Source: Pseudomonadota bacterium (GTDB lineage Bacteria; Desulfobacterota; Desulfobulbia; Desulfobulbales; JAHJIY01). Taken from it: a stretch of DNA of 64,000 nt. The position numbers were made by a program, and so were the translations under genes. A model generated the notes under the pieces. It was not told the origin of the DNA, did not search any database, and worked only from the letters and a program-made list of their open reading frames with translations. Below are positions 1 to 64,000 of this stretch, one piece after another. Every line of letters begins with the position of its first letter. The first letter of the stretch is position 1. Location: positions 1-64,000 of the forward strand of contig JAHJIY010000051.1 in assembly GCA_018823175.1 (NCBI GenBank). The letters are read 5' to 3'.

Positions 1-1018
1 CGGTGATGATGAAATCGAAGGTGGAGATATCGATATTGGGGTTGTATTCCAGGGGCGGGATTTCCTTGAACAGGCTGTCCAGCCCTTGGGGCGATTGGTC
101 CTCGGCCTCTTCGGGCAGCTCCTGGCCTCGGAGCATCGAGTAGAGCCGCTGGATGGTGCAAATGCAGACCCGGGCGGTGGTATCGATGGTGTTGGAGGTG
201 AGGCGCTGGACGATAAACTCCTCGCTGAACTTGTAATTGTTGTAGGGTGAGACGTATTGCTGGAACTCTTTTAAGGTCTGCTTGCCCAGGTTGCCACGAT
301 CGACCAGGAAGAGGACGCGCTTGGCCCCGGCGAACTTGATGAGCCGGTAGATGATGCTGATGGCGGTGAAGGTCTTGCCGCTGCCGGTGGCCATCTGGAT
401 GAGCGAACGGGGGCAGTCCTTGGCCAGGGATTTTTCCAGATTTTTGACCGCCTGGATCTGGGCGGGCCAGAGATTTATCTGCGCACCACCGGATGCAGGC
501 AGACCTTCTTCGATAAGCTCGGGCATATGTTGGAGACGGCCCCGGAGGGTGGAGTGGAGGCTGAGATATTCGGCGCTGGCCTCGGAGGTTTGATCGGCGA
601 TCTTCTCCGCTTCCGCCAAGATGTAGTCTGGTTTATGGAAGGCAAAAACCTGCCGAGAGCGAGGCGAGGGATCAAGATTGTTGGTGAATCTAGTTTCGTC
701 GCCGGTGGATTCGTAACAGAATGGAAGCGGAGTGGACCAGGCCGGGAGGCCATCGGGTAATCCTTTGGCGTATTTGTCGGACTGGGTCTCGACGCCGGTC
801 AGGGTGGTGCCGGTCTTTTTGGCTTCGATTACGCCGGCGGCCTTGCCCTCGACATAGAGCAGATAATCGGCAAAGCCATGCCCTGATTTCAGGGGAAATT
901 CACGGATGGCAACGCCCTTACCAGCAAAGATGTTGGTGTCCTTAACATCCTGGACCAGCCAACCAGCTTCGGTGAGCAAGCGATCAATCTTTTCACGAGC
1001 GTGGGTTTCGCAGGTCAT
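1..1018 (-). CDS. hsdR: Type I restriction endonuclease R subunit (HsdR), 5' part; gene runs off the left edge
   Basis: Not in the ORF track. Reading the minus strand from ATG at 1018 gives MTCETHAREKIDRLLTEAGW...GFADYLLYVEGKAAGVIEAKKTG (nuclease-like) ...INLWPAQIQAVKNLEKSLAKDCPRSLIQMATGSGKTFTAI (Walker A) ...VLFLVDRGNLGKQTLKEFQQY..., open to position 1. Confidence 0.88.
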   Translation of the reverse strand, partial: MTCETHAREKIDRLLTEAGWLVQDVKDTNIFAGKGVAIREFPLKSGHGFADYLLYVEGKAAGVIEAKKTGTTLTGVETQSDKYAKGLPDGLPAWSTPLPFCYESTGDETRFTNNLDPSPRSRQVFAFHKPDYILAEAEKIADQTSEASAEYLSLHSTLRGRLQHMPELIEEGLPASGGAQINLWPAQIQAVKNLEKSLAKDCPRSLIQMATGSGKTFTAISIIYRLIKFAGAKRVLFLVDRGNLGKQTLKEFQQYVSPYNNYKFSEEFIVQRLTSNTIDTTARVCICTIQRLYSMLRGQELPEEAEDQSPQGLDSLFKEIPPLEYNPNIDISTFDFIIT

Positions 1019-1303
1019 ATCGGTTTACAGATTTGTCTCCCAACGATTAATAAAAGCAGGGAGATCAGGGTCAGACATTTTGACTTTACTCTGCCCCTAC
1101 TTAAGGATTAGAGCTAATCTAACCGATAAAGCGTGTTTGTCGAAACTATTTCGTGAAAGGATCAGGGGCGCCTGATTTATTTCGTTTCTCCTCCCCCCTT
1201 TTTACTTCGATATTTCTTTGAAGCTCCCCGCAGTGAAGGAGCCTGCGAAGTCCAAAGCAAGTACCATTTGGGTACATTTCATTTTGCATGTTTAACTCGT
1301 TAA

Positions 1304-3550
1304 TCAGCAGAACAGATTAACGGTAATTTCTATACTGACCGTGGTAATAAGCCCTCCTGAGTCAGTTACGGTTAATTCAACAAGGTAACGTGTGCCGCCG
1401 CAGGATCCAGGCAAATTAGCAAAAAATGGGCTATTACTACCAGACGCCACCGGAACCAGCATCTCAACATTACCATTCATGACGATTCTGCTTATATTCC
1501 ATTGCGTATTTGTATGAGATATATATCCATCTTCCTCATCCCAGGCAGCGCCATTGAAAGAGATTCTTGAATACCAACCGTTGTTGCCGTCACTTGTGTC
1601 GGCCTCAAAGGTCTGGTTGTTAGTTGGATAAGAAATTGTAGCAGAAGGTGCTGAGTTAACTTCTTCGGGAGGATCAGCCTCAACATAAATGGTAACTACA
1701 TCGTTGGGCCGGCTGGCATGAGAGTTAGTTCCAAAGAGAATAACATGGGTCCCGATGCCTAATTCACTGCCAAAAATAGTTTCTCGATGGCCGGTTCTTA
1801 AGATTGAAGTCCCTGTCGCCCAATATACATTTCCATCATAAAGTCGACCGACACCCTCCTGAAAACTCTCACCCTGAAGTTGAATCAGATCACTTTCTCT
1901 ATAATGGGCCTGATCAAGCGGCGAATTAATCGTCAAGACCGGGGCGGCGGAACCGGAAAGCAAAACATCTTGTTCACCAAGATAATATGCCTCAGATTCA
2001 TCATAAACCCGCAGAACAAACTCTTCACTGTCGCCAAGTGGCCTCAATAAATAATCGGTGGCCTGCATCTGCACTTCAATTTCATCGCATTTCCAACTTG
2101 TGACAATCAATTCATGGGAATAATCAAGATTGTCGGCGTGATGAAGTGTTACTTTCCGGCCAAATTGAGCGACCCCGAACATCCCTTTTATCGTGATAGT
2201 ATCATTGACCCTTGCTTCAATTGTGGTGTCCTCGGCCTCAAGTCTTGGCACCAAAGGTCCGCCAACCGCCCACTCGTAATCCAGAAAAGAGGCTTCCGGA
2301 TACAAATAGCCAACCCCGAGGTAGAGGTTTGATGGATCACCGCTGACGGTCCACGGTAAAGTGAACACCCCGTCTTTTTTCTGCCAGAGAATACCGGCAC
2401 TTTTTCGGGTGCCGTCCGGCGGAAAAAGCAGGAAATTAGTAACGTCCCCCGGAGGGATTACAGTCATATTGTTATCGGCATCGGTTTTTACATACCAGAC
2501 GCCAAGACCCTGTGACGGCACATCGCGATCGTAACCGCCGGAATTGGGATTACGATACTCCATAATATAATACTCATTTTTCCCTCTCTCCGAATCATAC
2601 ATGATAATCGGTTGCCCGCCATTGAAAGCGCGTTGCGCCTCATTGATTCTTTCGCATCCGCCGACCAGACCGCTAACCGCTCTTGAATCGAACTCAATTA
2701 CGCGCGGCTCAAGCCAGCCAAGCCGCATCTTAAGATAGGGATCGAGATGATACAGTCTGGTTTCATATTCAAAAGCGGGTTCCTGCTTTGGCATGGTTGG
2801 ACCCATTAAAGAATATTCAAAACTGACCTTGCTTGCCCCATAGACATCTTTGACCCCGGATCCGATCAGATGGGCAAGTTCATGGGCGTAAGTGGTAAAA
2901 GATGTCGCTATGCCCAAGCCTGCCCCATATCCCGGGCAGACCTGAACCGATGAACCGCTTGGCGTTACACAAGTTTGGTCCATTACATCAGCTTGTCCGT
3001 TCATATAATAAAAATCGTGGTTCTGGGTATACATGACGGCCAATTCGCCGGCGGAAATTATACCATCCGGCTCGTTCCCTTCAGTTCCCCCGCCCTTGCT
3101 ATCGTATGAATCAAAAACAAAGCCGCCCAATTCACCCGCCGATTCAACGGCGAAACGAACCCCGGTTGCAGTATCAACTGACCAGGAAGGTTGCGGATAA
3201 ATGCCCAGGGCCGCCGCCTTGCTGTAGGTGAATTTGCCATTAGATATTTCGAGAAAATAATCTCTTATATTTGGAAAATCCGGACCAAAAACCAGGTTAT
3301 CGTAATATGACAAGTCCTTATATGGTTTTGATGAACCATTAACCGAGGTCGCAACCATCAAAAGAGGATATTCACCGTTGATAATCCCATTATTATCCAC
3401 AGTGCCATAACCAAAATCGGTCTCATCTTCCGGCGTAGCGGGATCGGCCGACTCGACCGAATCGGAATTACTGCCGCCGCCGCATGAGATAAATAGGGTA
3501 AGAATAGATAGAATAAGAGACAGAACGAGGAACTTTCGGGAGAAGAACAT
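1304..3550 (-). CDS. M6-like secreted metalloprotease lipoprotein
   Basis: Lipobox-like N-terminus ending FISCGGGSN; HExxH motif in YAHELAHLIGSG; C-terminal Ig-like/adhesin-like segment. Confidence 0.7.
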   Translation of the reverse strand: MFFSRKFLVLSLILSILTLFISCGGGSNSDSVESADPATPEDETDFGYGTVDNNGIINGEYPLLMVATSVNGSSKPYKDLSYYDNLVFGPDFPNIRDYFLEISNGKFTYSKAAALGIYPQPSWSVDTATGVRFAVESAGELGGFVFDSYDSKGGGTEGNEPDGIISAGELAVMYTQNHDFYYMNGQADVMDQTCVTPSGSSVQVCPGYGAGLGIATSFTTYAHELAHLIGSGVKDVYGASKVSFEYSLMGPTMPKQEPAFEYETRLYHLDPYLKMRLGWLEPRVIEFDSRAVSGLVGGCERINEAQRAFNGGQPIIMYDSERGKNEYYIMEYRNPNSGGYDRDVPSQGLGVWYVKTDADNNMTVIPPGDVTNFLLFPPDGTRKSAGILWQKKDGVFTLPWTVSGDPSNLYLGVGYLYPEASFLDYEWAVGGPLVPRLEAEDTTIEARVNDTITIKGMFGVAQFGRKVTLHHADNLDYSHELIVTSWKCDEIEVQMQATDYLLRPLGDSEEFVLRVYDESEAYYLGEQDVLLSGSAAPVLTINSPLDQAHYRESDLIQLQGESFQEGVGRLYDGNVYWATGTSILRTGHRETIFGSELGIGTHVILFGTNSHASRPNDVVTIYVEADPPEEVNSAPSATISYPTNNQTFEADTSDGNNGWYSRISFNGAAWDEEDGYISHTNTQWNISRIVMNGNVEMLVPVASGSNSPFFANLPGSCGGTRYLVELTVTDSGGLITTVSIEITVNLFC

Positions 3551-3892
3551 AAGATATCCTCCTGCGATCCGGACTTTGATATGATCTACTAAAATTAATC
3601 CGGACTTACTGAGATGGAATGAGGGATAATATAATTTTGATTTTTAGTTCTGCCCCCAAACAAAAAGAAGGTTTTTTGAAAACACCTTTGGCCTGACCAC
3701 TAATAAACTTACTATCTATAATATCATGGTCCGTCAATCAAAAACGTAAGTGAAAGGAAGTTGATCAACTAATAAAAATTAATTCGCGGAATAAGGCGCT
3801 TTTTTAAATCTACGAAAACAATTGATCGCCTCTCTTTATCGGTAAGGAATGAAGGAACAATGCCTCCATTTGTTTTCATTTCAAGATATTTC

Positions 3893-5104
3893 TTACTCGT
3901 GGCGCAAGGCCTCGATCGGATCAAGTCGGGCCGCCTGCCGGGCCGGAAAATAACCGAAGATCACCCCCACCGCCGCCGAAAAGAGAAAAGCGATGACCAC
4001 GATTTGCGGACTCATCACGAAAGGCATCTGAAGGGCATGGGCGGTCAACGCCGCAGCGGAAAGACCCAGGATTATTCCCACCACTCCGCCGAATGTTGAC
4101 AAGACAACCGCCTCAACCAGAAACTGCAGCAGCACCTCCGAACCCAGAGCGCCGATCGCCAGCCTGATCCCGATCTCGCGAGTTCGCTCGGTAACCGAGA
4201 CCAGCATGATGTTCATGATCCCGATGCCACCGACCAGGAGACTGACCGCCGCTACCGCCCCTAAAAGGGTGGTGAGGATTCTGGTGGTGCCGGTAAGAGT
4301 GGTCATGATCTCCTGCATGTCGCGGACATTAAAGTCGTCCGGTTCGCCGGGCGGCACATGGCGGCGTTCACGCAGCAAGCGGACGATATCTTCCTTGGTT
4401 TTGTCAATCGTGGCCCGATCAAGGGCCGAGATAAAGATAGCGGCAACATCGTTATTGCCGGTAATCCGCCGCTGCAAGGTGCGCAGGGGAATAAGGATGA
4501 AATCGTCCTGATCGCTGCCGAAACTGGACTGTCCCTTGGATTCCAGGACCCCGATCACCTGGCAGGATAATTTTTCCAGACGAATGGAAGCGCCCATCGG
4601 ATCCTGATTGCCGAACAATTCTTTCTTAACGGTGGCGCCCAGTAGACAGACGGCGCTACCGGCCCGCTGCTCGGAATCGGTAAATAGCCGACCAGCCTGC
4701 AGCGGCCAGTCACGGGTCACCAGATATTCATTGGTCGTCCCGGTCACCGAGGTAGCCCAGTTCAGATTTCCGGAGATGGCCTGGGTGCCCCGGGAAGAAA
4801 CCGGGGCGACCGCCCGGACGCCGGCGATCTCACTGGTAATGGCTTCGGCATCTTCACTGCGAAAGGCCGAGGCATTGGCGCTGGCGCCGCCCGATCCGTG
4901 TGAGTGTTGCCCCGATCGAACCTGCAGCAGATTGCTGCCCAGACTGGAGATCTGTTCGGTGACCTGCAAGGTAGCGCCCCGGCCCAGGGTGACCAGGGTA
5001 ATCACGGCGGCGACCCCGATCACAATACCAAGGATCGTCAGAGAAGAACGCAGGACGTTACGGCGGATCTCCCGCTGGGCCAGTAGCATGGTTTCCCAAA
5101 GCAT
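3893..5104 (-). CDS. ABC transporter permease, MacB/FtsX type
   Basis: MacB-like periplasmic core, FtsX C-terminus ([28 protein letters not shown]); directly abuts the ABC ATPase. Confidence 0.92.
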
Positions 5105-5835
5105 CAGCTGTTTCCTCCCCGGTCGGTTTTCTGCTCGATAAGACCGTCCAAAAAATGGACCTGCCGTTTGGCGTAGACCGCCATATCCGGTTCATGGGTG
5201 ACCATCAAGACGGTCAGATTGCGCTGCCGGTTTAAATCGGCGATCAATTCCATAACTTCACGACTGCGGGCGCTATCCAGATTGCCGGTTGGTTCATCGG
5301 CCAAAAGTACCCGGGGCTCGGTAACGATGGCTCGGGCAATGGCGACCCGCTGCTGCTGACCACCGGATAGTTCGCCGGGGGTATGATTCTCCCAACCCGA
5401 CAACCCCACCGCCGCCAGAGCGGCCTTGGAGCGGGAACGGCGCTGGCCGCGAGCCACACCACGATAGATTAAAGGCAGTTCGACGTTTTCCAGGGCGGAA
5501 GTCCGATTCAGGAGATTGTAGCCCTGGAAAACAAAGCCCAGATAATGACGACGGAGCAGAGCCCGCTGATCACGACTCATGTCTCCCACCTCGACCCCTT
5601 CAAAAAGAAACCGGCCGGCGGTCGGGGTATCCAGACACCCCAGGATATTCATGCAGGTTGATTTACCGGACCCGCTGGGGCCCATGATCGCCACAAAGTC
5701 GCCCTGGTCGATCCGCAGATCAATCCCCTGCAGAGCGGCCATCGCGGCCAGACCTGAACCGTAAATCTTGGTCACCCCGCGCAATTCGATAAGGGGAGAT
5801 GACAATTCAACTTGGGAAGGAGTCAATTTGTTCAT
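5104..5835 (-). CDS. ABC transporter ATP-binding protein, MacB/LolD type
   Basis: Walker [10 protein letters not shown], signature [14 protein letters not shown], Walker [13 protein letters not shown]. Confidence 0.94.
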
Positions 5836-7133
5836 GGCTTGGCATTGATGCTATCCACCACCAACTCCTGCCCTGCTTGCAGGTCGCCGGCAATCTCGGT
5901 GAAGACGCCATCGGTAGCGCCCGTAGTGACCGGAATCGGGGTGAGAATTCCTTCCTTCATCATCCAGACCCGTTGGGATTTTTTGCCACCCTTGACTTTG
6001 GCCTCCTTGCGACCAGAAGAGCCGTGGCGCGGTCGCGGAAAGAGACGATTCAAAACACTGCCGCCGACCTGATTATTGTTTCCATCAACTTTGGTTGGGG
6101 GCACGAAGCGCAAGGCCGCGTTGGGGACCAGAAGAACATCGACCACCTCTTTAACCGTAATATTGGCGGTAGCGGTCATCCCCGGCCGTAAAGAAAGATC
6201 GGAGTTATCAACCTCGAGCAGAGTCTCATAGGTGACCACGCCACCAACGGTTTTGGCGCCATAACGAACCTGTGAAATCCTAGCCGGGAACCGGCGCTCC
6301 GGATAGGCGTCCACCGTGAAGATGGCATCTTGCCCTGCCTTGACCTGACCGACATCGGCCTCATCGACGTCAACATGCAACTCCATCTTGGCCAGATCCT
6401 CGGCCAGGGAAAAAAGTACCGGCGCCTGCAGGGAGGCGGCCACGGTCTGCCCGGGATCAACGCTTCGACTGAGCACAATCCCGTTAATCGGGGAATGGAT
6501 CACGGCTTTGGCAAGATCGGTTTCGATGACCTTAAGCACCGCTTCATTTTGACTGACCGCCGCTTCGGCGCTGGCCAGGTCGGCCCCGGCCCGGTCAAGG
6601 GCGGCCCGGGAAGCCTCCAGATCATGTTTCGATACCGCCTTGCCCTGGCTAATTTCCACCACCGACTGCAACCTCTCCCAGTTGCGGGTAGTTTCATCGA
6701 CGGTGGCTCTGGTCTGCAAAACCTTGGCCCGGGCCGATTCCAGACTGGCCCGGGACTGAAGGACCTGGGCCGCAAGTTTAGAGGTGTCAAGACGGGCCAG
6801 AACCTGACCGACCAAAACCCGATCGTTGTAATCAACCTCAACACTCTTGACGATGCCGGAAAGTTCGCTGCCAACCTGGACTTGATTAACCGGAGCCAGA
6901 TTACCGGCAGCAGTAACAATCACCTTGAGATCGCTGCGCACAATGGCTTGGGTTTTATACTGAGGGGCGGGATCGGAAGGATCCCGCTGCCACCAGAACA
7001 ATAATAAAGCGCCAAAAATAAAGATGACCACCGTCGCCAGAATTCGTTTCAACAAGCTGGACCGACCGGAGGCAGAGTCCTGGGCCAGAATTGCGGCAAC
7101 CCCGGACTTTTCCGGGGCAGAATTATCTTGCAT
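5832..7133 (-). CDS. Efflux RND/MacA-type periplasmic adaptor (HlyD family)
   Basis: Track ORF is 5832..7379, but a start at MQDNSAPEKSG (7133) removes the overlap with the upstream gene and places the TM segment near the N-terminus; biotinyl-lipoyl-like and barrel-sandwich features. Confidence 0.88.
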   Translation of the reverse strand: MQDNSAPEKSGVAAILAQDSASGRSSLLKRILATVVIFIFGALLLFWWQRDPSDPAPQYKTQAIVRSDLKVIVTAAGNLAPVNQVQVGSELSGIVKSVEVDYNDRVLVGQVLARLDTSKLAAQVLQSRASLESARAKVLQTRATVDETTRNWERLQSVVEISQGKAVSKHDLEASRAALDRAGADLASAEAAVSQNEAVLKVIETDLAKAVIHSPINGIVLSRSVDPGQTVAASLQAPVLFSLAEDLAKMELHVDVDEADVGQVKAGQDAIFTVDAYPERRFPARISQVRYGAKTVGGVVTYETLLEVDNSDLSLRPGMTATANITVKEVVDVLLVPNAALRFVPPTKVDGNNNQVGGSVLNRLFPRPRHGSSGRKEAKVKGGKKSQRVWMMKEGILTPIPVTTGATDGVFTEIAGDLQAGQELVVDSINAKP

Positions 7134-7137
7134 CTTA

Positions 7138-8610
7138 TTACTCCTTAATTTCCGGGATAGAGTCAGGCGATTCGGCAGCCAACAATTGCCAGCCACCCCC
7201 CAGAGCTTTGTAAAGTCGCACCAGGTCCGAACTGACCATCCCCTGGCTCCGGGCCAATTGATCCTCAAAAGAAAACTGCGAACGCTGGGCATCAAGAACG
7301 GTGGAAAAATCCTGCAGCCCGGCCTGATATTTGTTCTGCGCAAGCCCGGCGGCAGCCCGGGCCGCCTTGGCTCCGACAATCAGGGCCTGCTGGCGGCGGA
7401 GCTCCTCGACATAAGAGGTGAGCGCATTTTCCACCTCGGCCAGGGCCGCCAACACCACGCTTCGGTACTGGAGAAGTTTTTGTTCTTGTTGAGAGGATTG
7501 CACTTCGATATTGCGACGCACCTTACCACCATCAAACAAAGGCCAGGAAAGAGAAGGGCCAAAACGCCAGGTGCGACTGGCGGCGGAGAGGATATCGGCG
7601 GAATCGACCGACTCGATACCAATCGAACCACTCAACCGGAATTTCGGATAAAGATCAGACTCTGCCACCCCGACCCGGGCCGTGGCGGCAGCTAATTGCT
7701 GTTCAGCCCGCCGCAGATCGGGACGCTGACGCAGGGTTTCAGCCGGAACCCCGACCGTCACCGTCACCGGGGGGACAGGAATCGGGGCTGGATCTTTCAG
7801 CAGTTCACGCAGCCGACCTAAATCATCTCCGGTCAGGACCGCCAGTCGGTTGAGACTTGCGACCAGACCAACCCGCAGGGTCGGGAGCTGAGCCCGGGTA
7901 CTGGCCAGATTGTAGCGGGCCTGCTGGACGGCCAGTTCATCACTTAAACCCGCCTGATAACGCCAATCGGCCAGTTGTAAAGTGTCCTCCTGGATCTTGA
8001 GATTTTCATCGGCGGCGGCCAGACGAGCTTGATAGGTACGGGTCTCCAGATAATTGATTGCCACCTCGCCAAGCAGGCTGACCAAAACATCACGCAGATC
8101 CTCTCGACCGGCGGCAAGATCGGCCTGGGCCGCCTCCCGGCTACGACTAAGGCCGCCGAAAATATCCAGTTCCCAACCGGCATCAAACCCGAGGGCAAAT
8201 AAATTTCTGGTCTGACTGTCACTGCCGGAACGAATAGCCGAGCCGGAGGTAGAAAGAGTTGGGAATTCGTCGGCTCGGGTCAGGCCAAGGCGGGCCCGTG
8301 ACTCATGCAAACGGGCCCGGGCCAATTGCAGGTCAAGATTGCCGGCCACCGCCCGCTCGATTAATCCGGAAAGTATCGGGTCATTGAAATTGGTCCACCA
8401 GCGGGCAAGACTGTCGGGGGCAAGAGGGGCAACCGACAACCCGCCGGCTTGTTTGCTTTGCCAACTTGCCGGAGCATGTAATTTAGGGGGCTGGAAATCA
8501 GGGCCGACCGGCGCACAGGCAGCAAGAATCATCAAATAAAAAAATAGAGTTGCCCGCCAAGGGTCTCGGACGATAAAGATGGAGATTATTTTGCAGCGTT
8601 TAATTTTCAT
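7138..8610 (-). CDS. NodT-family outer-membrane efflux lipoprotein (TolC-like)
   Basis: LAACAPVGPDFQPPKL lipobox; RPDLRRAEQQLAAATARVGVAESDLYPKFRLSGSIG. Confidence 0.92.
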   Translation of the reverse strand: MKIKRCKIISIFIVRDPWRATLFFYLMILAACAPVGPDFQPPKLHAPASWQSKQAGGLSVAPLAPDSLARWWTNFNDPILSGLIERAVAGNLDLQLARARLHESRARLGLTRADEFPTLSTSGSAIRSGSDSQTRNLFALGFDAGWELDIFGGLSRSREAAQADLAAGREDLRDVLVSLLGEVAINYLETRTYQARLAAADENLKIQEDTLQLADWRYQAGLSDELAVQQARYNLASTRAQLPTLRVGLVASLNRLAVLTGDDLGRLRELLKDPAPIPVPPVTVTVGVPAETLRQRPDLRRAEQQLAAATARVGVAESDLYPKFRLSGSIGIESVDSADILSAASRTWRFGPSLSWPLFDGGKVRRNIEVQSSQQEQKLLQYRSVVLAALAEVENALTSYVEELRRQQALIVGAKAARAAAGLAQNKYQAGLQDFSTVLDAQRSQFSFEDQLARSQGMVSSDLVRLYKALGGGWQLLAAESPDSIPEIKE

Positions 8611-8834
8611 TATTAACTATTTGTAGCTGATCAAACCAGTTACCGGCAATTAATAAATGCCGGAGAAATTAAGATAAAGATTTCTACTGTATGCTACAAT
8701 TTGTAAATAGCTATATTTTTAGTGAAAAATGGCTGTATGCCAAATTTAACTCAACTGATTCCGTCATCAAAAAGCGTGGCCAAACAATAACATAAACCCT
8801 CCATTTCAGGAGTTTTTCACCAACCATACCGAAT

Positions 8835-10964
8835 ATGGACATAACTCTCGCGCTTGCCATTTTACTCGCCGCCGGTTTCTTCATGGCCAAGGTCGGCCAG
8901 CTTTTTCGGCTGCCTTCGGTAACCGGATATATCTGTGCCGGTTTCCTCCTGGGCCCCGCCGGCTTCAACCTGATCAGCAAAGATATTATGGCTAACCAGC
9001 TTGGCCATTTCAGCCAGATCGCCTTAATGCTGATTGCGCTTGGCATTGGTGAACATCTGGAGATCAAGCAGTTACGGAAAAATTCGAAATTATTAACCGC
9101 ATTCAGTCTTGGTGAAATAATTGGCACCTTGTTTTGGGTAATATGCGGTTTACTTCTCATAAACCACTTTTTCAGCCTTGGTAATCTTGATTTACCGAGG
9201 GTTGACATTATAGTTCTCACCCTGCTGCTAGGCACGGTTTCAGTGGCCACGGCGCCGGGCTCGACCTTGCATGTTATGCGGGAAACCAGAGCAGTCGGCC
9301 CCCTGACCACCACCCTGCTCCAAACGGTGGCGATCAATAACGGCATGGCCCTCATCTTGTTCGGTTTTGCCCGGGCCATTGCCCGTAATCTGGCCGGGAC
9401 CACGGCCGGTTCCTTTACCGGCGCCGTAACCCACAGCTTGCTGGTCATTTTTCTGTCACTGGCAATCGGTATTACGACCGGTCTGGTCATTGACGCCCTC
9501 ATGCACCGCCTGCGTAATCGGGCCGAGATGCTGATCGGCGGGCTGGCTCTCCTACTCCTTGGCGGGGAATTGGCCAGGATGCTCGACCTGTCTCCCTTGC
9601 TGGTCGGGATGGCCGTCGGTTTCACCATTGTCAATCGCGACCGGCGTGATGTCCGGTTGTTCAGGGTTTTCAACACCTTTGAACCACCGATTTACGTCCT
9701 GTTCTTTACCCTGGCCGGCGCCCACCTCGATTTCGATTCATTACTCGTCGCCGGTTGGTTGGGCCTGATCTATTTTCTACTGCGGGTCATTGGCAAAATA
9801 AGCGGCGCCGCCCTTGGTGGTTTTCTTGCCCAGGCCCCGCCCCTGCTCCGGACTTATCTGGGGCCGGCCCTTGTCCCCCAGGCCGGCATTGCCATCGGGT
9901 TAGTTTTTTTGATCAACAGCGATCCAATTATTGGAATATACGGTAAAATTTTAACCCCGACCGTACTAGCCGGGGTTTTTTTAGCCGAACTGGTGGGCCC
10001 GGCCTCTACGAAATTCGCCTTGCAAAAGGCCAAAGAGACCACCGAGGATTTTACCGACCAAACAGGATCAATCGAGGAAAGCTTAAACGAGGTGCAGCTC
10101 ATGCCCTGGACCTGGGAAAAATTGCACCCGACCTTGCCCCCTTCCGGCTCGGTAATTTTCGGCGCTTCACATTATAAAACAGTTGCCGGCCTGGCCAGGC
10201 TGGCGACCCTGCTGGCCCATCACCATAAATCAGCGCCCCTGGCGGTGAGCATTAACCGCCCCGGACAGGTCCCGCATCCGGGCAAAGATGCAATTAATAT
10301 TAGCCCGTTATTTGATTTGGCCGGAAAGGAAGTAGGTACTCTGGGATATCAGTTGCAGGCCGTTACTATTGAGGCTGAAACCGTAGCAGATGGTCTGGTG
10401 GAGTGTGCCCGCCGGCATAACGGAATGGCCCTGATCCTGGGTTATCCTCTGCAACATAGCGCTCAAGAGTTTAAAAAAGTATTGGAGGAAGTGGTTAATA
10501 GTGCGCCCTGCCCGGTAATTCTGGTAAGGCTGGCCGGCATCCTTCATACCGAAAGAATCCTGGTGCCGATCATCCATTCCCGTCAACTTGAAACCATTGC
10601 GGCGCCACTGTGTGCGCTGGCAACCGTTGGTCAACATCGGATCAGTCTTCTGCGCTTACTACCGCCGGACGCGCAACCGGAAATAATTATTGAACAGGAA
10701 AAGAAGCTGCAGACCTGGGCGGCCGCTAACAACCTGCCCTTTGTCCGTTGTCTGGCGGTGGCCACTGAAGCCCGGATGGAAACCATTCTTGAGGAATCGA
10801 CCCAACATGACCTGATTCTGATGCCCGGGGCCGAAGAATACACCTTGCAAAAAAAATTGTTCGGATCGCTGGCCGATGATGTCGCCAACAAATGTTTACG
10901 GCCGATGTTGATCATTTATGGCTCTGCGGTCAATTCCAAAAAAAACGGTTGGCAGAACCCTTAA
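8835..10964 (+). CDS. CPA2 family cation:proton antiporter with C-terminal universal-stress-like region
   Basis: Many TM segments, Kef/NhaP-like sequence, C-terminal USP-like halves. Confidence 0.85.
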   Translation: MDITLALAILLAAGFFMAKVGQLFRLPSVTGYICAGFLLGPAGFNLISKDIMANQLGHFSQIALMLIALGIGEHLEIKQLRKNSKLLTAFSLGEIIGTLFWVICGLLLINHFFSLGNLDLPRVDIIVLTLLLGTVSVATAPGSTLHVMRETRAVGPLTTTLLQTVAINNGMALILFGFARAIARNLAGTTAGSFTGAVTHSLLVIFLSLAIGITTGLVIDALMHRLRNRAEMLIGGLALLLLGGELARMLDLSPLLVGMAVGFTIVNRDRRDVRLFRVFNTFEPPIYVLFFTLAGAHLDFDSLLVAGWLGLIYFLLRVIGKISGAALGGFLAQAPPLLRTYLGPALVPQAGIAIGLVFLINSDPIIGIYGKILTPTVLAGVFLAELVGPASTKFALQKAKETTEDFTDQTGSIEESLNEVQLMPWTWEKLHPTLPPSGSVIFGASHYKTVAGLARLATLLAHHHKSAPLAVSINRPGQVPHPGKDAINISPLFDLAGKEVGTLGYQLQAVTIEAETVADGLVECARRHNGMALILGYPLQHSAQEFKKVLEEVVNSAPCPVILVRLAGILHTERILVPIIHSRQLETIAAPLCALATVGQHRISLLRLLPPDAQPEIIIEQEKKLQTWAAANNLPFVRCLAVATEARMETILEESTQHDLILMPGAEEYTLQKKLFGSLADDVANKCLRPMLIIYGSAVNSKKNGWQNP

Positions 10965-10998
10965 ATGTCCCAGAAATTAAGATAGAGCGGCAAATTGA

Positions 10999-12366
10999 TT
11001 AAGCAACGGCTACTTTCAGCACCGGGACCTTGCCAATCAGTTTTTTTGGACTGTATTTATAGATCAGAAAAACAGAGATGAAAAAGGTGACCAGTTCCGA
11101 GATGGGCAGCACAATCATAATGGCATCATGACCGATCAGGACATGAATGATAAAGAGGAATAAAACCGGCAGCAAAAGATTCCTGGTCAGAATTATCAGC
11201 GTTGAATCAAGGCAACGGTGCATTGCCATTAAATAGGCAGCAAGAACAATATTTACCCCGTTGATAATAAAAACCGGCCAGATTCTCGAGATAAAGAGGT
11301 TGGTCAATTTAATCGTTTCCCTTTCTCCCGCACGAATAAAGAGATCTGACACCACATGCGGATTCGTGGCCAGCAAAGTGCTGATCACGATGCCAACCAC
11401 AAAAACCGTGGTGGTGGCGATTATCATAAAAAGTCTAATCCGTTTTGGTTGCAAAGCGCCATAATTTTGACTGATCACCGGCTGCAAGGAGTCACTGATC
11501 CCGTAACTGATCACCAAGCCTCCCATAAACATGTAATTAATGATTGAGAATGCGGCAATCCCGTTGGCCCCAAGTTTTTTCATGATAATCCAGTTGAAAA
11601 TGAACATGATTATCCCGATGGAAAATTCATTGAAAAATTCAGGAAAGCCATTGATTCCGGCTTTAAATACCTCTGAAATGTCTTTTTTTCGCCAGCTGAA
11701 TTTAAGCTTTGCCCGTTTGGATAAAAACGGCGCACATAAAAGAAGAAAAGATGTTGTTTCAGCCAGTCCGGTCCCCAGGGCCGCCCCCTGATGACCCATC
11801 TGTAATTTGACCACAAAAATCCAGTCCAGCAAAATATTAAGCAGGCTTCCTATTACCATCGCCGCTGCCGCCCAGATGGGCAGATTAGCCACTCGGACAA
11901 AATAGGAAAGGCAGACCGCACCAAGTTGAAAAATGGTGAAGAACAGCAAAACGCCCAGATACTCAGCCACGGTTGGTGCCAGCGTTGCATCGGCCCCAAG
12001 AAGAAAAACAAGTTGATCCATAAAAACCAGACCAAGGGCGGTCAATAAAATAGAGAGCAAAGAGATAAAGCCAATAGTCTGGGAAAAACTGCCGTTGGCC
12101 GCTTTCAAGTCTCCGGCCCCGATGTGTTTACCACAACGAATTGCCCCACCCACCGAGAACATTAAGGCCACACCGAACAACAAACCGGTGGCCGGGATGG
12201 TAAGATTTACTGAAGCAAGTGAAGTCGTGCCGCCATATTTTCCCAGAAAAATGCCATCAACCACAACCGCACATGATAAGGACAGCATACCGATGATCGA
12301 AGGAACAGCGTAACCAAAAAAAACGGGGACTACTTTTCCGGTAACCGGATCAAGATGTTTACTCAT
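10999..12366 (-). CDS. MATE family efflux transporter
   Basis: 12-TM MatE-like protein (GYAVPSIIGMLSLSCAVVVDGIFLGKYGG). Confidence 0.9.
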   Translation of the reverse strand: MSKHLDPVTGKVVPVFFGYAVPSIIGMLSLSCAVVVDGIFLGKYGGTTSLASVNLTIPATGLLFGVALMFSVGGAIRCGKHIGAGDLKAANGSFSQTIGFISLLSILLTALGLVFMDQLVFLLGADATLAPTVAEYLGVLLFFTIFQLGAVCLSYFVRVANLPIWAAAAMVIGSLLNILLDWIFVVKLQMGHQGAALGTGLAETTSFLLLCAPFLSKRAKLKFSWRKKDISEVFKAGINGFPEFFNEFSIGIIMFIFNWIIMKKLGANGIAAFSIINYMFMGGLVISYGISDSLQPVISQNYGALQPKRIRLFMIIATTTVFVVGIVISTLLATNPHVVSDLFIRAGERETIKLTNLFISRIWPVFIINGVNIVLAAYLMAMHRCLDSTLIILTRNLLLPVLFLFIIHVLIGHDAIMIVLPISELVTFFISVFLIYKYSPKKLIGKVPVLKVAVA

Positions 12367-12628
12367 GGAAATACCTCAAAACTTTGACTCTGTAGAGCTT
12401 TCTGCTAAACACAATTAATTGAAGCTGAAAAAACCGTTGTTTCGGAATTAAGGGCACAAAAGACAACGGTTAAAGAGATAACTGGTTGGCAGTTATTAAC
12501 AGCGTGGGAATAAAAAAGAGGGATTACCACACAGAAGGCGGTTAGGCCTTGATTTGTTATTGAATCGTAAAAAACGCAACCCAGAGTTATCTGCTTGAAA
12601 AAATTACCGAATTTTTTATCAGGAGAAG

Positions 12629-13216
12629 CTAAAGATGGGCAAAACCATTAAGGAAAGAAAAGAGTACCAGTCCCGGGGCGTCATTAGGGGCGATGTCGCC
12701 ATCCAGGACAGTTACCCAGGCGGTGTAGATCAAATTGTCCAAAACCGCAGCTATCCACACAAGGGGGATATCGGTCGCGACAACTTTTTCCGCTCTTAAT
12801 CTTTTTGAAAGGACTTTTAAACGCACGAGCTGATTCCTGTAAAGATCTTCGATACCTGAACCTTCGGAGTGAAGTTGTTCAGAATTTAAAAAATGAAAAC
12901 TTGCCCCAAGAGGGACGAGAACTTTAACAAATTCTTCCAGAGTGTCTCTGGCGCTAAGATTTTTCTCGATAATCGGCCGGGTTGCATCTTCCAATTTTCG
13001 GTCCGCTTCGACAACCAATTCCTGAATCAGTTGTTTTCGTGACTTGAAATAACGGAATAAAGTCGCTCTACCCACTTCTGCCGCTTCAGCAATCTCATTA
13101 AGTGAAGCCGTAGGATTTTTGGCAAGAACCTGCATCGCCAGATTGATCACTTTTTCTCGTGTTCGCTTCTGGCGATTATTATCCCTGATTACACTGGAAT
13201 TAGTAGACTCTTCCAT
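12629..13216 (-). CDS. TetR/AcrR family transcriptional regulator
   Basis: N-terminal HTH: LNEIAEAAEVGRATLFRYFKSRKQLI. Confidence 0.9.
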   Translation of the reverse strand: MEESTNSSVIRDNNRQKRTREKVINLAMQVLAKNPTASLNEIAEAAEVGRATLFRYFKSRKQLIQELVVEADRKLEDATRPIIEKNLSARDTLEEFVKVLVPLGASFHFLNSEQLHSEGSGIEDLYRNQLVRLKVLSKRLRAEKVVATDIPLVWIAAVLDNLIYTAWVTVLDGDIAPNDAPGLVLFSFLNGFAHL

Positions 13217-13625
13217 TCTTTTCCGAGACTTTCACTCATGTCACCTTTAAATCAGAATTTGTCAAACATATATTCATTTGATACATTAAAGTATCACATG
13301 AAACAATAAAGGTCAAGATGGTATTTTTATATTTCGCCGTTTCACCTCGATCCGAAACACAATTAATCCTTCTTTATGTTGTTAGAAGCTGCCGCCAAAA
13401 TCGAACAAAAATAACTTTTCGAGGCTATTGGGAATAAAGAATAACCAGGTTGCGGTAAAATAAATTCATCGTGACGCTTCACAGATGGACCGTTTTTTTT
13501 ATATGCTGATTATGAGACGGGACTAAGAATAATTTTCTCGACAAGATTATCTATAAATGGCAAAAGGGCTGAGCTGATTTCGAAACCCGGACTGACTGCA
13601 TAATAAGGACATTTCCGACCAGTTA

Positions 13626-14111
13626 ATGAAGAAATTATCACCCCCGAAAATGACCATCGGCTGGCGTGAGTGGATGGTGCTGCCTGATTTAGGCATCCCT
13701 GCCGTAAAGGCCAAAATCGACACCGGAGCCAGGACTTCTACCCTGCACGCATTTTTTCTGGAGCCTTTCACAGAGGATGGTCAAAAAAAAATACGGTTCA
13801 GGATCCACCCCCTGCAAAGAAGAACCAATTTTGAGTTAACCTGTGTGGCGGATGTGATCGACCAGCGAATGGTGTGTGATTCCGGGGGCCACCGGGAAAT
13901 GCGCTACGTGATCCGCTCAAAAATCATGGTTGGCGATACAGAGCTTGAGGCGGAAATAACCCTGACCGACCGGGATACCATGCAGTTTCGGATGCTCCTG
14001 GGCCGCACCGCCCTGGCGGACAAGTTCCTGGTGAACCCCGACCGTTCATATCTAGCAGGCCCCCGACCTGACAATATATATGGTTTTAAAAAGAAGAGGA
14101 GAAAGAAGTGA
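13626..14111 (+). CDS. ATP-dependent zinc protease family (RimK-associated, retropepsin-like)
   Basis: [31 protein letters not shown]; directly upstream of rimK with start/stop overlap. Confidence 0.88.
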
Positions 14112-15013
14112 AGATTGCCATACTTTCGCGAAATCAGGAGTTGTACTCTACCAGCAGACTGGCGGAGGCGGCCAAAAAACGCGGCCATGAGGTCAAGGTC
14201 ATTGATCCCCTGCGCTGCTATATGAATATCACCTCGCACAAACCTTCAATCCATTTCAAAGGCGAACCTCTTGAGGGGTTTGATGCAATAATTCCCCGGA
14301 TCGGCGCATCGATCACCTTCTTCGGAACTGCGGTTGTCCGGCAGTTTGAAATGATGGGAGTTTATAGCCTAAACGAGTCCGTGGCAATTACCCGCTCACG
14401 GGACAAACTCCGTTCCCTGCAGCTTCTGGCGCGAAAAGGCATCGGCCTGCCGGTTACCGGCTTTGCTCACTCCACCAGATATACCAAGGACCTGATCAAC
14501 CTCGTCCATGGCGCCCCCCTGGTCATTAAACTGCTGGAAGGGACCCAGGGCATCGGCGTGGTGCTCGCCGAAACGCATAACGCAGCGGAAAGTGTTATTG
14601 AAGCCTTTCGGGGCCTGAAAACCAATATCCTGGTCCAGGAATTCATCAAAGAGGCGGACGCCAAGGATATCAGATGTTTTGTCGTAGGCAGCAAGGTTAT
14701 TGCCGCCATGATGCGCGTGGGCAAGGAGGGTGATTTCCGTTCCAATATCCACCGGGGCGGCAGCGCAAAAAAGGTGCAAATTACCCCGGAAGAACGTTCC
14801 ACCGCAGTCCGTGCCGCCAAGATCATGGGGCTGAATGTCGCCGGAGTTGACATCTTGCGTTCCAATCATGGCCCGGTGGTCATGGAGGTCAATTCTTCAC
14901 CGGGACTGCGTGGGATCGAAACGGCTTCCGGCAAGAACGTCGCCAAAATGATTATTGAATTCATTGAAAAAAATGCCCAGAAAGGCCGCACAAAAACCAA
15001 AGGACAAGGTTAA
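14108..15013 (+). CDS. rimK: RimK family alpha-L-glutamate ligase
   Basis: ATP-grasp architecture; [39 protein letters not shown]. Confidence 0.93.
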
Positions 15014-16034
15014 AGTGCCGAAAAGAGATTCGATTACGATTGGCAATATCTGTGTCAAGGCCGGCGAAAGATCCACCATAGACCTGCCCATTGCCAGACT
15101 CTATACCCACACGGAAATGAACCTGCCCGTCCATGTGGTGCATGGCAAAAAAGAGGGGCCGGTTCTTTTTGTCTGCGCCGCGATCCATGGCGATGAAATA
15201 AACGGGGTGGAAATTGTCCGGCGGCTGCTCAAACTGAAACTGCTCAATAATCTCAGGGGCACCCTCATCGCCATCCCGATCGTCAATGTATATGGCTTTA
15301 TCACCCGTTCCCGCTATCTGCCGGACCGACGCGACCTGAACCGTTCCTTTCCCGGCAGCTATTCCGGCTCATTGGCCTCATATCTGGCCAGACTTTTTCT
15401 CGATGAGATAGTCGCAAAATGCACCCATGGCATAGATATTCACAGCGGCTCAAACCACCGCAACAATCTGCCGCAGGTCCGCGCTACGATAGAGGACCCG
15501 GAGGTGGAGCGAATGGCCAACGCCTTCGGGGCGCCGGTCATTGTCAATGCCCGGCTGCGCGACAACTCCTTGCGGGAGGCGGTGATTGCGATGGGGATTC
15601 CGATGCTGGTTTTTGAAGGCGGGGAAAGTCTGCGCTTTAATGAGCACGCCATAACCGTAGGCCTGAAAGGCGTGATCTCGGTAATGCGGGAACTGGGGAT
15701 GGTTCCCAGGAAGGCCCGAAAAAAAGCTCCCCATTCCGTTGTAGTCAAAGCCACCAGCTGGGTAAGGGCCAACAAGAGCGGCATTATCCACTCGGCCGTG
15801 CCGCTGGGTTCGGTTGTCAAAAAGAATCAGGTGATCGCCTGTATTATTGATCCGATCGGGGATAATGAAGAAAAGCTGCTGGCGCCCTATGAGGGTATTG
15901 TGATCGGCTGCCTCAATCTCCCGCTGGTCCACAAGGGAGACGCCATTTTTCTTTTCGCCTCAGCGGAATCACGACAGGAGCTTGAAGAAATAAGCGATAT
16001 GGTTCTGGCTGAAAATCCAATAAATGCAGAATAA
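14955..16034 (+). CDS. Succinylglutamate desuccinylase/aspartoacylase family protein
   Basis: [17 protein letters not shown] zinc-carboxypeptidase-like motif; [12 protein letters not shown]; overlaps the rimK 3' end. Confidence 0.88.
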
Positions 16035-16072
16035 TCAGGAACGCTTGCCGGGAAGATGAACCATCGCTTTTA

Positions 16073-16501
16073 TCAGCTTCCGGGGAAACTACCGGTCAAG
16101 GCCGCGGCCAGAGCCTCACTTTCCACCGGTTTCCCAACCAGCAACTCAAACCGGACTGAAGTTTTTCCGGAGTTTCCGCTCCACGGCCAGAACGCGCAAC
16201 AGAGGACCAGATCACTTGAAATCTCCTTTCGGAAATAGGTCTGATCTTTGCCCATTCCCCCGACCGCCCGGGCAAACTTGTCAAACAAATTTTTAAAAAA
16301 GACCCCTTCCCCGGCCTCTTTATATGGAGGGCCGAAATACTGCCGGACAAAAATTTTCAGATCTTCAACAAGTTCAGACGGGGCAATACATGTATAGAGC
16401 AGGGGCCCGCAACTGTCTTCGTTTTTTTTCAAAGGAAACCTGGCGTGCAGTTCCCCGATAATTTTCAGATCTTCCCGGATCGTCTGAATGTGCTCTTTCA
16501 T
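16073..16501 (-). CDS. Hypothetical protein
   Basis: 142 aa ORF in an otherwise uncovered interval; no family recognised. Confidence 0.5.
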   Translation of the reverse strand: MKEHIQTIREDLKIIGELHARFPLKKNEDSCGPLLYTCIAPSELVEDLKIFVRQYFGPPYKEAGEGVFFKNLFDKFARAVGGMGKDQTYFRKEISSDLVLCCAFWPWSGNSGKTSVRFELLVGKPVESEALAAALTGSFPGS

Positions 16502-16662
16502 CCTTCCTCCTGGTCATGAAACATATTTTCCCCGGAACCCTACCCAAGATATACACCTGAAATTATTTCATACCCCGCGATTTCCAGCCACTCTTATTTT
16601 GTGCCATTTTTTCAATTTGATGGTAAGCCATGATAAAGATATAAACTAGAGGGACAAGTGCC

Positions 16663-17574
16663 ATGCAGTCAAGGTTACGGCAGGACCAATCCAAGGGAAT
16701 TGTCATGAAATTTTTCTGTACCGCAAACATAATGATTTTGTTGATCGGGGAAATAATCCTCTTCCCGGCAGATATCATTCGGGCCGACGATCAAGTCATT
16801 ACGTCACCGGCGGAATATCTCACCCTGGACGATCTTTTCACTCTCTACCAACCCTACCTTGGCAACATCTCGGCCTATGAGCCGATCTATTTTCTGGTCG
16901 GGGTCAATCCCGAAGACAGCAAGTTCCAGTTCAGTTTTCGCTATCGATTCTTCAACCCGGAAGGACCTCTGGCCGCAAACCATCCATGGGTCAACGGTCT
17001 GAATTTCGGCTACACCCAGACCTCATTCTGGGATCTGAAGTCCGAATCCATTCCCTTTGAGGACACCAGCTATAAACCCGAGCTCTTTCACCTGACCACC
17101 AATCTCTCCTCCCGCCCGGACTGGATGCAGGGTCTTTTTCTGCAAAGCGGTCTGCGTCACGAATCAAACGGCCAAGGGGAGGATAACTCACGCAGCACCA
17201 ACACCTTCTATCTCAAACCGATAATGATCTTCTTTGACCAAAAAAGTGAACTTGGGCTGCAAATCGCCCCGAAGGTCTGGATCTACGTCGACAACAACAG
17301 TGACAATAACAAAGATCTGCCGGATTACCGGGGCTATTTTGAGCTCGAAATCAAGGCAGGCAAAGCCGAAGGCCTGGTCGCCGGCACCACCTTGCGCTGG
17401 GCCAAAGAAGGAGGTTCAGTCAAGATCGACCTCACCTACCCGCTTCATCAGTATCTATCCGACAATCTGGCGGTCTATCTCCAGGCCCAATACGTCAATA
17501 ACCTGGCCGAGAGCCTGCTTTACTACCAGGAACGAACCGATGCCTTCCGTCTGGGCCTCTCCTTTGTCCGTTGA
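16663..17574 (+). CDS. pldA: Phospholipase A (outer membrane, PldA-like)
   Basis: LRHESNGQGEDNSRSTNTFYLKP matches the HxSNG catalytic motif of OMPLA; beta-strand pattern. Start may be at MKFFCTANIM. Confidence 0.85.
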   Translation: MQSRLRQDQSKGIVMKFFCTANIMILLIGEIILFPADIIRADDQVITSPAEYLTLDDLFTLYQPYLGNISAYEPIYFLVGVNPEDSKFQFSFRYRFFNPEGPLAANHPWVNGLNFGYTQTSFWDLKSESIPFEDTSYKPELFHLTTNLSSRPDWMQGLFLQSGLRHESNGQGEDNSRSTNTFYLKPIMIFFDQKSELGLQIAPKVWIYVDNNSDNNKDLPDYRGYFELEIKAGKAEGLVAGTTLRWAKEGGSVKIDLTYPLHQYLSDNLAVYLQAQYVNNLAESLLYYQERTDAFRLGLSFVR

Positions 17575-17600
17575 ACTAAGAGATGGTATTGACAAAAACT

Positions 17601-18758
17601 TCAATTAACACAAACCTTGTCCCGTCCCTGGGATTTGGCGTTATACAGCGCTTGATCCGCGTTTCGGATCAAGCTTTCAAATGATTTTTCTTTACCTAAA
17701 GCCGCGACCCCAATACTTATCGTGATCCGCACATTTTGATCTTCAGGCAAAGAGGATTCCGCAACCGCCCTTCTTAAACTTTCCGCGATTTCCACCGCTT
17801 TTTCTTTTGGAGTATTCAAAAGCAAAATCGTGAACTCCTCGCCCCCATACCGTGCCACCAGATCGGTTTTCCTTAGTCCGTTACGAAATACCTCACTGAT
17901 CCATTCCAAAACCGCGTCGCCGGTCAAGTGCCCATGCGTATCGTTAACCTTCTTGAAATGGTCGATATCGATCATCAACAAACTGACATTGCCGCCATAG
18001 CGTCTGGCCCTGTCCACTTCGTCGATCAGACGCGCATTAAAATAACGGCGATTATGTAAACCAGTCAGATCGTCGTGAATTGATTCACGCAAAACGGAGG
18101 AATAGGCCTTGGCGTTATTAATCGCGATCCCGATTGAATGGGCGACAATAGAAAGCAAGGTAACTGTTTTCTGGTCAATCGGATTATCCGACCAGGAATT
18201 ATCAACCAGGAGAATTCCTTCGACATCTTCGGTATCCTGAGAAGAATAAACCGGACATGATTCACACTGTTTCAATTTGTCCAGAGTGGTAATCTCTTTC
18301 CGATCACGGCAATTGGTCTGCGGGACCAACCAGCAGCGCAGCATTTTATTGCCATAAGCCGGACAGTCGGTAGAATGACAATTTTTTATCTTCCAGCAGG
18401 AAACTCTTTTTCGGTTCACCACCGGAATCACCGCAAAATTGGTCAGGCCCAGTTGCATAACAAAAGGGTCTTCCGTCGAAACGGTATTCCACACCGGAAA
18501 CCCGGTAATCAGAGGACGGGTGAACAGATATTGCTCTTCGATCGGGATCTTGATTGAACTGATCGTTCCATCCTCAAAACCTTTACACAACTTGCCCTGC
18601 AGAATCCCCTTCCGATGCTTGACAAAAAAAAGAGCGACTCGATCAAATGAAAATATTTCCGCCACAAAACTGACAAACCGCTCCTCAATGGCATCGATAT
18701 CCATATCTTCATAAATTAGAGAGAGCATGTCCAGCAGACGAAATTCGTTGGTATCCAT
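17601..18758 (-). CDS. GAF-domain diguanylate cyclase with Cys-rich insert
   Basis: C-terminal GGDEF domain (ARYGGEEFTILL); GAF-like N-terminus; Cys-rich segment CWKIKNCHSTDCPAYGNKMLRCWLVPQTNC...CESCPVY. Confidence 0.9.
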   Translation of the reverse strand: MDTNEFRLLDMLSLIYEDMDIDAIEERFVSFVAEIFSFDRVALFFVKHRKGILQGKLCKGFEDGTISSIKIPIEEQYLFTRPLITGFPVWNTVSTEDPFVMQLGLTNFAVIPVVNRKRVSCWKIKNCHSTDCPAYGNKMLRCWLVPQTNCRDRKEITTLDKLKQCESCPVYSSQDTEDVEGILLVDNSWSDNPIDQKTVTLLSIVAHSIGIAINNAKAYSSVLRESIHDDLTGLHNRRYFNARLIDEVDRARRYGGNVSLLMIDIDHFKKVNDTHGHLTGDAVLEWISEVFRNGLRKTDLVARYGGEEFTILLLNTPKEKAVEIAESLRRAVAESSLPEDQNVRITISIGVAALGKEKSFESLIRNADQALYNAKSQGRDKVCVN

Positions 18759-18873
18759 TGAGTTCCATATATCAAAGGTAAAACTAAAATAAAATCAAGA
18801 CTCATTACTGATCACAATCTACTACTATTTTATCATTTTTAAAAGCTTTGCCCCATGCTCAAATTGTTTCGAA

Positions 18874-20295
18874 TCAACTCCTGGCCAGGTTCTTCACGTT
18901 GGTATCACACTGCTGCCGAAGTGAGAGCAACTGTGATTTATATTTCTGATCCCGGGCCAGGTTCCTTTCTTCGCCGGGATCTTTCGCATGATTATACAGT
19001 TCTTCGTAGTTGTTGAATTCCGGATACCGGATGTACTTCCACTCCGTGGTCCTGATCATTTCACTTTTAGGAATCTCCGGATGAGCATAGAGATGTTCAC
19101 AAAAGATTTCATTTCGCCATTTGGTTGCGGCAGGATTTAATAAGTGACAAAGACTCAGACCCTGGACTGATTTCGGCACTGTAATCCCGGCATAATCGAG
19201 AACCGTGGGTGCGATATCGACATTTAATGCCATCTTTCCCAGAGTTTGCCCACCGGCCGGCATCTGTTTTCGCGGGTCATATATGATCAGGGGTATTCTA
19301 ATCGACGGTTCATACATCAGCCACTTGCCGGCCAGGCCTCTTTCGCCCAGAAAATATCCGTTATCACTGAGAAAAATAACGATGGTATTTTCGGCCAGCT
19401 GCAGGCGGTCAAGGGTTTTCATTATTCGCCCCAAGGCTTGGTCGACTCCGGTGATCATCCGGTAGTAGCCTTTCACCATCTGCTGATACTTTTCGGGGGT
19501 ATCAAACCGCCAGTGCCATCTCTTTCTGGCCAGCGAATTCTTTAAAAATTCAGGGGAGGCCTCAAAGATTTCCGAGGCGATCTTCCCCGGCGGCGGAATT
19601 TGAAGATCACGGTAGAAATCATCGGTGGATTGGGGCCAGAAATATTGCTGCGGATCAAGATCTTCGGCGTGGGGGGCGTTAAAACTGACCGAGAGGCAGA
19701 AAGGACGGTCATCGGTATTTGATTCCAGAAAACGGATGGTCTGATCTGCGGTAATCTCGGTCAGGTGCCGCTCGCCATCTTCCCTCTTTTTCAGATACGG
19801 GGTGCGGTCCAAGGGCTCAAAACTGGTAAACATCCGATCAAAATCATGACGGCCCGGATCAACAAAGACACCTAATTTACCGACAAAGCCCGTGCGATAG
19901 CCGGCTTGCTTTAACAGGGTCGGGTAGCTCAGATCAATCAGTGGCCGACTCAAGGGAGGGGTGCCGAAATTATGGCCGTGACTCCGTTCATAAAGGCCGG
20001 TGAAGATACTGGCCCGGCTGGCACAACAGATCGGACTGGTCACAAAGGCATTGGTGAACCTGGTCCCTCTTGCCGCCAGTGCGTCCATCTGCGGGGTGTG
20101 GATAATTGGATTGCCGGCGCAGCCCATGGCGTCCCACCGTTGATCGTCGGTGACGACCAGCAGGATATTAGGACGCGAGATGGACGGATGAGGCTTTTCT
20201 TTACAGCCTTCAAGACCCAGAGCAGAAATGGCGCCCAGGCCATAAAGCGAGGATTGGATAAATTGTCGGCGGCTGTATTTATTGGTCATCATCAA
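18874..20295 (-). CDS. Arylsulfatase-family sulfatase with Tat-like signal (canonical formylglycine motif)
   Basis: SRRQFIQSSLYGLGAISALG signal; ILLVVTDDQRWDAMGCAG; CCASRASIFTG fits C-x-[PA]-x-R. Confidence 0.93.
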   Translation of the reverse strand: MMMTNKYSRRQFIQSSLYGLGAISALGLEGCKEKPHPSISRPNILLVVTDDQRWDAMGCAGNPIIHTPQMDALAARGTRFTNAFVTSPICCASRASIFTGLYERSHGHNFGTPPLSRPLIDLSYPTLLKQAGYRTGFVGKLGVFVDPGRHDFDRMFTSFEPLDRTPYLKKREDGERHLTEITADQTIRFLESNTDDRPFCLSVSFNAPHAEDLDPQQYFWPQSTDDFYRDLQIPPPGKIASEIFEASPEFLKNSLARKRWHWRFDTPEKYQQMVKGYYRMITGVDQALGRIMKTLDRLQLAENTIVIFLSDNGYFLGERGLAGKWLMYEPSIRIPLIIYDPRKQMPAGGQTLGKMALNVDIAPTVLDYAGITVPKSVQGLSLCHLLNPAATKWRNEIFCEHLYAHPEIPKSEMIRTTEWKYIRYPEFNNYEELYNHAKDPGEERNLARDQKYKSQLLSLRQQCDTNVKNLARS

Positions 20296-20344
20296 AACTT
20301 GCTTTGTGAAATTGTTTACCTAATCTCTGCCCCAAAAAATCCGA

Positions 20345-23143
20345 TTAATGGATCATCGATAATCTTGACCGGAAACGGTATGATCCTGCCGGCACCGTCA
20401 ATTCTACTCCATCTAAACCGACTTTCCTAACTTTTATTCCGCTCGCCTCAGCAAGTGGTCTGTCGCTTTCGGTAATTGAGGCGTCAGCAGCGGGCAACCG
20501 GACCAGGGCGCTGGTGTTGGCCGGAACTCTGACCTGCAAGGAAAACATATTGTTCGGATCAATCTGCCAGGCCGATTCAATCCGGCCATAAATCGAATCG
20601 TAGGCGGCGGACACCTGTTTAATGGAAAGATCGCCGACCTGCGGCCTGATCAGGATTTTTTGATAGCCGGGCGCCGCCGCTTCGATCCCGGCCAGATATG
20701 AAAAGAGCCATTCCTGAACCGAGCCAAAGGCATAATGGTTGAATGAATTCATGCCGGGATTGGCAAATCCCTTGGCATAAGTGTAACTATTCCAGCGTTC
20801 CCAGACGGTGGTCGCGCCGTTTGTAATCGGATAAAGCCAGGAGGGATAGCCCTGCTGGCGCAGCAATTTAAAAGCCGTCTCCGAGGCCCCGTTTGCAGAC
20901 AGGGCCGGCAGTAGATGTTTGATCCCCAAAAACCCGGTCGATAAATGAAAGTCCTGCATCTTGATCAGCTCGACCAGGATTTGGGTCGCTTTGATTTTCT
21001 GTTGATCATCGAGCAGCTCCATATCCAGGGCCATGGCATAGGCTGTTTGCGAATTGCCCTTGATCCGGCCTTGCGGATCAATAAATGCCTGGGCAAAGGC
21101 CCTTTTGATATTTGCCGATAATTCTTGATATTGACGCATATCCTCATCTTCACCGATCGCCTGGGCCATCTCACTCATCAGTCGGGCATCATAGGCAAAA
21201 TAGGCGGTGGCAATCACATCACGTGGCGTCTGGGAATCAATCGATTGCCAATCCCCCCAATTATTGCCTTGTGGTTTTCTGATCAAACCGGAACTGTTGG
21301 TCGTTAAATAGTCGATGAATTTCTTCATCGCCCCATAATTCCGGCGGATAATCCTCGTATCGCCATAGGCCCGATAGAGGTTATAGGGGCAGATGATCCC
21401 GGCATCCATCCAGCCGGGTGACGGCTCAAACTGCAGAAACGGCAGCGGGGCAAAATCAGGAAAGGCACCGCTTGGCCGCTGATCATCAAAAAGATTGACC
21501 AGCCATTTTTTAAAAAAGGCGCCTAACTCCATATTGTATAGGGCGGATTTGATAAAGATCTGGGCATCGCCGGTCCAGCCCAGTCTTTCATCACGCTGCG
21601 GACAATCGGTCGGGATATCGAAAAAATTGGAGCGCTGAGTCCATAGGATATTCTGATAAAGTTTATTGAGCAGTGGCTCGGAAGTATTGAATTGACTGAC
21701 GATTGCAGCCGAAGAATGCATGACACTGGCGGTAACGGTTGTCAAATCAGGTTTGCCCTCATAACCGGTCAGTTCCACATACTGAAAACCATGATAGGTA
21801 AAAGTTGGTTCCCATTGCTCCGTTTCACCATCCCCTTTAAGAATATAGGTATCGGTTGCCCGGGCATTGCGCAGGTTTTCGGTCATGATCGAGCCGTTTT
21901 TGTGCAGCATCTCGGCAAACCGCAACTGCACAACCTGTCCCCTTGCCCCCTTGACCTGCAACCGCACCCGGCCGGCGAAATTCTGGCCGAAATTAAAAAC
22001 ATAAACCTTGGGTCGCGGTTCCGTAATCGCAAGGGGAGTCAGGGTCTGCTGCGTCCTGACCGGATTTGCCGGATAGGCCTGCAAGATCAGGTCTTTGTTT
22101 GGAGCAACAACCTGGGCCAACGGCCAGGCGGAATCGTCAAAACCGGCTCTTGTCCACCCGGCCCGCTCAAACCGGGCATCATATTTTTCGCCCATCTGGA
22201 TATCGGTGCTTCGGATCGGGCCGGTGGCCGTTTTCCAGCTGGCATCGGTGGTGATTATTTGTTGCCGCCCATCTTCATAGGTTAACTCCAGTTGCATGAG
22301 CAAGGCCGGAACGTCACCGTAAAAACCCCGATTTTCCATGGGGATCAGATGGGGCGGGATGAAACCGACATAACCGGCGTACCAGCCATTGGCCAGAACG
22401 GCAGTCAGGACGTTTTGCCCGGTTAAAACAAGATTAGTGAGATCATAGGTCAGATAAAAAACCCGCTTGTTATAATTTGACCAGCCGGGGGTAAAGGAGT
22501 CCTTGCCCACCGGTTTACCATTAACCGATACCTCAAAAAGGCCAAGAGCCGAGGCATAAAGGGTGGCTTTTTTCAGAGATGATTTGGATAAAAATTCTTT
22601 GCGAAAGATCGGTGGCGGCGGCAGGTGAAGGTTTTTGTCTTCATTCTCGGCAGAGGTATCGTAGCTGATCCAACGGGCCTGCCAGTCATTTTTTTCAATC
22701 AACCCCATGGTCCAGACGGCCGGGGCGCTCCACGCGGAGACGGTATCACTCTGGTCCCAGCTTCTGACCTTCCAGAAACACTCCTGGCGTGAGGAAAGAG
22801 GATGGCCATGATACTCAATCTGGATGGAGCTGCTGCTCATTACCTTACCGCTGTCCCAGAGATCGCCCTGGTTACGGGTCAATTTGTCTTGGCTGGAAGC
22901 AACCAGGATCTGAAAAGCGATCTGCCGCATTCCCCGCTCCGCGCTCTCCATGATCCAGCTCAGCCGGGGAATTCGATCATCAATCCCCTGCGGGTCTGTC
23001 AAGTATTCGCAACGCAAACCGGTAGCGACATGGGAAACCGAGGCCAGGGCAAAATCAGGCCATAAACAAAACAGGATAGAAATCATCAGCATCATACCTG
23101 TTATTAAGTGCTTGTGACGTGGCATTAGGCCAGTATATTCCAT
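20345..23143 (-). CDS. Alpha-L-rhamnosidase, GH78 family
   Basis: 932 aa; DCPQRDERLGWTGDAQ and GATTVWERWNSY catalytic-domain motifs; N-terminal LRCEYLTDPQGIDDRIPRLSW. Confidence 0.93.
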   Translation of the reverse strand: MEYTGLMPRHKHLITGMMLMISILFCLWPDFALASVSHVATGLRCEYLTDPQGIDDRIPRLSWIMESAERGMRQIAFQILVASSQDKLTRNQGDLWDSGKVMSSSSIQIEYHGHPLSSRQECFWKVRSWDQSDTVSAWSAPAVWTMGLIEKNDWQARWISYDTSAENEDKNLHLPPPPIFRKEFLSKSSLKKATLYASALGLFEVSVNGKPVGKDSFTPGWSNYNKRVFYLTYDLTNLVLTGQNVLTAVLANGWYAGYVGFIPPHLIPMENRGFYGDVPALLMQLELTYEDGRQQIITTDASWKTATGPIRSTDIQMGEKYDARFERAGWTRAGFDDSAWPLAQVVAPNKDLILQAYPANPVRTQQTLTPLAITEPRPKVYVFNFGQNFAGRVRLQVKGARGQVVQLRFAEMLHKNGSIMTENLRNARATDTYILKGDGETEQWEPTFTYHGFQYVELTGYEGKPDLTTVTASVMHSSAAIVSQFNTSEPLLNKLYQNILWTQRSNFFDIPTDCPQRDERLGWTGDAQIFIKSALYNMELGAFFKKWLVNLFDDQRPSGAFPDFAPLPFLQFEPSPGWMDAGIICPYNLYRAYGDTRIIRRNYGAMKKFIDYLTTNSSGLIRKPQGNNWGDWQSIDSQTPRDVIATAYFAYDARLMSEMAQAIGEDEDMRQYQELSANIKRAFAQAFIDPQGRIKGNSQTAYAMALDMELLDDQQKIKATQILVELIKMQDFHLSTGFLGIKHLLPALSANGASETAFKLLRQQGYPSWLYPITNGATTVWERWNSYTYAKGFANPGMNSFNHYAFGSVQEWLFSYLAGIEAAAPGYQKILIRPQVGDLSIKQVSAAYDSIYGRIESAWQIDPNNMFSLQVRVPANTSALVRLPAADASITESDRPLAEASGIKVRKVGLDGVELTVPAGSYRFRSRLSMIH

Positions 23144-23155
23144 CTTGGAAAATTA

Positions 23156-24802
23156 TCACCAGTATCCGGTCTTTCTTATCCTGTTCTGGGTGGCGGGATC
23201 GATATTGGGCGCAAATTGATATTCCTGGTCCGTATAGTCTGGCAAGGAGTCCAGATGTTTCTTCAACTTCTGCCGCAACTCCTGATAGACTTCGGGCGCC
23301 TCATTTTTAATGTTTTTTAACTCGTCCGGATCACTATTCAGATTAAATAACAGATCTTTTTCCCCAATTTTTTTCGTCAGATCCTTGCGCACCACCACCA
23401 GCTTCCACTCCACTGAGCGCAGATAGGCAAAATCATTATTCTCGCCGTAAACATATGTCCGGTCCACCACGTCCCCGGTTCCGGTGATTAACGGCAGAAA
23501 ACTTTTGCCATGCAGGTTAAATGGTTTCTCCATGCCGACCACATCGAGGATGGTCGGCATGATATCGATACTCTGCACCATGTCTTTTACTTCCTTGTGT
23601 TCAGACCCCCGTGGCATCTTGATGATCAACGGCACATGGACCTGTTGATCATAATATTCCATACCATGCCCGATAATGCCGTGCTCACCGTGAGATTCCC
23701 CATGATCGCCGGTAACGATCACCATGGTCTTGTCGAAGATCTTTTCCTTTTTCAGGGTGGCGACGATCGATTTGACAATTTCCTGGTCGATCCCCAGAAT
23801 GCAGGCGTCATATAATGAAATAAAATAAGCCAGATTTTCCGGGTCGGATTTATCGATTGACTCGTTATAGGTTTTCATCATCAGATGGCCAAGCTTGATC
23901 CGCTGGTCCGGGATGGTCAGTTCCTCGAGCTTGCCAAACTTCATCTCATCGTATGTGCCGTCAAATACTTCCGGGTTATCCTTAATCGTTGCCGGCGTAA
24001 ATAACTCACTGGCAATGGACCCGGACTGATTCATCGTGTTAATGACAATTTCATAGACCTTCTCCCGCAACTCTCTGAAATTGGCGATAATCGTCCCCTT
24101 TTTCCCGGTCTTGAAGGCATCGCGATACGGCGGCAGGGGGAAATACGGACCATGGGTATGCCGGATATTCATGGCGACAAAAAAAGGCTTTTTCTTATGC
24201 TCACTGATCCATTTCGGGATTTCCTCTTTGCCGTTTAATTGCAGATCAAGGTAATGGGTCGAATCAAATCCCCGGCCAAAACCGGCGTCGAGCGCCAGAT
24301 GCGGCTCATCGAGGACCGCAAACCAGGCGGTTTGATAATCATAAATCTTGAAGAGCTCAGCCAGAGTTTTGACCCGGGGGGAAAGTTTATCCTTAAAGGA
24401 AAAATACACCTTATGAGACTGCGGATAAATCGAGGTCAGAATCGAGATCATACTCGGGAAGGTGTAGCCGGCCTGGGCAAAAGCATTCCTGAACTGATAC
24501 GAACTCTTGGCCAGTTCATCGATCGCCGGGGTGGTCTGCCGCTCATATCCGTAACAGCTCAGGTGATCATCGCGCAAAACATTGATCGTAATCAGGATGA
24601 CGTTGGTATCCCGGCCGATTTCCGCTATTTCTCCCTTTGGCTCGGCATGAAGTTCGTAGGGTTGCATAATGACCAGAAACACGCTGCACAAAAAGGCACC
24701 CACCATTCTGATTGATAACTTCTTAAACGAAGTAAACTTCATTTTATTACCCCTTAAATCTTCCACTCTATCCCCCACTTGGCACGCACTGGTAATTATC
24801 AA
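23156..24802 (-). CDS. Sulfatase-fold hydrolase/transferase lacking the formylglycine motif
   Basis: NVILITINVLRDDHLSCYGYERQTTPAID; TFPSMISILTS at the CxPSR position; MVIVTGDHGESHGEHG. Confidence 0.88.
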   Translation of the reverse strand: MIITSACQVGDRVEDLRGNKMKFTSFKKLSIRMVGAFLCSVFLVIMQPYELHAEPKGEIAEIGRDTNVILITINVLRDDHLSCYGYERQTTPAIDELAKSSYQFRNAFAQAGYTFPSMISILTSIYPQSHKVYFSFKDKLSPRVKTLAELFKIYDYQTAWFAVLDEPHLALDAGFGRGFDSTHYLDLQLNGKEEIPKWISEHKKKPFFVAMNIRHTHGPYFPLPPYRDAFKTGKKGTIIANFRELREKVYEIVINTMNQSGSIASELFTPATIKDNPEVFDGTYDEMKFGKLEELTIPDQRIKLGHLMMKTYNESIDKSDPENLAYFISLYDACILGIDQEIVKSIVATLKKEKIFDKTMVIVTGDHGESHGEHGIIGHGMEYYDQQVHVPLIIKMPRGSEHKEVKDMVQSIDIMPTILDVVGMEKPFNLHGKSFLPLITGTGDVVDRTYVYGENNDFAYLRSVEWKLVVVRKDLTKKIGEKDLLFNLNSDPDELKNIKNEAPEVYQELRQKLKKHLDSLPDYTDQEYQFAPNIDPATQNRIRKTGYW

Positions 24803-24996
24803 AAAACAGGATCTAAAATCTAATTAATTGTTCGGGCAACCTCTATTTTATCTGGGTTAGCCTCAATATCCCCAGCAAAATTATCGATGATTCCACCTCT
24901 GTGGATAAATGGGTAATGTGCAAGAATAAATAAAACTCGTCAAGACCCATAAGTTATTTCTTTGCATATATCTAAATATTTTTGCGGTCATCAAAA

Positions 24997-26286
24997 TCAA
25001 CAGGCGGAAGTCTGCATGATCTGCAGAAGTTTCAAGGAGAAAATGGCGTAACCGCCGAGCACAATCAGGAAAACAATCGTTAATGACAGATTAAAGTCGA
25101 CAGCTGACTCCGGGCTTTTTTTCGTTTTCATTCCAAAAAAAGAATAGATTAAAGCCAGGACAATCCCCAGCCCGGTCAATAAATAGGCGCTGATCAGCAC
25201 CACATTGCTCTCTGGCATGGCGGTCTGCAAAAAACTCAAGGCCGGGAATTCATAGCCGACCGGAATCAAACCCCGGAATTCATCAAGGACCAGGGCGATA
25301 TGAAATAAAATCAATAACGGCACCAGACTTCTCATCTTGAACAGAAACAGGCCGGGATTTTTGCGGATCGTTTTTCTGAACATAAAAAACAACCCGCCGT
25401 TGATCATCGCAAAGAAGATGATCAAAGCCAGGATGAGCAAGGCGATGAATATCGGATAGGAAAGTTCAATCACCGGCAACAGCCGACGATATAAGCCGGT
25501 GGCATAATTACTCTTGATCAGAATCGACACCCCCAGGGTCGTGAGCAGAAAGGAAGGGGCAAAAGCGTCAACGATCGAATTGCAATCCTCGACCCCATTC
25601 TCCTTGGGCGGCAGATGAAAAACCATCCTGGTGGCGTGGCTCGGACACCTCTTCAAACATTCAACCCGGTATCGCCAGTCTCTTGGTTCAGGAATTACTT
25701 CGCCGCTCTTTTTCCCGAACAATGGTTTTGCCCGATCCCAGGTCTGTCGCTTACATTTGCCACAGAGGTGCTCATTACTTTCAAGTCCAGCCAAGGAAAA
25801 CCGGTGATACACCCGGGTAAAAAGCCCAACCGGACAAGCCGCCAGGCAAAAGGCCTTATAACCGAAGAGCAGAACCAGCAAGAGCATCAGCCCAAACAAC
25901 CCGCTGATAAAGATCCGGGTGTAGCCGGCGTTGTATTCCAGAACAAAAATAGCGTCCAGACCGACGATCACCAGATACAGGACCAGAGCGATCGTCAGGC
26001 CGTTTCGGTTAATCCAGTTAGCGGGGAAAAAACGGCAGGGCAAGATCCGGTTTATGGCGACAGCAATCGCCGATAACGGACAGATCGAACACCAGAAACT
26101 GCCGAAGAGCAAAATCAGCAGAGGCACAAAAGGCCACCAGATATGCCAGAAAACAATCATCCCCCAATTGATCGAAGAAAAGGAGGAACTATCGCCCAGG
26201 GCATAAAGAAGCCAACCAAAACAAGTAAGGGTCAGCAGTTGAAAAAAAAGAGGGTAAACTTTTATCCGTTTTAAATAGGCAAGCAT
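24997..26286 (-). CDS. Polytopic membrane protein with CxxCP clusters (NapH/polyferredoxin-like 4Fe-4S protein)
   Basis: CSICPLSAIAVAINR, FCLAACPVGLFTRVYHR, CGKCKRQTW, CLKRCPSHATR; several TM segments. Confidence 0.75.
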   Translation of the reverse strand: MLAYLKRIKVYPLFFQLLTLTCFGWLLYALGDSSSFSSINWGMIVFWHIWWPFVPLLILLFGSFWCSICPLSAIAVAINRILPCRFFPANWINRNGLTIALVLYLVIVGLDAIFVLEYNAGYTRIFISGLFGLMLLLVLLFGYKAFCLAACPVGLFTRVYHRFSLAGLESNEHLCGKCKRQTWDRAKPLFGKKSGEVIPEPRDWRYRVECLKRCPSHATRMVFHLPPKENGVEDCNSIVDAFAPSFLLTTLGVSILIKSNYATGLYRRLLPVIELSYPIFIALLILALIIFFAMINGGLFFMFRKTIRKNPGLFLFKMRSLVPLLILFHIALVLDEFRGLIPVGYEFPALSFLQTAMPESNVVLISAYLLTGLGIVLALIYSFFGMKTKKSPESAVDFNLSLTIVFLIVLGGYAIFSLKLLQIMQTSAC

Positions 26287-26310
26287 AGTCAGGAGGTGAT
26301 CACGGATTAA

Positions 26311-26383
26311 ATGAAAGTGACGAGTAACGAGTAAATAGTAACGAGTTTTCCATCTGATTACTGGTCACCCGTCACCTGCATGC
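26311..26383 (-). repeat. Copy 1 of a shared upstream element (GACGGGT...ACTCGTTACTATTTACTCGTTACT...GTCACTT)
   Basis: Reverse complement nearly identical to the sequence just upstream of the 32001 gene; lies upstream of the gene starting at 26286. Confidence 0.85.
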
Positions 26384-26398
26384 TTGGTTGTTGCCGCA

Positions 26399-27865
26399 TT
26401 ATGAAATCAACCTTTTGGCCTGGTTCCAGGCCGCTACCGGGTTAAAACAATATCGGGGCAGCATTTTAATGACCGTGAGCAGATCGGCCGCGGTCATGCT
26501 TTTAGCCTTATGTTTGGCCCAGCTGCGCCAGGCATATTTCGCCGCCTCTTCCAGATCGGCGGCGCTCATGCTTTCAGTTCTGACCACCGAGGTGAAGTAG
26601 CCGTCTAATTTTTCCCAGTCCGTAACCTTGAGATGACCACATTTAGTCAGCTCATCATAAATCCTGGTGCCCGGCAAAGGGGTCAGGATTGAGAATTGGA
26701 CGGAATCAGGATTTAGTTTTTTGGCAAGACTGACGGTTTTTTCCACACTTTCCCAGGTCTCACCGGGAATTCCGAACATAAAGGTGAGATGGATTTTAAT
26801 CCCCAGAGATTTGGTGATCTCGATATTTTCAATCGCCTTATCAAGATCGAGCTTTTTGCCAACTCTGGCAATCAGGTCCGGGTCGGCCGATTCCACTCCG
26901 TATTTGACGGCTTTGAGACCGGCACCGGCCATCGCCTCCAGAATCTCCCGGTCCATCAAATCGGCCCGGGCCATGATCGCCCAGGGCAGGTCCAGACCGC
27001 GCCGGTTTTTCTCCCGGCAAAAGGCCAGCATCCGCTCCTTGCCGATATTAAAGGTGTCATCATCAAAATAGATCGATTTATAGCCGTATTCGAAGCAGAC
27101 CTGCTCAATTTCATCAAGGATCGCGGCCGGTTGCCTTGGCCGGTAGCTGTTGCCGTCAAGCAACTGCGGCCAGATACAATAACTGCAAGAATACGGGCAC
27201 CCCCGGCTGGCCCACATCTGCAGAGCCGGTTCCGGAATATTACCTGGATTATCAAAATATCTGGCCATCGGCAGGAAATGTCTGGCCGGCCAGGGGAAGG
27301 CATCTGCGTCCTTGATGATTTCTGCCTTGCCGGTCGAGATGACCTTGCCGCTCTGCTCCCGGTAAAGCAGGCCCGGCACCTGTTGCAGATCCTTGTTACC
27401 CGCAATGGCCTTGACCATGTTCAACAGGGTAAACTCATATTCGCCGAGCAGGACAAAATCGACATATTGATGGGTTGCCAGAAATTCCGGCTGGCCCATC
27501 GGGGCATGAGCTCCGCAGAAGACAAGTTTCGCCGGCCGACTCATATCTTTGCTGATTTTCTGGGCAATCAGCAGATCAGCGCTGAATGATGGGGTCGAAA
27601 CCTCCAGCACCACAAGATCAGGGGCGAAGTTCGTAATTTTTTCAATAAACTGTTGGTCCGATAACTCTTCGGCAATGGCATCGACCAGCAGAACCTCAAA
27701 ATTTTCCTTCTCTAAAAAAGCGGCCGCATAGGCCAGCTGAAAGGGAAAAGGCATATAGCGATTGGTTTCCACTTCAAAATGGGGCCAGCGGGAACCGGCC
27801 CGGACCCCGTAAAAACCCGGCTTCTGCCAGGGTGCATTTCCAAGAAAAACTTTCACCATCAACAT
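26399..27865 (-). CDS. B12-binding-domain radical SAM protein
   Basis: N-terminal cobalamin-binding-like region; CxxxCxxC in ASRGCPYSCSYCIWPQ; BchE/elongator-like C-terminus. Confidence 0.9.
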   Translation of the reverse strand: MLMVKVFLGNAPWQKPGFYGVRAGSRWPHFEVETNRYMPFPFQLAYAAAFLEKENFEVLLVDAIAEELSDQQFIEKITNFAPDLVVLEVSTPSFSADLLIAQKISKDMSRPAKLVFCGAHAPMGQPEFLATHQYVDFVLLGEYEFTLLNMVKAIAGNKDLQQVPGLLYREQSGKVISTGKAEIIKDADAFPWPARHFLPMARYFDNPGNIPEPALQMWASRGCPYSCSYCIWPQLLDGNSYRPRQPAAILDEIEQVCFEYGYKSIYFDDDTFNIGKERMLAFCREKNRRGLDLPWAIMARADLMDREILEAMAGAGLKAVKYGVESADPDLIARVGKKLDLDKAIENIEITKSLGIKIHLTFMFGIPGETWESVEKTVSLAKKLNPDSVQFSILTPLPGTRIYDELTKCGHLKVTDWEKLDGYFTSVVRTESMSAADLEEAAKYAWRSWAKHKAKSMTAADLLTVIKMLPRYCFNPVAAWNQAKRLIS

Positions 27866-27942
27866 CTCTCAAGGCTGAATTTTATTCTACAGACGACAAG
27901 AAAGCCCTGTGCCTTTTGCCCCAGAGAACATCCTTTAACTTT

Positions 27943-29238
27943 TCAAACACAGTCAACCGGACTTTCACCCTGCCCGGCCTCGTCCCCTGCCCTGACCGGC
28001 CGGCCATCATTTGCCAGCAACTGCCAGGTGAAAGGATTATAGGTGATGCCGCCGCCGTCTTCCTGTCGGCTTTTGATATGAACAACATAAGACCATTGCC
28101 GGCAATCATAGGCGATATCGGTAAAGGAACTGCCGTATTCATCCGGCCAGATCCCGATGCTGACATAATAATCGCCGGCCAGCAGGTTTAGCTGATCGTA
28201 CCGCAGCAAGATTTCACAATCCCCTTCCAGTTCACCCAGATCAACCTTGGCCCGGGAAGTGTTGGTCCCGTGGACCCAAAGCCCGTCATTGCGGAAAAAC
28301 TGGATCCGGAATACCGGATTATAAACTTTTTTAGTGCAGTGAAAACCGATCCTCACCTGCATCTGCTCCCCGGTCTTGAAGGTGTCGTTTTCGACGCCGT
28401 GCCGGTCGGCAAACACTACCTGTCGAAACTTGATCTCCTTGGTATCGATCCCGTACACATTTTCGGGATTGAACGGATGGAGAGACCGGGGAATCTTGTT
28501 CTGCTCCCGTTCGCAGATATCCCAGTAATCCTTGAGGACCATCTCGGTCTGGCCGTCATGCTTGACCAGGCCTTCTTTCAAGAAAATAACCCGCTGACAG
28601 ATCGCCGAAACATCCCCCAGATTATGGGTGGCAAGGATGATGGTCTTGCCCTGGCTGAGAAAACTTTTTATTTTGGCCAGACATTGACGCTGAAAAACAA
28701 TATCCCCGACCGACAGGATCTCATCCATCAGCAGAATATCAAAATCCATATGCATGGCAATCGAAAAACCGAGGCGGATCACCATCCCGGTGGAGTACGT
28801 ATTGATCGGATGTTCAATATATTCGCCCAAGCCGGAAAAGTCGATGATCTGGTCGAGACGCTGGACAATCTCTTTTTTCCGCAAACCATAAAGGGCGCCT
28901 TTCAGATAGATATTCTGAATGCCGGTCATCCTCGGATGGAGCCCGCTCTGGATATCAAGGATGGTTGAGATCCGGCCGTTGACTTCCACTCGGCCCTCAC
29001 TGGGACTGACGATCCCGGCCAGAATCCGCAACAGAGTGCTTTTGCCGGAGCCGTTCCGGCCGATCAGGCCCAGACACTGGCCGGCCGGGACCTCGAAACT
29101 TACATCCTCCAGGGCGACATTGTTCCTTGCCTCCGCCCTGCTACGGTCAAAACCCGTAAACAGACTTGCCAACCTCGACTTCCGGGAATTATAAGTCGGG
29201 TAATACTTGGCAATATTTATAACTCTTACCTGGGCCAC
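27943..29238 (-). CDS. ABC transporter ATP-binding protein, polysaccharide/O-antigen export (Wzt-like, with C-terminal carbohydrate-binding-like domain)
   Basis: GLIGRNGSGKSTLLRILAGI; YSTGMVIRLGFSIAMHMDFDILLMDEILSVGD; Wzt-C-like tail. Confidence 0.9.
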   Translation of the reverse strand: MAQVRVINIAKYYPTYNSRKSRLASLFTGFDRSRAEARNNVALEDVSFEVPAGQCLGLIGRNGSGKSTLLRILAGIVSPSEGRVEVNGRISTILDIQSGLHPRMTGIQNIYLKGALYGLRKKEIVQRLDQIIDFSGLGEYIEHPINTYSTGMVIRLGFSIAMHMDFDILLMDEILSVGDIVFQRQCLAKIKSFLSQGKTIILATHNLGDVSAICQRVIFLKEGLVKHDGQTEMVLKDYWDICEREQNKIPRSLHPFNPENVYGIDTKEIKFRQVVFADRHGVENDTFKTGEQMQVRIGFHCTKKVYNPVFRIQFFRNDGLWVHGTNTSRAKVDLGELEGDCEILLRYDQLNLLAGDYYVSIGIWPDEYGSSFTDIAYDCRQWSYVVHIKSRQEDGGGITYNPFTWQLLANDGRPVRAGDEAGQGESPVDCV

Positions 29239-29361
29239 GTTTACATCCAGAATTTTTCAATCAATCAGCCATCCCGGCGGAGCATGCTCACCAGAACTCC
29301 ATAACTGCTCACAAAATAGACGCTAAAAATCCGCCAATCTCACAGGGAATAAGAAACAAGT

Positions 29362-30156
29362 TTAAACCAGATCAACAACTTCCCGGCAGGTCTTTTGATA
29401 AAAAATGCCGCCGATCATCAGGACCACCACCGTATGCAGAGCAAACCAGGTGATATCAATTATAGCCGGCAACCGTTGAAAAAGCAGTAAATCACGGTAG
29501 ATCGCAGTAAGACTGACCAGAGGATTCACCCAGCGCATGGTCAGAAACCAGGGCAGACTCTCAACCGTAAACACAATCGGCGAAGCAAAAAACCAGATGG
29601 TCAGCATCGCGATGGTCAGGTGTGAAATGTCGCGCAGGAACACATGGGCCGTTGAAATCAGCATGGTCAGCCCCCAGCAATAAAGAATTTGCAGAGGCAG
29701 GATTAAAGCGATCAGAACAAAAGAGATCCCGACTTCATGGACAAAAAATATTTTCACCCCCATAAAGACGATAATCGCCAGAATCCCGGAAACAGTGGCG
29801 GAGATCACGATATGCAGCGGCAGGATATAGAGCGGCAGTTTATGATTTCTGATTAAATGCGCATGATCGAGCAAGACGGTTGAACCCCGCTGCACCGACT
29901 CCTGAATGACAAACCAGGGCAACATTCCGGCAAACACATACAAGCCGAAATAAGAAGTGTTACCGGCGCTGCTGTTTTCCGGTGGCACTACCGAGGAAAA
30001 TATCAGCACATAAATCCCGGCAATAATCAGGGGCTTGATCATCGCCCAGACAAACCCCAGAATTGACCCGAGGTACTGACTGCGGAAATCATGGGCCGCA
30101 AAGGTCCAGATCAAAAAACGGTTGGCAGCTAATTCTTTAAATATATTCAACGGCAT
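29362..30156 (-). CDS. ABC transporter permease, polysaccharide export (Wzm/TagG-like)
   Basis: ABC-2 type membrane protein directly downstream-coupled to the Wzt-like gene. Confidence 0.9.
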   Translation of the reverse strand: MPLNIFKELAANRFLIWTFAAHDFRSQYLGSILGFVWAMIKPLIIAGIYVLIFSSVVPPENSSAGNTSYFGLYVFAGMLPWFVIQESVQRGSTVLLDHAHLIRNHKLPLYILPLHIVISATVSGILAIIVFMGVKIFFVHEVGISFVLIALILPLQILYCWGLTMLISTAHVFLRDISHLTIAMLTIWFFASPIVFTVESLPWFLTMRWVNPLVSLTAIYRDLLLFQRLPAIIDITWFALHTVVVLMIGGIFYQKTCREVVDLV

Positions 30157-30968
30157 TCCTCAGGATATAACTCGATCATCAGAGGGTCATTTTTCGCTTG
30201 CCGGATAAAATCAGACAAGGACGGGTCATCCTGATTACAATAACTTCTGCTCCGATCAATCATGGAGCACACTTCATCGATCCCGTCAGTTTCAGAAATC
30301 CCGAGATAGCCGGCAACAGAAAGCAGGGACTCTTCCGGTCTGGCCAGCAGGTCTTCATAAATCAACTGGTGGAGATCAACCCCGCTCCCGGCATAGGACA
30401 AGCCCCTTTTAACATAGCAGCCCCACAACGACAGACAGCCGGCCAGATCCTGGCACCGGGCAGAGTAATGATGATGCGAGCGGCCTTCCGGCCGACTGGT
30501 TTCCCGCCGCCAGAGGCTGACCGAAACATCAACCGCATTTCGGATAACATGGATGACTTTTGCCTTAGGGAAACGCTCCAGCCAGAACGGCAGGGTAAAG
30601 GTATTCCGGGGATCTTTAAAACCCCAGGCCAAGGCGGGATAGGCTGATCCTTTTTCCTGTCCGAAAGATGGCTGGCCCCAATACAACCGGAAAAAATTAT
30701 CGTCGACTACGGCTTCAACTTTGCGGGCAGCCCGCCGGCATCTTGATTGATCAGTAAATAAAGAGCCAAGCCGCTGAGCATCATCCCATTTACAATTTTC
30801 CAGCTTCAGCATCTGTTCATTTAATAACTGGAAGCAGATCGATTCATTGCTGTCATCTTTGACACAACCCCAGAATACGCCAATTTTCTCAAGCAGACGA
30901 GTCAGCAGACTTGTGCCGGAGCGATGCATGCCGATGATGATTACCGGCGGAACAGGATTTTCCTTCAT
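30147..30968 (-). CDS. Sulfotransferase family protein
   Basis: 5' PAPS-loop-like IIIGMHRSGTSLLTRLL; AKVIHVIRNAVDVSVSLWRRE. Confidence 0.8.
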   Translation of the reverse strand: MKENPVPPVIIIGMHRSGTSLLTRLLEKIGVFWGCVKDDSNESICFQLLNEQMLKLENCKWDDAQRLGSLFTDQSRCRRAARKVEAVVDDNFFRLYWGQPSFGQEKGSAYPALAWGFKDPRNTFTLPFWLERFPKAKVIHVIRNAVDVSVSLWRRETSRPEGRSHHHYSARCQDLAGCLSLWGCYVKRGLSYAGSGVDLHQLIYEDLLARPEESLLSVAGYLGISETDGIDEVCSMIDRSRSYCNQDDPSLSDFIRQAKNDPLMIELYPEECR

Positions 30969-31070
30969 GACAAATCAAGCAACATTATAAGAAACACCAT
31001 TTAGGGGAACTGAGAATGGGGATCCAATGAAGATATAAGCCACAAGCACAGTGATCGGATAAACCGTAAT

Positions 31071-31790
31071 TTATTTTGCGGCTTTGACCAACTTGCCCTT
31101 TTGAAACAGGCCACATGATTCAAGGCCCTTCGGATCGAACTCACAACCAATTCCTTCCAGAATTCCGCCCTGCCATGATCCGGTGGTGATGCGTTTATCC
31201 GGCCAGAGCATGGTCCCCTTGCCCTGCATCTCCCCCTTGACCCATTGCCCCGAATATGTTCTGCCGTCCGGCCAGGTCATCGTTCCCATGCCGTCAAATG
31301 CCTCTTCGCGGAAACTACCAACATAGACCAGACCTTTCGGGGTAAATAATGTTCCCTGGTTGCCGACTTTACCCTTTTCAAAAACGCCGACAAAAAAACC
31401 GCCTTCCTTGAAAACCATCTTGCCGGTGCCGTCAGGTTCGCCATCGGTGAATTGGCCGGTGTAGGTATCGCCATAAGGCGTTACTATCGTGCCCTCGCCG
31501 TTGTATTTGCTGCCGTCGAATTCACCGATATATTTCCGGCCATCCGGATAGATCTCGGCGCCATGACCGCGCCATGCCCCCTCGAAAAATTCGCCGATAT
31601 ATTTATTGCCGTTTGGCAGGATGGCCCGGCCGTAACCGCTTGGCTTGCCTTCTTGCCATGCTCCTTCATATTTATGGCCGTCCGGTAATTCAAAAGTGCC
31701 CAGCCCGTCCTGACAGTTTCCGCTGATACATTCCGTGTGGCCAATCATCGGGATCATTACAATAAACAATACAACAAAAATCTGTTTCAT
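31071..31790 (-). CDS. MORN-repeat protein
   Basis: Tandem YxGxxxxGxxxGxG units (YEGAWQEGKPSGYGRAILPNGNKYIGEFFEGAWRGHG...). Confidence 0.92.
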   Translation of the reverse strand: MKQIFVVLFIVMIPMIGHTECISGNCQDGLGTFELPDGHKYEGAWQEGKPSGYGRAILPNGNKYIGEFFEGAWRGHGAEIYPDGRKYIGEFDGSKYNGEGTIVTPYGDTYTGQFTDGEPDGTGKMVFKEGGFFVGVFEKGKVGNQGTLFTPKGLVYVGSFREEAFDGMGTMTWPDGRTYSGQWVKGEMQGKGTMLWPDKRITTGSWQGGILEGIGCEFDPKGLESCGLFQKGKLVKAAK

Positions 31791-31942
31791 TTTGCTCGCC
31801 TATATACCTTGTTTGTTTCTGAAATTCTTGTTTGACTCTGAACCAGAACATTTATAACATGCTTATTTCAAAAATCGAATAATATTCTGGAAGGATAAAC
31901 CGACTAACATCCGTCCCCACGCGCAAAAACAATAAAACATAA

Positions 31943-32003
31943 AAATGACGGGTAACAAGGGGAAAAACTCGTTACTATTTACTCGTTACTTGTCACTTCC
32001 ATG
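31943..32003 (+). repeat. Copy 2 of the shared upstream element
   Basis: gacgggtaac...gaaaaactcgttactatttactcgttacttgtcacttccATG; ends at the start codon of the downstream gene. Confidence 0.85.
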
Positions 32004-33626
32004 ATAAAACATAAGAAAAACAAGATTATGCGTCCTATAAACTATAACTTCTCCGTCAGTCTGCTCCTCATCTTTCTGTATCTGTCTTCCCCCAAATTCT
32101 GTCACGGATCGACGGTCGAAGGTCTATCCCCCGAAGAGATGCCCAATATCGTTTTCATCTGGATTGACACCCTCCGGGCCGACAGCCTGGGCTGTTACGG
32201 TTACCAAAGAGATACCTCGCCCAACATTGACCAGTTAGCCAAAGAATCAACCCTCTTCATGAATAATTTCACGCCGCACACCGTGACCCTTTCCAGTTTC
32301 ATGTCGATCATTACCGGACTCTACCCTTTCTCCCATGGGGTGCTGCATATCGCCAAAGATATTCTTTCCCCCAAGATCAAGACGCTGGCCGAGATTCTTC
32401 AGATGTATGGTTTCGCGACTTCATGGTATGGGCCTAATGATCCGCATCTTGATAACAAAGTGGGTTTTGGCCGGGGATTTGATTATATCGATAACTTCGA
32501 CAACGATCTGGCGGTTGGCCGGAGCAAGGTTTTACGGGCGATCGAACGCAACAAGGACCAGAAATTCTTTCTTAACTTCCACTCATATCATGTCCATTCC
32601 CCCTATATCCCGTCCGAAAAATACATCTATCAATTTACCAAGCATAAAGATGTCGGCGTCCTTGAAAGCTTTGATGCAATCGAAAAGGCCACGGTCGAAG
32701 TCATCCGGCAGGGCGTCTTCAATTACCAGAAATACCCCTATGAAATCCTCGGTCCCGAGTTGCTTAAAGAAATGGCCGAGGCCGACCTTTTTGCTCATGA
32801 TTACAAAATAACCGCCGTAAAAATCAGGCGTTATCTCCAAAGAAAAAATCTTGAATATAAATATGATGAAATTGCCAACAAGGTCTACGAATCAAGGATC
32901 AATCCCGACAATAAGGAAAACATTGCATACCTTAAAGCCCTTTATGACGCGGGGATTCTCGAATTTGACACCGAAGTAATCGGCCCGGTAATCAATAAAC
33001 TCAAGGAACTGGATTTATACGACAACACCATGATCATCATCTGCGCCGATCATGGTGAAGAATTCGGCGAACATGGCAGCTCCGGCCATGGCATGAGCCT
33101 GTATCAGGAGGTGACCTGGGTCCCTTTGATCATCAAAACAGCCGGCCGGAAAGAAGGCAGCAAGATTGAAGAACTAAGCCAGACCGTTGATATAATGCCG
33201 ACCATTCTGGGGCTTTTAAAAATCAAACCGCCCTACCATAATCAGGGAATCGACTTCACCCCCCTGATCAATCAAACCGGCGACTTTACTCCTCGTAAAT
33301 ACGTCTACGGCCAAATGCCCTATTTCAAGGCGATCCGAACGAAGGAATGGAAGCTCCATGTTTTTCACAGCTTCCTGGCTATTCCCTGGCTCAGCGAATC
33401 AGTCCGAACCACGATTTTCGGCAAGAGAGAACTGTTCAACACCGAAAATGACCCCGATGAGCAAAACGACCGCTATGCAAAAGAACCAAAGGTCAGAGAT
33501 GAGCTCACCACCGAGCTTGAACAATGGGGTAAATCCCTGAAAAACTACCAGGATACCGACTATTCCTTTCAACCGAATATTGACAAAAAGACCAAAGATA
33601 AAATCAAAAAAACCGGCTACTGGTAA
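32001..33626 (+). CDS. Sulfatase-fold hydrolase/transferase lacking the formylglycine motif
   Basis: NIVFIWIDTLRADSLGCYGYQRDTSPNID; TVTLSSFMSIITG at the CxPSR position; MIIICADHGEEFGEHG. Confidence 0.9.
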   Translation: MIKHKKNKIMRPINYNFSVSLLLIFLYLSSPKFCHGSTVEGLSPEEMPNIVFIWIDTLRADSLGCYGYQRDTSPNIDQLAKESTLFMNNFTPHTVTLSSFMSIITGLYPFSHGVLHIAKDILSPKIKTLAEILQMYGFATSWYGPNDPHLDNKVGFGRGFDYIDNFDNDLAVGRSKVLRAIERNKDQKFFLNFHSYHVHSPYIPSEKYIYQFTKHKDVGVLESFDAIEKATVEVIRQGVFNYQKYPYEILGPELLKEMAEADLFAHDYKITAVKIRRYLQRKNLEYKYDEIANKVYESRINPDNKENIAYLKALYDAGILEFDTEVIGPVINKLKELDLYDNTMIIICADHGEEFGEHGSSGHGMSLYQEVTWVPLIIKTAGRKEGSKIEELSQTVDIMPTILGLLKIKPPYHNQGIDFTPLINQTGDFTPRKYVYGQMPYFKAIRTKEWKLHVFHSFLAIPWLSESVRTTIFGKRELFNTENDPDEQNDRYAKEPKVRDELTTELEQWGKSLKNYQDTDYSFQPNIDKKTKDKIKKTGYW

Positions 33627-33912
33627 GCGTGGATTGAAGTTCGAATTGCAACTTCTTGTGATGCTGCAGTCAACCGCTTGGCCAATATCCTCATTTCGCC
33701 AAAACTCCAAGGAGATTCAAAACCGAAACCGGCCAATGGCGTTTTCACCGGCATCCAGTTCTTTTTTGGTTTTATCCGAGATCCTGCCGTCCTAAGGTAT
33801 ATTTGATTCATCTCCGCCTACTGTCCTCCTCAGATTTGCCGGTCTGACCTTCTCAGTCAGCATCAAGCATACCGAAGACCATATTATCCAAAAATATTTC
33901 TGAAACCTTTAT

Positions 33913-34053
33913 TTACTGGCGATTATCCTGAAAAACCGGAACAAACAGCGAAACTGTACCTGTCTTTCCGGCCACAACATTTGGTGGAACCTCGATATAT
34001 GAAGGAAAATAAAAGGTGCCACCCTTCCCGTCCGAATGGACGACAATAGCCTT
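33913..34053 (-). pseudogene. Possible C-terminal gene remnant
   Basis: Minus-strand frame reads KAIVVHSDGKGGTFYFPSYIEVPPNVVAGKTGTVSLFVPVFQDNRQ*, in-frame stop just upstream, no start codon seen. Confidence 0.3.
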
Positions 34054-34378
34054 TCACCGGTCAATCAGCCAGTTGCCTATTGATCTGCCGCAATTTTATT
34101 TAATGGCGCGTTATTTGCAACATACATCTCTGTACATAATGCCCGGGGGCATTGCCCGCTTTCTTGCCTGCCAACCCTCGTGAGTGGGCTCCCCAGAGAA
34201 CTCATTTAAACAAAGGATTGTGAAAGGTCTGTGGATGCGGGCACCACTGTTGCTGACAGTCGTGGTGCTCAGGAGTCTGCCCGGGAAATAACGTGATAGC
34301 AAGCAGCCCCAGCAGTTTGCCCCAGAGTTTTACCTGTCTGGTCACGGTTTGCAGTTTAAAAGACAAGGAGGATTATCC

Positions 34379-34762
34379 ATGAAGAGGAATAAGGTTTCAC
34401 AATATCTCTTAATCGGCCTGGCTGCGTTGGGTCTCGGTCTGGTCGGCGGCTGCGCCACCAAGGATACGGTCAGTTCCCGTTTTCCTGCCCTGGAGGACAA
34501 CATCAGCGCCGCCAAGGCGGCAGAGGCCGAAGTGTATGCCCCGACACCGCTAGAGGCGGCGGAAGAGAAGCTTGAAGCAGCCAGACTGGCTGTGCAAGCC
34601 AAAGACATGCTTACCGCCAACACGCTGGTTGACGAGGCCATGGTGGATGCTGATTATGCCCGGGCTGCGGCTTCCACGGCCAAGGCAAAAAATGAGGCCA
34701 TGGTCATGCGCCAGGCAATCCAGAAGGTGCGTGCCGAAATCGAGCTGCTGGCCGTCAATTAA
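34379..34762 (+). CDS. DUF4398-like lipoprotein
   Basis: MKRNKVSQYLLIGLAALGLGLVGGCATKD lipobox; Ala/Glu-rich helical AKAAEAEVYAPTPLEAAEEKLEAARLA. Confidence 0.75.
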   Translation: MKRNKVSQYLLIGLAALGLGLVGGCATKDTVSSRFPALEDNISAAKAAEAEVYAPTPLEAAEEKLEAARLAVQAKDMLTANTLVDEAMVDADYARAAASTAKAKNEAMVMRQAIQKVRAEIELLAVN

Positions 34763-34788
34763 TCATCTATCTATAAGGAGAAGTTGAG

Positions 34789-35943
34789 ATGACTTACCGA
34801 TATTTTCCCAATCAATTGAAAATCAATGCCCTGGCAATCGCCATCGGCGTTGCCCTAACCGGCTGCTTCGGGGCGACCGATCACGGAGAGCAGGCCGCCA
34901 ATCAGCGTCTGGATCTGGCCCGGGTGGCTTATGCCCAGGCCAAGGCCAATCCGCAGGTGGAAGCCTATTCCCTGAGAACCCTACAGAGCGCCGAAAAGTC
35001 CTTGCAGGAGGCAGAGAAGGTGCGCGAGGGAGTCTATACCGAAAAGGGTATTGGTTCTTACGGCGGCATTTATTTCAGTAAGGAAGAAGTCCTTTTTAAT
35101 GACCTTTCCCGATTGTCCTATATTTCGGAACGTAAATCGCAGACCTCGGTGGCTTTGGCCGAGGGCGTAGTCGCCAGAGACGAGATTGTCAAATTGGGCC
35201 GGGAAAGGGCTGAGGTTCAGCTTCTGAAAAGCCAGGTGGAGCAACAACTACTCCAGCGTGATTTGGCCGCTAAGGTTACCGCCTTGGAACTTGTCAGACA
35301 ACAACTGGTAACGGCTACCAACGAGACCGAGCGGGCGAGAATTATCGCCGATATCCAGGCCCAGGAGGCAGCCTTAGCCAAGGCCGAGGCTTATGCTGAA
35401 GCCAGAGAGGCGGACTGGGCCAGGGCCTTGGCAGTGGAGCAGGCCAGAGCAGCAGTACAGGCCAAGACCGAGGCCGAGGTACAGACCAGAGAGGCCGAAA
35501 AGGCCAAGGCCGAACTGGCCCTGCTGCTGACGGAAATGTCGGAGTTGCAGGGTCAATTAACCGACCGCGGGATCGTCCTGACCATCGGTGACGTCCTTTT
35601 TGCCACCGGCAAGTCCGACCTGAATGCCAGCGCCCAGCGCAGCATGGGGAAACTGGCCGATTTCTTGCAGAAAAAACAGAACCGTAATCTTCTGGTGGAA
35701 GGCCATACCGATAATGTCGGCGAAGATTTCTACAATCAGGGCCTTTCCGAGCAGCGCGCGGCGGCGGTTAAATTCGCCATGGTCAACAGGGGCATTGCCG
35801 GCGATCGGATTGTCACCATCGGCTACGGCAAAAATTATCCGCTGACCAACAACAATGACGCCATCGGCAAACAGCAGAACCGCCGGGTTGAGGCGATTAT
35901 TCTTAATGAAGGCGTCTTGCCGGAGAGTCAGTTCAGGAACTAG
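34789..35943 (+). CDS. OmpA-family lipoprotein with coiled-coil/DUF4398-like N-terminus
   Basis: LTGCFGA lipobox; OmpA C-terminus LLVEGHTDNVGEDFYNQGLSEQRAAAVKFAMVNRGI. Confidence 0.92.
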   Translation: MTYRYFPNQLKINALAIAIGVALTGCFGATDHGEQAANQRLDLARVAYAQAKANPQVEAYSLRTLQSAEKSLQEAEKVREGVYTEKGIGSYGGIYFSKEEVLFNDLSRLSYISERKSQTSVALAEGVVARDEIVKLGRERAEVQLLKSQVEQQLLQRDLAAKVTALELVRQQLVTATNETERARIIADIQAQEAALAKAEAYAEAREADWARALAVEQARAAVQAKTEAEVQTREAEKAKAELALLLTEMSELQGQLTDRGIVLTIGDVLFATGKSDLNASAQRSMGKLADFLQKKQNRNLLVEGHTDNVGEDFYNQGLSEQRAAAVKFAMVNRGIAGDRIVTIGYGKNYPLTNNNDAIGKQQNRRVEAIILNEGVLPESQFRN

Positions 35944-36072
35944 TTTTAGCAGAAGACCGACGTGAATTTCTGCGTCAAACCGCGCAGTTACGCGGAAGTG
36001 TACCCATGTACGCCTCTTATAACTATTTGTTTTCTTTGACCTTCTCAAAAAAATTCGTTTGGCGAGGAGGTA

Positions 36073-36131
36073 TTTATACCGCAAGGGCATAAGTTTCGTA
36101 TGAGCAGACGAGCTGCTCAACTCAGCTTTAC
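36073..36131 (+). repeat. Three-copy dispersed intergenic repeat, copy A
   Basis: tttataccgcaagggcataagtttcgtatgagcagacgagctgctcaactcagctttac; GAGCAG/CTGCTC stem at 36102-36107/36113-36118. Confidence 0.85.
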
Positions 36132-36216
36132 ATGGGGAGCATCCTGTGAAAAAGCACCAATAAGAATGTCGAAAGTAGGCAAAGACAAATTTAATCACCA
36201 CCTCAAAGGAGATATT

Positions 36217-36828
36217 ATGAAAAAATCTAGTGTTATGACCATTGTTCTCGCAACCACCTTGACGGGAATTATCACTCCGGCCTTTGCAGCAGAAAACCCG
36301 GCAAATTATCTGATGATTAAGGCTGGAGTTTATTCGCCCAGCAGCTCGCACGATCTTAATGATTTCAATGGTGGCAGCAGGACCCGCCTGGACAGCGAGA
36401 CGGGATTTGCCGGTGAGATCGCAGCCGGGCATTATTTCCTGCCCATGGTTGCCTTGGAGTTGGGTGCCGGCTACTTCCAGAGTGAGGGCTCTGCGGCCGC
36501 CCAACCCGGCGAAACAAAACTGAAAGTAGTGCCGGTAACCCTAAGCGGTAAGGTTTTATTACCACTCGGGATGTTTGAGCCATACGGTTTGCTTGGAGTC
36601 GGAGCCTATATAACTGATCTGGATGTGAGCGGAAATACCGGTAACTTTAGCGGATCCTCGGAGACTTCCTTTGGTTTGCACGCCGGTGGCGGCGTCAATC
36701 TTAATTTTAACAAGGAGATGTTTGTGGGTCTTGAAGGAAAATACCTCTGGTCCAAGCCTTCATTCGGTGGCCAGGATATTGATCTGGACGGATTTATTAC
36801 CACCGTTAATCTGGGGTTCAGGTACTAA
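36217..36828 (+). CDS. Outer-membrane beta-barrel protein (OmpW/OMP_b-brl-like)
   Basis: Signal peptide MKKSSVMTIVLATTLTGIITPAFA; beta-strand pattern; terminal aromatic FRY. Start moved in from the track ORF. Confidence 0.8.
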   Translation: MKKSSVMTIVLATTLTGIITPAFAAENPANYLMIKAGVYSPSSSHDLNDFNGGSRTRLDSETGFAGEIAAGHYFLPMVALELGAGYFQSEGSAAAQPGETKLKVVPVTLSGKVLLPLGMFEPYGLLGVGAYITDLDVSGNTGNFSGSSETSFGLHAGGGVNLNFNKEMFVGLEGKYLWSKPSFGGQDIDLDGFITTVNLGFRY

Positions 36829-36839
36829 AGAGGAACGAT

Positions 36840-37019
36840 ATGAAATCAAGCACGAAAAATCAGATTGAAGGCAAGTTTCACGAGGTAAAGGGAAAAATCA
36901 AGGAGATCGCCGGAAAGATCGGCGCTAAACCTGCTCTGGAAGCAGAAGGCATCACTGAAAAGATAACTGGTCAAGTCCAGAATAAGATCGGTCAGGTCGC
37001 AAAGGTTTTAGAACCTTAA
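36840..37019 (+). CDS. CsbD-like small stress protein
   Basis: 59 aa, below the track cutoff: MKSSTKNQIEGKFHEVKGKIKEIAGKIGAKPALEAEGITEKITGQVQNKIGQVAKVLEP. Confidence 0.85.
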   Translation: MKSSTKNQIEGKFHEVKGKIKEIAGKIGAKPALEAEGITEKITGQVQNKIGQVAKVLEP

Positions 37020-37368
37020 CGCTTATTTTCGTGTTTTTTATCGCAAGATATTAAAAAGTTGTCCTGATTAAAAGTGACCCTGGCCATGGTTAAGGTACTT
37101 ATCCCCTAAAGCGAGGATTGAACAGAGTACAGTTTATCCGGGTTAAGTAAACAGGAAACATTAATCTCCATTGCGCTGCGCTTTTCCCGGTCCGAATCAC
37201 GGGAAAAGCGCGGGCCGTTTCCCATAATCTTGTTTGTCACTATTTGTCTCAGCTCGAACTGGACGGCAGAGATAAATAGTCCGACCACCTTTTTTATCGA
37301 AATGATTGTGACACCTTTAAAACAGATGGGCCTAATCCAAATATGCCCAAATAAAAAGGAGTTTACTT

Positions 37369-37554
37369 ATGAACCTGAAAGAAGTTTATGAAAAGAAAAT
37401 GGAGGTCTGTTTGGACGAGTGGGGTACCGAAATTGACCTGCTCAAGGCCAAGACTGATAAAGTCAAAGCCGCTGCCTGTGTGAAATACTACAAACAGGTT
37501 GAAGAAATAAATATCAAGACGCAGGCGGTCGGCGTAAAACTTGCTGAACTGTGA
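37369..37554 (+). CDS. Small coiled-coil hypothetical protein
   Basis: 61 aa with a preceding AAGGAG ribosome-binding site; heptad-like Lys/Glu/Leu pattern. Confidence 0.7.
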   Translation: MNLKEVYEKKMEVCLDEWGTEIDLLKAKTDKVKAAACVKYYKQVEEINIKTQAVGVKLAEL

Positions 37555-37733
37555 AAAGCCGGCGTAGGGTCGCCTATAAGAAAGTACGTCAATGAAAAAC
37601 GTTATCCATTAACAGGCTTCATTCCTGTCTAGTGTCAGTCCGGAATAATTTTAGAAATTGGGGCTTCAGAAAAAAACGGCTCATTTAAAGTGTCTACTTT
37701 TCTTGATCAGGTCAAAATTGCCTGGCTCCGAAA

Positions 37734-37967
37734 TTGCTCCTGTCCAAGTCAGTTATTTCTTTCGTGAACCGCCTTGACACCGGATTTACCGTCCGCGTTT
37801 ATGGCCGTCACGCTCTGGGCCTCAAATACATCGCCTCAACCCGGGATGCCCAATATCCCGAATCGCCTGACAGCTACCAGTCGAACAGCACCGTCAGCCT
37901 GGTATATACCTGGTTGGGCAAAGCCCGGTTCGGGGCGGTCGAGTGGCGCGGCGCAGACTATCTCTAG
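37734..37967 (+). pseudogene. C-terminal remnant of an outer-membrane beta-barrel/transporter-like protein
   Basis: GFTVRVYGRHALGLKYIASTRDAQYPESPDSYQSNSTVSLVYTWLGKARFGAVEWRG reads like two terminal beta-hairpins; no plausible signal peptide or N-terminus. Confidence 0.45.
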
Positions 37968-38248
37968 ATAAAGCAACGCATCCCGGAAGGTCTGATAAAC
38001 CAAGTTTTTTTTAGACCTCAACATATTGCGGGCCGTCGTTTTATTGAGGCCTGCCCGCCGATGCCTGCTTATCCGGCTGTTTTCCCCAATTAAGCCCGTC
38101 TGTTGTAAATAAAGGGCTTCAGGTTATTTTTCACAAAATTTTACCCGCGGCATGCTGCTTGCAATTATTTTAATTATTGTCGGGGGAGGAGCAAAGACCT
38201 TCTGGCGCCCCCTTCAATAATTTACCAAAACTCTAGGGAGAAACACTA

Positions 38249-38635
38249 ATGGCTGTGCTTGATATCTTTCTGCTCATGATCACGATTTGTCTGCCGGCCC
38301 TGATTGTCGTCCTGGTGCCGACTCTGGTGCAGACCAAGCGAAGTGCCCGCAAGATCGAAGTTCTGCTCGACAGCCTTAATCAGGATCTCCCACCACTCCT
38401 CAGGGCGCTGACCCAGACCTCGGAAGAAATCCAAACCATTACCGGAACCATCAATAATCAGACCTTCCGAACTGACCAGGTGATTTCCACCGCCCAGGAT
38501 GCGGCCGACACCCTGTATGTCACCACTAATCTGATAAAAAACAGTATCACCCCGGTCTTTGCCCAAATCAGCGGGATTAACGCCGGGGTGCAGGCCTTTC
38601 TTTATTTTCTCAATAAACCGAAGAAACAATATTAA
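38249..38635 (+). CDS. Hypothetical single-TM protein (DUF948-like)
   Basis: N-terminal TM followed by helical region; followed by the YtxH-like gene. Confidence 0.65.
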   Translation: MAVLDIFLLMITICLPALIVVLVPTLVQTKRSARKIEVLLDSLNQDLPPLLRALTQTSEEIQTITGTINNQTFRTDQVISTAQDAADTLYVTTNLIKNSITPVFAQISGINAGVQAFLYFLNKPKKQY

Positions 38636-38649
38636 CCGGAGGTATTACA

Positions 38650-38997
38650 ATGAATAACAATGAATGTAACCATGGCGGAGTCGTTGCCCTTTCCTTTCTA
38701 ATCGGGGCCATAGCCGGCGCCACCACCGCCTTGTTGTTCTCGCCCCTTTCGGGCAAGGATACCAGGGGGAAAATCGGTGATTTCAGCAATGACCTCAAGG
38801 ATAAAATAGGCGAACTCCCCGAACACCTCAAAACCCAGGCCTCCCCTCTGGTCGACCGTGGCAAAGAGATGATCGAAAAAGGCGAACACTTTGTGGATGA
38901 CCAGAAAAAGATCCTGGCTGCCGCCTATGAGGCCGGCAAAGAGGCAATGAAACAAGAAAAAGAGGCCCTGGCCGCCACCATGAAGAGTAAGAAATAA
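38650..38997 (+). CDS. YtxH-domain protein
   Basis: ALSFLIGAIAGATTALLFSPLSGKDTRGKIGD glycine-zipper TM plus helical tail. Confidence 0.85.
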   Translation: MNNNECNHGGVVALSFLIGAIAGATTALLFSPLSGKDTRGKIGDFSNDLKDKIGELPEHLKTQASPLVDRGKEMIEKGEHFVDDQKKILAAAYEAGKEAMKQEKEALAATMKSKK

Positions 38998-39230
38998 GGC
39001 TGATTAAGCAGTTCATAATTACCCGGCTTGCTCGGCGTCATGACTTGTTGGCATCGACGCCGGCGGCCGGTTTATCATCTTCAATAATTGCATTGACGCC
39101 AAGCCCTGATATTATTGCAGGCAATGCCATAAATTATCGGGTCAACCATTCAAAGGCCCTTGTCAAGCGATTGACTTTCTCCTGGTGATGAAAAAAATAT
39201 TTTCTCGTCTTGGGAAAGTCATGTGCCGAC

Positions 39231-39289
39231 TTATACCGCAAGGGCATAAGTCTCGTACAAGCAGACATGCTGCTTAACTCGGCTTTATC
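39231..39289 (+). repeat. Three-copy dispersed intergenic repeat, copy B
   Basis: ttataccgcaagggcataagtctcgtacaagcagacatgctgcttaactcggctttatc; AAGCAG/CTGCTT stem at 39259-39264/39270-39275. Confidence 0.85.
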
Positions 39290-39345
39290 AAACATCTGTC
39301 GATTATGTTTCTCTAAGAGAATCTGAAGAAATTTAATTCCCGGTA

Positions 39346-39377
39346 GTAAAATAAAAAGCCCCCTCCGAAGAGGGGGC
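39346..39377 (-). terminator. Rho-independent terminator for the 39416..40702 gene
   Basis: Minus-strand GCCCCCTC-TTCG-GAGGGGGC followed by TTTTTATTTT. Confidence 0.9.
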
Positions 39378-39415
39378 GAGCACTGGAAAACTTTACTGAT
39401 AACGTATTTTACGGA

Positions 39416-40702
39416 TTAATTTACCGTAATGGTTTTGAAGGTAACCGCCTCGGTGTTGGAGGTGGACGCGGTGCCGGAGTAGGTCGTTGTTACTCCCTTG
39501 TTAACTACCCTGAGATCAAAGGGCATACTTGTTGTGCTGCTACTCGAACAATTGTCGAAAAAATCGATTTTGATCGTATATTGACCGGCGGGCGGACTGG
39601 TCCAGAAAATGTTTTCTGATTGGCCGTTAATATAATCGTCACATTTGTTGTCTCGATCGAGTTCGCCTCCGGCAGCTGAGTCAGTATTCTGGTAATAAAT
39701 CAGTTCTCCGCCCGGTTCGACGACATGCAGATCGAGATCAATGGCGGCGACGGAATGCCAGCTCAGACTGATCTGTAGATCGCCGGTGCCTACGGAAGGG
39801 GTTGGGGTCGGTGACATGGAGCAAGGTCCGGATTGGTTCAAAGAGACGCTGCCGATGTTTAAATCAGTACACACCCTTCTATCGTAATGCCAGGGACTGT
39901 CGATTGTCACCGGGATTGATGCGGAGTGAACCCTCGAGTTAAGATCACCACCTTCGACACACATCTGGTAAGTACCTTGCGGTAAGTACCAGTCACTGTG
40001 ATTACTCCAGCCGATAGAACCGTTTGACCAAAGGGCTGAAGCCCCATTAAAACCGGACGATGGGTATTTCATGGTATATTGTTGGGTTACAACACTACGC
40101 CAGATGGAAGAGGATGAATTATCGACATTGACACAGCCGCTGGCGGTGTCGGCATATGGCCGGTCGCCAAGGAACCATGGCGAAAATTCATAGGTCTGAG
40201 CGGTAAAGGAATTGGTGTCGGCATTGTAAGTCGCGCTGTATGGCTCGGCAATGCCCGTCGTTGGATCTACTCGATAAAGGGTATATTCTTTTTCCGCCGA
40301 GTATACACCTGAATAGGGGATGGTTACCGCAACCGGACTGTTGAATATCGTACTGCCGGGACCGAATCGGTATATATCACTACTTCTGGTCACCCCCTCG
40401 GGTAAGGTAACCTGGGTTGTCGTATCTTTTTCAATCGAGAAGGCAATAGTTCCGTTTCCACCGCTAATGGTTTCCGGCACCGCCCCTTCAGGGACTGAGA
40501 TTTGGGCACCGGATTCGGTCGTAATGTTGGTAGTACCGGGAGTGTTTGTACTTACATTTTCTGTTGCCGACGTACTTTCTTCTGTTACTACCGGGGTGGT
40601 ATCACTGGCTGGGGTGGAGCTGCTTCCACCTCCGCCGCAAGCAAAGAGAAATCCCGATAGACCAATCATCCCGATAACTGCCAGTGTTTTTTTCATGAAC
40701 AT
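39416..40702 (-). CDS. Lipoprotein with ZU5-like and YfaP/DUF2135-like domains
   Basis: FLFACGGGGSSS lipobox; ISVPEGAVPETISGG; LDLHVVEPGGELIYYQNTDSAAGGELDRDNK. Confidence 0.65.
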   Translation of the reverse strand: MFMKKTLAVIGMIGLSGFLFACGGGGSSSTPASDTTPVVTEESTSATENVSTNTPGTTNITTESGAQISVPEGAVPETISGGNGTIAFSIEKDTTTQVTLPEGVTRSSDIYRFGPGSTIFNSPVAVTIPYSGVYSAEKEYTLYRVDPTTGIAEPYSATYNADTNSFTAQTYEFSPWFLGDRPYADTASGCVNVDNSSSSIWRSVVTQQYTMKYPSSGFNGASALWSNGSIGWSNHSDWYLPQGTYQMCVEGGDLNSRVHSASIPVTIDSPWHYDRRVCTDLNIGSVSLNQSGPCSMSPTPTPSVGTGDLQISLSWHSVAAIDLDLHVVEPGGELIYYQNTDSAAGGELDRDNKCDDYINGQSENIFWTSPPAGQYTIKIDFFDNCSSSSTTSMPFDLRVVNKGVTTTYSGTASTSNTEAVTFKTITVN

Positions 40703-41050
40703 TACCTCGTTAATGGTTGGGTACTAAGTTAAATATTAAAAAACTAATTAAATTCCTAAATCATGAGTAAAAAAATACGCAAAATATATTTTAAATTATA
40801 AACATATATTTTTTCATTTTTATACAAATATCGTGATTGAAAAAGCTAATTTTCGCAGTGTACTCCGGTAGTTAGTTATGCAATAGTAAATGGATTCAGT
40901 GTGAGACTTCAAACTGCGGGGAATGTGCCGCGTAGCAGATAAGGAAACGCAGACTTCGAATACCCTTGGGGTGCGTTTCGCTTTACATGTTCCAGGACGC
41001 AGAAGAGAGCTACCCGAAGTCAGCGTAGCCCTCCCCTGCTCAGATCACTC

Positions 41051-41383
41051 TCAACTCACCCTGAAATAATCCTCCAGTTGAACAAAGACTTCATGCTCCG
41101 CTTCGTGATAACGTACGGTCTGCACATCTTCGAGTTTCCGGAGTTGTTTGGCGATCTGCTCAAGCTGGCCGTTGCCGGTAACCCGGATCCAGACCCGGCT
41201 CAACCGGCCATCATCAATCGGCATACATAAAATTCCTTCCATATTGTAAACCCGGCGCGAAAAAAGACCGCAGATATGGGACATCACGCCGGGATGATTG
41301 TTCACGGTCAGCTCCAGGACTGCTTTGTTCCGGTTATCGCCTGCCGTTACCAGCTTAGATTCAACAGTCTGCATTTTTCTCAC
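41051..41383 (-). CDS. ilvN: Acetolactate synthase small subunit
   Basis: ACT-domain ELTVNNHPGVMSHICGLFSRRVYNMEGI; overlaps the ilvB 3' end. Confidence 0.92.
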   Translation of the reverse strand: MRKMQTVESKLVTAGDNRNKAVLELTVNNHPGVMSHICGLFSRRVYNMEGILCMPIDDGRLSRVWIRVTGNGQLEQIAKQLRKLEDVQTVRYHEAEHEVFVQLEDYFRVS

Positions 41384-43046
41384 CTCCGATCATTTCAATA
41401 TTAGCCGCGCCGGGAGGTACCATCGGGTAGACCTCTTCGGTTCTGGCGATCGGCACATGGATCAGGCACGGTCCCTCGCGCCGGATGGCGGCGGTCAGGT
41501 CCGCAACCGGATCAACGCTTTCGCCCAAATCAATCGCCTGCATCCCAAACCCCCGGGCAATGGTCACAAAATCAACATGATTGCGATACTCGGAAGCGAA
41601 GTATCGCTTACCGAAAAACAGATCCTGCTGCTGGCGGACCAGCCCTAGCGAGGTGTTGTTTAAAACTACCACCTTCAGGTTGACCTGCTGCTCAACCGCA
41701 GTTGCCAGTTCCTGAATGTTCATCAGAATACTGCCATCGCCGCTGAAACAAATTACCGTTCTGGCCGGCCAGGCCAGAGAGGCGCCGATCGCGGCAGGCA
41801 GACCAAAACCCATGGTGCCGAGGCCGCCGGAGGTAAGCAACTGCCGCGGCCGCCGAAAAGGATAGGCCTGGGCCACCCACATCTGATGCTTGCCGACATC
41901 CGTCGCGATAATCGCATCATCATCAACGATTTCGGCAATCCGCCGGATCAACCCATAAGGCATGAGCGGGTTATCGGCGTCGGGCATCACAAACGGATAC
42001 TCACTTTTCAGGGTCGCAACCCGGGCCCGCCATTTGTCGCGCTTCATGGTCTCGACCAGAGGCAACAGTTCCTCAAGAATCGCCCCGACATCACCCACCA
42101 GCTTGACCTGAGCGGTGCGCAATTTGTCAACTTCACCAGGATCGATATCAATATGGATAACCTTGGCGCCAGGGCAGAACTCCGCGATCTTGCCTGTAGC
42201 CCGATCATCGAATCTGGCGCCGGCCACCACCAGCAGATCACATTCCTCCATGACCAGATTGGTATAGCGGGCCGCATGCATCCCCAACATGGTCAAAGCC
42301 AGAGGATGATCGATCGGCATGGCGCCGAGGCCAAGCAAAGTCATAGTGGTCGGCAGCGCATTTTTTTCGGCCAGGTTGATTGCCGCGCTACTTGCCTCGG
42401 AATGCATAATACCGCCGCCCAGATAAAGGACCGGTCTTTCCGCCGCATTAATCATCATTGCGGCCTGCCGGAGATCTTCATCGGTATAGTTCTTCAAAAT
42501 TGATTTTGGCAAGATCTCCGGCCGGTTTTCAAATTCAACCGACTCCAGCTGAACATCCTTCGGGATATCGATCAGGACCGGTCCCGGCCGACCCTCGGTC
42601 GCAATCCGAAAGGCCGCGGGGATTACCGTTAACAGCTCTTTAGCGGAACGGACCAGGAAATTATGTTTGGTAATCGGGATACTCATCCCGTAGGTATCCA
42701 CTTCCTGAAAGGCATCGGTGCCGATCATCGCCTGCGGCACCTGGCCGGTGATGCAGATCACCGGGATTGAATCAAGCTTGGCATCAGCGATTGCAGTCAG
42801 AATATTGGTCGCCCCCGGTCCGGAGGTGGCAAAACAGACCGCCGGACGGCCAGTGGCCCGAGCCATCCCTTGCGCCATAAACCCAGCGCCCTGTTCATGG
42901 CGGGCCAGGATATGGCGGATTGTTCCACTCTGCGACAACGCGTCATACAACGGCAGGTTGGAACCCCCCGGAATACCCGCGATAGTATCGATCCCATAGC
43001 GTTCCAACAGCCGGATCGTGACCTCTGCCCCATTCATTTTATGCAT
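41361..43046 (-). CDS. ilvB: Acetolactate synthase large subunit (ThDP enzyme)
   Basis: GAEVTIRLLERYGIDTIAGIPGGSNLPLYDAL; ThDP motif GDGSILMNIQELATAVEQQVNLKVVVLNN. Confidence 0.95.
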   Translation of the reverse strand: MHKMNGAEVTIRLLERYGIDTIAGIPGGSNLPLYDALSQSGTIRHILARHEQGAGFMAQGMARATGRPAVCFATSGPGATNILTAIADAKLDSIPVICITGQVPQAMIGTDAFQEVDTYGMSIPITKHNFLVRSAKELLTVIPAAFRIATEGRPGPVLIDIPKDVQLESVEFENRPEILPKSILKNYTDEDLRQAAMMINAAERPVLYLGGGIMHSEASSAAINLAEKNALPTTMTLLGLGAMPIDHPLALTMLGMHAARYTNLVMEECDLLVVAGARFDDRATGKIAEFCPGAKVIHIDIDPGEVDKLRTAQVKLVGDVGAILEELLPLVETMKRDKWRARVATLKSEYPFVMPDADNPLMPYGLIRRIAEIVDDDAIIATDVGKHQMWVAQAYPFRRPRQLLTSGGLGTMGFGLPAAIGASLAWPARTVICFSGDGSILMNIQELATAVEQQVNLKVVVLNNTSLGLVRQQQDLFFGKRYFASEYRNHVDFVTIARGFGMQAIDLGESVDPVADLTAAIRREGPCLIHVPIARTEEVYPMVPPGAANIEMIGGEKNADC

Positions 43047-43101
43047 TTTTTTGTACCTCCTGTTCAGATTGGCAAACTCACTTCTGCGGTGAAATTTGGC
43101 A

Positions 43102-43138
43102 TAAAAAAACCCCCGTCGGCTATCGCGCCAACGGGGGT
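43102..43138 (-). terminator. Attenuator terminator in the ilvB leader
   Basis: Minus-strand ACCCCCGTTGGC-GCGATA-GCCGACGGGGGT followed by TTTTTTT, between the leader peptide and ilvB. Confidence 0.88.
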
Positions 43139-43167
43139 CAAATAAACTTTATATTTGCTTAATTCCC

Positions 43168-43269
43168 TTAAGGCGCTCCTCCCGGCACATTACGCACCAC
43201 TAGCACGACACTGACAAGAGTGACATTAAGGATAGAGATAACGGCCATCAGAGAAGCTGCAATTTTCAT
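43168..43269 (-). CDS. ilvB leader peptide (IvbL-like), 33 aa
   Basis: Minus-strand ATG at 43269: MKIAASLMAVISILNVTLVSVVLVVRNVPGGAP*; 15 of 33 residues are Ile/Leu/Val. Confidence 0.85.
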   Translation of the reverse strand: MKIAASLMAVISILNVTLVSVVLVVRNVPGGAP

Positions 43270-43531
43270 CAACTGGTTTTCCTGTAAATTTTGCTATTGA
43301 TTATTTATAAATTCTTCTATTTTAAAAATTATGTCAATAAATATGTAATTTGTCTGATCTTCCTGTTACGTCAGTCATTATTATTTGTAATGAGAAAATA
43401 ACGCAAAAAACAGATTATGATGATTACCCGGTAAAATTAGCCATCCGCAAACAACTGGAAGTAACTTAAACTCCAACCGGAAAATAAGTCAATTTCACCT
43501 AAACTGATTGGTAAAAAAAAAGGAGAAAATT

Positions 43532-43891
43532 ATGAAAAAGAAAATCATGCTGGTGGTCAAACACTCTACCGATGACCTGGAGAGATCAAATGCGGCGATG
43601 GCCCTTGCCCTTTCACTATTAAGTGAAGAAGTTGACCTGGCTATCTTTTTTATTTTTCAAGGTGCTCTCCTGGCAAAAAAAGGGGTTGCCGAATCGATTC
43701 ATGGCCATAATTTTGCCCCCGTCCGTGATCTCTGGCCGGAAATCCTGCAAGCCAAAATCCCCATGTACGTATGCGGGGCGTGCGCCAAAACCTATAATAT
43801 CTCAGGGGATGATCTTGTGGTCGGAGTCAAAATTGTTCAATTGCCCACCCTGGCCTCGGAAATGATCAGCAGAGAAACAATAACCTTTTAA
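43532..43891 (+). CDS. DsrE-family protein
   Basis: MKKKIMLVVKHSTDDLERSNAAMALALSLLSEEVDLAIFFIFQGALLAKKG...VYVCGACAKTYNI; AGGAG ribosome-binding site before ATG 43532. Confidence 0.8.
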   Translation: MKKKIMLVVKHSTDDLERSNAAMALALSLLSEEVDLAIFFIFQGALLAKKGVAESIHGHNFAPVRDLWPEILQAKIPMYVCGACAKTYNISGDDLVVGVKIVQLPTLASEMISRETITF

Positions 43892-43923
43892 GTATCTTGT
43901 TGAGTTAAAGCACAACTCGATCA

Positions 43924-44985
43924 TCACAGGCGGCCGCTTGTCGCCTCAATGATCTCGGCAATAATTTCTTCAATGCGGTATGACTTGTGCCACTCGGGAT
44001 AATGGGCCTCAAATTTTCGGGTATCGCTGATCCACCAGATATGATCCCCGATCCGGTTATCGTCAGAGATTGTGAATTTCAGCTGCCGACCGGTTTTTTC
44101 CTGGATCAGGGCAATGGCCTCAAGCACCGAACAGTTGCTGGCTCTGCCGCCCCCGATATTGTATACCTCGCCGGGCCGCGGATTTCTGATCACCTGCCAG
44201 AAAGCGGCAACCAGGTCGTTTGAATGAATATTGTCCCGCACCTGCTTGCCTTTATAGCCGAAAATTGTATAAGGGATGTCCGTTACGGCGCATTTGACCA
44301 GATAAGCCAGAAACCCGTGGAGCATGGTGCCGGAATGGGCCGGCCCGGTCAGACAGCCGCCGCGAAAAGTGACGGTGTTCATCCCAAAGTATCGACCATA
44401 TTCCTGGACCATGATGTCGGCCGCAATCTTTGAGGCGCCGAAGATACTATGCTTGCACTGATCAATCGACATCATCTCATCAATCCCGAATTTAAAATAG
44501 GGATGCTCCTTAGCAAGCTCCCACCGTAACTCCCGCTCAACCAGGGGGAGGGAGTTCGGCCGATCGCCATAGACCTTGTTGGTGCTGGTGAAGATAAAGA
44601 CCGCCGCCGGGCAGAAGGTCCGCGTCACCTCAAGCATATTCAAGGTACCGACCGCGTTGACCGAAAAATCGGTGTGCGGTTCCTTGGCGGCCCAATCATG
44701 GGATGGCTGGGCGGCGCAATGGATCACCGCCTTGATCCTGCCGCCATATCGTTTAAATATCTTACCCAGCTCATCATAGTCCCTGATATCCACCTGATAA
44801 TGGCTATAGTTTGCCAGCCCAACCTGAAGCTGCTCTTTCTGCCACGAGGTGGAGCCGTCTTCACCGAAAAAATACTTTCGCAGATTATTGTCAATGCCGA
44901 CCACCTCAAAGCCCAGCTCATGGAAATATTTGGCTGACTCACTGCCGATCAGGCCGGCGGAACCGGTTATTATAATGACGTCCAT
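43924..44985 (-). CDS. NAD-dependent sugar epimerase/dehydratase (CDP-paratose 2-epimerase-like)
   Basis: Rossmann [14 protein letters not shown]; YxxxK-type [20 protein letters not shown]. Confidence 0.88.
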
Positions 44986-45050
44986 CGTTTATCTGTTAGC
45001 CTTTTGTATGATTATTAAGCGTTCACCGTGCCGTTAAACGCCTGTCATTT

Positions 45051-46196
45051 TCAAAGTATTTCTTCGACCTGTGCCCTGTTTTCCTGCAGCCAGAGATGAA
45101 TATCTCCGACCATCTTCCAAACACTTTTTTCCGGTTGCCAACCAAATACTGACTGGGCCCGCGAACAATCACTCACATAATATGGGATATCAACTTTATT
45201 TGTTTCTGGATCGGAGTTGATCTCTATTTTATTACCAGTCACCTCCTGGCAGATCCCGGTATATTCCAGCAGAGAGACGGAGTTAGCAAGACCGCCACCG
45301 ATATTAAAAACTTCACCGGAATACTTGGCCATAACCGGTAGCTGCTTAATGATCAGAGAGAACAAATCAGCGGGATGCAGCAGATCTCTGACCTGTTTGC
45401 CGATGCCGCCAAAACCGGTATATCTCAGCTTTCGTTTAAAAAAGTGGTTTGCCACCCACAAGGCGAACACGCCCTGATCGGTTTTGCCCCATTGTCCGGG
45501 CCCGGCAATTACCCCGCAACGATTAATCATCGCCTTTAAATTAAAGGCGGCGCAGTATTCCTGGATCAAGAGTTCAGAGGCCAGTTTGGTCGCACCGTAA
45601 AGGGAGCGATAGCGGGCAACATTGAACTCCTCATTAATCCCTTTGGCCGTCAAGCCATGTGGAAGTGGGTTCTGATCGTTAATTTCGAGCCTGGTTTCCT
45701 GTTCAACCAAAGGCAAGGCCAGCAGGTCCGGAATTGAATAAACTCTTGAGGTAGAGATGAAAAACATCGCCTCGCACTGCCTTCTGGCAAATTCCAGGCA
45801 ATTAAAAGTGCCACGCAGATTGGTATCAAAAAGATAATTACAATCCCCGCCGGTACCGGCCAGAACCGATGGCTCGGCCGAGGCTTCAATAAACAGATCA
45901 AAGGAATCAGCCAGGGCTGAGAAATCTGACTGACTGCGGATATCACCATGAACAAACTCAATCCCAGCTTTCTTAAAAATTGGCAGATTGAGTTCAGATC
46001 CCCGCCGCCTTAAATTGTCAAACACAACAATCTTGTTTTGCGGAGCATTCTCCTTAAACAAACGGGCCAGACTGCTCCCGACAAACCCTGCCCCGCCGGT
46101 GATCAATATTTTCACTTTACCTGTCTCCTGAATATTACCGAGGTGATTCCTGACCCGGTTTTTCTTCGCCGCAAGCGGCAGATTATCATCGGGCAA
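45051..46196 (-). CDS. NAD-dependent sugar epimerase/dehydratase (paralogue of neighbour)
   Basis: ILITGGAGFVGSSLARLF; YGATKLASELLIQEY; GKQVRDLLHPADLFSLI. True start may be MKILITGG. Confidence 0.87.
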   Translation of the reverse strand: MPDDNLPLAAKKNRVRNHLGNIQETGKVKILITGGAGFVGSSLARLFKENAPQNKIVVFDNLRRRGSELNLPIFKKAGIEFVHGDIRSQSDFSALADSFDLFIEASAEPSVLAGTGGDCNYLFDTNLRGTFNCLEFARRQCEAMFFISTSRVYSIPDLLALPLVEQETRLEINDQNPLPHGLTAKGINEEFNVARYRSLYGATKLASELLIQEYCAAFNLKAMINRCGVIAGPGQWGKTDQGVFALWVANHFFKRKLRYTGFGGIGKQVRDLLHPADLFSLIIKQLPVMAKYSGEVFNIGGGLANSVSLLEYTGICQEVTGNKIEINSDPETNKVDIPYYVSDCSRAQSVFGWQPEKSVWKMVGDIHLWLQENRAQVEEIL

Positions 46197-46454
46197 TATA
46201 GCTGTTTAGCGTCGCATTTCAAAGATGTTTAAATAATCGCCGAATCCGCTGAAACCTCTTCTCGTAAGTCACATGCTAATAGACGATATACAACAAATCA
46301 TCCGCCATGATCACCGAAAAATTTATATTGAACCCCCGGCGCAAAATGTTACTGTATGCAGCGAAAAATGATGGCCGTAATTTTGCGATCTCATGAGCGC
46401 CGAATCGACTTCCCTTGCCATAATATTTCCATAAATCCACCCAAAGCAGAAATC

Positions 46455-48437
46455 ATGAAACATAAAATCCTGCCAACATTTATTTCAAGATTAATCCTTT
46501 TGATGGTCGTAGGGACAACCCTGCTTTCATGCACCAACAGCAAGGGCCCATCACTTGCCGATCTCACCAAGGATACCGGCATCATTTTCCCTGAGGCCAA
46601 GAGCTTTCTTCTCCAGAAAAACATCACCCGGCCCGGAGAGAACCGCACTTTTCAGACAATTAAGGCAAGCGGCAACCAGAAACTATTAAAAATTGAGATC
46701 ATCTCGCCAATTGAGCTGAACGACGCCCGCCAGATCATCAAGGAAAGATTCAACATCGTTGATTCACTTTACACCAACCTGCCCTCCCCTTATCCGGGAA
46801 TGTTGACCAGGGAAATCGAATACCCCGAAAAACTGCGCCCGGAATACCAACTAGTCAACATCCCTTCCCAGAAAATCCCTCTTTATCTGTTGGCAAGCAA
46901 TGATCGCTACAGTTACGGGGCCATGGCCGAAGAAATGGTCACCTTCATGGGGTTTTTCACCTTTATCTACAATCCCGAACAGAAATCCCTCTCTCGCCTG
47001 GATTATTTTGTACCAAAGGTGCAATACGACAAAAAGGAAGTCCTGCGCTTTGCCGAAAATATCAGACTGACGAAAAAATCCCCGCAGATCGATCTTAGCG
47101 TGGCGCTCTCGGACGATAAATCAACTGCTCCCGATAAACAGGCCGAGACAGTCGAACCCCAAACCGTTACCACAGCGGGGTCGGCCACGATCCGGCAGAA
47201 TAACTTAAACGTCATCATCATCGGTTTTGAGCCCCTTGGTTCCAGACATGTCGGGGCCTATGGCTACGACAAGGACACCACCCCCTATCTGGATACCTTT
47301 GCCAAAGACGCCTTTCTTTTTAAAAATGTGGTCAGTCCCTCAAGCTGGACCCTGCCGGTTTTCATGTCCTGGTTCACTTCGCTTTACCCCAGCCGGCATC
47401 GGATCACCAATAAATACAGCAAAGTGACCGACAGCGAGCAGAAGCTGGCCAATTTATCGGAACAATCGCCGGAGGTTATCACCCTGGCCGAGATCATGAA
47501 GGCCCAGGGCTATCAGACCGCGGGATTTACCGGCGGGGCCGGAGTTTCCAGCGACTTTGGTTATGCCCGGGGTTTTGATCTTTACTACGATCAGCAGACC
47601 TTCGCCGGTTTCGACCAGACGATGCCCATGGCCCTCGACTGGCTTAAAGATCACCGGCAGAATAATTTCTTTCTATTTGTGCAGGGCTACGATGTCCATG
47701 GCCGGTTTCCACTCGATGAAGAAGGTAAAGAAAAATTCATCGACAAGGAATACCAGGGCAAGCTGCAGGGAACGACGGATGAATACTGGGCGCTGAGAGA
47801 CCAGAATATTGATCAGGGAAAACTGGATCTGGACGAGGGAGATATCAAATTCCTGCAATCAATTTACGATGCAAAAATTTCCGCCGCCGACCGCCGCTTC
47901 GGCAGCTTCATCAAAGGGCTACAGGAGATGGGCCTCCTTGAAAACACCGTGATTGTGATCTCGTCAGGGTCCGGCAATGAATATTACGAACACCGGAGAA
48001 TTGATCACGGCTTCAGCCTGTATGAAGAGCTGATCCAGGTGCCGCTGATCATCAGGATGCCGAAGATAACCGGCTCGACCAAAAATCTGGTCCGGACCAT
48101 CGATATCATGCCGACCATTCTTGATCTGCTTAAAATTAAAACTCCGCAAAGCCAGGCACAAATGGAGGGCGTCAGCCTCCAGCCCTTGATGAAGGGCGAA
48201 ACATTGGAACTAGACGGCTTTGCCGAAACCGATTACCTGCTGCAGAGTTTTAAACGATCAATCACGACCAATGACGGCTGGAAATTCATCATCTCCCTGG
48301 ACACCGACGAACGGGAATTATACGACCTGAATCATGACCCGGATGAACAAAAAAACGTGCTAGGAACCAACGGCAGGATCGCCTACGAACTTGAGCAGAA
48401 ACTCTTTTCCCACCTGGCGGAGATTAACCGGAAATAG
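46455..48437 (+). CDS. Sulfatase-fold lipoprotein, probably catalytically degenerate
   Basis: LLSCTNSK lipobox; NVIIIGFEPLGSRHVGAYGYDKDTTPYLD; SSWTLPVFMSWFTSLYPSRH; VIVISSGSGNEYYEHRRIDHGFSLYEE. Start moved to MKHKILPT. Confidence 0.85.
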   Translation: MKHKILPTFISRLILLMVVGTTLLSCTNSKGPSLADLTKDTGIIFPEAKSFLLQKNITRPGENRTFQTIKASGNQKLLKIEIISPIELNDARQIIKERFNIVDSLYTNLPSPYPGMLTREIEYPEKLRPEYQLVNIPSQKIPLYLLASNDRYSYGAMAEEMVTFMGFFTFIYNPEQKSLSRLDYFVPKVQYDKKEVLRFAENIRLTKKSPQIDLSVALSDDKSTAPDKQAETVEPQTVTTAGSATIRQNNLNVIIIGFEPLGSRHVGAYGYDKDTTPYLDTFAKDAFLFKNVVSPSSWTLPVFMSWFTSLYPSRHRITNKYSKVTDSEQKLANLSEQSPEVITLAEIMKAQGYQTAGFTGGAGVSSDFGYARGFDLYYDQQTFAGFDQTMPMALDWLKDHRQNNFFLFVQGYDVHGRFPLDEEGKEKFIDKEYQGKLQGTTDEYWALRDQNIDQGKLDLDEGDIKFLQSIYDAKISAADRRFGSFIKGLQEMGLLENTVIVISSGSGNEYYEHRRIDHGFSLYEELIQVPLIIRMPKITGSTKNLVRTIDIMPTILDLLKIKTPQSQAQMEGVSLQPLMKGETLELDGFAETDYLLQSFKRSITTNDGWKFIISLDTDERELYDLNHDPDEQKNVLGTNGRIAYELEQKLFSHLAEINRK

Positions 48438-48545
48438 TGGTTGGCTATAAAATCCAGAGTCAATCCGCCATAGATCACAAGTTGGTTTATTGCCAATCGA
48501 ATATTATAAGATGCACATTCATTTGTCAGCCTGTTCCCATATGAA

Positions 48546-48950
48546 ATGAGAATCATGCCATTTTCAGAAATAATTTCAATTGAGACATCACAAAACCTTG
48601 CGCCGATTGTTGCTTTGACGGCAATATTTATACTGGTTTATGTCATTTATCGAATCAAGACTTCACCTACCCCTACCAAACCATTCAAAGAACTCGCAAA
48701 GGATTATGTCAAGTTGCATAAAAAGTTACACCAACCCTCCAAGGTTGTAAGAACCAAATTGGTAAAATTACGAGATGGGACATTTGGTGCAATCTTAGGT
48801 GGAGGATCAGCTTTTTTCATTATGAATTCCGTCGGTGAACCGTCTTGGTTAATAATATTATTAATTACAATATATTCTTTTTTCGTCACCTATCGAACCG
48901 GAATCAGAATATTAGCCCAGCTTTCTGAGTTTGATAAATACGAGCCTTAA
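48546..48950 (+). CDS. Hypothetical membrane protein
   Basis: 134 aa with two or three TM segments; no family recognised. Confidence 0.55.
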   Translation: MRIMPFSEIISIETSQNLAPIVALTAIFILVYVIYRIKTSPTPTKPFKELAKDYVKLHKKLHQPSKVVRTKLVKLRDGTFGAILGGGSAFFIMNSVGEPSWLIILLITIYSFFVTYRTGIRILAQLSEFDKYEP

Positions 48951-49009
48951 ACGAAATTAAAGTAATTCCGTCTATCCATCCTTCTGGTTTATTACGCCAG
49001 CGATTGGAT

Positions 49010-49945
49010 TTAAGCATATGCCCGGGTTCGGTCAATCCTGCGGGCAAGTTCGCTTGAGTAGCTATGGCCTAGACGTTTTCTGTTTTTATATGCCCACTCG
49101 GAAAGCTTGGTTTCCCCAGCCGGTTGATCGTCAACACTTAAAAGATCATCCATCAGACCGACGATCTCTTCCCTGGTAACCACCACATCGTTGACAAACT
49201 TGCTGACGATTGAGCCGACCAGGTAACCAAGTCTTGGGGAGACGGAAACGATAGGTTTGCTGATGCCGATTATGTCACCGATTTTTTCAACCAGATCCCG
49301 ATATGAAAATGTTTCAGGCCCGATTGCGTTAATAATCACATTATCGGGGTTACCACCTTCCCGAACTGCCAGCTCGGCGAAATCTTCCACAAAAATTGGC
49401 TGAAGACGATAACTGCCATAGCCAAAAATTGGGAAAATCGGCATTTTCCGCAGAAGCCAGGCGATGTTGTTGATCAGGATATCCTCCTTGCCAAAAAGGA
49501 CTGCAGGGCGCAGAATGGAGTATGAAATCCCGGACTCGATCAGCGCCTGTTCCAGAACAGCCTTGCCATGGAAATATTCAAGCTCCGTGTCCAGGGACGG
49601 ATTGGTGATACTTGTGTGGATAATCTTTTCAACCCCGGCCTCTTTGGCGGCGGCAAAAAGCTTTAAGGTATTCTCCACCGCATCCTGGTGAGAGAATCGT
49701 TTATGGTTAAAGCGGACCCAATAGGTATTGTACAACACTTTCACATCCTGCAAGGATTCGACAAGCTTTGCCGGCTTGTCGAAATTAAATTCGGCTACTC
49801 TGATCTTACTGCCAAAAGAGTTTTGCCGATTCGGGGAATTAGTAAGCGTGGCGGTCGGTAATCCCATGTTCAGCAACATCCTGGCAATGTATTTTCCGGA
49901 GAAACCGAAAGCCCCTGTAACCATATGGGTATTTCTTTCTTTCAT
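49010..49945 (-). CDS. NAD(P)-binding NmrA/SDR-like protein
   Basis: GAFGFSGKYIARMLL; ISYSILRPAVLFGKEDIL. Confidence 0.88.
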   Translation of the reverse strand: MKERNTHMVTGAFGFSGKYIARMLLNMGLPTATLTNSPNRQNSFGSKIRVAEFNFDKPAKLVESLQDVKVLYNTYWVRFNHKRFSHQDAVENTLKLFAAAKEAGVEKIIHTSITNPSLDTELEYFHGKAVLEQALIESGISYSILRPAVLFGKEDILINNIAWLLRKMPIFPIFGYGSYRLQPIFVEDFAELAVREGGNPDNVIINAIGPETFSYRDLVEKIGDIIGISKPIVSVSPRLGYLVGSIVSKFVNDVVVTREEIVGLMDDLLSVDDQPAGETKLSEWAYKNRKRLGHSYSSELARRIDRTRAYA

Positions 49946-49959
49946 GACATCCTCCTTTT

Positions 49960-50490
49960 TTAGTTTTTTGAAAACATTGTTTTTACAACATTGCTTTTCA
50001 GGTCATCAATGACAAGCAAGGTAGCGACCAGATTATCCAGGCTGTCAAAGAACTTCTTGAGAGCCAGCATTCGCTCTTTATAGAAAGCGGAGGTCTCGAC
50101 ATCGGTTGTTTGATCAACCTCACTATTGAGCAGTTCAAGGCTTTCGCCGACCGATCTGATCGCCAGATCGAATTCGTTTTTTTCCCGCTCCCGGAGAATC
50201 CCTTTGGCAATCTTCCAGAAGTCGGTTTCCGCCACGTAATAATCCTTGCGGTCACCAACCTTTAACTTCTTATGGACAACCCCCAGTCTCTCCAGGTTTC
50301 TGATATTGGTACTCACCGCCCCTTTGCTTACCCCGGCTTCCTTTACAAGTTCATCCAGGGTAACGGGTTCGGCAGAAAGATAAGTGACGGCGAAGATAGC
50401 CCCCATTGCCTTCGGAAAACCCCAGAAGCTACTTATCCTGCTGATTCCCTGAATGAAATGGTCCCTGGCCTCAATTACATGATCGTCCAT
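49960..50490 (-). CDS. GbsR/MarR family transcriptional regulator
   Basis: MDDHVIEARDHFIQGISRISSFWGFPKAMGAIFAVTYLS...DELVKEAGVSKGAVSTNIRNLERLG. Start placed at 50490, preceded by GGAGGTG; the track's longer start would run through the palindrome. Confidence 0.85.
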   Translation of the reverse strand: MDDHVIEARDHFIQGISRISSFWGFPKAMGAIFAVTYLSAEPVTLDELVKEAGVSKGAVSTNIRNLERLGVVHKKLKVGDRKDYYVAETDFWKIAKGILREREKNEFDLAIRSVGESLELLNSEVDQTTDVETSAFYKERMLALKKFFDSLDNLVATLLVIDDLKSNVVKTMFSKN

Positions 50491-50510
50491 AGCGCACCTC
50501 CATATAGATC

Positions 50511-50528
50511 GTTTAGTTCGAACTAAAC
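50511..50528. promoter_or_regulatory. Candidate operator: 18 bp perfect palindrome GTTTAGTTCGAACTAAAC
   Basis: Exact self-complement, 20 nt upstream of the GbsR-like start codon. Confidence 0.75.
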
Positions 50529-50737
50529 AAAGTATATGCGACAAAACAAATTGTGTCAAGCAGGGAAAATAAGAAGATATTTGAATCTAAGAGATGTGAA
50601 GAAGAATTGTTTTGAAAGAAAGCCGTGGTTGTGGCGAATAATCATTGCCTTGTCCGAACCTACCAGCGTTAGTTTGAGTATAAGAAAAAATTAGGTGAGC
50701 AGTGCCCCCCTATCAACATGACCCCTTTTCCTCAAAA

Positions 50738-51340
50738 CTATGTTCTGGCGTGCAACTCATTCAACCTTTGATAAGCTTTTGCCAAGCTTTCTGAGTTTGT
50801 CATCGCTCGATCGATTGACCATTGTTCTTCAACAAAACGACCAAGCATTTGGTTATATCCAAACCCTATCTTTGACCGTACGCCCCGTTCCGGAAGGATA
50901 GCCGCCTTTATTTCTCGATTACTATAGCGACGAACTAATTTGAGCAAGAGTTGTTTTGGGTCATCAATGTTTTCTGGATTTGGGGGGAGCTGAGATAACG
51001 GCACATCAAAAAAATCCGAAAAACCATTACGATCTGCCAATAGCCAGGACTCTATTTCCCTTACTGCTACTCGAAACAACAAGTCATTAGGTAGCTCATT
51101 ACCACCCGACCAATTACTAATCAAGGTCGAAGGACACTCTATCATGTCCAAGTCTGTAAGCAACAGCACAGGTATATTTCGTGCCAATTTTATCAGTTCA
51201 GGTAATTTTGCCCGGAGATAACTGTTACCCCGACGTCCCAGCCGAACAGAAATCAGAAAATCGTGATTAACCTTCATTACCAGACAATCAACCACCGACT
51301 CGCTTAATGCATCCTCAGTGGCCACATAGAGCAAAGTCAT
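50738..51340 (-). CDS. TOPRIM-like (DUF4276-like) protein
   Basis: LLYVATEDALSES (Glu), VLLLTDLDM (DxD), VREIESWLLAD; 4 bp overlap with the upstream ATPase. Confidence 0.65.
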   Translation of the reverse strand: MTLLYVATEDALSESVVDCLVMKVNHDFLISVRLGRRGNSYLRAKLPELIKLARNIPVLLLTDLDMIECPSTLISNWSGGNELPNDLLFRVAVREIESWLLADRNGFSDFFDVPLSQLPPNPENIDDPKQLLLKLVRRYSNREIKAAILPERGVRSKIGFGYNQMLGRFVEEQWSIDRAMTNSESLAKAYQRLNELHART

Positions 51341-52494
51341 TTCCAGAGGCCTAATTGTTCTACATTCTTCGGCCTGGTCTGTGGCAAGACCACTTCAGCA
51401 ATAGAAAAACCGGCATCCAGTCCCTTTTCTTCCTCCTCGGTTACAAGCCTGACATTAGTTCCTTCTTTATTGGACTCAAGGACTATTACACCCTTTGAAT
51501 CAATACCTTTATTGCTTAAAAGGGCTTCACTATGGGTGCTGACAATGATCTGCCGTCGTTGTTTCATCTCACGCTGGATACTGTTCATTAACAGCGGAAT
51601 CTGCTCGACAACAGATTGGTGGAGAGACAACTCCGGTTCTTCTATTAATAGTAGGCTGTCACCTTCCTGAAGAGTCCACATGATACCCAAGAGTCGTAAC
51701 GTGCCATCTGAAAAGTCATCTTCCCGTTGCCAACCGGCATTTGGCCGATGGTGCTCGTATAGAGCTTCAAGATGCGGTCGCCCAGTGTTGTCGTCTTTCT
51801 TGAAACGCAATTCCTTAAACTGCGGAACCGCAGCTTTTAATGCTTTGTTCATTTTCCGCAGCCGAGCATTTCGCGTCCTCTCGGTACATTTGGCGATCCT
51901 CTCCAAAAATCCTTGGCCGAAAGGATCATCCTCCAGGCGATTGCCGCTGATTTTATCACCGTATTTCAATAACTGTGGCACCAAGTGAAGGTAGGTGATA
52001 CCCCCGAAAAAGTCAGATAAATTCCGGAATTCGGCGTTTGTCCTGGTCTGCTCCAGATGAGTTTCGGTAAGTAACTGAAGATCTTTCTTGTCTGCGGGGT
52101 CCGGCCGGGAGAGTAGACGTTGGTCGCCTTGCCATACTTCCTCTGTAGAAACCAATAATCGCTGCGCACCTTTCCCTTCGAGCCTGAAACCAAGCACGTA
52201 TCTCCAAGAAGATGATGAATCATCTATACGGTCAGAGAATCGAACTTCAATTCTCACTTCTGGATCCTTTCTGGCATGAAGGCAGCGCAACTTACTTACC
52301 CCCCCCCTGTCTTCTACTGCCTTTTGCAAGCCCCCGCCCGAAGGTTTGCAAACATCCCGAAGGAATCGAAAAACATCCAACAAGTTCGACTTGCCAACCG
52401 CATTCGGGCCGATTAAATAAGAACGCGGTGCAAAATGAATCTCCGCATCTCGAAAGTTCCTCCAGTTTTTCAGGTGCAAATAGGTGATATACAT
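51337..52494 (-). CDS. AAA (RecF/OLD-like, AAA_21) ATPase
   Basis: YLHLKNWRNFRDAEIHFAPRSYLIGPNAVGKSNLLDVFRFL; SLLLIEEPELSLHQSVVEQIPLLM. Confidence 0.9.
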   Translation of the reverse strand: MYITYLHLKNWRNFRDAEIHFAPRSYLIGPNAVGKSNLLDVFRFLRDVCKPSGGGLQKAVEDRGGVSKLRCLHARKDPEVRIEVRFSDRIDDSSSSWRYVLGFRLEGKGAQRLLVSTEEVWQGDQRLLSRPDPADKKDLQLLTETHLEQTRTNAEFRNLSDFFGGITYLHLVPQLLKYGDKISGNRLEDDPFGQGFLERIAKCTERTRNARLRKMNKALKAAVPQFKELRFKKDDNTGRPHLEALYEHHRPNAGWQREDDFSDGTLRLLGIMWTLQEGDSLLLIEEPELSLHQSVVEQIPLLMNSIQREMKQRRQIIVSTHSEALLSNKGIDSKGVIVLESNKEGTNVRLVTEEEEKGLDAGFSIAEVVLPQTRPKNVEQLGLWK

Positions 52495-52528
52495 TTACAG
52501 AACCTCACTCAGTTCAGATTGATTACTA

Positions 52529-52891
52529 TCAAGGATTCGAGACCAGATCATCAGCGATTTTCACGGCGGTATAAAGGGTCGAGGGGTCGAGTCCGCTTTT
52601 GGCTTTTGTTCTGATTTCGACATTATCGAAATCATGGTTCATTCTTTTTCCCCTTGGGCCAACATATTCATGATCAGTAGAATCTATAAATTCTGGGAAC
52701 ACCATGCATAATTGTAGGTCAACATATTTACAAATTAAATTGTAATCAATCAAGGGGCCAGATCCGCTCTTGGCTTTTGGCAAGTTCCTTGATCCACCCA
52801 CGCATGTTTTCAGCTCTCCAGTATCCTCAACCCGTTTATAAAACCTGCTTCTCGGTACATGCCCAAGAGACCTTATCTTACTCGATTTCAA
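52529..52891 (-). CDS. Doubtful ORF containing dispersed-repeat-derived sequence
   Basis: Translation repeats KAKSGSGPLID / KAKSGLDPST, both encoded by copies of the TCCGCTYTTGGCTTTTG repeat. Confidence 0.25.
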   Translation of the reverse strand: MKSSKIRSLGHVPRSRFYKRVEDTGELKTCVGGSRNLPKAKSGSGPLIDYNLICKYVDLQLCMVFPEFIDSTDHEYVGPRGKRMNHDFDNVEIRTKAKSGLDPSTLYTAVKIADDLVSNP

Positions 52892-54038
52892 GAGTAGTTA
52901 GTGTTTGCCAGGGGTAAATTTTGATATCTTCCTGTTTTCTGGACTGGTCCCCGCCATAGATCAGAGAACAATCCCTGGTTTGGGGATAGATTTTCCTGAA
53001 GTACTCCAAGCCCTTCAAGAGATCGCTGCCGATTGTCTGACTGGATTTGATCTCTATCATATCAACATATGAACCATAATCAAGCAGGACATCGACTTCA
53101 TGCCCCTTGCTGTCGCGGAGGTAATAGAGATTATCGGTTTGGCCGCGGTTCGACCTTTTTTTCAGTAATTCTGCAATAACGAGATTTTCAAACAATGCAC
53201 CCCGCAGGGGATGGGCAGAGACATGTTCCACTTTCTGGATGCCAAGCAAAAAAGAGGCCAATCCCGGATCAATGAAGTACAGCTTAGGCGCCTTGATCAA
53301 CCGCTTGCCCAGATTGCTGTAAAAAGGCGGCAGCAGTTTAATAATATAACTTGCTTCCAGAATCGATAACCAGCTTTTGATCGTATTATGATTGACCCCG
53401 CAATCGTTGCCAAGTGATGAGAAATTTACCACCTGCCCACAACATGCGGCACAGAGTTTCAGAAATACATCAAAGCGTGAAAGATCCTTAACATTGATCA
53501 GCAACCGCAGGTCCCGTTCAACAGAGGTATTGAAGTAAAAAGACAGCGCCTCCGTCGGGTTGAGATGCTTATCGTAAATTCGCGGATAAGATCCCCGGTA
53601 GAGGAATTCGTCAATTGTACCGATTGGCTGCAGGGTGGCAATTTCGGCAAGGGAAAACGGCAGCAGCCTTGCAATAGCGGTGCGGCCCGCAAGAGACTGA
53701 CTGACGTTGTTCAGGAATTCAAAGTTCTGGCTGCCGGCAAGGATAAATTGGCCGGTAGTTGGCGATTCGTCAACGATGATCTGGATATATGATAGCAACT
53801 CCGGAGCGCGTTGAATTTCGTCCAGCACGGCGCCATCAGGAAAACGGGCCAGAAACCCCCTGGGATCCGATCCGGCAAAATTCCGTTCTTCAATGCTTTC
53901 CAGTGAGACGTAAGGCTTTTCAGGAAACAACATCCTGCAAAGCGTTGTTTTTCCTGACTGTCTTGGCCCGGTAATAGTAACAATAGGGTACTGCCCGGTA
54001 TACTGGAGTACTTTGGCGGCAATAGTTCTCGGGATCAT
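52878..54038 (-). CDS. ATP-binding protein, AAA_14/DUF4143 type
   Basis: TITGPRQSGKTTLCRMLFP; GAVLDEIQRAPELLSYIQ; FENLVIAELLKK; EVDVLLDYGSYVDMIEIKSS. Confidence 0.92.
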   Translation of the reverse strand: MIPRTIAAKVLQYTGQYPIVTITGPRQSGKTTLCRMLFPEKPYVSLESIEERNFAGSDPRGFLARFPDGAVLDEIQRAPELLSYIQIIVDESPTTGQFILAGSQNFEFLNNVSQSLAGRTAIARLLPFSLAEIATLQPIGTIDEFLYRGSYPRIYDKHLNPTEALSFYFNTSVERDLRLLINVKDLSRFDVFLKLCAACCGQVVNFSSLGNDCGVNHNTIKSWLSILEASYIIKLLPPFYSNLGKRLIKAPKLYFIDPGLASFLLGIQKVEHVSAHPLRGALFENLVIAELLKKRSNRGQTDNLYYLRDSKGHEVDVLLDYGSYVDMIEIKSSQTIGSDLLKGLEYFRKIYPQTRDCSLIYGGDQSRKQEDIKIYPWQTLTTLEIE

Positions 54039-54058
54039 AACTTTATTCCATATCGCAA

Positions 54059-54097
54059 CAGGAACAGATTATCAATCTAATTAACAATCTGTTCCTG
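54059..54097. repeat. REP-like hairpin CAGGAACAGATT-N15-AATCTGTTCCTG
   Basis: 12 bp perfect inverted repeat, no adjacent T-tract. Confidence 0.75.
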
Positions 54098-54205
54098 GCC
54101 AATTCAAGTCCGCTTTTGACTTTTGGCAAATGCTCACTCACCCATGTTTCAAAAATAGGGACAGATTAGTTCTTTCACCTGAATAATCGAACAACAAAGA
54201 TCTCC

Positions 54206-55543
54206 TTATTGATCCGCACCTTTATCCAGCGCATACCAGTCGATTTTTCTGGTGATATACATAACCGTCGCCAGGACAATAAAAAGACCGATACCGCCCA
54301 TGATCAGGGCATAGTCCTCAAGCTGCAGGACGATGTAAAGATAGGCATAGAGCACGGCCAGAATGGCGGAGACCGTTAGGGTGAAATGTTTGTTCTTAAG
54401 GATGCCCTGGGAGTAGCCGGTAATGGTGGCGGTAATCGCCAGGGCCGAGATGATGTAAGCGAGGTCGAAACTCAGGTGTTCCGAGATGGCCAGAAGCAGG
54501 ACGTAAAACAGGATGATGGCCAGGCCGATCAGCAGATACTGGATGGGATGGACCCGATTCCGATTGATGACCTCGGAAAAGAAAAAAGCGGCAAAGGTGA
54601 AGACTATGAACATCAGTGCATATTTCGAGATCCGGGTCGACTTCTGGTAAATATCGGCGGTGATGATCAAGTTCAGGCCGAATGAGGCCTCTTTGACCTT
54701 GTAACTACCACCCTGCCAGAATTGAGGAAAATTACGGTTCAGTGACAAGACTCTCCATAATGCCGAAAACCCCTGATCAGAGACCTCCCGGGTGGCAGGG
54801 AGAAAAGCGCCGTTGAAACTTGGCGAAGGCCAGCTCGACTTGAGGGCGACCTCGGTCTTTTCCCCAACCGGAACAAAGTGGAGCATCTCACTGCCGTTCA
54901 GATCAAGACGCAGTGAAAAATTGTTTTCCGTGCTATTCAAGGAGAGGGGGATCACCGCCTGGACCCCTGCCCCGGCAAGGTCCATAGTTTTCAAACCAGG
55001 GCTCACCTTGTAGGCCTGGTTGTTGTAGTTGACGACGATACTATCCTTAATCCCCCGCATATCGCTGATCCCGACCGAGAATACGGCCTTGTCCCACATA
55101 ACGTTCTTCGGATCAATATCGGTCTGACCAAGGGGCGGCATGGCGAAATTGCCGGCGATCTCAAGTCTGGTGTTATACAGTACCGCTTCGTAAATCCCCC
55201 GGTATCGGACTTCCGGGGCCATCTCGCCGACAATGTCAAGCTTCTCCGGCAGGATGTGGAGATATAATATGTTGAACTTTTCTTGGCCCTTCTCGTCTTT
55301 ATAGTACGACTTATAGGGAACGGTGAAGAAGGGGCCGGTGATCGTCTGGCTGCCTCCCCACTTCTGGTTGATCTCGCCGACAACGCCATCCCGGCGCGAC
55401 TCTCTCTCATGCATCAGGGAAGAGACCATGGCCGAGGGAATCAGCAGGACCACAACCAGTAAGCCGATCGTCATAATCTTCATGGTCGCTGACGAACTGA
55501 AATATTCACTCGTTTTCTTTATTGTGTCCTGGGTACTCATCAT
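54206..55543 (-). CDS. creD: CreD-family inner membrane protein
   Basis: VSSLMHERESRRDGVVGEINQKWGGSQTITGPFFTVPY; multiple C-terminal TM segments. Confidence 0.92.
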   Translation of the reverse strand: MMSTQDTIKKTSEYFSSSATMKIMTIGLLVVVLLIPSAMVSSLMHERESRRDGVVGEINQKWGGSQTITGPFFTVPYKSYYKDEKGQEKFNILYLHILPEKLDIVGEMAPEVRYRGIYEAVLYNTRLEIAGNFAMPPLGQTDIDPKNVMWDKAVFSVGISDMRGIKDSIVVNYNNQAYKVSPGLKTMDLAGAGVQAVIPLSLNSTENNFSLRLDLNGSEMLHFVPVGEKTEVALKSSWPSPSFNGAFLPATREVSDQGFSALWRVLSLNRNFPQFWQGGSYKVKEASFGLNLIITADIYQKSTRISKYALMFIVFTFAAFFFSEVINRNRVHPIQYLLIGLAIILFYVLLLAISEHLSFDLAYIISALAITATITGYSQGILKNKHFTLTVSAILAVLYAYLYIVLQLEDYALIMGGIGLFIVLATVMYITRKIDWYALDKGADQ

Positions 55544-55749
55544 TGTCCTCTTTCTGCAATTTCGTCATGATAACCCGGCGTTGCGGGACTTCTCCACACC
55601 GGCAGCCTATCTTTTCAAAAACCGGAACAGATCTATTTTTTACTGTTTCTAAAGTTCTTGCTCTGATTTTATGATTGACGGTGACTGATTATCTACCCAA
55701 CGCATCAATTTTATTGGGAAACATTAAAATACAAACTTGCTTGTCCGGG

Positions 55750-56964
55750 CTAAATCTTCAAGAGATACATATTTGAATCACCTGAACTTGAGATAGTCGT
55801 ACCAAACAGAACATATTCCCCGTCATCACTCTCGATAATGCTTTTGCCGATCGCCTCGGAATCACCATCAAATGTCTTTTCCCATGACTTGTTCCCCTGA
55901 TCATCAGTTTTAACCAGGTACATGTTGTTGGGACCTGAGGTCTGATTATAATCAAATTTTATTGTTTCACCGAACAGAACAAATCCACCGTCAGACGTTT
56001 GCTGTACAGCATATCCACGGTTGATATCATTTTCACCATACATATATGTTTTACTCCAAAGCTCGGCGCCGGTTGAATCAGTCTTGACCAGGTATAATGT
56101 TGATTCCCGGTTGGATTGTCCCAACAAAATAAACCCTCCATCGGTGGTCATGTTAAATGATGTGGCATATTCCCAATCACTACCGCCATATTTATTTTCC
56201 CAAACCATTACTCCATCGACATCTGTTTTAAACAACAAATAATCAGTCAACCCTGCGCCCTTTCCTTCACCATAAACGACATATCCGCCATCGCCTGCCT
56301 CCAGGACAGAAACTCCTTTATCTCCAGACCAGGTTAGATCTCCGTAAGTTTTACTCCATACTGTGTTTCCATCTTCGTCAACTTTTATTAGATTTATTAA
56401 ATCTTCCCATGAAAGGAAACCTTCATCGACAGTGCCAACTAGCACATAACCCCCATCAGAAGTTGTCTGGACCGAACTGGCATAATCATAACCAGCTCCA
56501 CCAAAGGTTTTTGACCATACTTCATTGCCGGCAGAATCAGTTTTAATCAGATAAATATCACTAAAACCCGATCCCATCGATTCGGTTTTACCGACAATAA
56601 TGAACCCGTTATCAGGCGCAATGGCGATGGCCGAACCATAATCATCCTCTGTTCCGCCAAATGTTTTTTCCCACTGTTTCTGCCCGGCAGAATCTGTTTT
56701 TACGAGATAAATATCCGTTTTGCGATTACCCGATGAGTTTGTATTTCCTAAAAGGATATAGCCACCATCCGAAGTCTGCAGAGCTGCGATCCCGCTTTCA
56801 TCACCTGTTCCTCCAAATGATTGTTCAAAGGCCACATCTCCATTATCTCCTGAAGTGGCGGAAGTGGAGCTGCTTCCTCCCCCGCCGCCACATGCAATCA
56901 ACAATATGCCGCTCAAAATAATCGTTATTGCCGTAGATATATCTCTCCGCATAATAACCTCCAT
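55750..56964 (-). CDS. Lipoprotein with tandem ~50 aa beta-propeller-like repeats
   Basis: LLIACGGGGGSSS lipobox; repeated TSDGGYILLGxT...DIYLVKTDSAGxxxWxKTFGG units. Confidence 0.8.
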   Translation of the reverse strand: MEVIMRRDISTAITIILSGILLIACGGGGGSSSTSATSGDNGDVAFEQSFGGTGDESGIAALQTSDGGYILLGNTNSSGNRKTDIYLVKTDSAGQKQWEKTFGGTEDDYGSAIAIAPDNGFIIVGKTESMGSGFSDIYLIKTDSAGNEVWSKTFGGAGYDYASSVQTTSDGGYVLVGTVDEGFLSWEDLINLIKVDEDGNTVWSKTYGDLTWSGDKGVSVLEAGDGGYVVYGEGKGAGLTDYLLFKTDVDGVMVWENKYGGSDWEYATSFNMTTDGGFILLGQSNRESTLYLVKTDSTGAELWSKTYMYGENDINRGYAVQQTSDGGFVLFGETIKFDYNQTSGPNNMYLVKTDDQGNKSWEKTFDGDSEAIGKSIIESDDGEYVLFGTTISSSGDSNMYLLKI

Positions 56965-57148
56965 TAAAATTGAGTTAGCTCTTCTTCTCGTTAATTAGAT
57001 ACCCCCCTCGCAACAGATGGCGGATAGCCTGAAACTTCGAGCTGTAAAGAGAGTAAAGGGGCAAAATATTTATGGATTGTTAAAGATGTTTATCAACACC
57101 GACATTACCTGTCAACCTGAAAGAGCTATAAGCCAATCCATGCTTTAG

Positions 57149-59440
57149 CTATATGCCTTTCCTATATGATCGGTTGGTGGAGGGCTGAATACTTTGTTTG
57201 AGTTCCTTGGTAGCATTGGGCTTGCCAGCCAGATGGTTTTCAAAAAGCCTTACTATTGCCGCTTTACCCAGACCCGTCTCGGTCGTGGTTCTTATATCCC
57301 TTAAATCGATCAAGAAGCTGGTAAAACGGTCCGGGATCTCCGTCACAATATCGGTATTCAAAAAGTTGCTCTCATGATAGATGCGGTGATAGTTCCCTTT
57401 AGTTTTATTAATGAGGAGTGAGCCCTGCTTAAGATTGGTAATTGTTGCCGATCTTTCACACTGCTCGATACAGGTCACATCAATCGTACTTTTTTTACAG
57501 CCGCTGACCTGATGAAACAGACATTGCCGGCTGGTCATCAGGACAATCGGGTGATAGATCCGATAATACAGTTTGAAATCATCCGGCCGGTTAATCCCCT
57601 TAATCTGAAACTGATTCAGTTCATTGGAAATAAAGGCCCCGAAACAGTTAAATTTCTCCTTTAAACATCGAAGACTGAATGAATTGACAAGATTCAGATA
57701 GGGTCCGGCAATCCAGGAAATCCCTCGTTGCCAGGCTTCATAGGCAATACCGGTATTATTGGTGACAATTCGTTCCGGTTGGAGCTGTTGCAGAAATTCA
57801 AGGGCCGCCTGGTAGTCTTCCCCGATTAAAATCGAGGGAAACCAGGGGATTAATTTCTTGTTGCTCAAGAATAGATCTCTAAACTCGCCCCCCCTACCCT
57901 TCAAACTTTCAGGCAGTTGAAAATAGAGATCCGCCTCGGTCTGCTTACTAAGATGTAAATCCTCAGGTGAAGCGATCAACAGAGAAAGCGCGGGGCTGAT
58001 TCTTTCGTCAGCCAACTTTTTTAAGCGGGGTCGGGCAATCTCAATCGGCTCAAGCGGAGCAACCGTTTCCTTTTCGCTATTCAGGATGAATAAGATCCTC
58101 TTCTTTATGGCAGTGATCTCTTGAAAGGGCAGAAACAGCCCAGATTGCAGATCTTCTAGGTCCAGCTGCTGGATTTGGTATTCCGTCTCATTTATCGCTT
58201 TAAGTCGGCTTAAAAGTATCTCAGAGTTGAGCCATTCAACCCCATTTTGTTTGATATTGGCCCCACCGCTGGTTGCGGAATTGACGAGATTAAGCTCTGA
58301 GATGACCGTAAAAGAAGTCTCCGGTGTTTGTACCCTCACCTTTAAGGGCGTTCCAGCTTCCCCGTAAACCGTGAGAAATAAAGGAGCCTTAGCGATACTT
58401 AACTGGTCGATCTTCTCCCTTACCGTAGTTATGATTTCTGTTTTAAGATCATAAAGTACCCTCTTGGCCTTTTTCAGATTCTCATCAGTTAAACCGCCAT
58501 TTGTTTTGGCATGATGGATGGCTGAATTGTCCCGTGGATTATCAATAAACATGCCGGCAGCAATATCTCCCCGCAAAAAACCGCTGGAAAAATCCCGATT
58601 AAACACATGGTAGAGATCATTATTGTCGGTATTTGGCGAATTCTGATCATAAAGGCTCTGGAGCAGTTTATGGAAGGCATTCACCACTGTAAAGACGTAA
58701 TGAAACTTCTTGATTCTGCCCTCAATCTTTATCGAGTCAACTCCGGCCCGAACCAACTCCTTGAGCTCAAAATAGGCGGAATTATCCTTAAGATTTAAGG
58801 GAAAGTCCTTCCCGGCCGGAGTAGTTAAATATTGATCCCGACATGGCTGACTGCAACGGCCCCGATTCCCCGAATTGCCGCCGTGAACCGAACTCAGATA
58901 ACAGATCCCGGAGAAAGAGAGACAGTAGGAACCATGGACAAATACTTCCGTTAAGACGTTGTGCTCGTGGCCGGTTAAAGTCAGGGCCGCGATCTCCGCA
59001 AGACTCAACTCCCTGGAAAGATTGGCTCGGGTCGCATTTAATCTGCTTAAGAATTTTATCTGACCTTCATTATGGGAGTTTAGCTGGGTAGAGGCATGAA
59101 TCTTAAGATCGGGAAAATAATGAGACAGCAGATAAAACAGTCCGAGATCCTGGACAATGACCCCATCTATCCTGGTATTGACTAATTTGTTCAGCAAGCC
59201 GATCAGGGCAGGGATTTCACTCTCAACTATAAGGATATTCAGGGTCAGAAAGACCTGGCAATCCCTGCTATGGGCAAGTCGGATAATCCCATTTAAATCT
59301 GCAAAAGTTATATTCTCGGCCCGGTTTCGGGCATTGAATCTATCCAGACCACAGTAGATAGCATTCGCCCCGGCTATAATTGCCGCTTTAATAGACTCCA
59401 GATCACCACCCGGAGCCAGTAATTCAATTTTTCTTTTCAT
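57149..59440 (-). CDS. U32 family peptidase
   Basis: KIELLAPGGDLESIKAAIIAGANAIYCGLDRFNARNRAENI; CYLSSVHGGNSGNRGRCSQPCR. Start near MKRKIELLAPGG; the track ORF starts upstream at 59485. Confidence 0.9.
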   Translation of the reverse strand: MKRKIELLAPGGDLESIKAAIIAGANAIYCGLDRFNARNRAENITFADLNGIIRLAHSRDCQVFLTLNILIVESEIPALIGLLNKLVNTRIDGVIVQDLGLFYLLSHYFPDLKIHASTQLNSHNEGQIKFLSRLNATRANLSRELSLAEIAALTLTGHEHNVLTEVFVHGSYCLSFSGICYLSSVHGGNSGNRGRCSQPCRDQYLTTPAGKDFPLNLKDNSAYFELKELVRAGVDSIKIEGRIKKFHYVFTVVNAFHKLLQSLYDQNSPNTDNNDLYHVFNRDFSSGFLRGDIAAGMFIDNPRDNSAIHHAKTNGGLTDENLKKAKRVLYDLKTEIITTVREKIDQLSIAKAPLFLTVYGEAGTPLKVRVQTPETSFTVISELNLVNSATSGGANIKQNGVEWLNSEILLSRLKAINETEYQIQQLDLEDLQSGLFLPFQEITAIKKRILFILNSEKETVAPLEPIEIARPRLKKLADERISPALSLLIASPEDLHLSKQTEADLYFQLPESLKGRGGEFRDLFLSNKKLIPWFPSILIGEDYQAALEFLQQLQPERIVTNNTGIAYEAWQRGISWIAGPYLNLVNSFSLRCLKEKFNCFGAFISNELNQFQIKGINRPDDFKLYYRIYHPIVLMTSRQCLFHQVSGCKKSTIDVTCIEQCERSATITNLKQGSLLINKTKGNYHRIYHESNFLNTDIVTEIPDRFTSFLIDLRDIRTTTETGLGKAAIVRLFENHLAGKPNATKELKQSIQPSTNRSYRKGI

Positions 59441-59604
59441 AATATAGGGGTCAGTTAGAGAGAAAACATTTCGTTTAAGCGACAATAACCTTGGAGATGG
59501 GCTATGAATTTCTCATGGTGCGGCAACATATTAGAGATTTGCCGGGAGATCAAGATATTATCCCCAGAGGAGGGTTAGCTTGGTCTGGGACTGAATGCCC
59601 AACT

Positions 59605-59662
59605 TTCACCCTTCGGGTATAAGTTTCGTACGAGCAGACAAGCTGCTCAACTCAGCTTTATT
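59605..59662 (+). repeat. Three-copy dispersed intergenic repeat, copy C
   Basis: ttcacccttcgggtataagtttcgtacgagcagacaagctgctcaactcagctttatt; GAGCAG/CTGCTC stem at 59632-59637/59643-59648. Confidence 0.85.
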
Positions 59663-59835
59663 GTGGTTTTCCTGTCTTGCTGTTGGATTTCAGATTACCA
59701 CCCCTCGAAGGAAAAATAGGCCCGACGCACCACGAAATTCGATCAATTCGGGAATTCGGGCAAATTCGGAATTCGGGGTCAGCAGATCAATCCGGATTAT
59801 CGATAGCCGTCTTGGCCTAATCCAATTTTCATTCA

Positions 59836-60048
59836 CTACATAGCCACCATCACAGAGCTACGGTTAACCCTGAAAATTCCGACAACTTCATCCACCAACT
59901 CTTTTATGGATTGATAACCACCGCTGTCGAAATTGTTATGAACAGTTTCTGTGCCGTTTTCGTTTTCTGCCACGACGAAACCGCAACATACTTTATCCAT
60001 GAATTCAGGCTGTTCGTTGTCTAAATAAACCGTGATTCTTTTGATCAT
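59836..60048 (-). CDS. Small hypothetical protein
   Basis: 70 aa with a GGAGGA ribosome-binding site; MIKRITVYLDNEQPEFMDKVCCGFVVAENENG. Confidence 0.6.
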   Translation of the reverse strand: MIKRITVYLDNEQPEFMDKVCCGFVVAENENGTETVHNNFDSGGYQSIKELVDEVVGIFRVNRSSVMVAM

Positions 60049-60208
60049 GATATCCTCCTTTTTATGATGCTAAAAAGAGAATATCATTAGGGGTAGGACA
60101 AACAGCGTCCTAGTCGAAAAATTATTTCAACAAAAAAGGGAACTTCAATAAATACTCCGGAATCGAACTAAAGTGGAGTCGGCTCTGCTTTTGGCTTTTG
60201 TTTATAGT

Positions 60209-61783
60209 TCAGGATTTTTTCGGCAATATCAAAAATGAAATCACCGCATTGAGCGGATAGATCGCGGCCAGGACCGAGTAGACCGCCGCGATCTCAATAA
60301 ATCCATGCGACCCGGCCCAATAAACGACAAAAAGGCTGTAAACCGCCATCAGCCATTCACAGGCATTTATTTTTTTCAGGGTCCGGACACTGGTCCCGGC
60401 CGGAACTACACCGTCACTATTATTCGGGCCCGCCCCCCCCTTTCCGGTCCGGTCACGATGAACCTTGACCCCGGTCAATCCTTCAAGCAGTCCGTATGAC
60501 AGAGTAATAAACAAGGCGGTCATCAGACCGAAGGCAAACACGGTGTCTGAAAAGGAAAAGCCCGGCCCTGCTTCCGGCCTTTTTTCATCTTTTACACCCA
60601 GGCGCATGGCGAAAAACGGGATATGAGTCAGGGCCAGCAGCAGCGGAAGCAGCAAAATAAATTTATGAAAAAGATATGGGTCGGCAAGCACGCGCCAGAA
60701 ATAATACGCCGGGATCAAGGTCAGGTGCGAGATAACCATGAACAGCGCCTGCAGCGAAAAAACCAGGAAAAATTCCATGGTCATGATCCGCTGCCCGAGG
60801 CTCAGATGAGATGATTTTAATACCGGCCCCAACTGCTTGCGCATTACCTCCATTAAGCCTTTCATCCAGGAGCGCTGCTGGAGTTTAAATTCGTTATAAC
60901 CGGCCGGCAGCATGCTTGGGCAGGAAACCTGGTCAGTGTAAATAATCCGCCAGCCTTTGGCCTGGGCGGCAAAGCTCAAGTCCACATCCTCGATCTGGGT
61001 ATCGCCCTGCCAGAATCCGGCCTCTTGCATGGCCAGATAACGCCAGCTGCCGGCCGACCCTTTAAAGGTGGTGAGATGATTACTCGCACTACGGCCGGCA
61101 AAATCAACCCGGTGGATATTCTCCTGAAAAACGGCCGCCGCCCGGGTCAGGATATTGTCATTTTTATTGGCATAAGTCATGTCCGCCTGGACCGCGCCGA
61201 CCACCGGATCGGCAAAATAGCCCACCACGCTTGACAGATAATTTTCCGGGACCAGAAAATCCGCGTCAAAGATGGAGACAATTATCTCGTTCGGGTTAGA
61301 CTCACCCTGCTGCCTGAAAATTTTCATCGCTTCATGCAGGCCGAAATTCAGATTGCCGGCCTTGAAATCCGTCCGTTCCGTCCGGTGCAGGTAGACCAGG
61401 GACAAATCATTGATCTTGGTATTTTTTAGCCGGACATATTCCTGGAGCGCAAAGGAGATCTCCGCCCGATCCGAATCATCCAGCAGCTGAATCAGGAGTT
61501 TATCGGCCGGATAATCAACGGCGCAAGCCGAGTCAATCAGCCTCTTGACCATCCCGACATCTTCATTAAAAACAGGGAGCTGAATAAGCTGCCGGGGCAG
61601 ACGGTCATCAGCATGGGCCTGGGGATTTCCGAACCTTGCTTCTCTGCGGTGAGCAACAAAAATCAAATAAATAAAAAATGGCGGGTGCAGCAGAAAGCCG
61701 ACCACGGCAAGAACAAAACAGATAAAAAACGGGAGCAATAACAGCTCAGCCATCGAGATCACTTCTTTCCATGTCCTTCCCAC
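60209..61783 (-). CDS. Membrane-bound family 2 glycosyltransferase
   Basis: DSDRAEISFALQEY; ISIFDADFLVPENYL; TQIEDVDLSF; QQRSWMKG; C-terminal TM segments. Confidence 0.92.
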   Translation of the reverse strand: MGRTWKEVISMAELLLLPFFICFVLAVVGFLLHPPFFIYLIFVAHRREARFGNPQAHADDRLPRQLIQLPVFNEDVGMVKRLIDSACAVDYPADKLLIQLLDDSDRAEISFALQEYVRLKNTKINDLSLVYLHRTERTDFKAGNLNFGLHEAMKIFRQQGESNPNEIIVSIFDADFLVPENYLSSVVGYFADPVVGAVQADMTYANKNDNILTRAAAVFQENIHRVDFAGRSASNHLTTFKGSAGSWRYLAMQEAGFWQGDTQIEDVDLSFAAQAKGWRIIYTDQVSCPSMLPAGYNEFKLQQRSWMKGLMEVMRKQLGPVLKSSHLSLGQRIMTMEFFLVFSLQALFMVISHLTLIPAYYFWRVLADPYLFHKFILLLPLLLALTHIPFFAMRLGVKDEKRPEAGPGFSFSDTVFAFGLMTALFITLSYGLLEGLTGVKVHRDRTGKGGAGPNNSDGVVPAGTSVRTLKKINACEWLMAVYSLFVVYWAGSHGFIEIAAVYSVLAAIYPLNAVISFLILPKKS

Positions 61784-62682
61784 TCATAATTATGATGCCC
61801 GACCTTGCCGGTTTCCGCTGCGGCGGCGGCAAGATCGGTCCGTCTCGCGGCCAGCCAGGCCCGGCCGATCACGGCATGAAGCTGCAGCGACAGAAGGGCG
61901 AAGCGTAAATTCCCCTTCAGCAATCCATCATAAAACAGCTGCCGGACCAGAACAAATGCACTCTGCCATACCGTGAGCTTGTTCTGGAAGCATTTATTTT
62001 TTTTCTGGGCCAGAAATCCCCAGAAACAGTGGCGAAAGGTCATCTTTTTGATCGTCTGCGCGGAGTCTTGCCGCTGATGATAAACCAGGGCTTCTGGATT
62101 GTAGGCCAGGAGATAACCCAGTTTTCTGAGCCGGAAGGAGATGTCCATATCTTCGCCACTAGTCCGAAACAACTCATCAAAACCACCAACCTGGGCCAGC
62201 GCCTCCTTGCGGTAAGCAGCGCACATCCCGAACAAGAAAAAGACCTCGGCCCGAAAGTTATCACCCCATTCCTGAAAAAGGACCTCCCGGCGCCACTTGT
62301 CGTAGATGTTTTTCTGGACGACTTCCAGAGCGCGGCCATTAACCCCGGCCACATTCTGCCGGGAAAACGGGGCGATTATCTCCTCGATATAAACCGGCGC
62401 GGCAATGGCATCAGCGTCAAGAAAGACAATGATCTCGCCTTGCGCCTGGGCAATCGCGGTATTTCTGGCGGCGGCGATCCCAAGGTTGGTTGGATGGGCA
62501 ATCAACCGCACACCGGGAAATTGCCCAACCAGCTTTCTTGTGTTATCAATAGAACCGTCATCGATGACGATTATTTCATCGGGCTTCCTGGTTTGTTGCA
62601 GAACGGAATCAATTACCGGTTTGATGAATATCTCCGCATTGAAACAAGGGATGACCAGGCTGACTGAAAAATTATCTGACAT
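61759..62682 (-). CDS. Family 2 glycosyltransferase
   Basis: SLVIPCFNAEIFIKPVIDSVLQQTRKPDEIIVIDDGSIDNT; VFLDADAIAAPVYIEE; FRTSGEDMDISFRLRKLGY. Confidence 0.92.
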   Translation of the reverse strand: MSDNFSVSLVIPCFNAEIFIKPVIDSVLQQTRKPDEIIVIDDGSIDNTRKLVGQFPGVRLIAHPTNLGIAAARNTAIAQAQGEIIVFLDADAIAAPVYIEEIIAPFSRQNVAGVNGRALEVVQKNIYDKWRREVLFQEWGDNFRAEVFFLFGMCAAYRKEALAQVGGFDELFRTSGEDMDISFRLRKLGYLLAYNPEALVYHQRQDSAQTIKKMTFRHCFWGFLAQKKNKCFQNKLTVWQSAFVLVRQLFYDGLLKGNLRFALLSLQLHAVIGRAWLAARRTDLAAAAAETGKVGHHNYEWEGHGKK

Positions 62683-62837
62683 GCATTATCCTGTAAAAAA
62701 AAAGCTGCAAAATTGTTCCGGGGCCGGACATCGTCTGTTTTATCCCCTGATGAATCGTGGTTTTTTGTCGTTACAACCCTTGGTACGCAAGGTAAAAAAA
62801 TGATTTCACAGAAATTATCCGCCCTGAATGAGGACTG

Positions 62838-64000
62838 ATGAGCAAGACCCCGCTTAACATCCAGATCATGGCCAAGCCGATTGGCCCGCTTTGCAATCTT
62901 GACTGTGCCTACTGTTTTTATAAACAGCAGAAATCATCTTATCCGAAAAAGCACGATTTCAAAATGACGGAAAAGGTGCTGAGCCAATTTATTAGACAAT
63001 ACATCGCGATGCAAAGCGGCCGGGAAATAAGCTTTGCCTGGCAAGGCGGCGAGCCGATGCTTACCGGGCTTGATTTCTTTGAATTGGCGGTGTCCCTGCA
63101 ACAAAAATATTGCCCGCCCGGCAAATCCATTACCAACATTATCCAGACCAACGGTACTCTTGTTGACCGGAAATGGTGCGAGCTTTTCAAAAAAAACAAC
63201 TTCCTGGTCGGGATCAGCCTTGACGGGCCGGAAGAAATGCACGACCGCTACCGGGTTGACCAGACCGGCCAGCCGAGCTTTGCCAAGGTGAGTCAGGCGA
63301 TTGAACTTTTCAGGATACACGGCGTGGAGTTCAACACCATCACCGTAGTTAACCACCACAACAGTCAAGACCCCCTTCAAATTTACGATTTCCTCAAAGC
63401 CATCGGCTCGGATTATCTGCAATTCATTCCTCTGGTAGAAATCCGCAAAAACAAATCTGCAAATAGCGACGATTACATAGTCTCGGAGCGCAGCGTCTCA
63501 CCGGCAGATTACGGCAATTTTCTCTGCACGATTTTTGATCAGTGGGTCAGCAATGATGTCGGCAAGGTTTTTGTCCAGCTCTTTGATGCCGCTTTAGGCC
63601 TCTGGTATACGGGCCATTCCTCACTCTGCACCTTTGCCAACTCCTGCGGCAATAATCTGGTCCTGGAACATAATGGTGATCTTTATTCCTGCGACCATTA
63701 CGTTTCGCCGGACCTTGTACTGGGAAATATCATGTTTGCCAAAATCACTTCCCTACTGGCCGGTAAAAAACAGGCCAAACTCAGCCGGCGCAAGCAGCAC
63801 TCCTTAAATGATCTTTGCCGGCAATGCGATGTTTTTCATCTCTGCCACGGCGGGTGCCCCAAAAATCATCTGCCAATTGGTCAAGATGAAAATATTGGCC
63901 GAAATTATCTCTGCACCGGCTACAAACAATTTTTCCGCCACATTGCCCCGCAGATGGAGGAGATGTGTCAACTGCTTGCCGAGAAGCAACCGCCTTCAAA
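62838..64000 (+). CDS. Anaerobic sulfatase maturase (radical SAM, SPASM), runs off the right edge
   Basis: Not in the ORF track. MSKTPLNIQIMAKPIGPLCNLDCAYCFYKQQ (CxxxCxxC) ...SFAWQGGEPMLTGL...IQTNGTLVD...GISLDGPEEMHDRYR...CTFANSCGNNLVLEHNGDLYSCDHYV...LCRQCDVFHLCHGGCPKNH. Confidence 0.9.
   Translation, partial: MSKTPLNIQIMAKPIGPLCNLDCAYCFYKQQKSSYPKKHDFKMTEKVLSQFIRQYIAMQSGREISFAWQGGEPMLTGLDFFELAVSLQQKYCPPGKSITNIIQTNGTLVDRKWCELFKKNNFLVGISLDGPEEMHDRYRVDQTGQPSFAKVSQAIELFRIHGVEFNTITVVNHHNSQDPLQIYDFLKAIGSDYLQFIPLVEIRKNKSANSDDYIVSERSVSPADYGNFLCTIFDQWVSNDVGKVFVQLFDAALGLWYTGHSSLCTFANSCGNNLVLEHNGDLYSCDHYVSPDLVLGNIMFAKITSLLAGKKQAKLSRRKQHSLNDLCRQCDVFHLCHGGCPKNHLPIGQDENIGRNYLCTGYKQFFRHIAPQMEEMCQLLAEKQPPS

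What the first reader, a model, noticed from the sequence alone, without database searches (positions are those of the whole stretch)
46455..48437. Likely dead sulfatase-fold lipoprotein (pseudoenzyme) beside two sugar epimerases
Besides Thr at the nucleophile, the usual Asp-His metal pair is gone: VTGDHGESHGEHG in the paralogue corresponds to ISSGSGNEYYEH here (D-H to G-S), and the first metal Asp aligns with Glu (IGFEPLG vs IDTLR). Fold-defining stretches (GAYGYDKDTTPYLD, VDVHG-type segment, VPLIIRMPK, TIDIMPTILDLL) are kept, and there is an extra ~250 aa N-terminal region. This suggests selection for a non-catalytic role such as scaffold, sensor or binding.
Basis: partly seen in the sequence, partly recalled or inferred. 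Interest (0 to 1): 0.7.

Follow-up and report, generated by a model that had tools for sequence, protein, structure and literature searches.

The report
Conserved dead sulfatase paired with phosphodiesterase
This bacterial envelope protein has the fold of a sulfatase but has lost half of its metal site, and the whole broken-looking site has been preserved in at least eleven relatives from several phyla, always in genomes that also carry one particular intact phosphodiesterase, so it is probably a long-lived non-catalytic partner protein rather than a decaying gene.

Summary
ORF 46455-48437(+) is a 660-aa exported protein with a sulfatase-fold domain (Pfam E 1.1e-34) in which S-D-H-G has become S-G-S-G and the first metal Asp has become Glu, with Thr at the nucleophile position. 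It is not recent decay. A 50%-identical paralogue in the same genome and nine orthologues from Deltaproteobacteria, Omnitrophota and another phylum all carry SS(G/A/P)SGNE(Y/F) or a one-letter variant, and share an N-terminal domain that matches no Pfam or NCBIfam family. Seven relatives without that domain keep D and DHG and form a well-supported sister clade. The remodelled pocket is the most conserved part of the protein. New: in 243 genomes of the class, a PF01663 phosphodiesterase with an intact site occurs in exactly the five that hold the pseudoenzyme; it is also in all five holders from elsewhere, directly adjacent in four. Best reading: an exported non-catalytic, ligand-binding partner or sensor for that phosphodiesterase in envelope-glycan or sulfo/phospho-ester metabolism. 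The epimerase neighbours are a lesser clue. The mechanism is inferred; site geometry and binding were not testable here. It works like YejM/PbgA but is not a member of that family.

The parts
46455..48437 (+). Pseudosulfatase ORF, 660 aa, exported, probable lipoprotein
   Evidence: Open frame; Pfam Sulfatase E 1.1e-34; AF2 model matches solved sulfatases, Foldseek E 3e-23
46455..46532 (+). Sec signal with lipobox-like LLSC, Cys26 at 46530-46532
   Evidence: Sequence. L038, L049 and L043 also have a lipobox-like Cys; L022, L039 and L040 have a hydrophobic anchor instead: export conserved, lipidation not
46542..47069 (+). N-terminal alpha+beta domain, residues ~30-205, found only fused to this pseudosulfatase; conserved PYPG loop (P112-G115) and RxxYG (R151-G155)
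   Evidence: A4 search of 145 genomes hits only these proteins; no convincing Pfam, NCBIfam or PDB sequence match; AF2 pLDDT 87.7; weak PsbP/Mog1-like Foldseek hits
47070..47198 (+). Low-confidence linker, residues ~206-248
   Evidence: pLDDT 30-42 over residues 220-250; variable in the alignment
47208..48134 (+). Degenerate sulfatase/alkaline-phosphatase-superfamily domain, residues 252-560
   Evidence: Pfam, structure search
47229..47231 (+). E259, in place of the first metal Asp (E in 8, D in 3 of 11 members; D in all 7 intact sisters)
47349..47351 (+). T299, nucleophile position (T in 9, S in 2 of 11)
47697..47699 (+). H415 of YDVHG, substrate-site His, kept in 11 of 11
47964..47984 (+). 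S504-Y510 SGSGNEY, in place of (S/A)DHGTE; D and H metal ligands lost, N508 new and invariant
48006..48008 (+). H518 of DHGFSLY, kept in 11 of 11
45051..46196 (-). SDR sugar epimerase/dehydratase neighbour (76% identical gene in the G135 locus, about 6 kb from its pseudosulfatase)
43924..44985 (-). SDR sugar epimerase/dehydratase neighbour (80% in G135; 71% in G113)
32001..33626 (+). Sulfatase paralogue with intact D, T, DHG; context also shared with G113 and G135
23156..24802 (-). Sulfatase paralogue with intact DHG but Asn at the first metal position; context shared with G113 and G135
27943..30968 (-). Wzt-type ATPase, ABC-2 permease and sulfotransferase; polysaccharide export/sulfation context, homologues near the pseudosulfatase in G113
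60209..62682 (-). Two GT2 glycosyltransferases; homologues next to the pseudosulfatase in G135 and G113

Best explanation
The gene encodes a conserved pseudoenzyme of the alkaline-phosphatase/sulfatase superfamily. An ancestor related to Thr-type, intact sulfatase-fold enzymes lost the Asp-His half of the metal site, and its descendants carry a private N-terminal domain. The remaining pocket (Thr/Ser299, Glu/Asp259, His415, His518, Asn508) was kept and remodelled, most likely to bind an anionic (sulfated or phosphorylated) glycan or ester without cleaving it. It probably works outside the cytoplasm as a ligand-binding regulatory or substrate-presenting partner of a membrane-anchored PF01663 phosphodiesterase that accompanies it in every genome examined, with the N-terminal domain and its invariant PYPG loop as a candidate docking surface. 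Shown: fold, loss and fixation of the loss, domain fusion, pocket conservation, co-occurrence and adjacency with the phosphodiesterase. Inferred: absence of activity, ligand binding, physical contact with the phosphodiesterase, docking role of the loop.
For: 11 of 11 members have lost D505-H506 and share N508, against 7 of 7 intact sisters without the domain. Tree: sister clade 100/99; degenerate set on one side of one branch, 72/74; both together 98/99. The pocket motifs are far more conserved than the rest of the domain (0.865 against 0.662; 0 of 406 circular shifts reach it), and 5 of the 6 columns that are fixed differently in the two clades lie in the site. Phosphodiesterase in exactly the 5 of 243 class genomes that hold the pseudosulfatase, 1 in C(243,5) = 1.5e-10 if genomes were independent, and in all 5 holders reached outside that sample, but no close copy in the 7 genomes with only the intact sister. 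The two genes are adjacent on the same strand in G535, G622, G624 and G625; in G625 the two frames overlap at ATGCTCACTAA. The phosphodiesterase keeps PDG, HTP and SDHG. dN far below saturated dS, as for intact sister pairs.
Against: No binding, activity or interaction data. Co-occurrence could reflect a shared pathway without contact. In G020 and G623 the two genes are far apart, and the window copy itself is on a different contig from the only phosphodiesterase of its genome. The genome holds two pseudosulfatases to one phosphodiesterase. Monophyly of the degenerate clade is only moderately supported (72/74).
Confidence: 0.5

Rival explanations
1. It is still an enzyme, with a rewired site: Thr299 as nucleophile with a single-metal or metal-free arrangement using E259, N508, E509, K320, H415 and H518, and the phosphodiesterase acts before or after it in one pathway.
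For: H415, H518 and K610 are kept in 11 of 11, T/S at 299 and E/D at 259 in 11 of 11, K320 in 10 of 11. YejM, with a partly altered site, is reported to be a Mg-dependent phosphatase (PMC7576196).
Against: Both D505 and H506, the equivalents of the C-terminal Asp-His pair of LtaS (D475/H476, PMC7576196), are replaced by G/A/P and S, which offer no carboxylate or imidazole; T is replaced by S in two members.
Confidence: 0.2
2. It is a sensor or regulator of envelope polysaccharide or lipid synthesis in the manner of YejM/PbgA, and the phosphodiesterase belongs to the same pathway without direct contact.
For: YejM is a sulfatase-fold protein described as lacking properly placed catalytic residues and as sensing lipid A (PMC7773988). 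The window copy lies among export ATPase/permease, sulfotransferase, sulfatase and glycosyltransferase genes, partly conserved in G113 and G135.
Against: No multi-pass membrane or cytoplasmic part through which a signal could pass; the co-occurrence is with a phosphodiesterase, not with an LPS-control protease; NCBIfam YejM score 34.5 against a cut-off of 825.
Confidence: 0.2
3. Recent decay: a pseudogene in progress, kept open by chance.
For: Active-site residues are lost.
Against: Same substitutions fixed in 11 sequences from several phyla at 43-67% identity; full-length frames; purifying selection. One member (G625) has an in-frame TAG between the domains but both parts are otherwise conserved.
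Confidence: 0.02
4. The association with the phosphodiesterase is a by-product of horizontal transfer of one gene island (importer, BASS transporter, phosphodiesterase, pseudosulfatase) whose parts have separate jobs.
For: SsuA/TauT-like importer and BASS transporter genes accompany the phosphodiesterase in six genomes; patchy distribution.
Against: In the Omnitrophota loci and in G535 only phosphodiesterase and pseudosulfatase were seen together; in G020 and G623 the pair is kept although unlinked.
Confidence: 0.15

Closest known systems
YejM/PbgA/LapC (NCBIfam NF038282)
   Same: Sulfatase/LtaS-like periplasmic fold with Thr at the nucleophile position and an altered C-terminal metal motif (YejM site residues given as D268, T302, N403, R451, H468 in PMC7576196); described as a lipid A sensor without proper catalytic residues (PMC7773988)
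   Different: YejM has a five-helix membrane domain and acts on LapB/FtsH; here a single signal or anchor, a private N-terminal domain, a different replacement (SGSGNE), and a phosphodiesterase partner; score far below the YejM cut-off
Thr-type sulfatase-fold relatives with intact site (sister clade: L011-L013, L079-L082)
   Same: 42-50% identity over the sulfatase domain; share NK, DxHG, RxDHG, LYxEL and C-terminal ETDY motifs
   Different: Keep the first Asp and the Asp-His pair; lack the N-terminal domain; no close phosphodiesterase in their genomes
Choline sulfatase and S1 arylsulfatases (PDB 6g5z, 7stt, 9fo1)
   Same: Overall fold, Foldseek E about 1e-22
   Different: They use formylglycine from Cys or Ser and an intact metal site (general knowledge of the family); about 20-24% identity
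LtaS, EptA/MCR phosphotransferases
   Same: Thr nucleophile and Glu at the first metal position (LtaS E255/T300; EptA E240/T280, PMC7576196)
   Different: They keep the C-terminal Asp-His pair (D475/H476 in LtaS), lost here; no multi-pass membrane domain here

Membership tests
Sulfatase superfamily (PF00884), fold level | Profile match over the curated cut-off and sulfatase fold | tested here: met
   120.5 bits against 25; Foldseek E 3e-23
Type I (formylglycine) sulfatase | C/S-x-P-x-R nucleophile motif | tested here: not met
   S-W-T-L-P-V; T in 9, S in 2 of 11 members, no Arg
Active sulfatase/phosphotransferase of this superfamily | C-terminal D-H or D-N metal pair | tested here: not met
   G/A/P-S in 11 of 11
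Active sulfatase/phosphotransferase of this superfamily | First metal Asp or Glu | tested here: met
   E in 8, D in 3 of 11
YejM/PbgA/LapC | Curated model score | tested here: not met
   34.5 bits against 825
YejM/PbgA/LapC | Five-helix N-terminal membrane domain | tested here: not met
   One N-terminal hydrophobic helix, then an alpha+beta domain
YejM/PbgA/LapC | Sensing of an envelope lipid or glycan | not testable with these tools
   Needs binding data
PsbP/Mog1-like domain (N-terminal part) | Significant structural match | tested here: inconclusive
   DcrB prob 0.85, PknH ectodomain 0.80, MTC28 0.72, but E 0.06-0.2 and TM at most 0.46
Pseudoenzyme | Conserved loss of catalytic residues under purifying selection | tested here: met
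Pseudoenzyme | No catalytic activity | not testable with these tools
   Needs assay

The most novel reading that the evidence does not exclude
A two-protein envelope system of the alkaline-phosphatase superfamily in which a dead sulfatase, fused to a new domain, is the obligate regulatory or substrate-presenting subunit of a live phosphodiesterase, analogous in logic to pseudokinase-kinase pairs.
Probability: 0.35. Interest if true: 0.7.

Novelty: new variant of a known kind. Interest (0 to 1): 0.52.

Why it matters
Pseudoenzymes are well described for kinases, while for the sulfatase fold YejM is the one case I compared with, and a literature search for inactive sulfatase pseudoenzymes returned no bacterial family. 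This family gives a clean natural experiment: two sister clades, one intact and one remodelled, with the loss tied to a new domain and to a partner enzyme. It makes a concrete test possible of how a hydrolase pocket becomes a sensor or a subunit, and it warns that genes annotated 'sulfatase' by profile in such loci need not be sulfatases.

Tried and rejected
Recent decay: rejected. Assembly error at the motif: rejected, same motif in 11 sequences from different genomes and contigs. Neighbouring epimerases as the functional partners: weakened; close relatives of them were seen near the pseudosulfatase only in G135 and (one of them) G113, several kb away. Metal-site geometry: not possible, the prediction tool releases no coordinates (checked). 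N-terminal domain by sequence: no convincing match in Pfam, NCBIfam or PDB. A base rate of D-H loss over other PF00884 hits of the order was tried with a pattern, but the pattern missed legitimate variants such as SDYG and SDHL, so it is not used. Plasmid search found only ordinary sulfatases at under 30% identity. dS is saturated for nearly all pairs, so dN/dS values are only bounds.

Full report
Observation. Pfam assigns residues 252-560 to Sulfatase (E 1.1e-34) and 512-656 to SGSH_C. The predicted structure (pLDDT 75.9) matches solved sulfatases over about 460 columns with E near 1e-22. The site is as described: Glu259 at the first metal position, Thr299 at the nucleophile position, Gly505-Ser506 in place of Asp-His.

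Is the degenerate site old? The genome has seven sulfatase-fold hits. One of them, C55:79.5-81.5 kb (L022), is a full-length paralogue at about 50% identity with the same VVSSGSGNEYF and AFEPLG. Searches of genome collections gave nine further members: L038 (67%), L049, L039, L040 from the same order; L061 from the same phylum; L041, L042, L044 from Omnitrophota MAGs; and L043 from CP070682. All eleven read SS(G/A/P)SGNE(Y/F) or TSGSGNEY, and F/L-(E/D)-PLG. All have the N-terminal domain (in L041 it is separated by an in-frame TAG). Seven relatives at 42-50% identity (L011-L013, L079-L082) lack that domain and read FDA(L/M/V)Q and (S/A)DHGTE, i.e. intact. A tree made without the site columns puts the intact set in one clade (100/99) and the degenerate set on one side of a branch with moderate support (72/74); the two together are separated from other sulfatases with 98/99. 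Three members (L041, L044, L061) keep Asp at position 259, so the Asp-His loss is the common feature and Asp-to-Glu the less universal one.

Selection. Frames are full-length across 43-67% identity; dN is 0.24 between the closest pair against a saturated dS, in the range of the intact sister pairs. The motifs around the former active site are the best conserved part of the domain: mean majority fraction 0.865 against 0.662 elsewhere, reached by 0 of 406 circular shifts. Six columns are invariant in each clade but different between them, and five of these (260, 262, 300, 506, 508) are in the site. H415, H518, D517, E509 and K610 are invariant, K320 nearly so; Q410 replaces, in nine of eleven, a His that all sisters have. 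A protein kept as a mere scaffold would not be expected to keep the pocket this way; a repurposed binding site would. This step is inference.

The N-terminal domain. It folds confidently by itself (pLDDT 87.7, beta-beta-beta-alpha-beta-beta-beta-beta-alpha with short terminal elements). It was found only fused to this family in 145 genomes and has no convincing match in Pfam, NCBIfam or PDB sequences. Foldseek gives only weak hits, several of them PsbP/Mog1-like (DcrB, PknH ectodomain, MTC28, PsbP; that these share a fold type is my own knowledge). The PYPG loop (112-115) is invariant yet low in model confidence, which would fit a docking site; this is inference.

Partner. Neighbourhoods were compared among all loci. 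In the C55 locus and in G038, G135, G113, G622, G624, G625 and G535 a gene of about 700 aa sits nearby; Pfam calls it PF01663 Type I phosphodiesterase, with PDG, HTP and SDHG intact wherever the sequence is complete and remote similarity to ENPP enzymes. A search of 243 genomes of the class with this protein finds it in exactly G000, G020, G038, G113 and G135, which are exactly the genomes with the N-terminal-domain pseudosulfatase. It is also in G535, G622, G623, G624 and G625, all holders of the pseudosulfatase, and no close copy is in G052, G028, G037, G774, G787, G720 or G881, which hold only the intact sister. If genomes were independent the class result would have a chance of 1.5e-10; they are not, but holders are spread over three families of the order and other phyla. 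The genes are adjacent on the same strand in four genomes; in G625 the ATG of the pseudosulfatase overlaps the end of the phosphodiesterase frame, which suggests translational coupling. In six genomes a sulfonate/taurine-type ABC importer and a BASS transporter accompany the phosphodiesterase or the pseudosulfatase.

The window itself. The window copy lies in a polysaccharide region: Wzt-type ATPase and ABC-2 permease, sulfotransferase, three other sulfatases, glycosyltransferases and the two epimerases. Parts of this set are near the pseudosulfatase also in G113 and G135, where the phosphodiesterase lies in the same stretch. In the window's genome the two halves are on different contigs: copy 1 with the polysaccharide genes, copy 2 with phosphodiesterase and importer.

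Mechanism. Most likely the protein binds an anionic glycan or ester in the former active site and works with the phosphodiesterase outside the cytoplasm, as a regulatory or substrate-presenting partner. Steps shown: fold, loss, fixation, pocket conservation, fusion, co-occurrence, adjacency. Steps inferred: no activity, ligand class, physical contact. The nearest working analogue is YejM/PbgA, a sulfatase-fold protein whose enzymatic status is disputed (metalloenzyme according to PMC7576196; lipid A sensor lacking proper catalytic residues according to PMC7773988). Membership in YejM is not met.

Novelty. A literature search for bacterial inactive sulfatases found none, within the limits of the held library. 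The kind (pseudoenzyme of this superfamily) is known; the family, the domain fusion and the link to a phosphodiesterase appear new.

Noticed in passing
L005 / L054:4603-6279 (own genome C55); also L056:1960-3675, L057, L058, L026, L093:4651-6762: A second sulfatase family with a degenerate site in the same loci: first Asp is Gln (SLQCLRPDH) and the Asp of DHG is Ile (HSIHGED); the G535 relative keeps the first Asp but has STHGED. Next to an MBL-fold hydrolase in the own genome, and beside the intact sister or the pseudosulfatase elsewhere.
   Followed up: partly
L041:1070-1072 (G625): In-frame TAG between the N-terminal and sulfatase domains in an Omnitrophota MAG; true split, low-coverage error or stop recoding not decided.
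   Followed up: partly
window 23156-24802 (-): In-window sulfatase with intact DHG and Thr but Asn at the first metal position (ITINVLR).
   Followed up: no
L053:16783-18999 and L054:163-3308: Conserved set: SsuA/TauT-like ABC importer, BASS transporter and PF01663 phosphodiesterase in six genomes; substrate unknown.
   Followed up: partly
window 20345-23143 (-): Alpha-L-rhamnosidase (GH78-type domains) next to an S1-type sulfatase (18874-20295), suggesting a sulfated rhamnose glycan is degraded or trimmed.
   Followed up: no
window 31071-31790 (-): Exported MORN-repeat protein, homologue directly beside the pseudosulfatase in G113 (L059:10766-11527).
   Followed up: no
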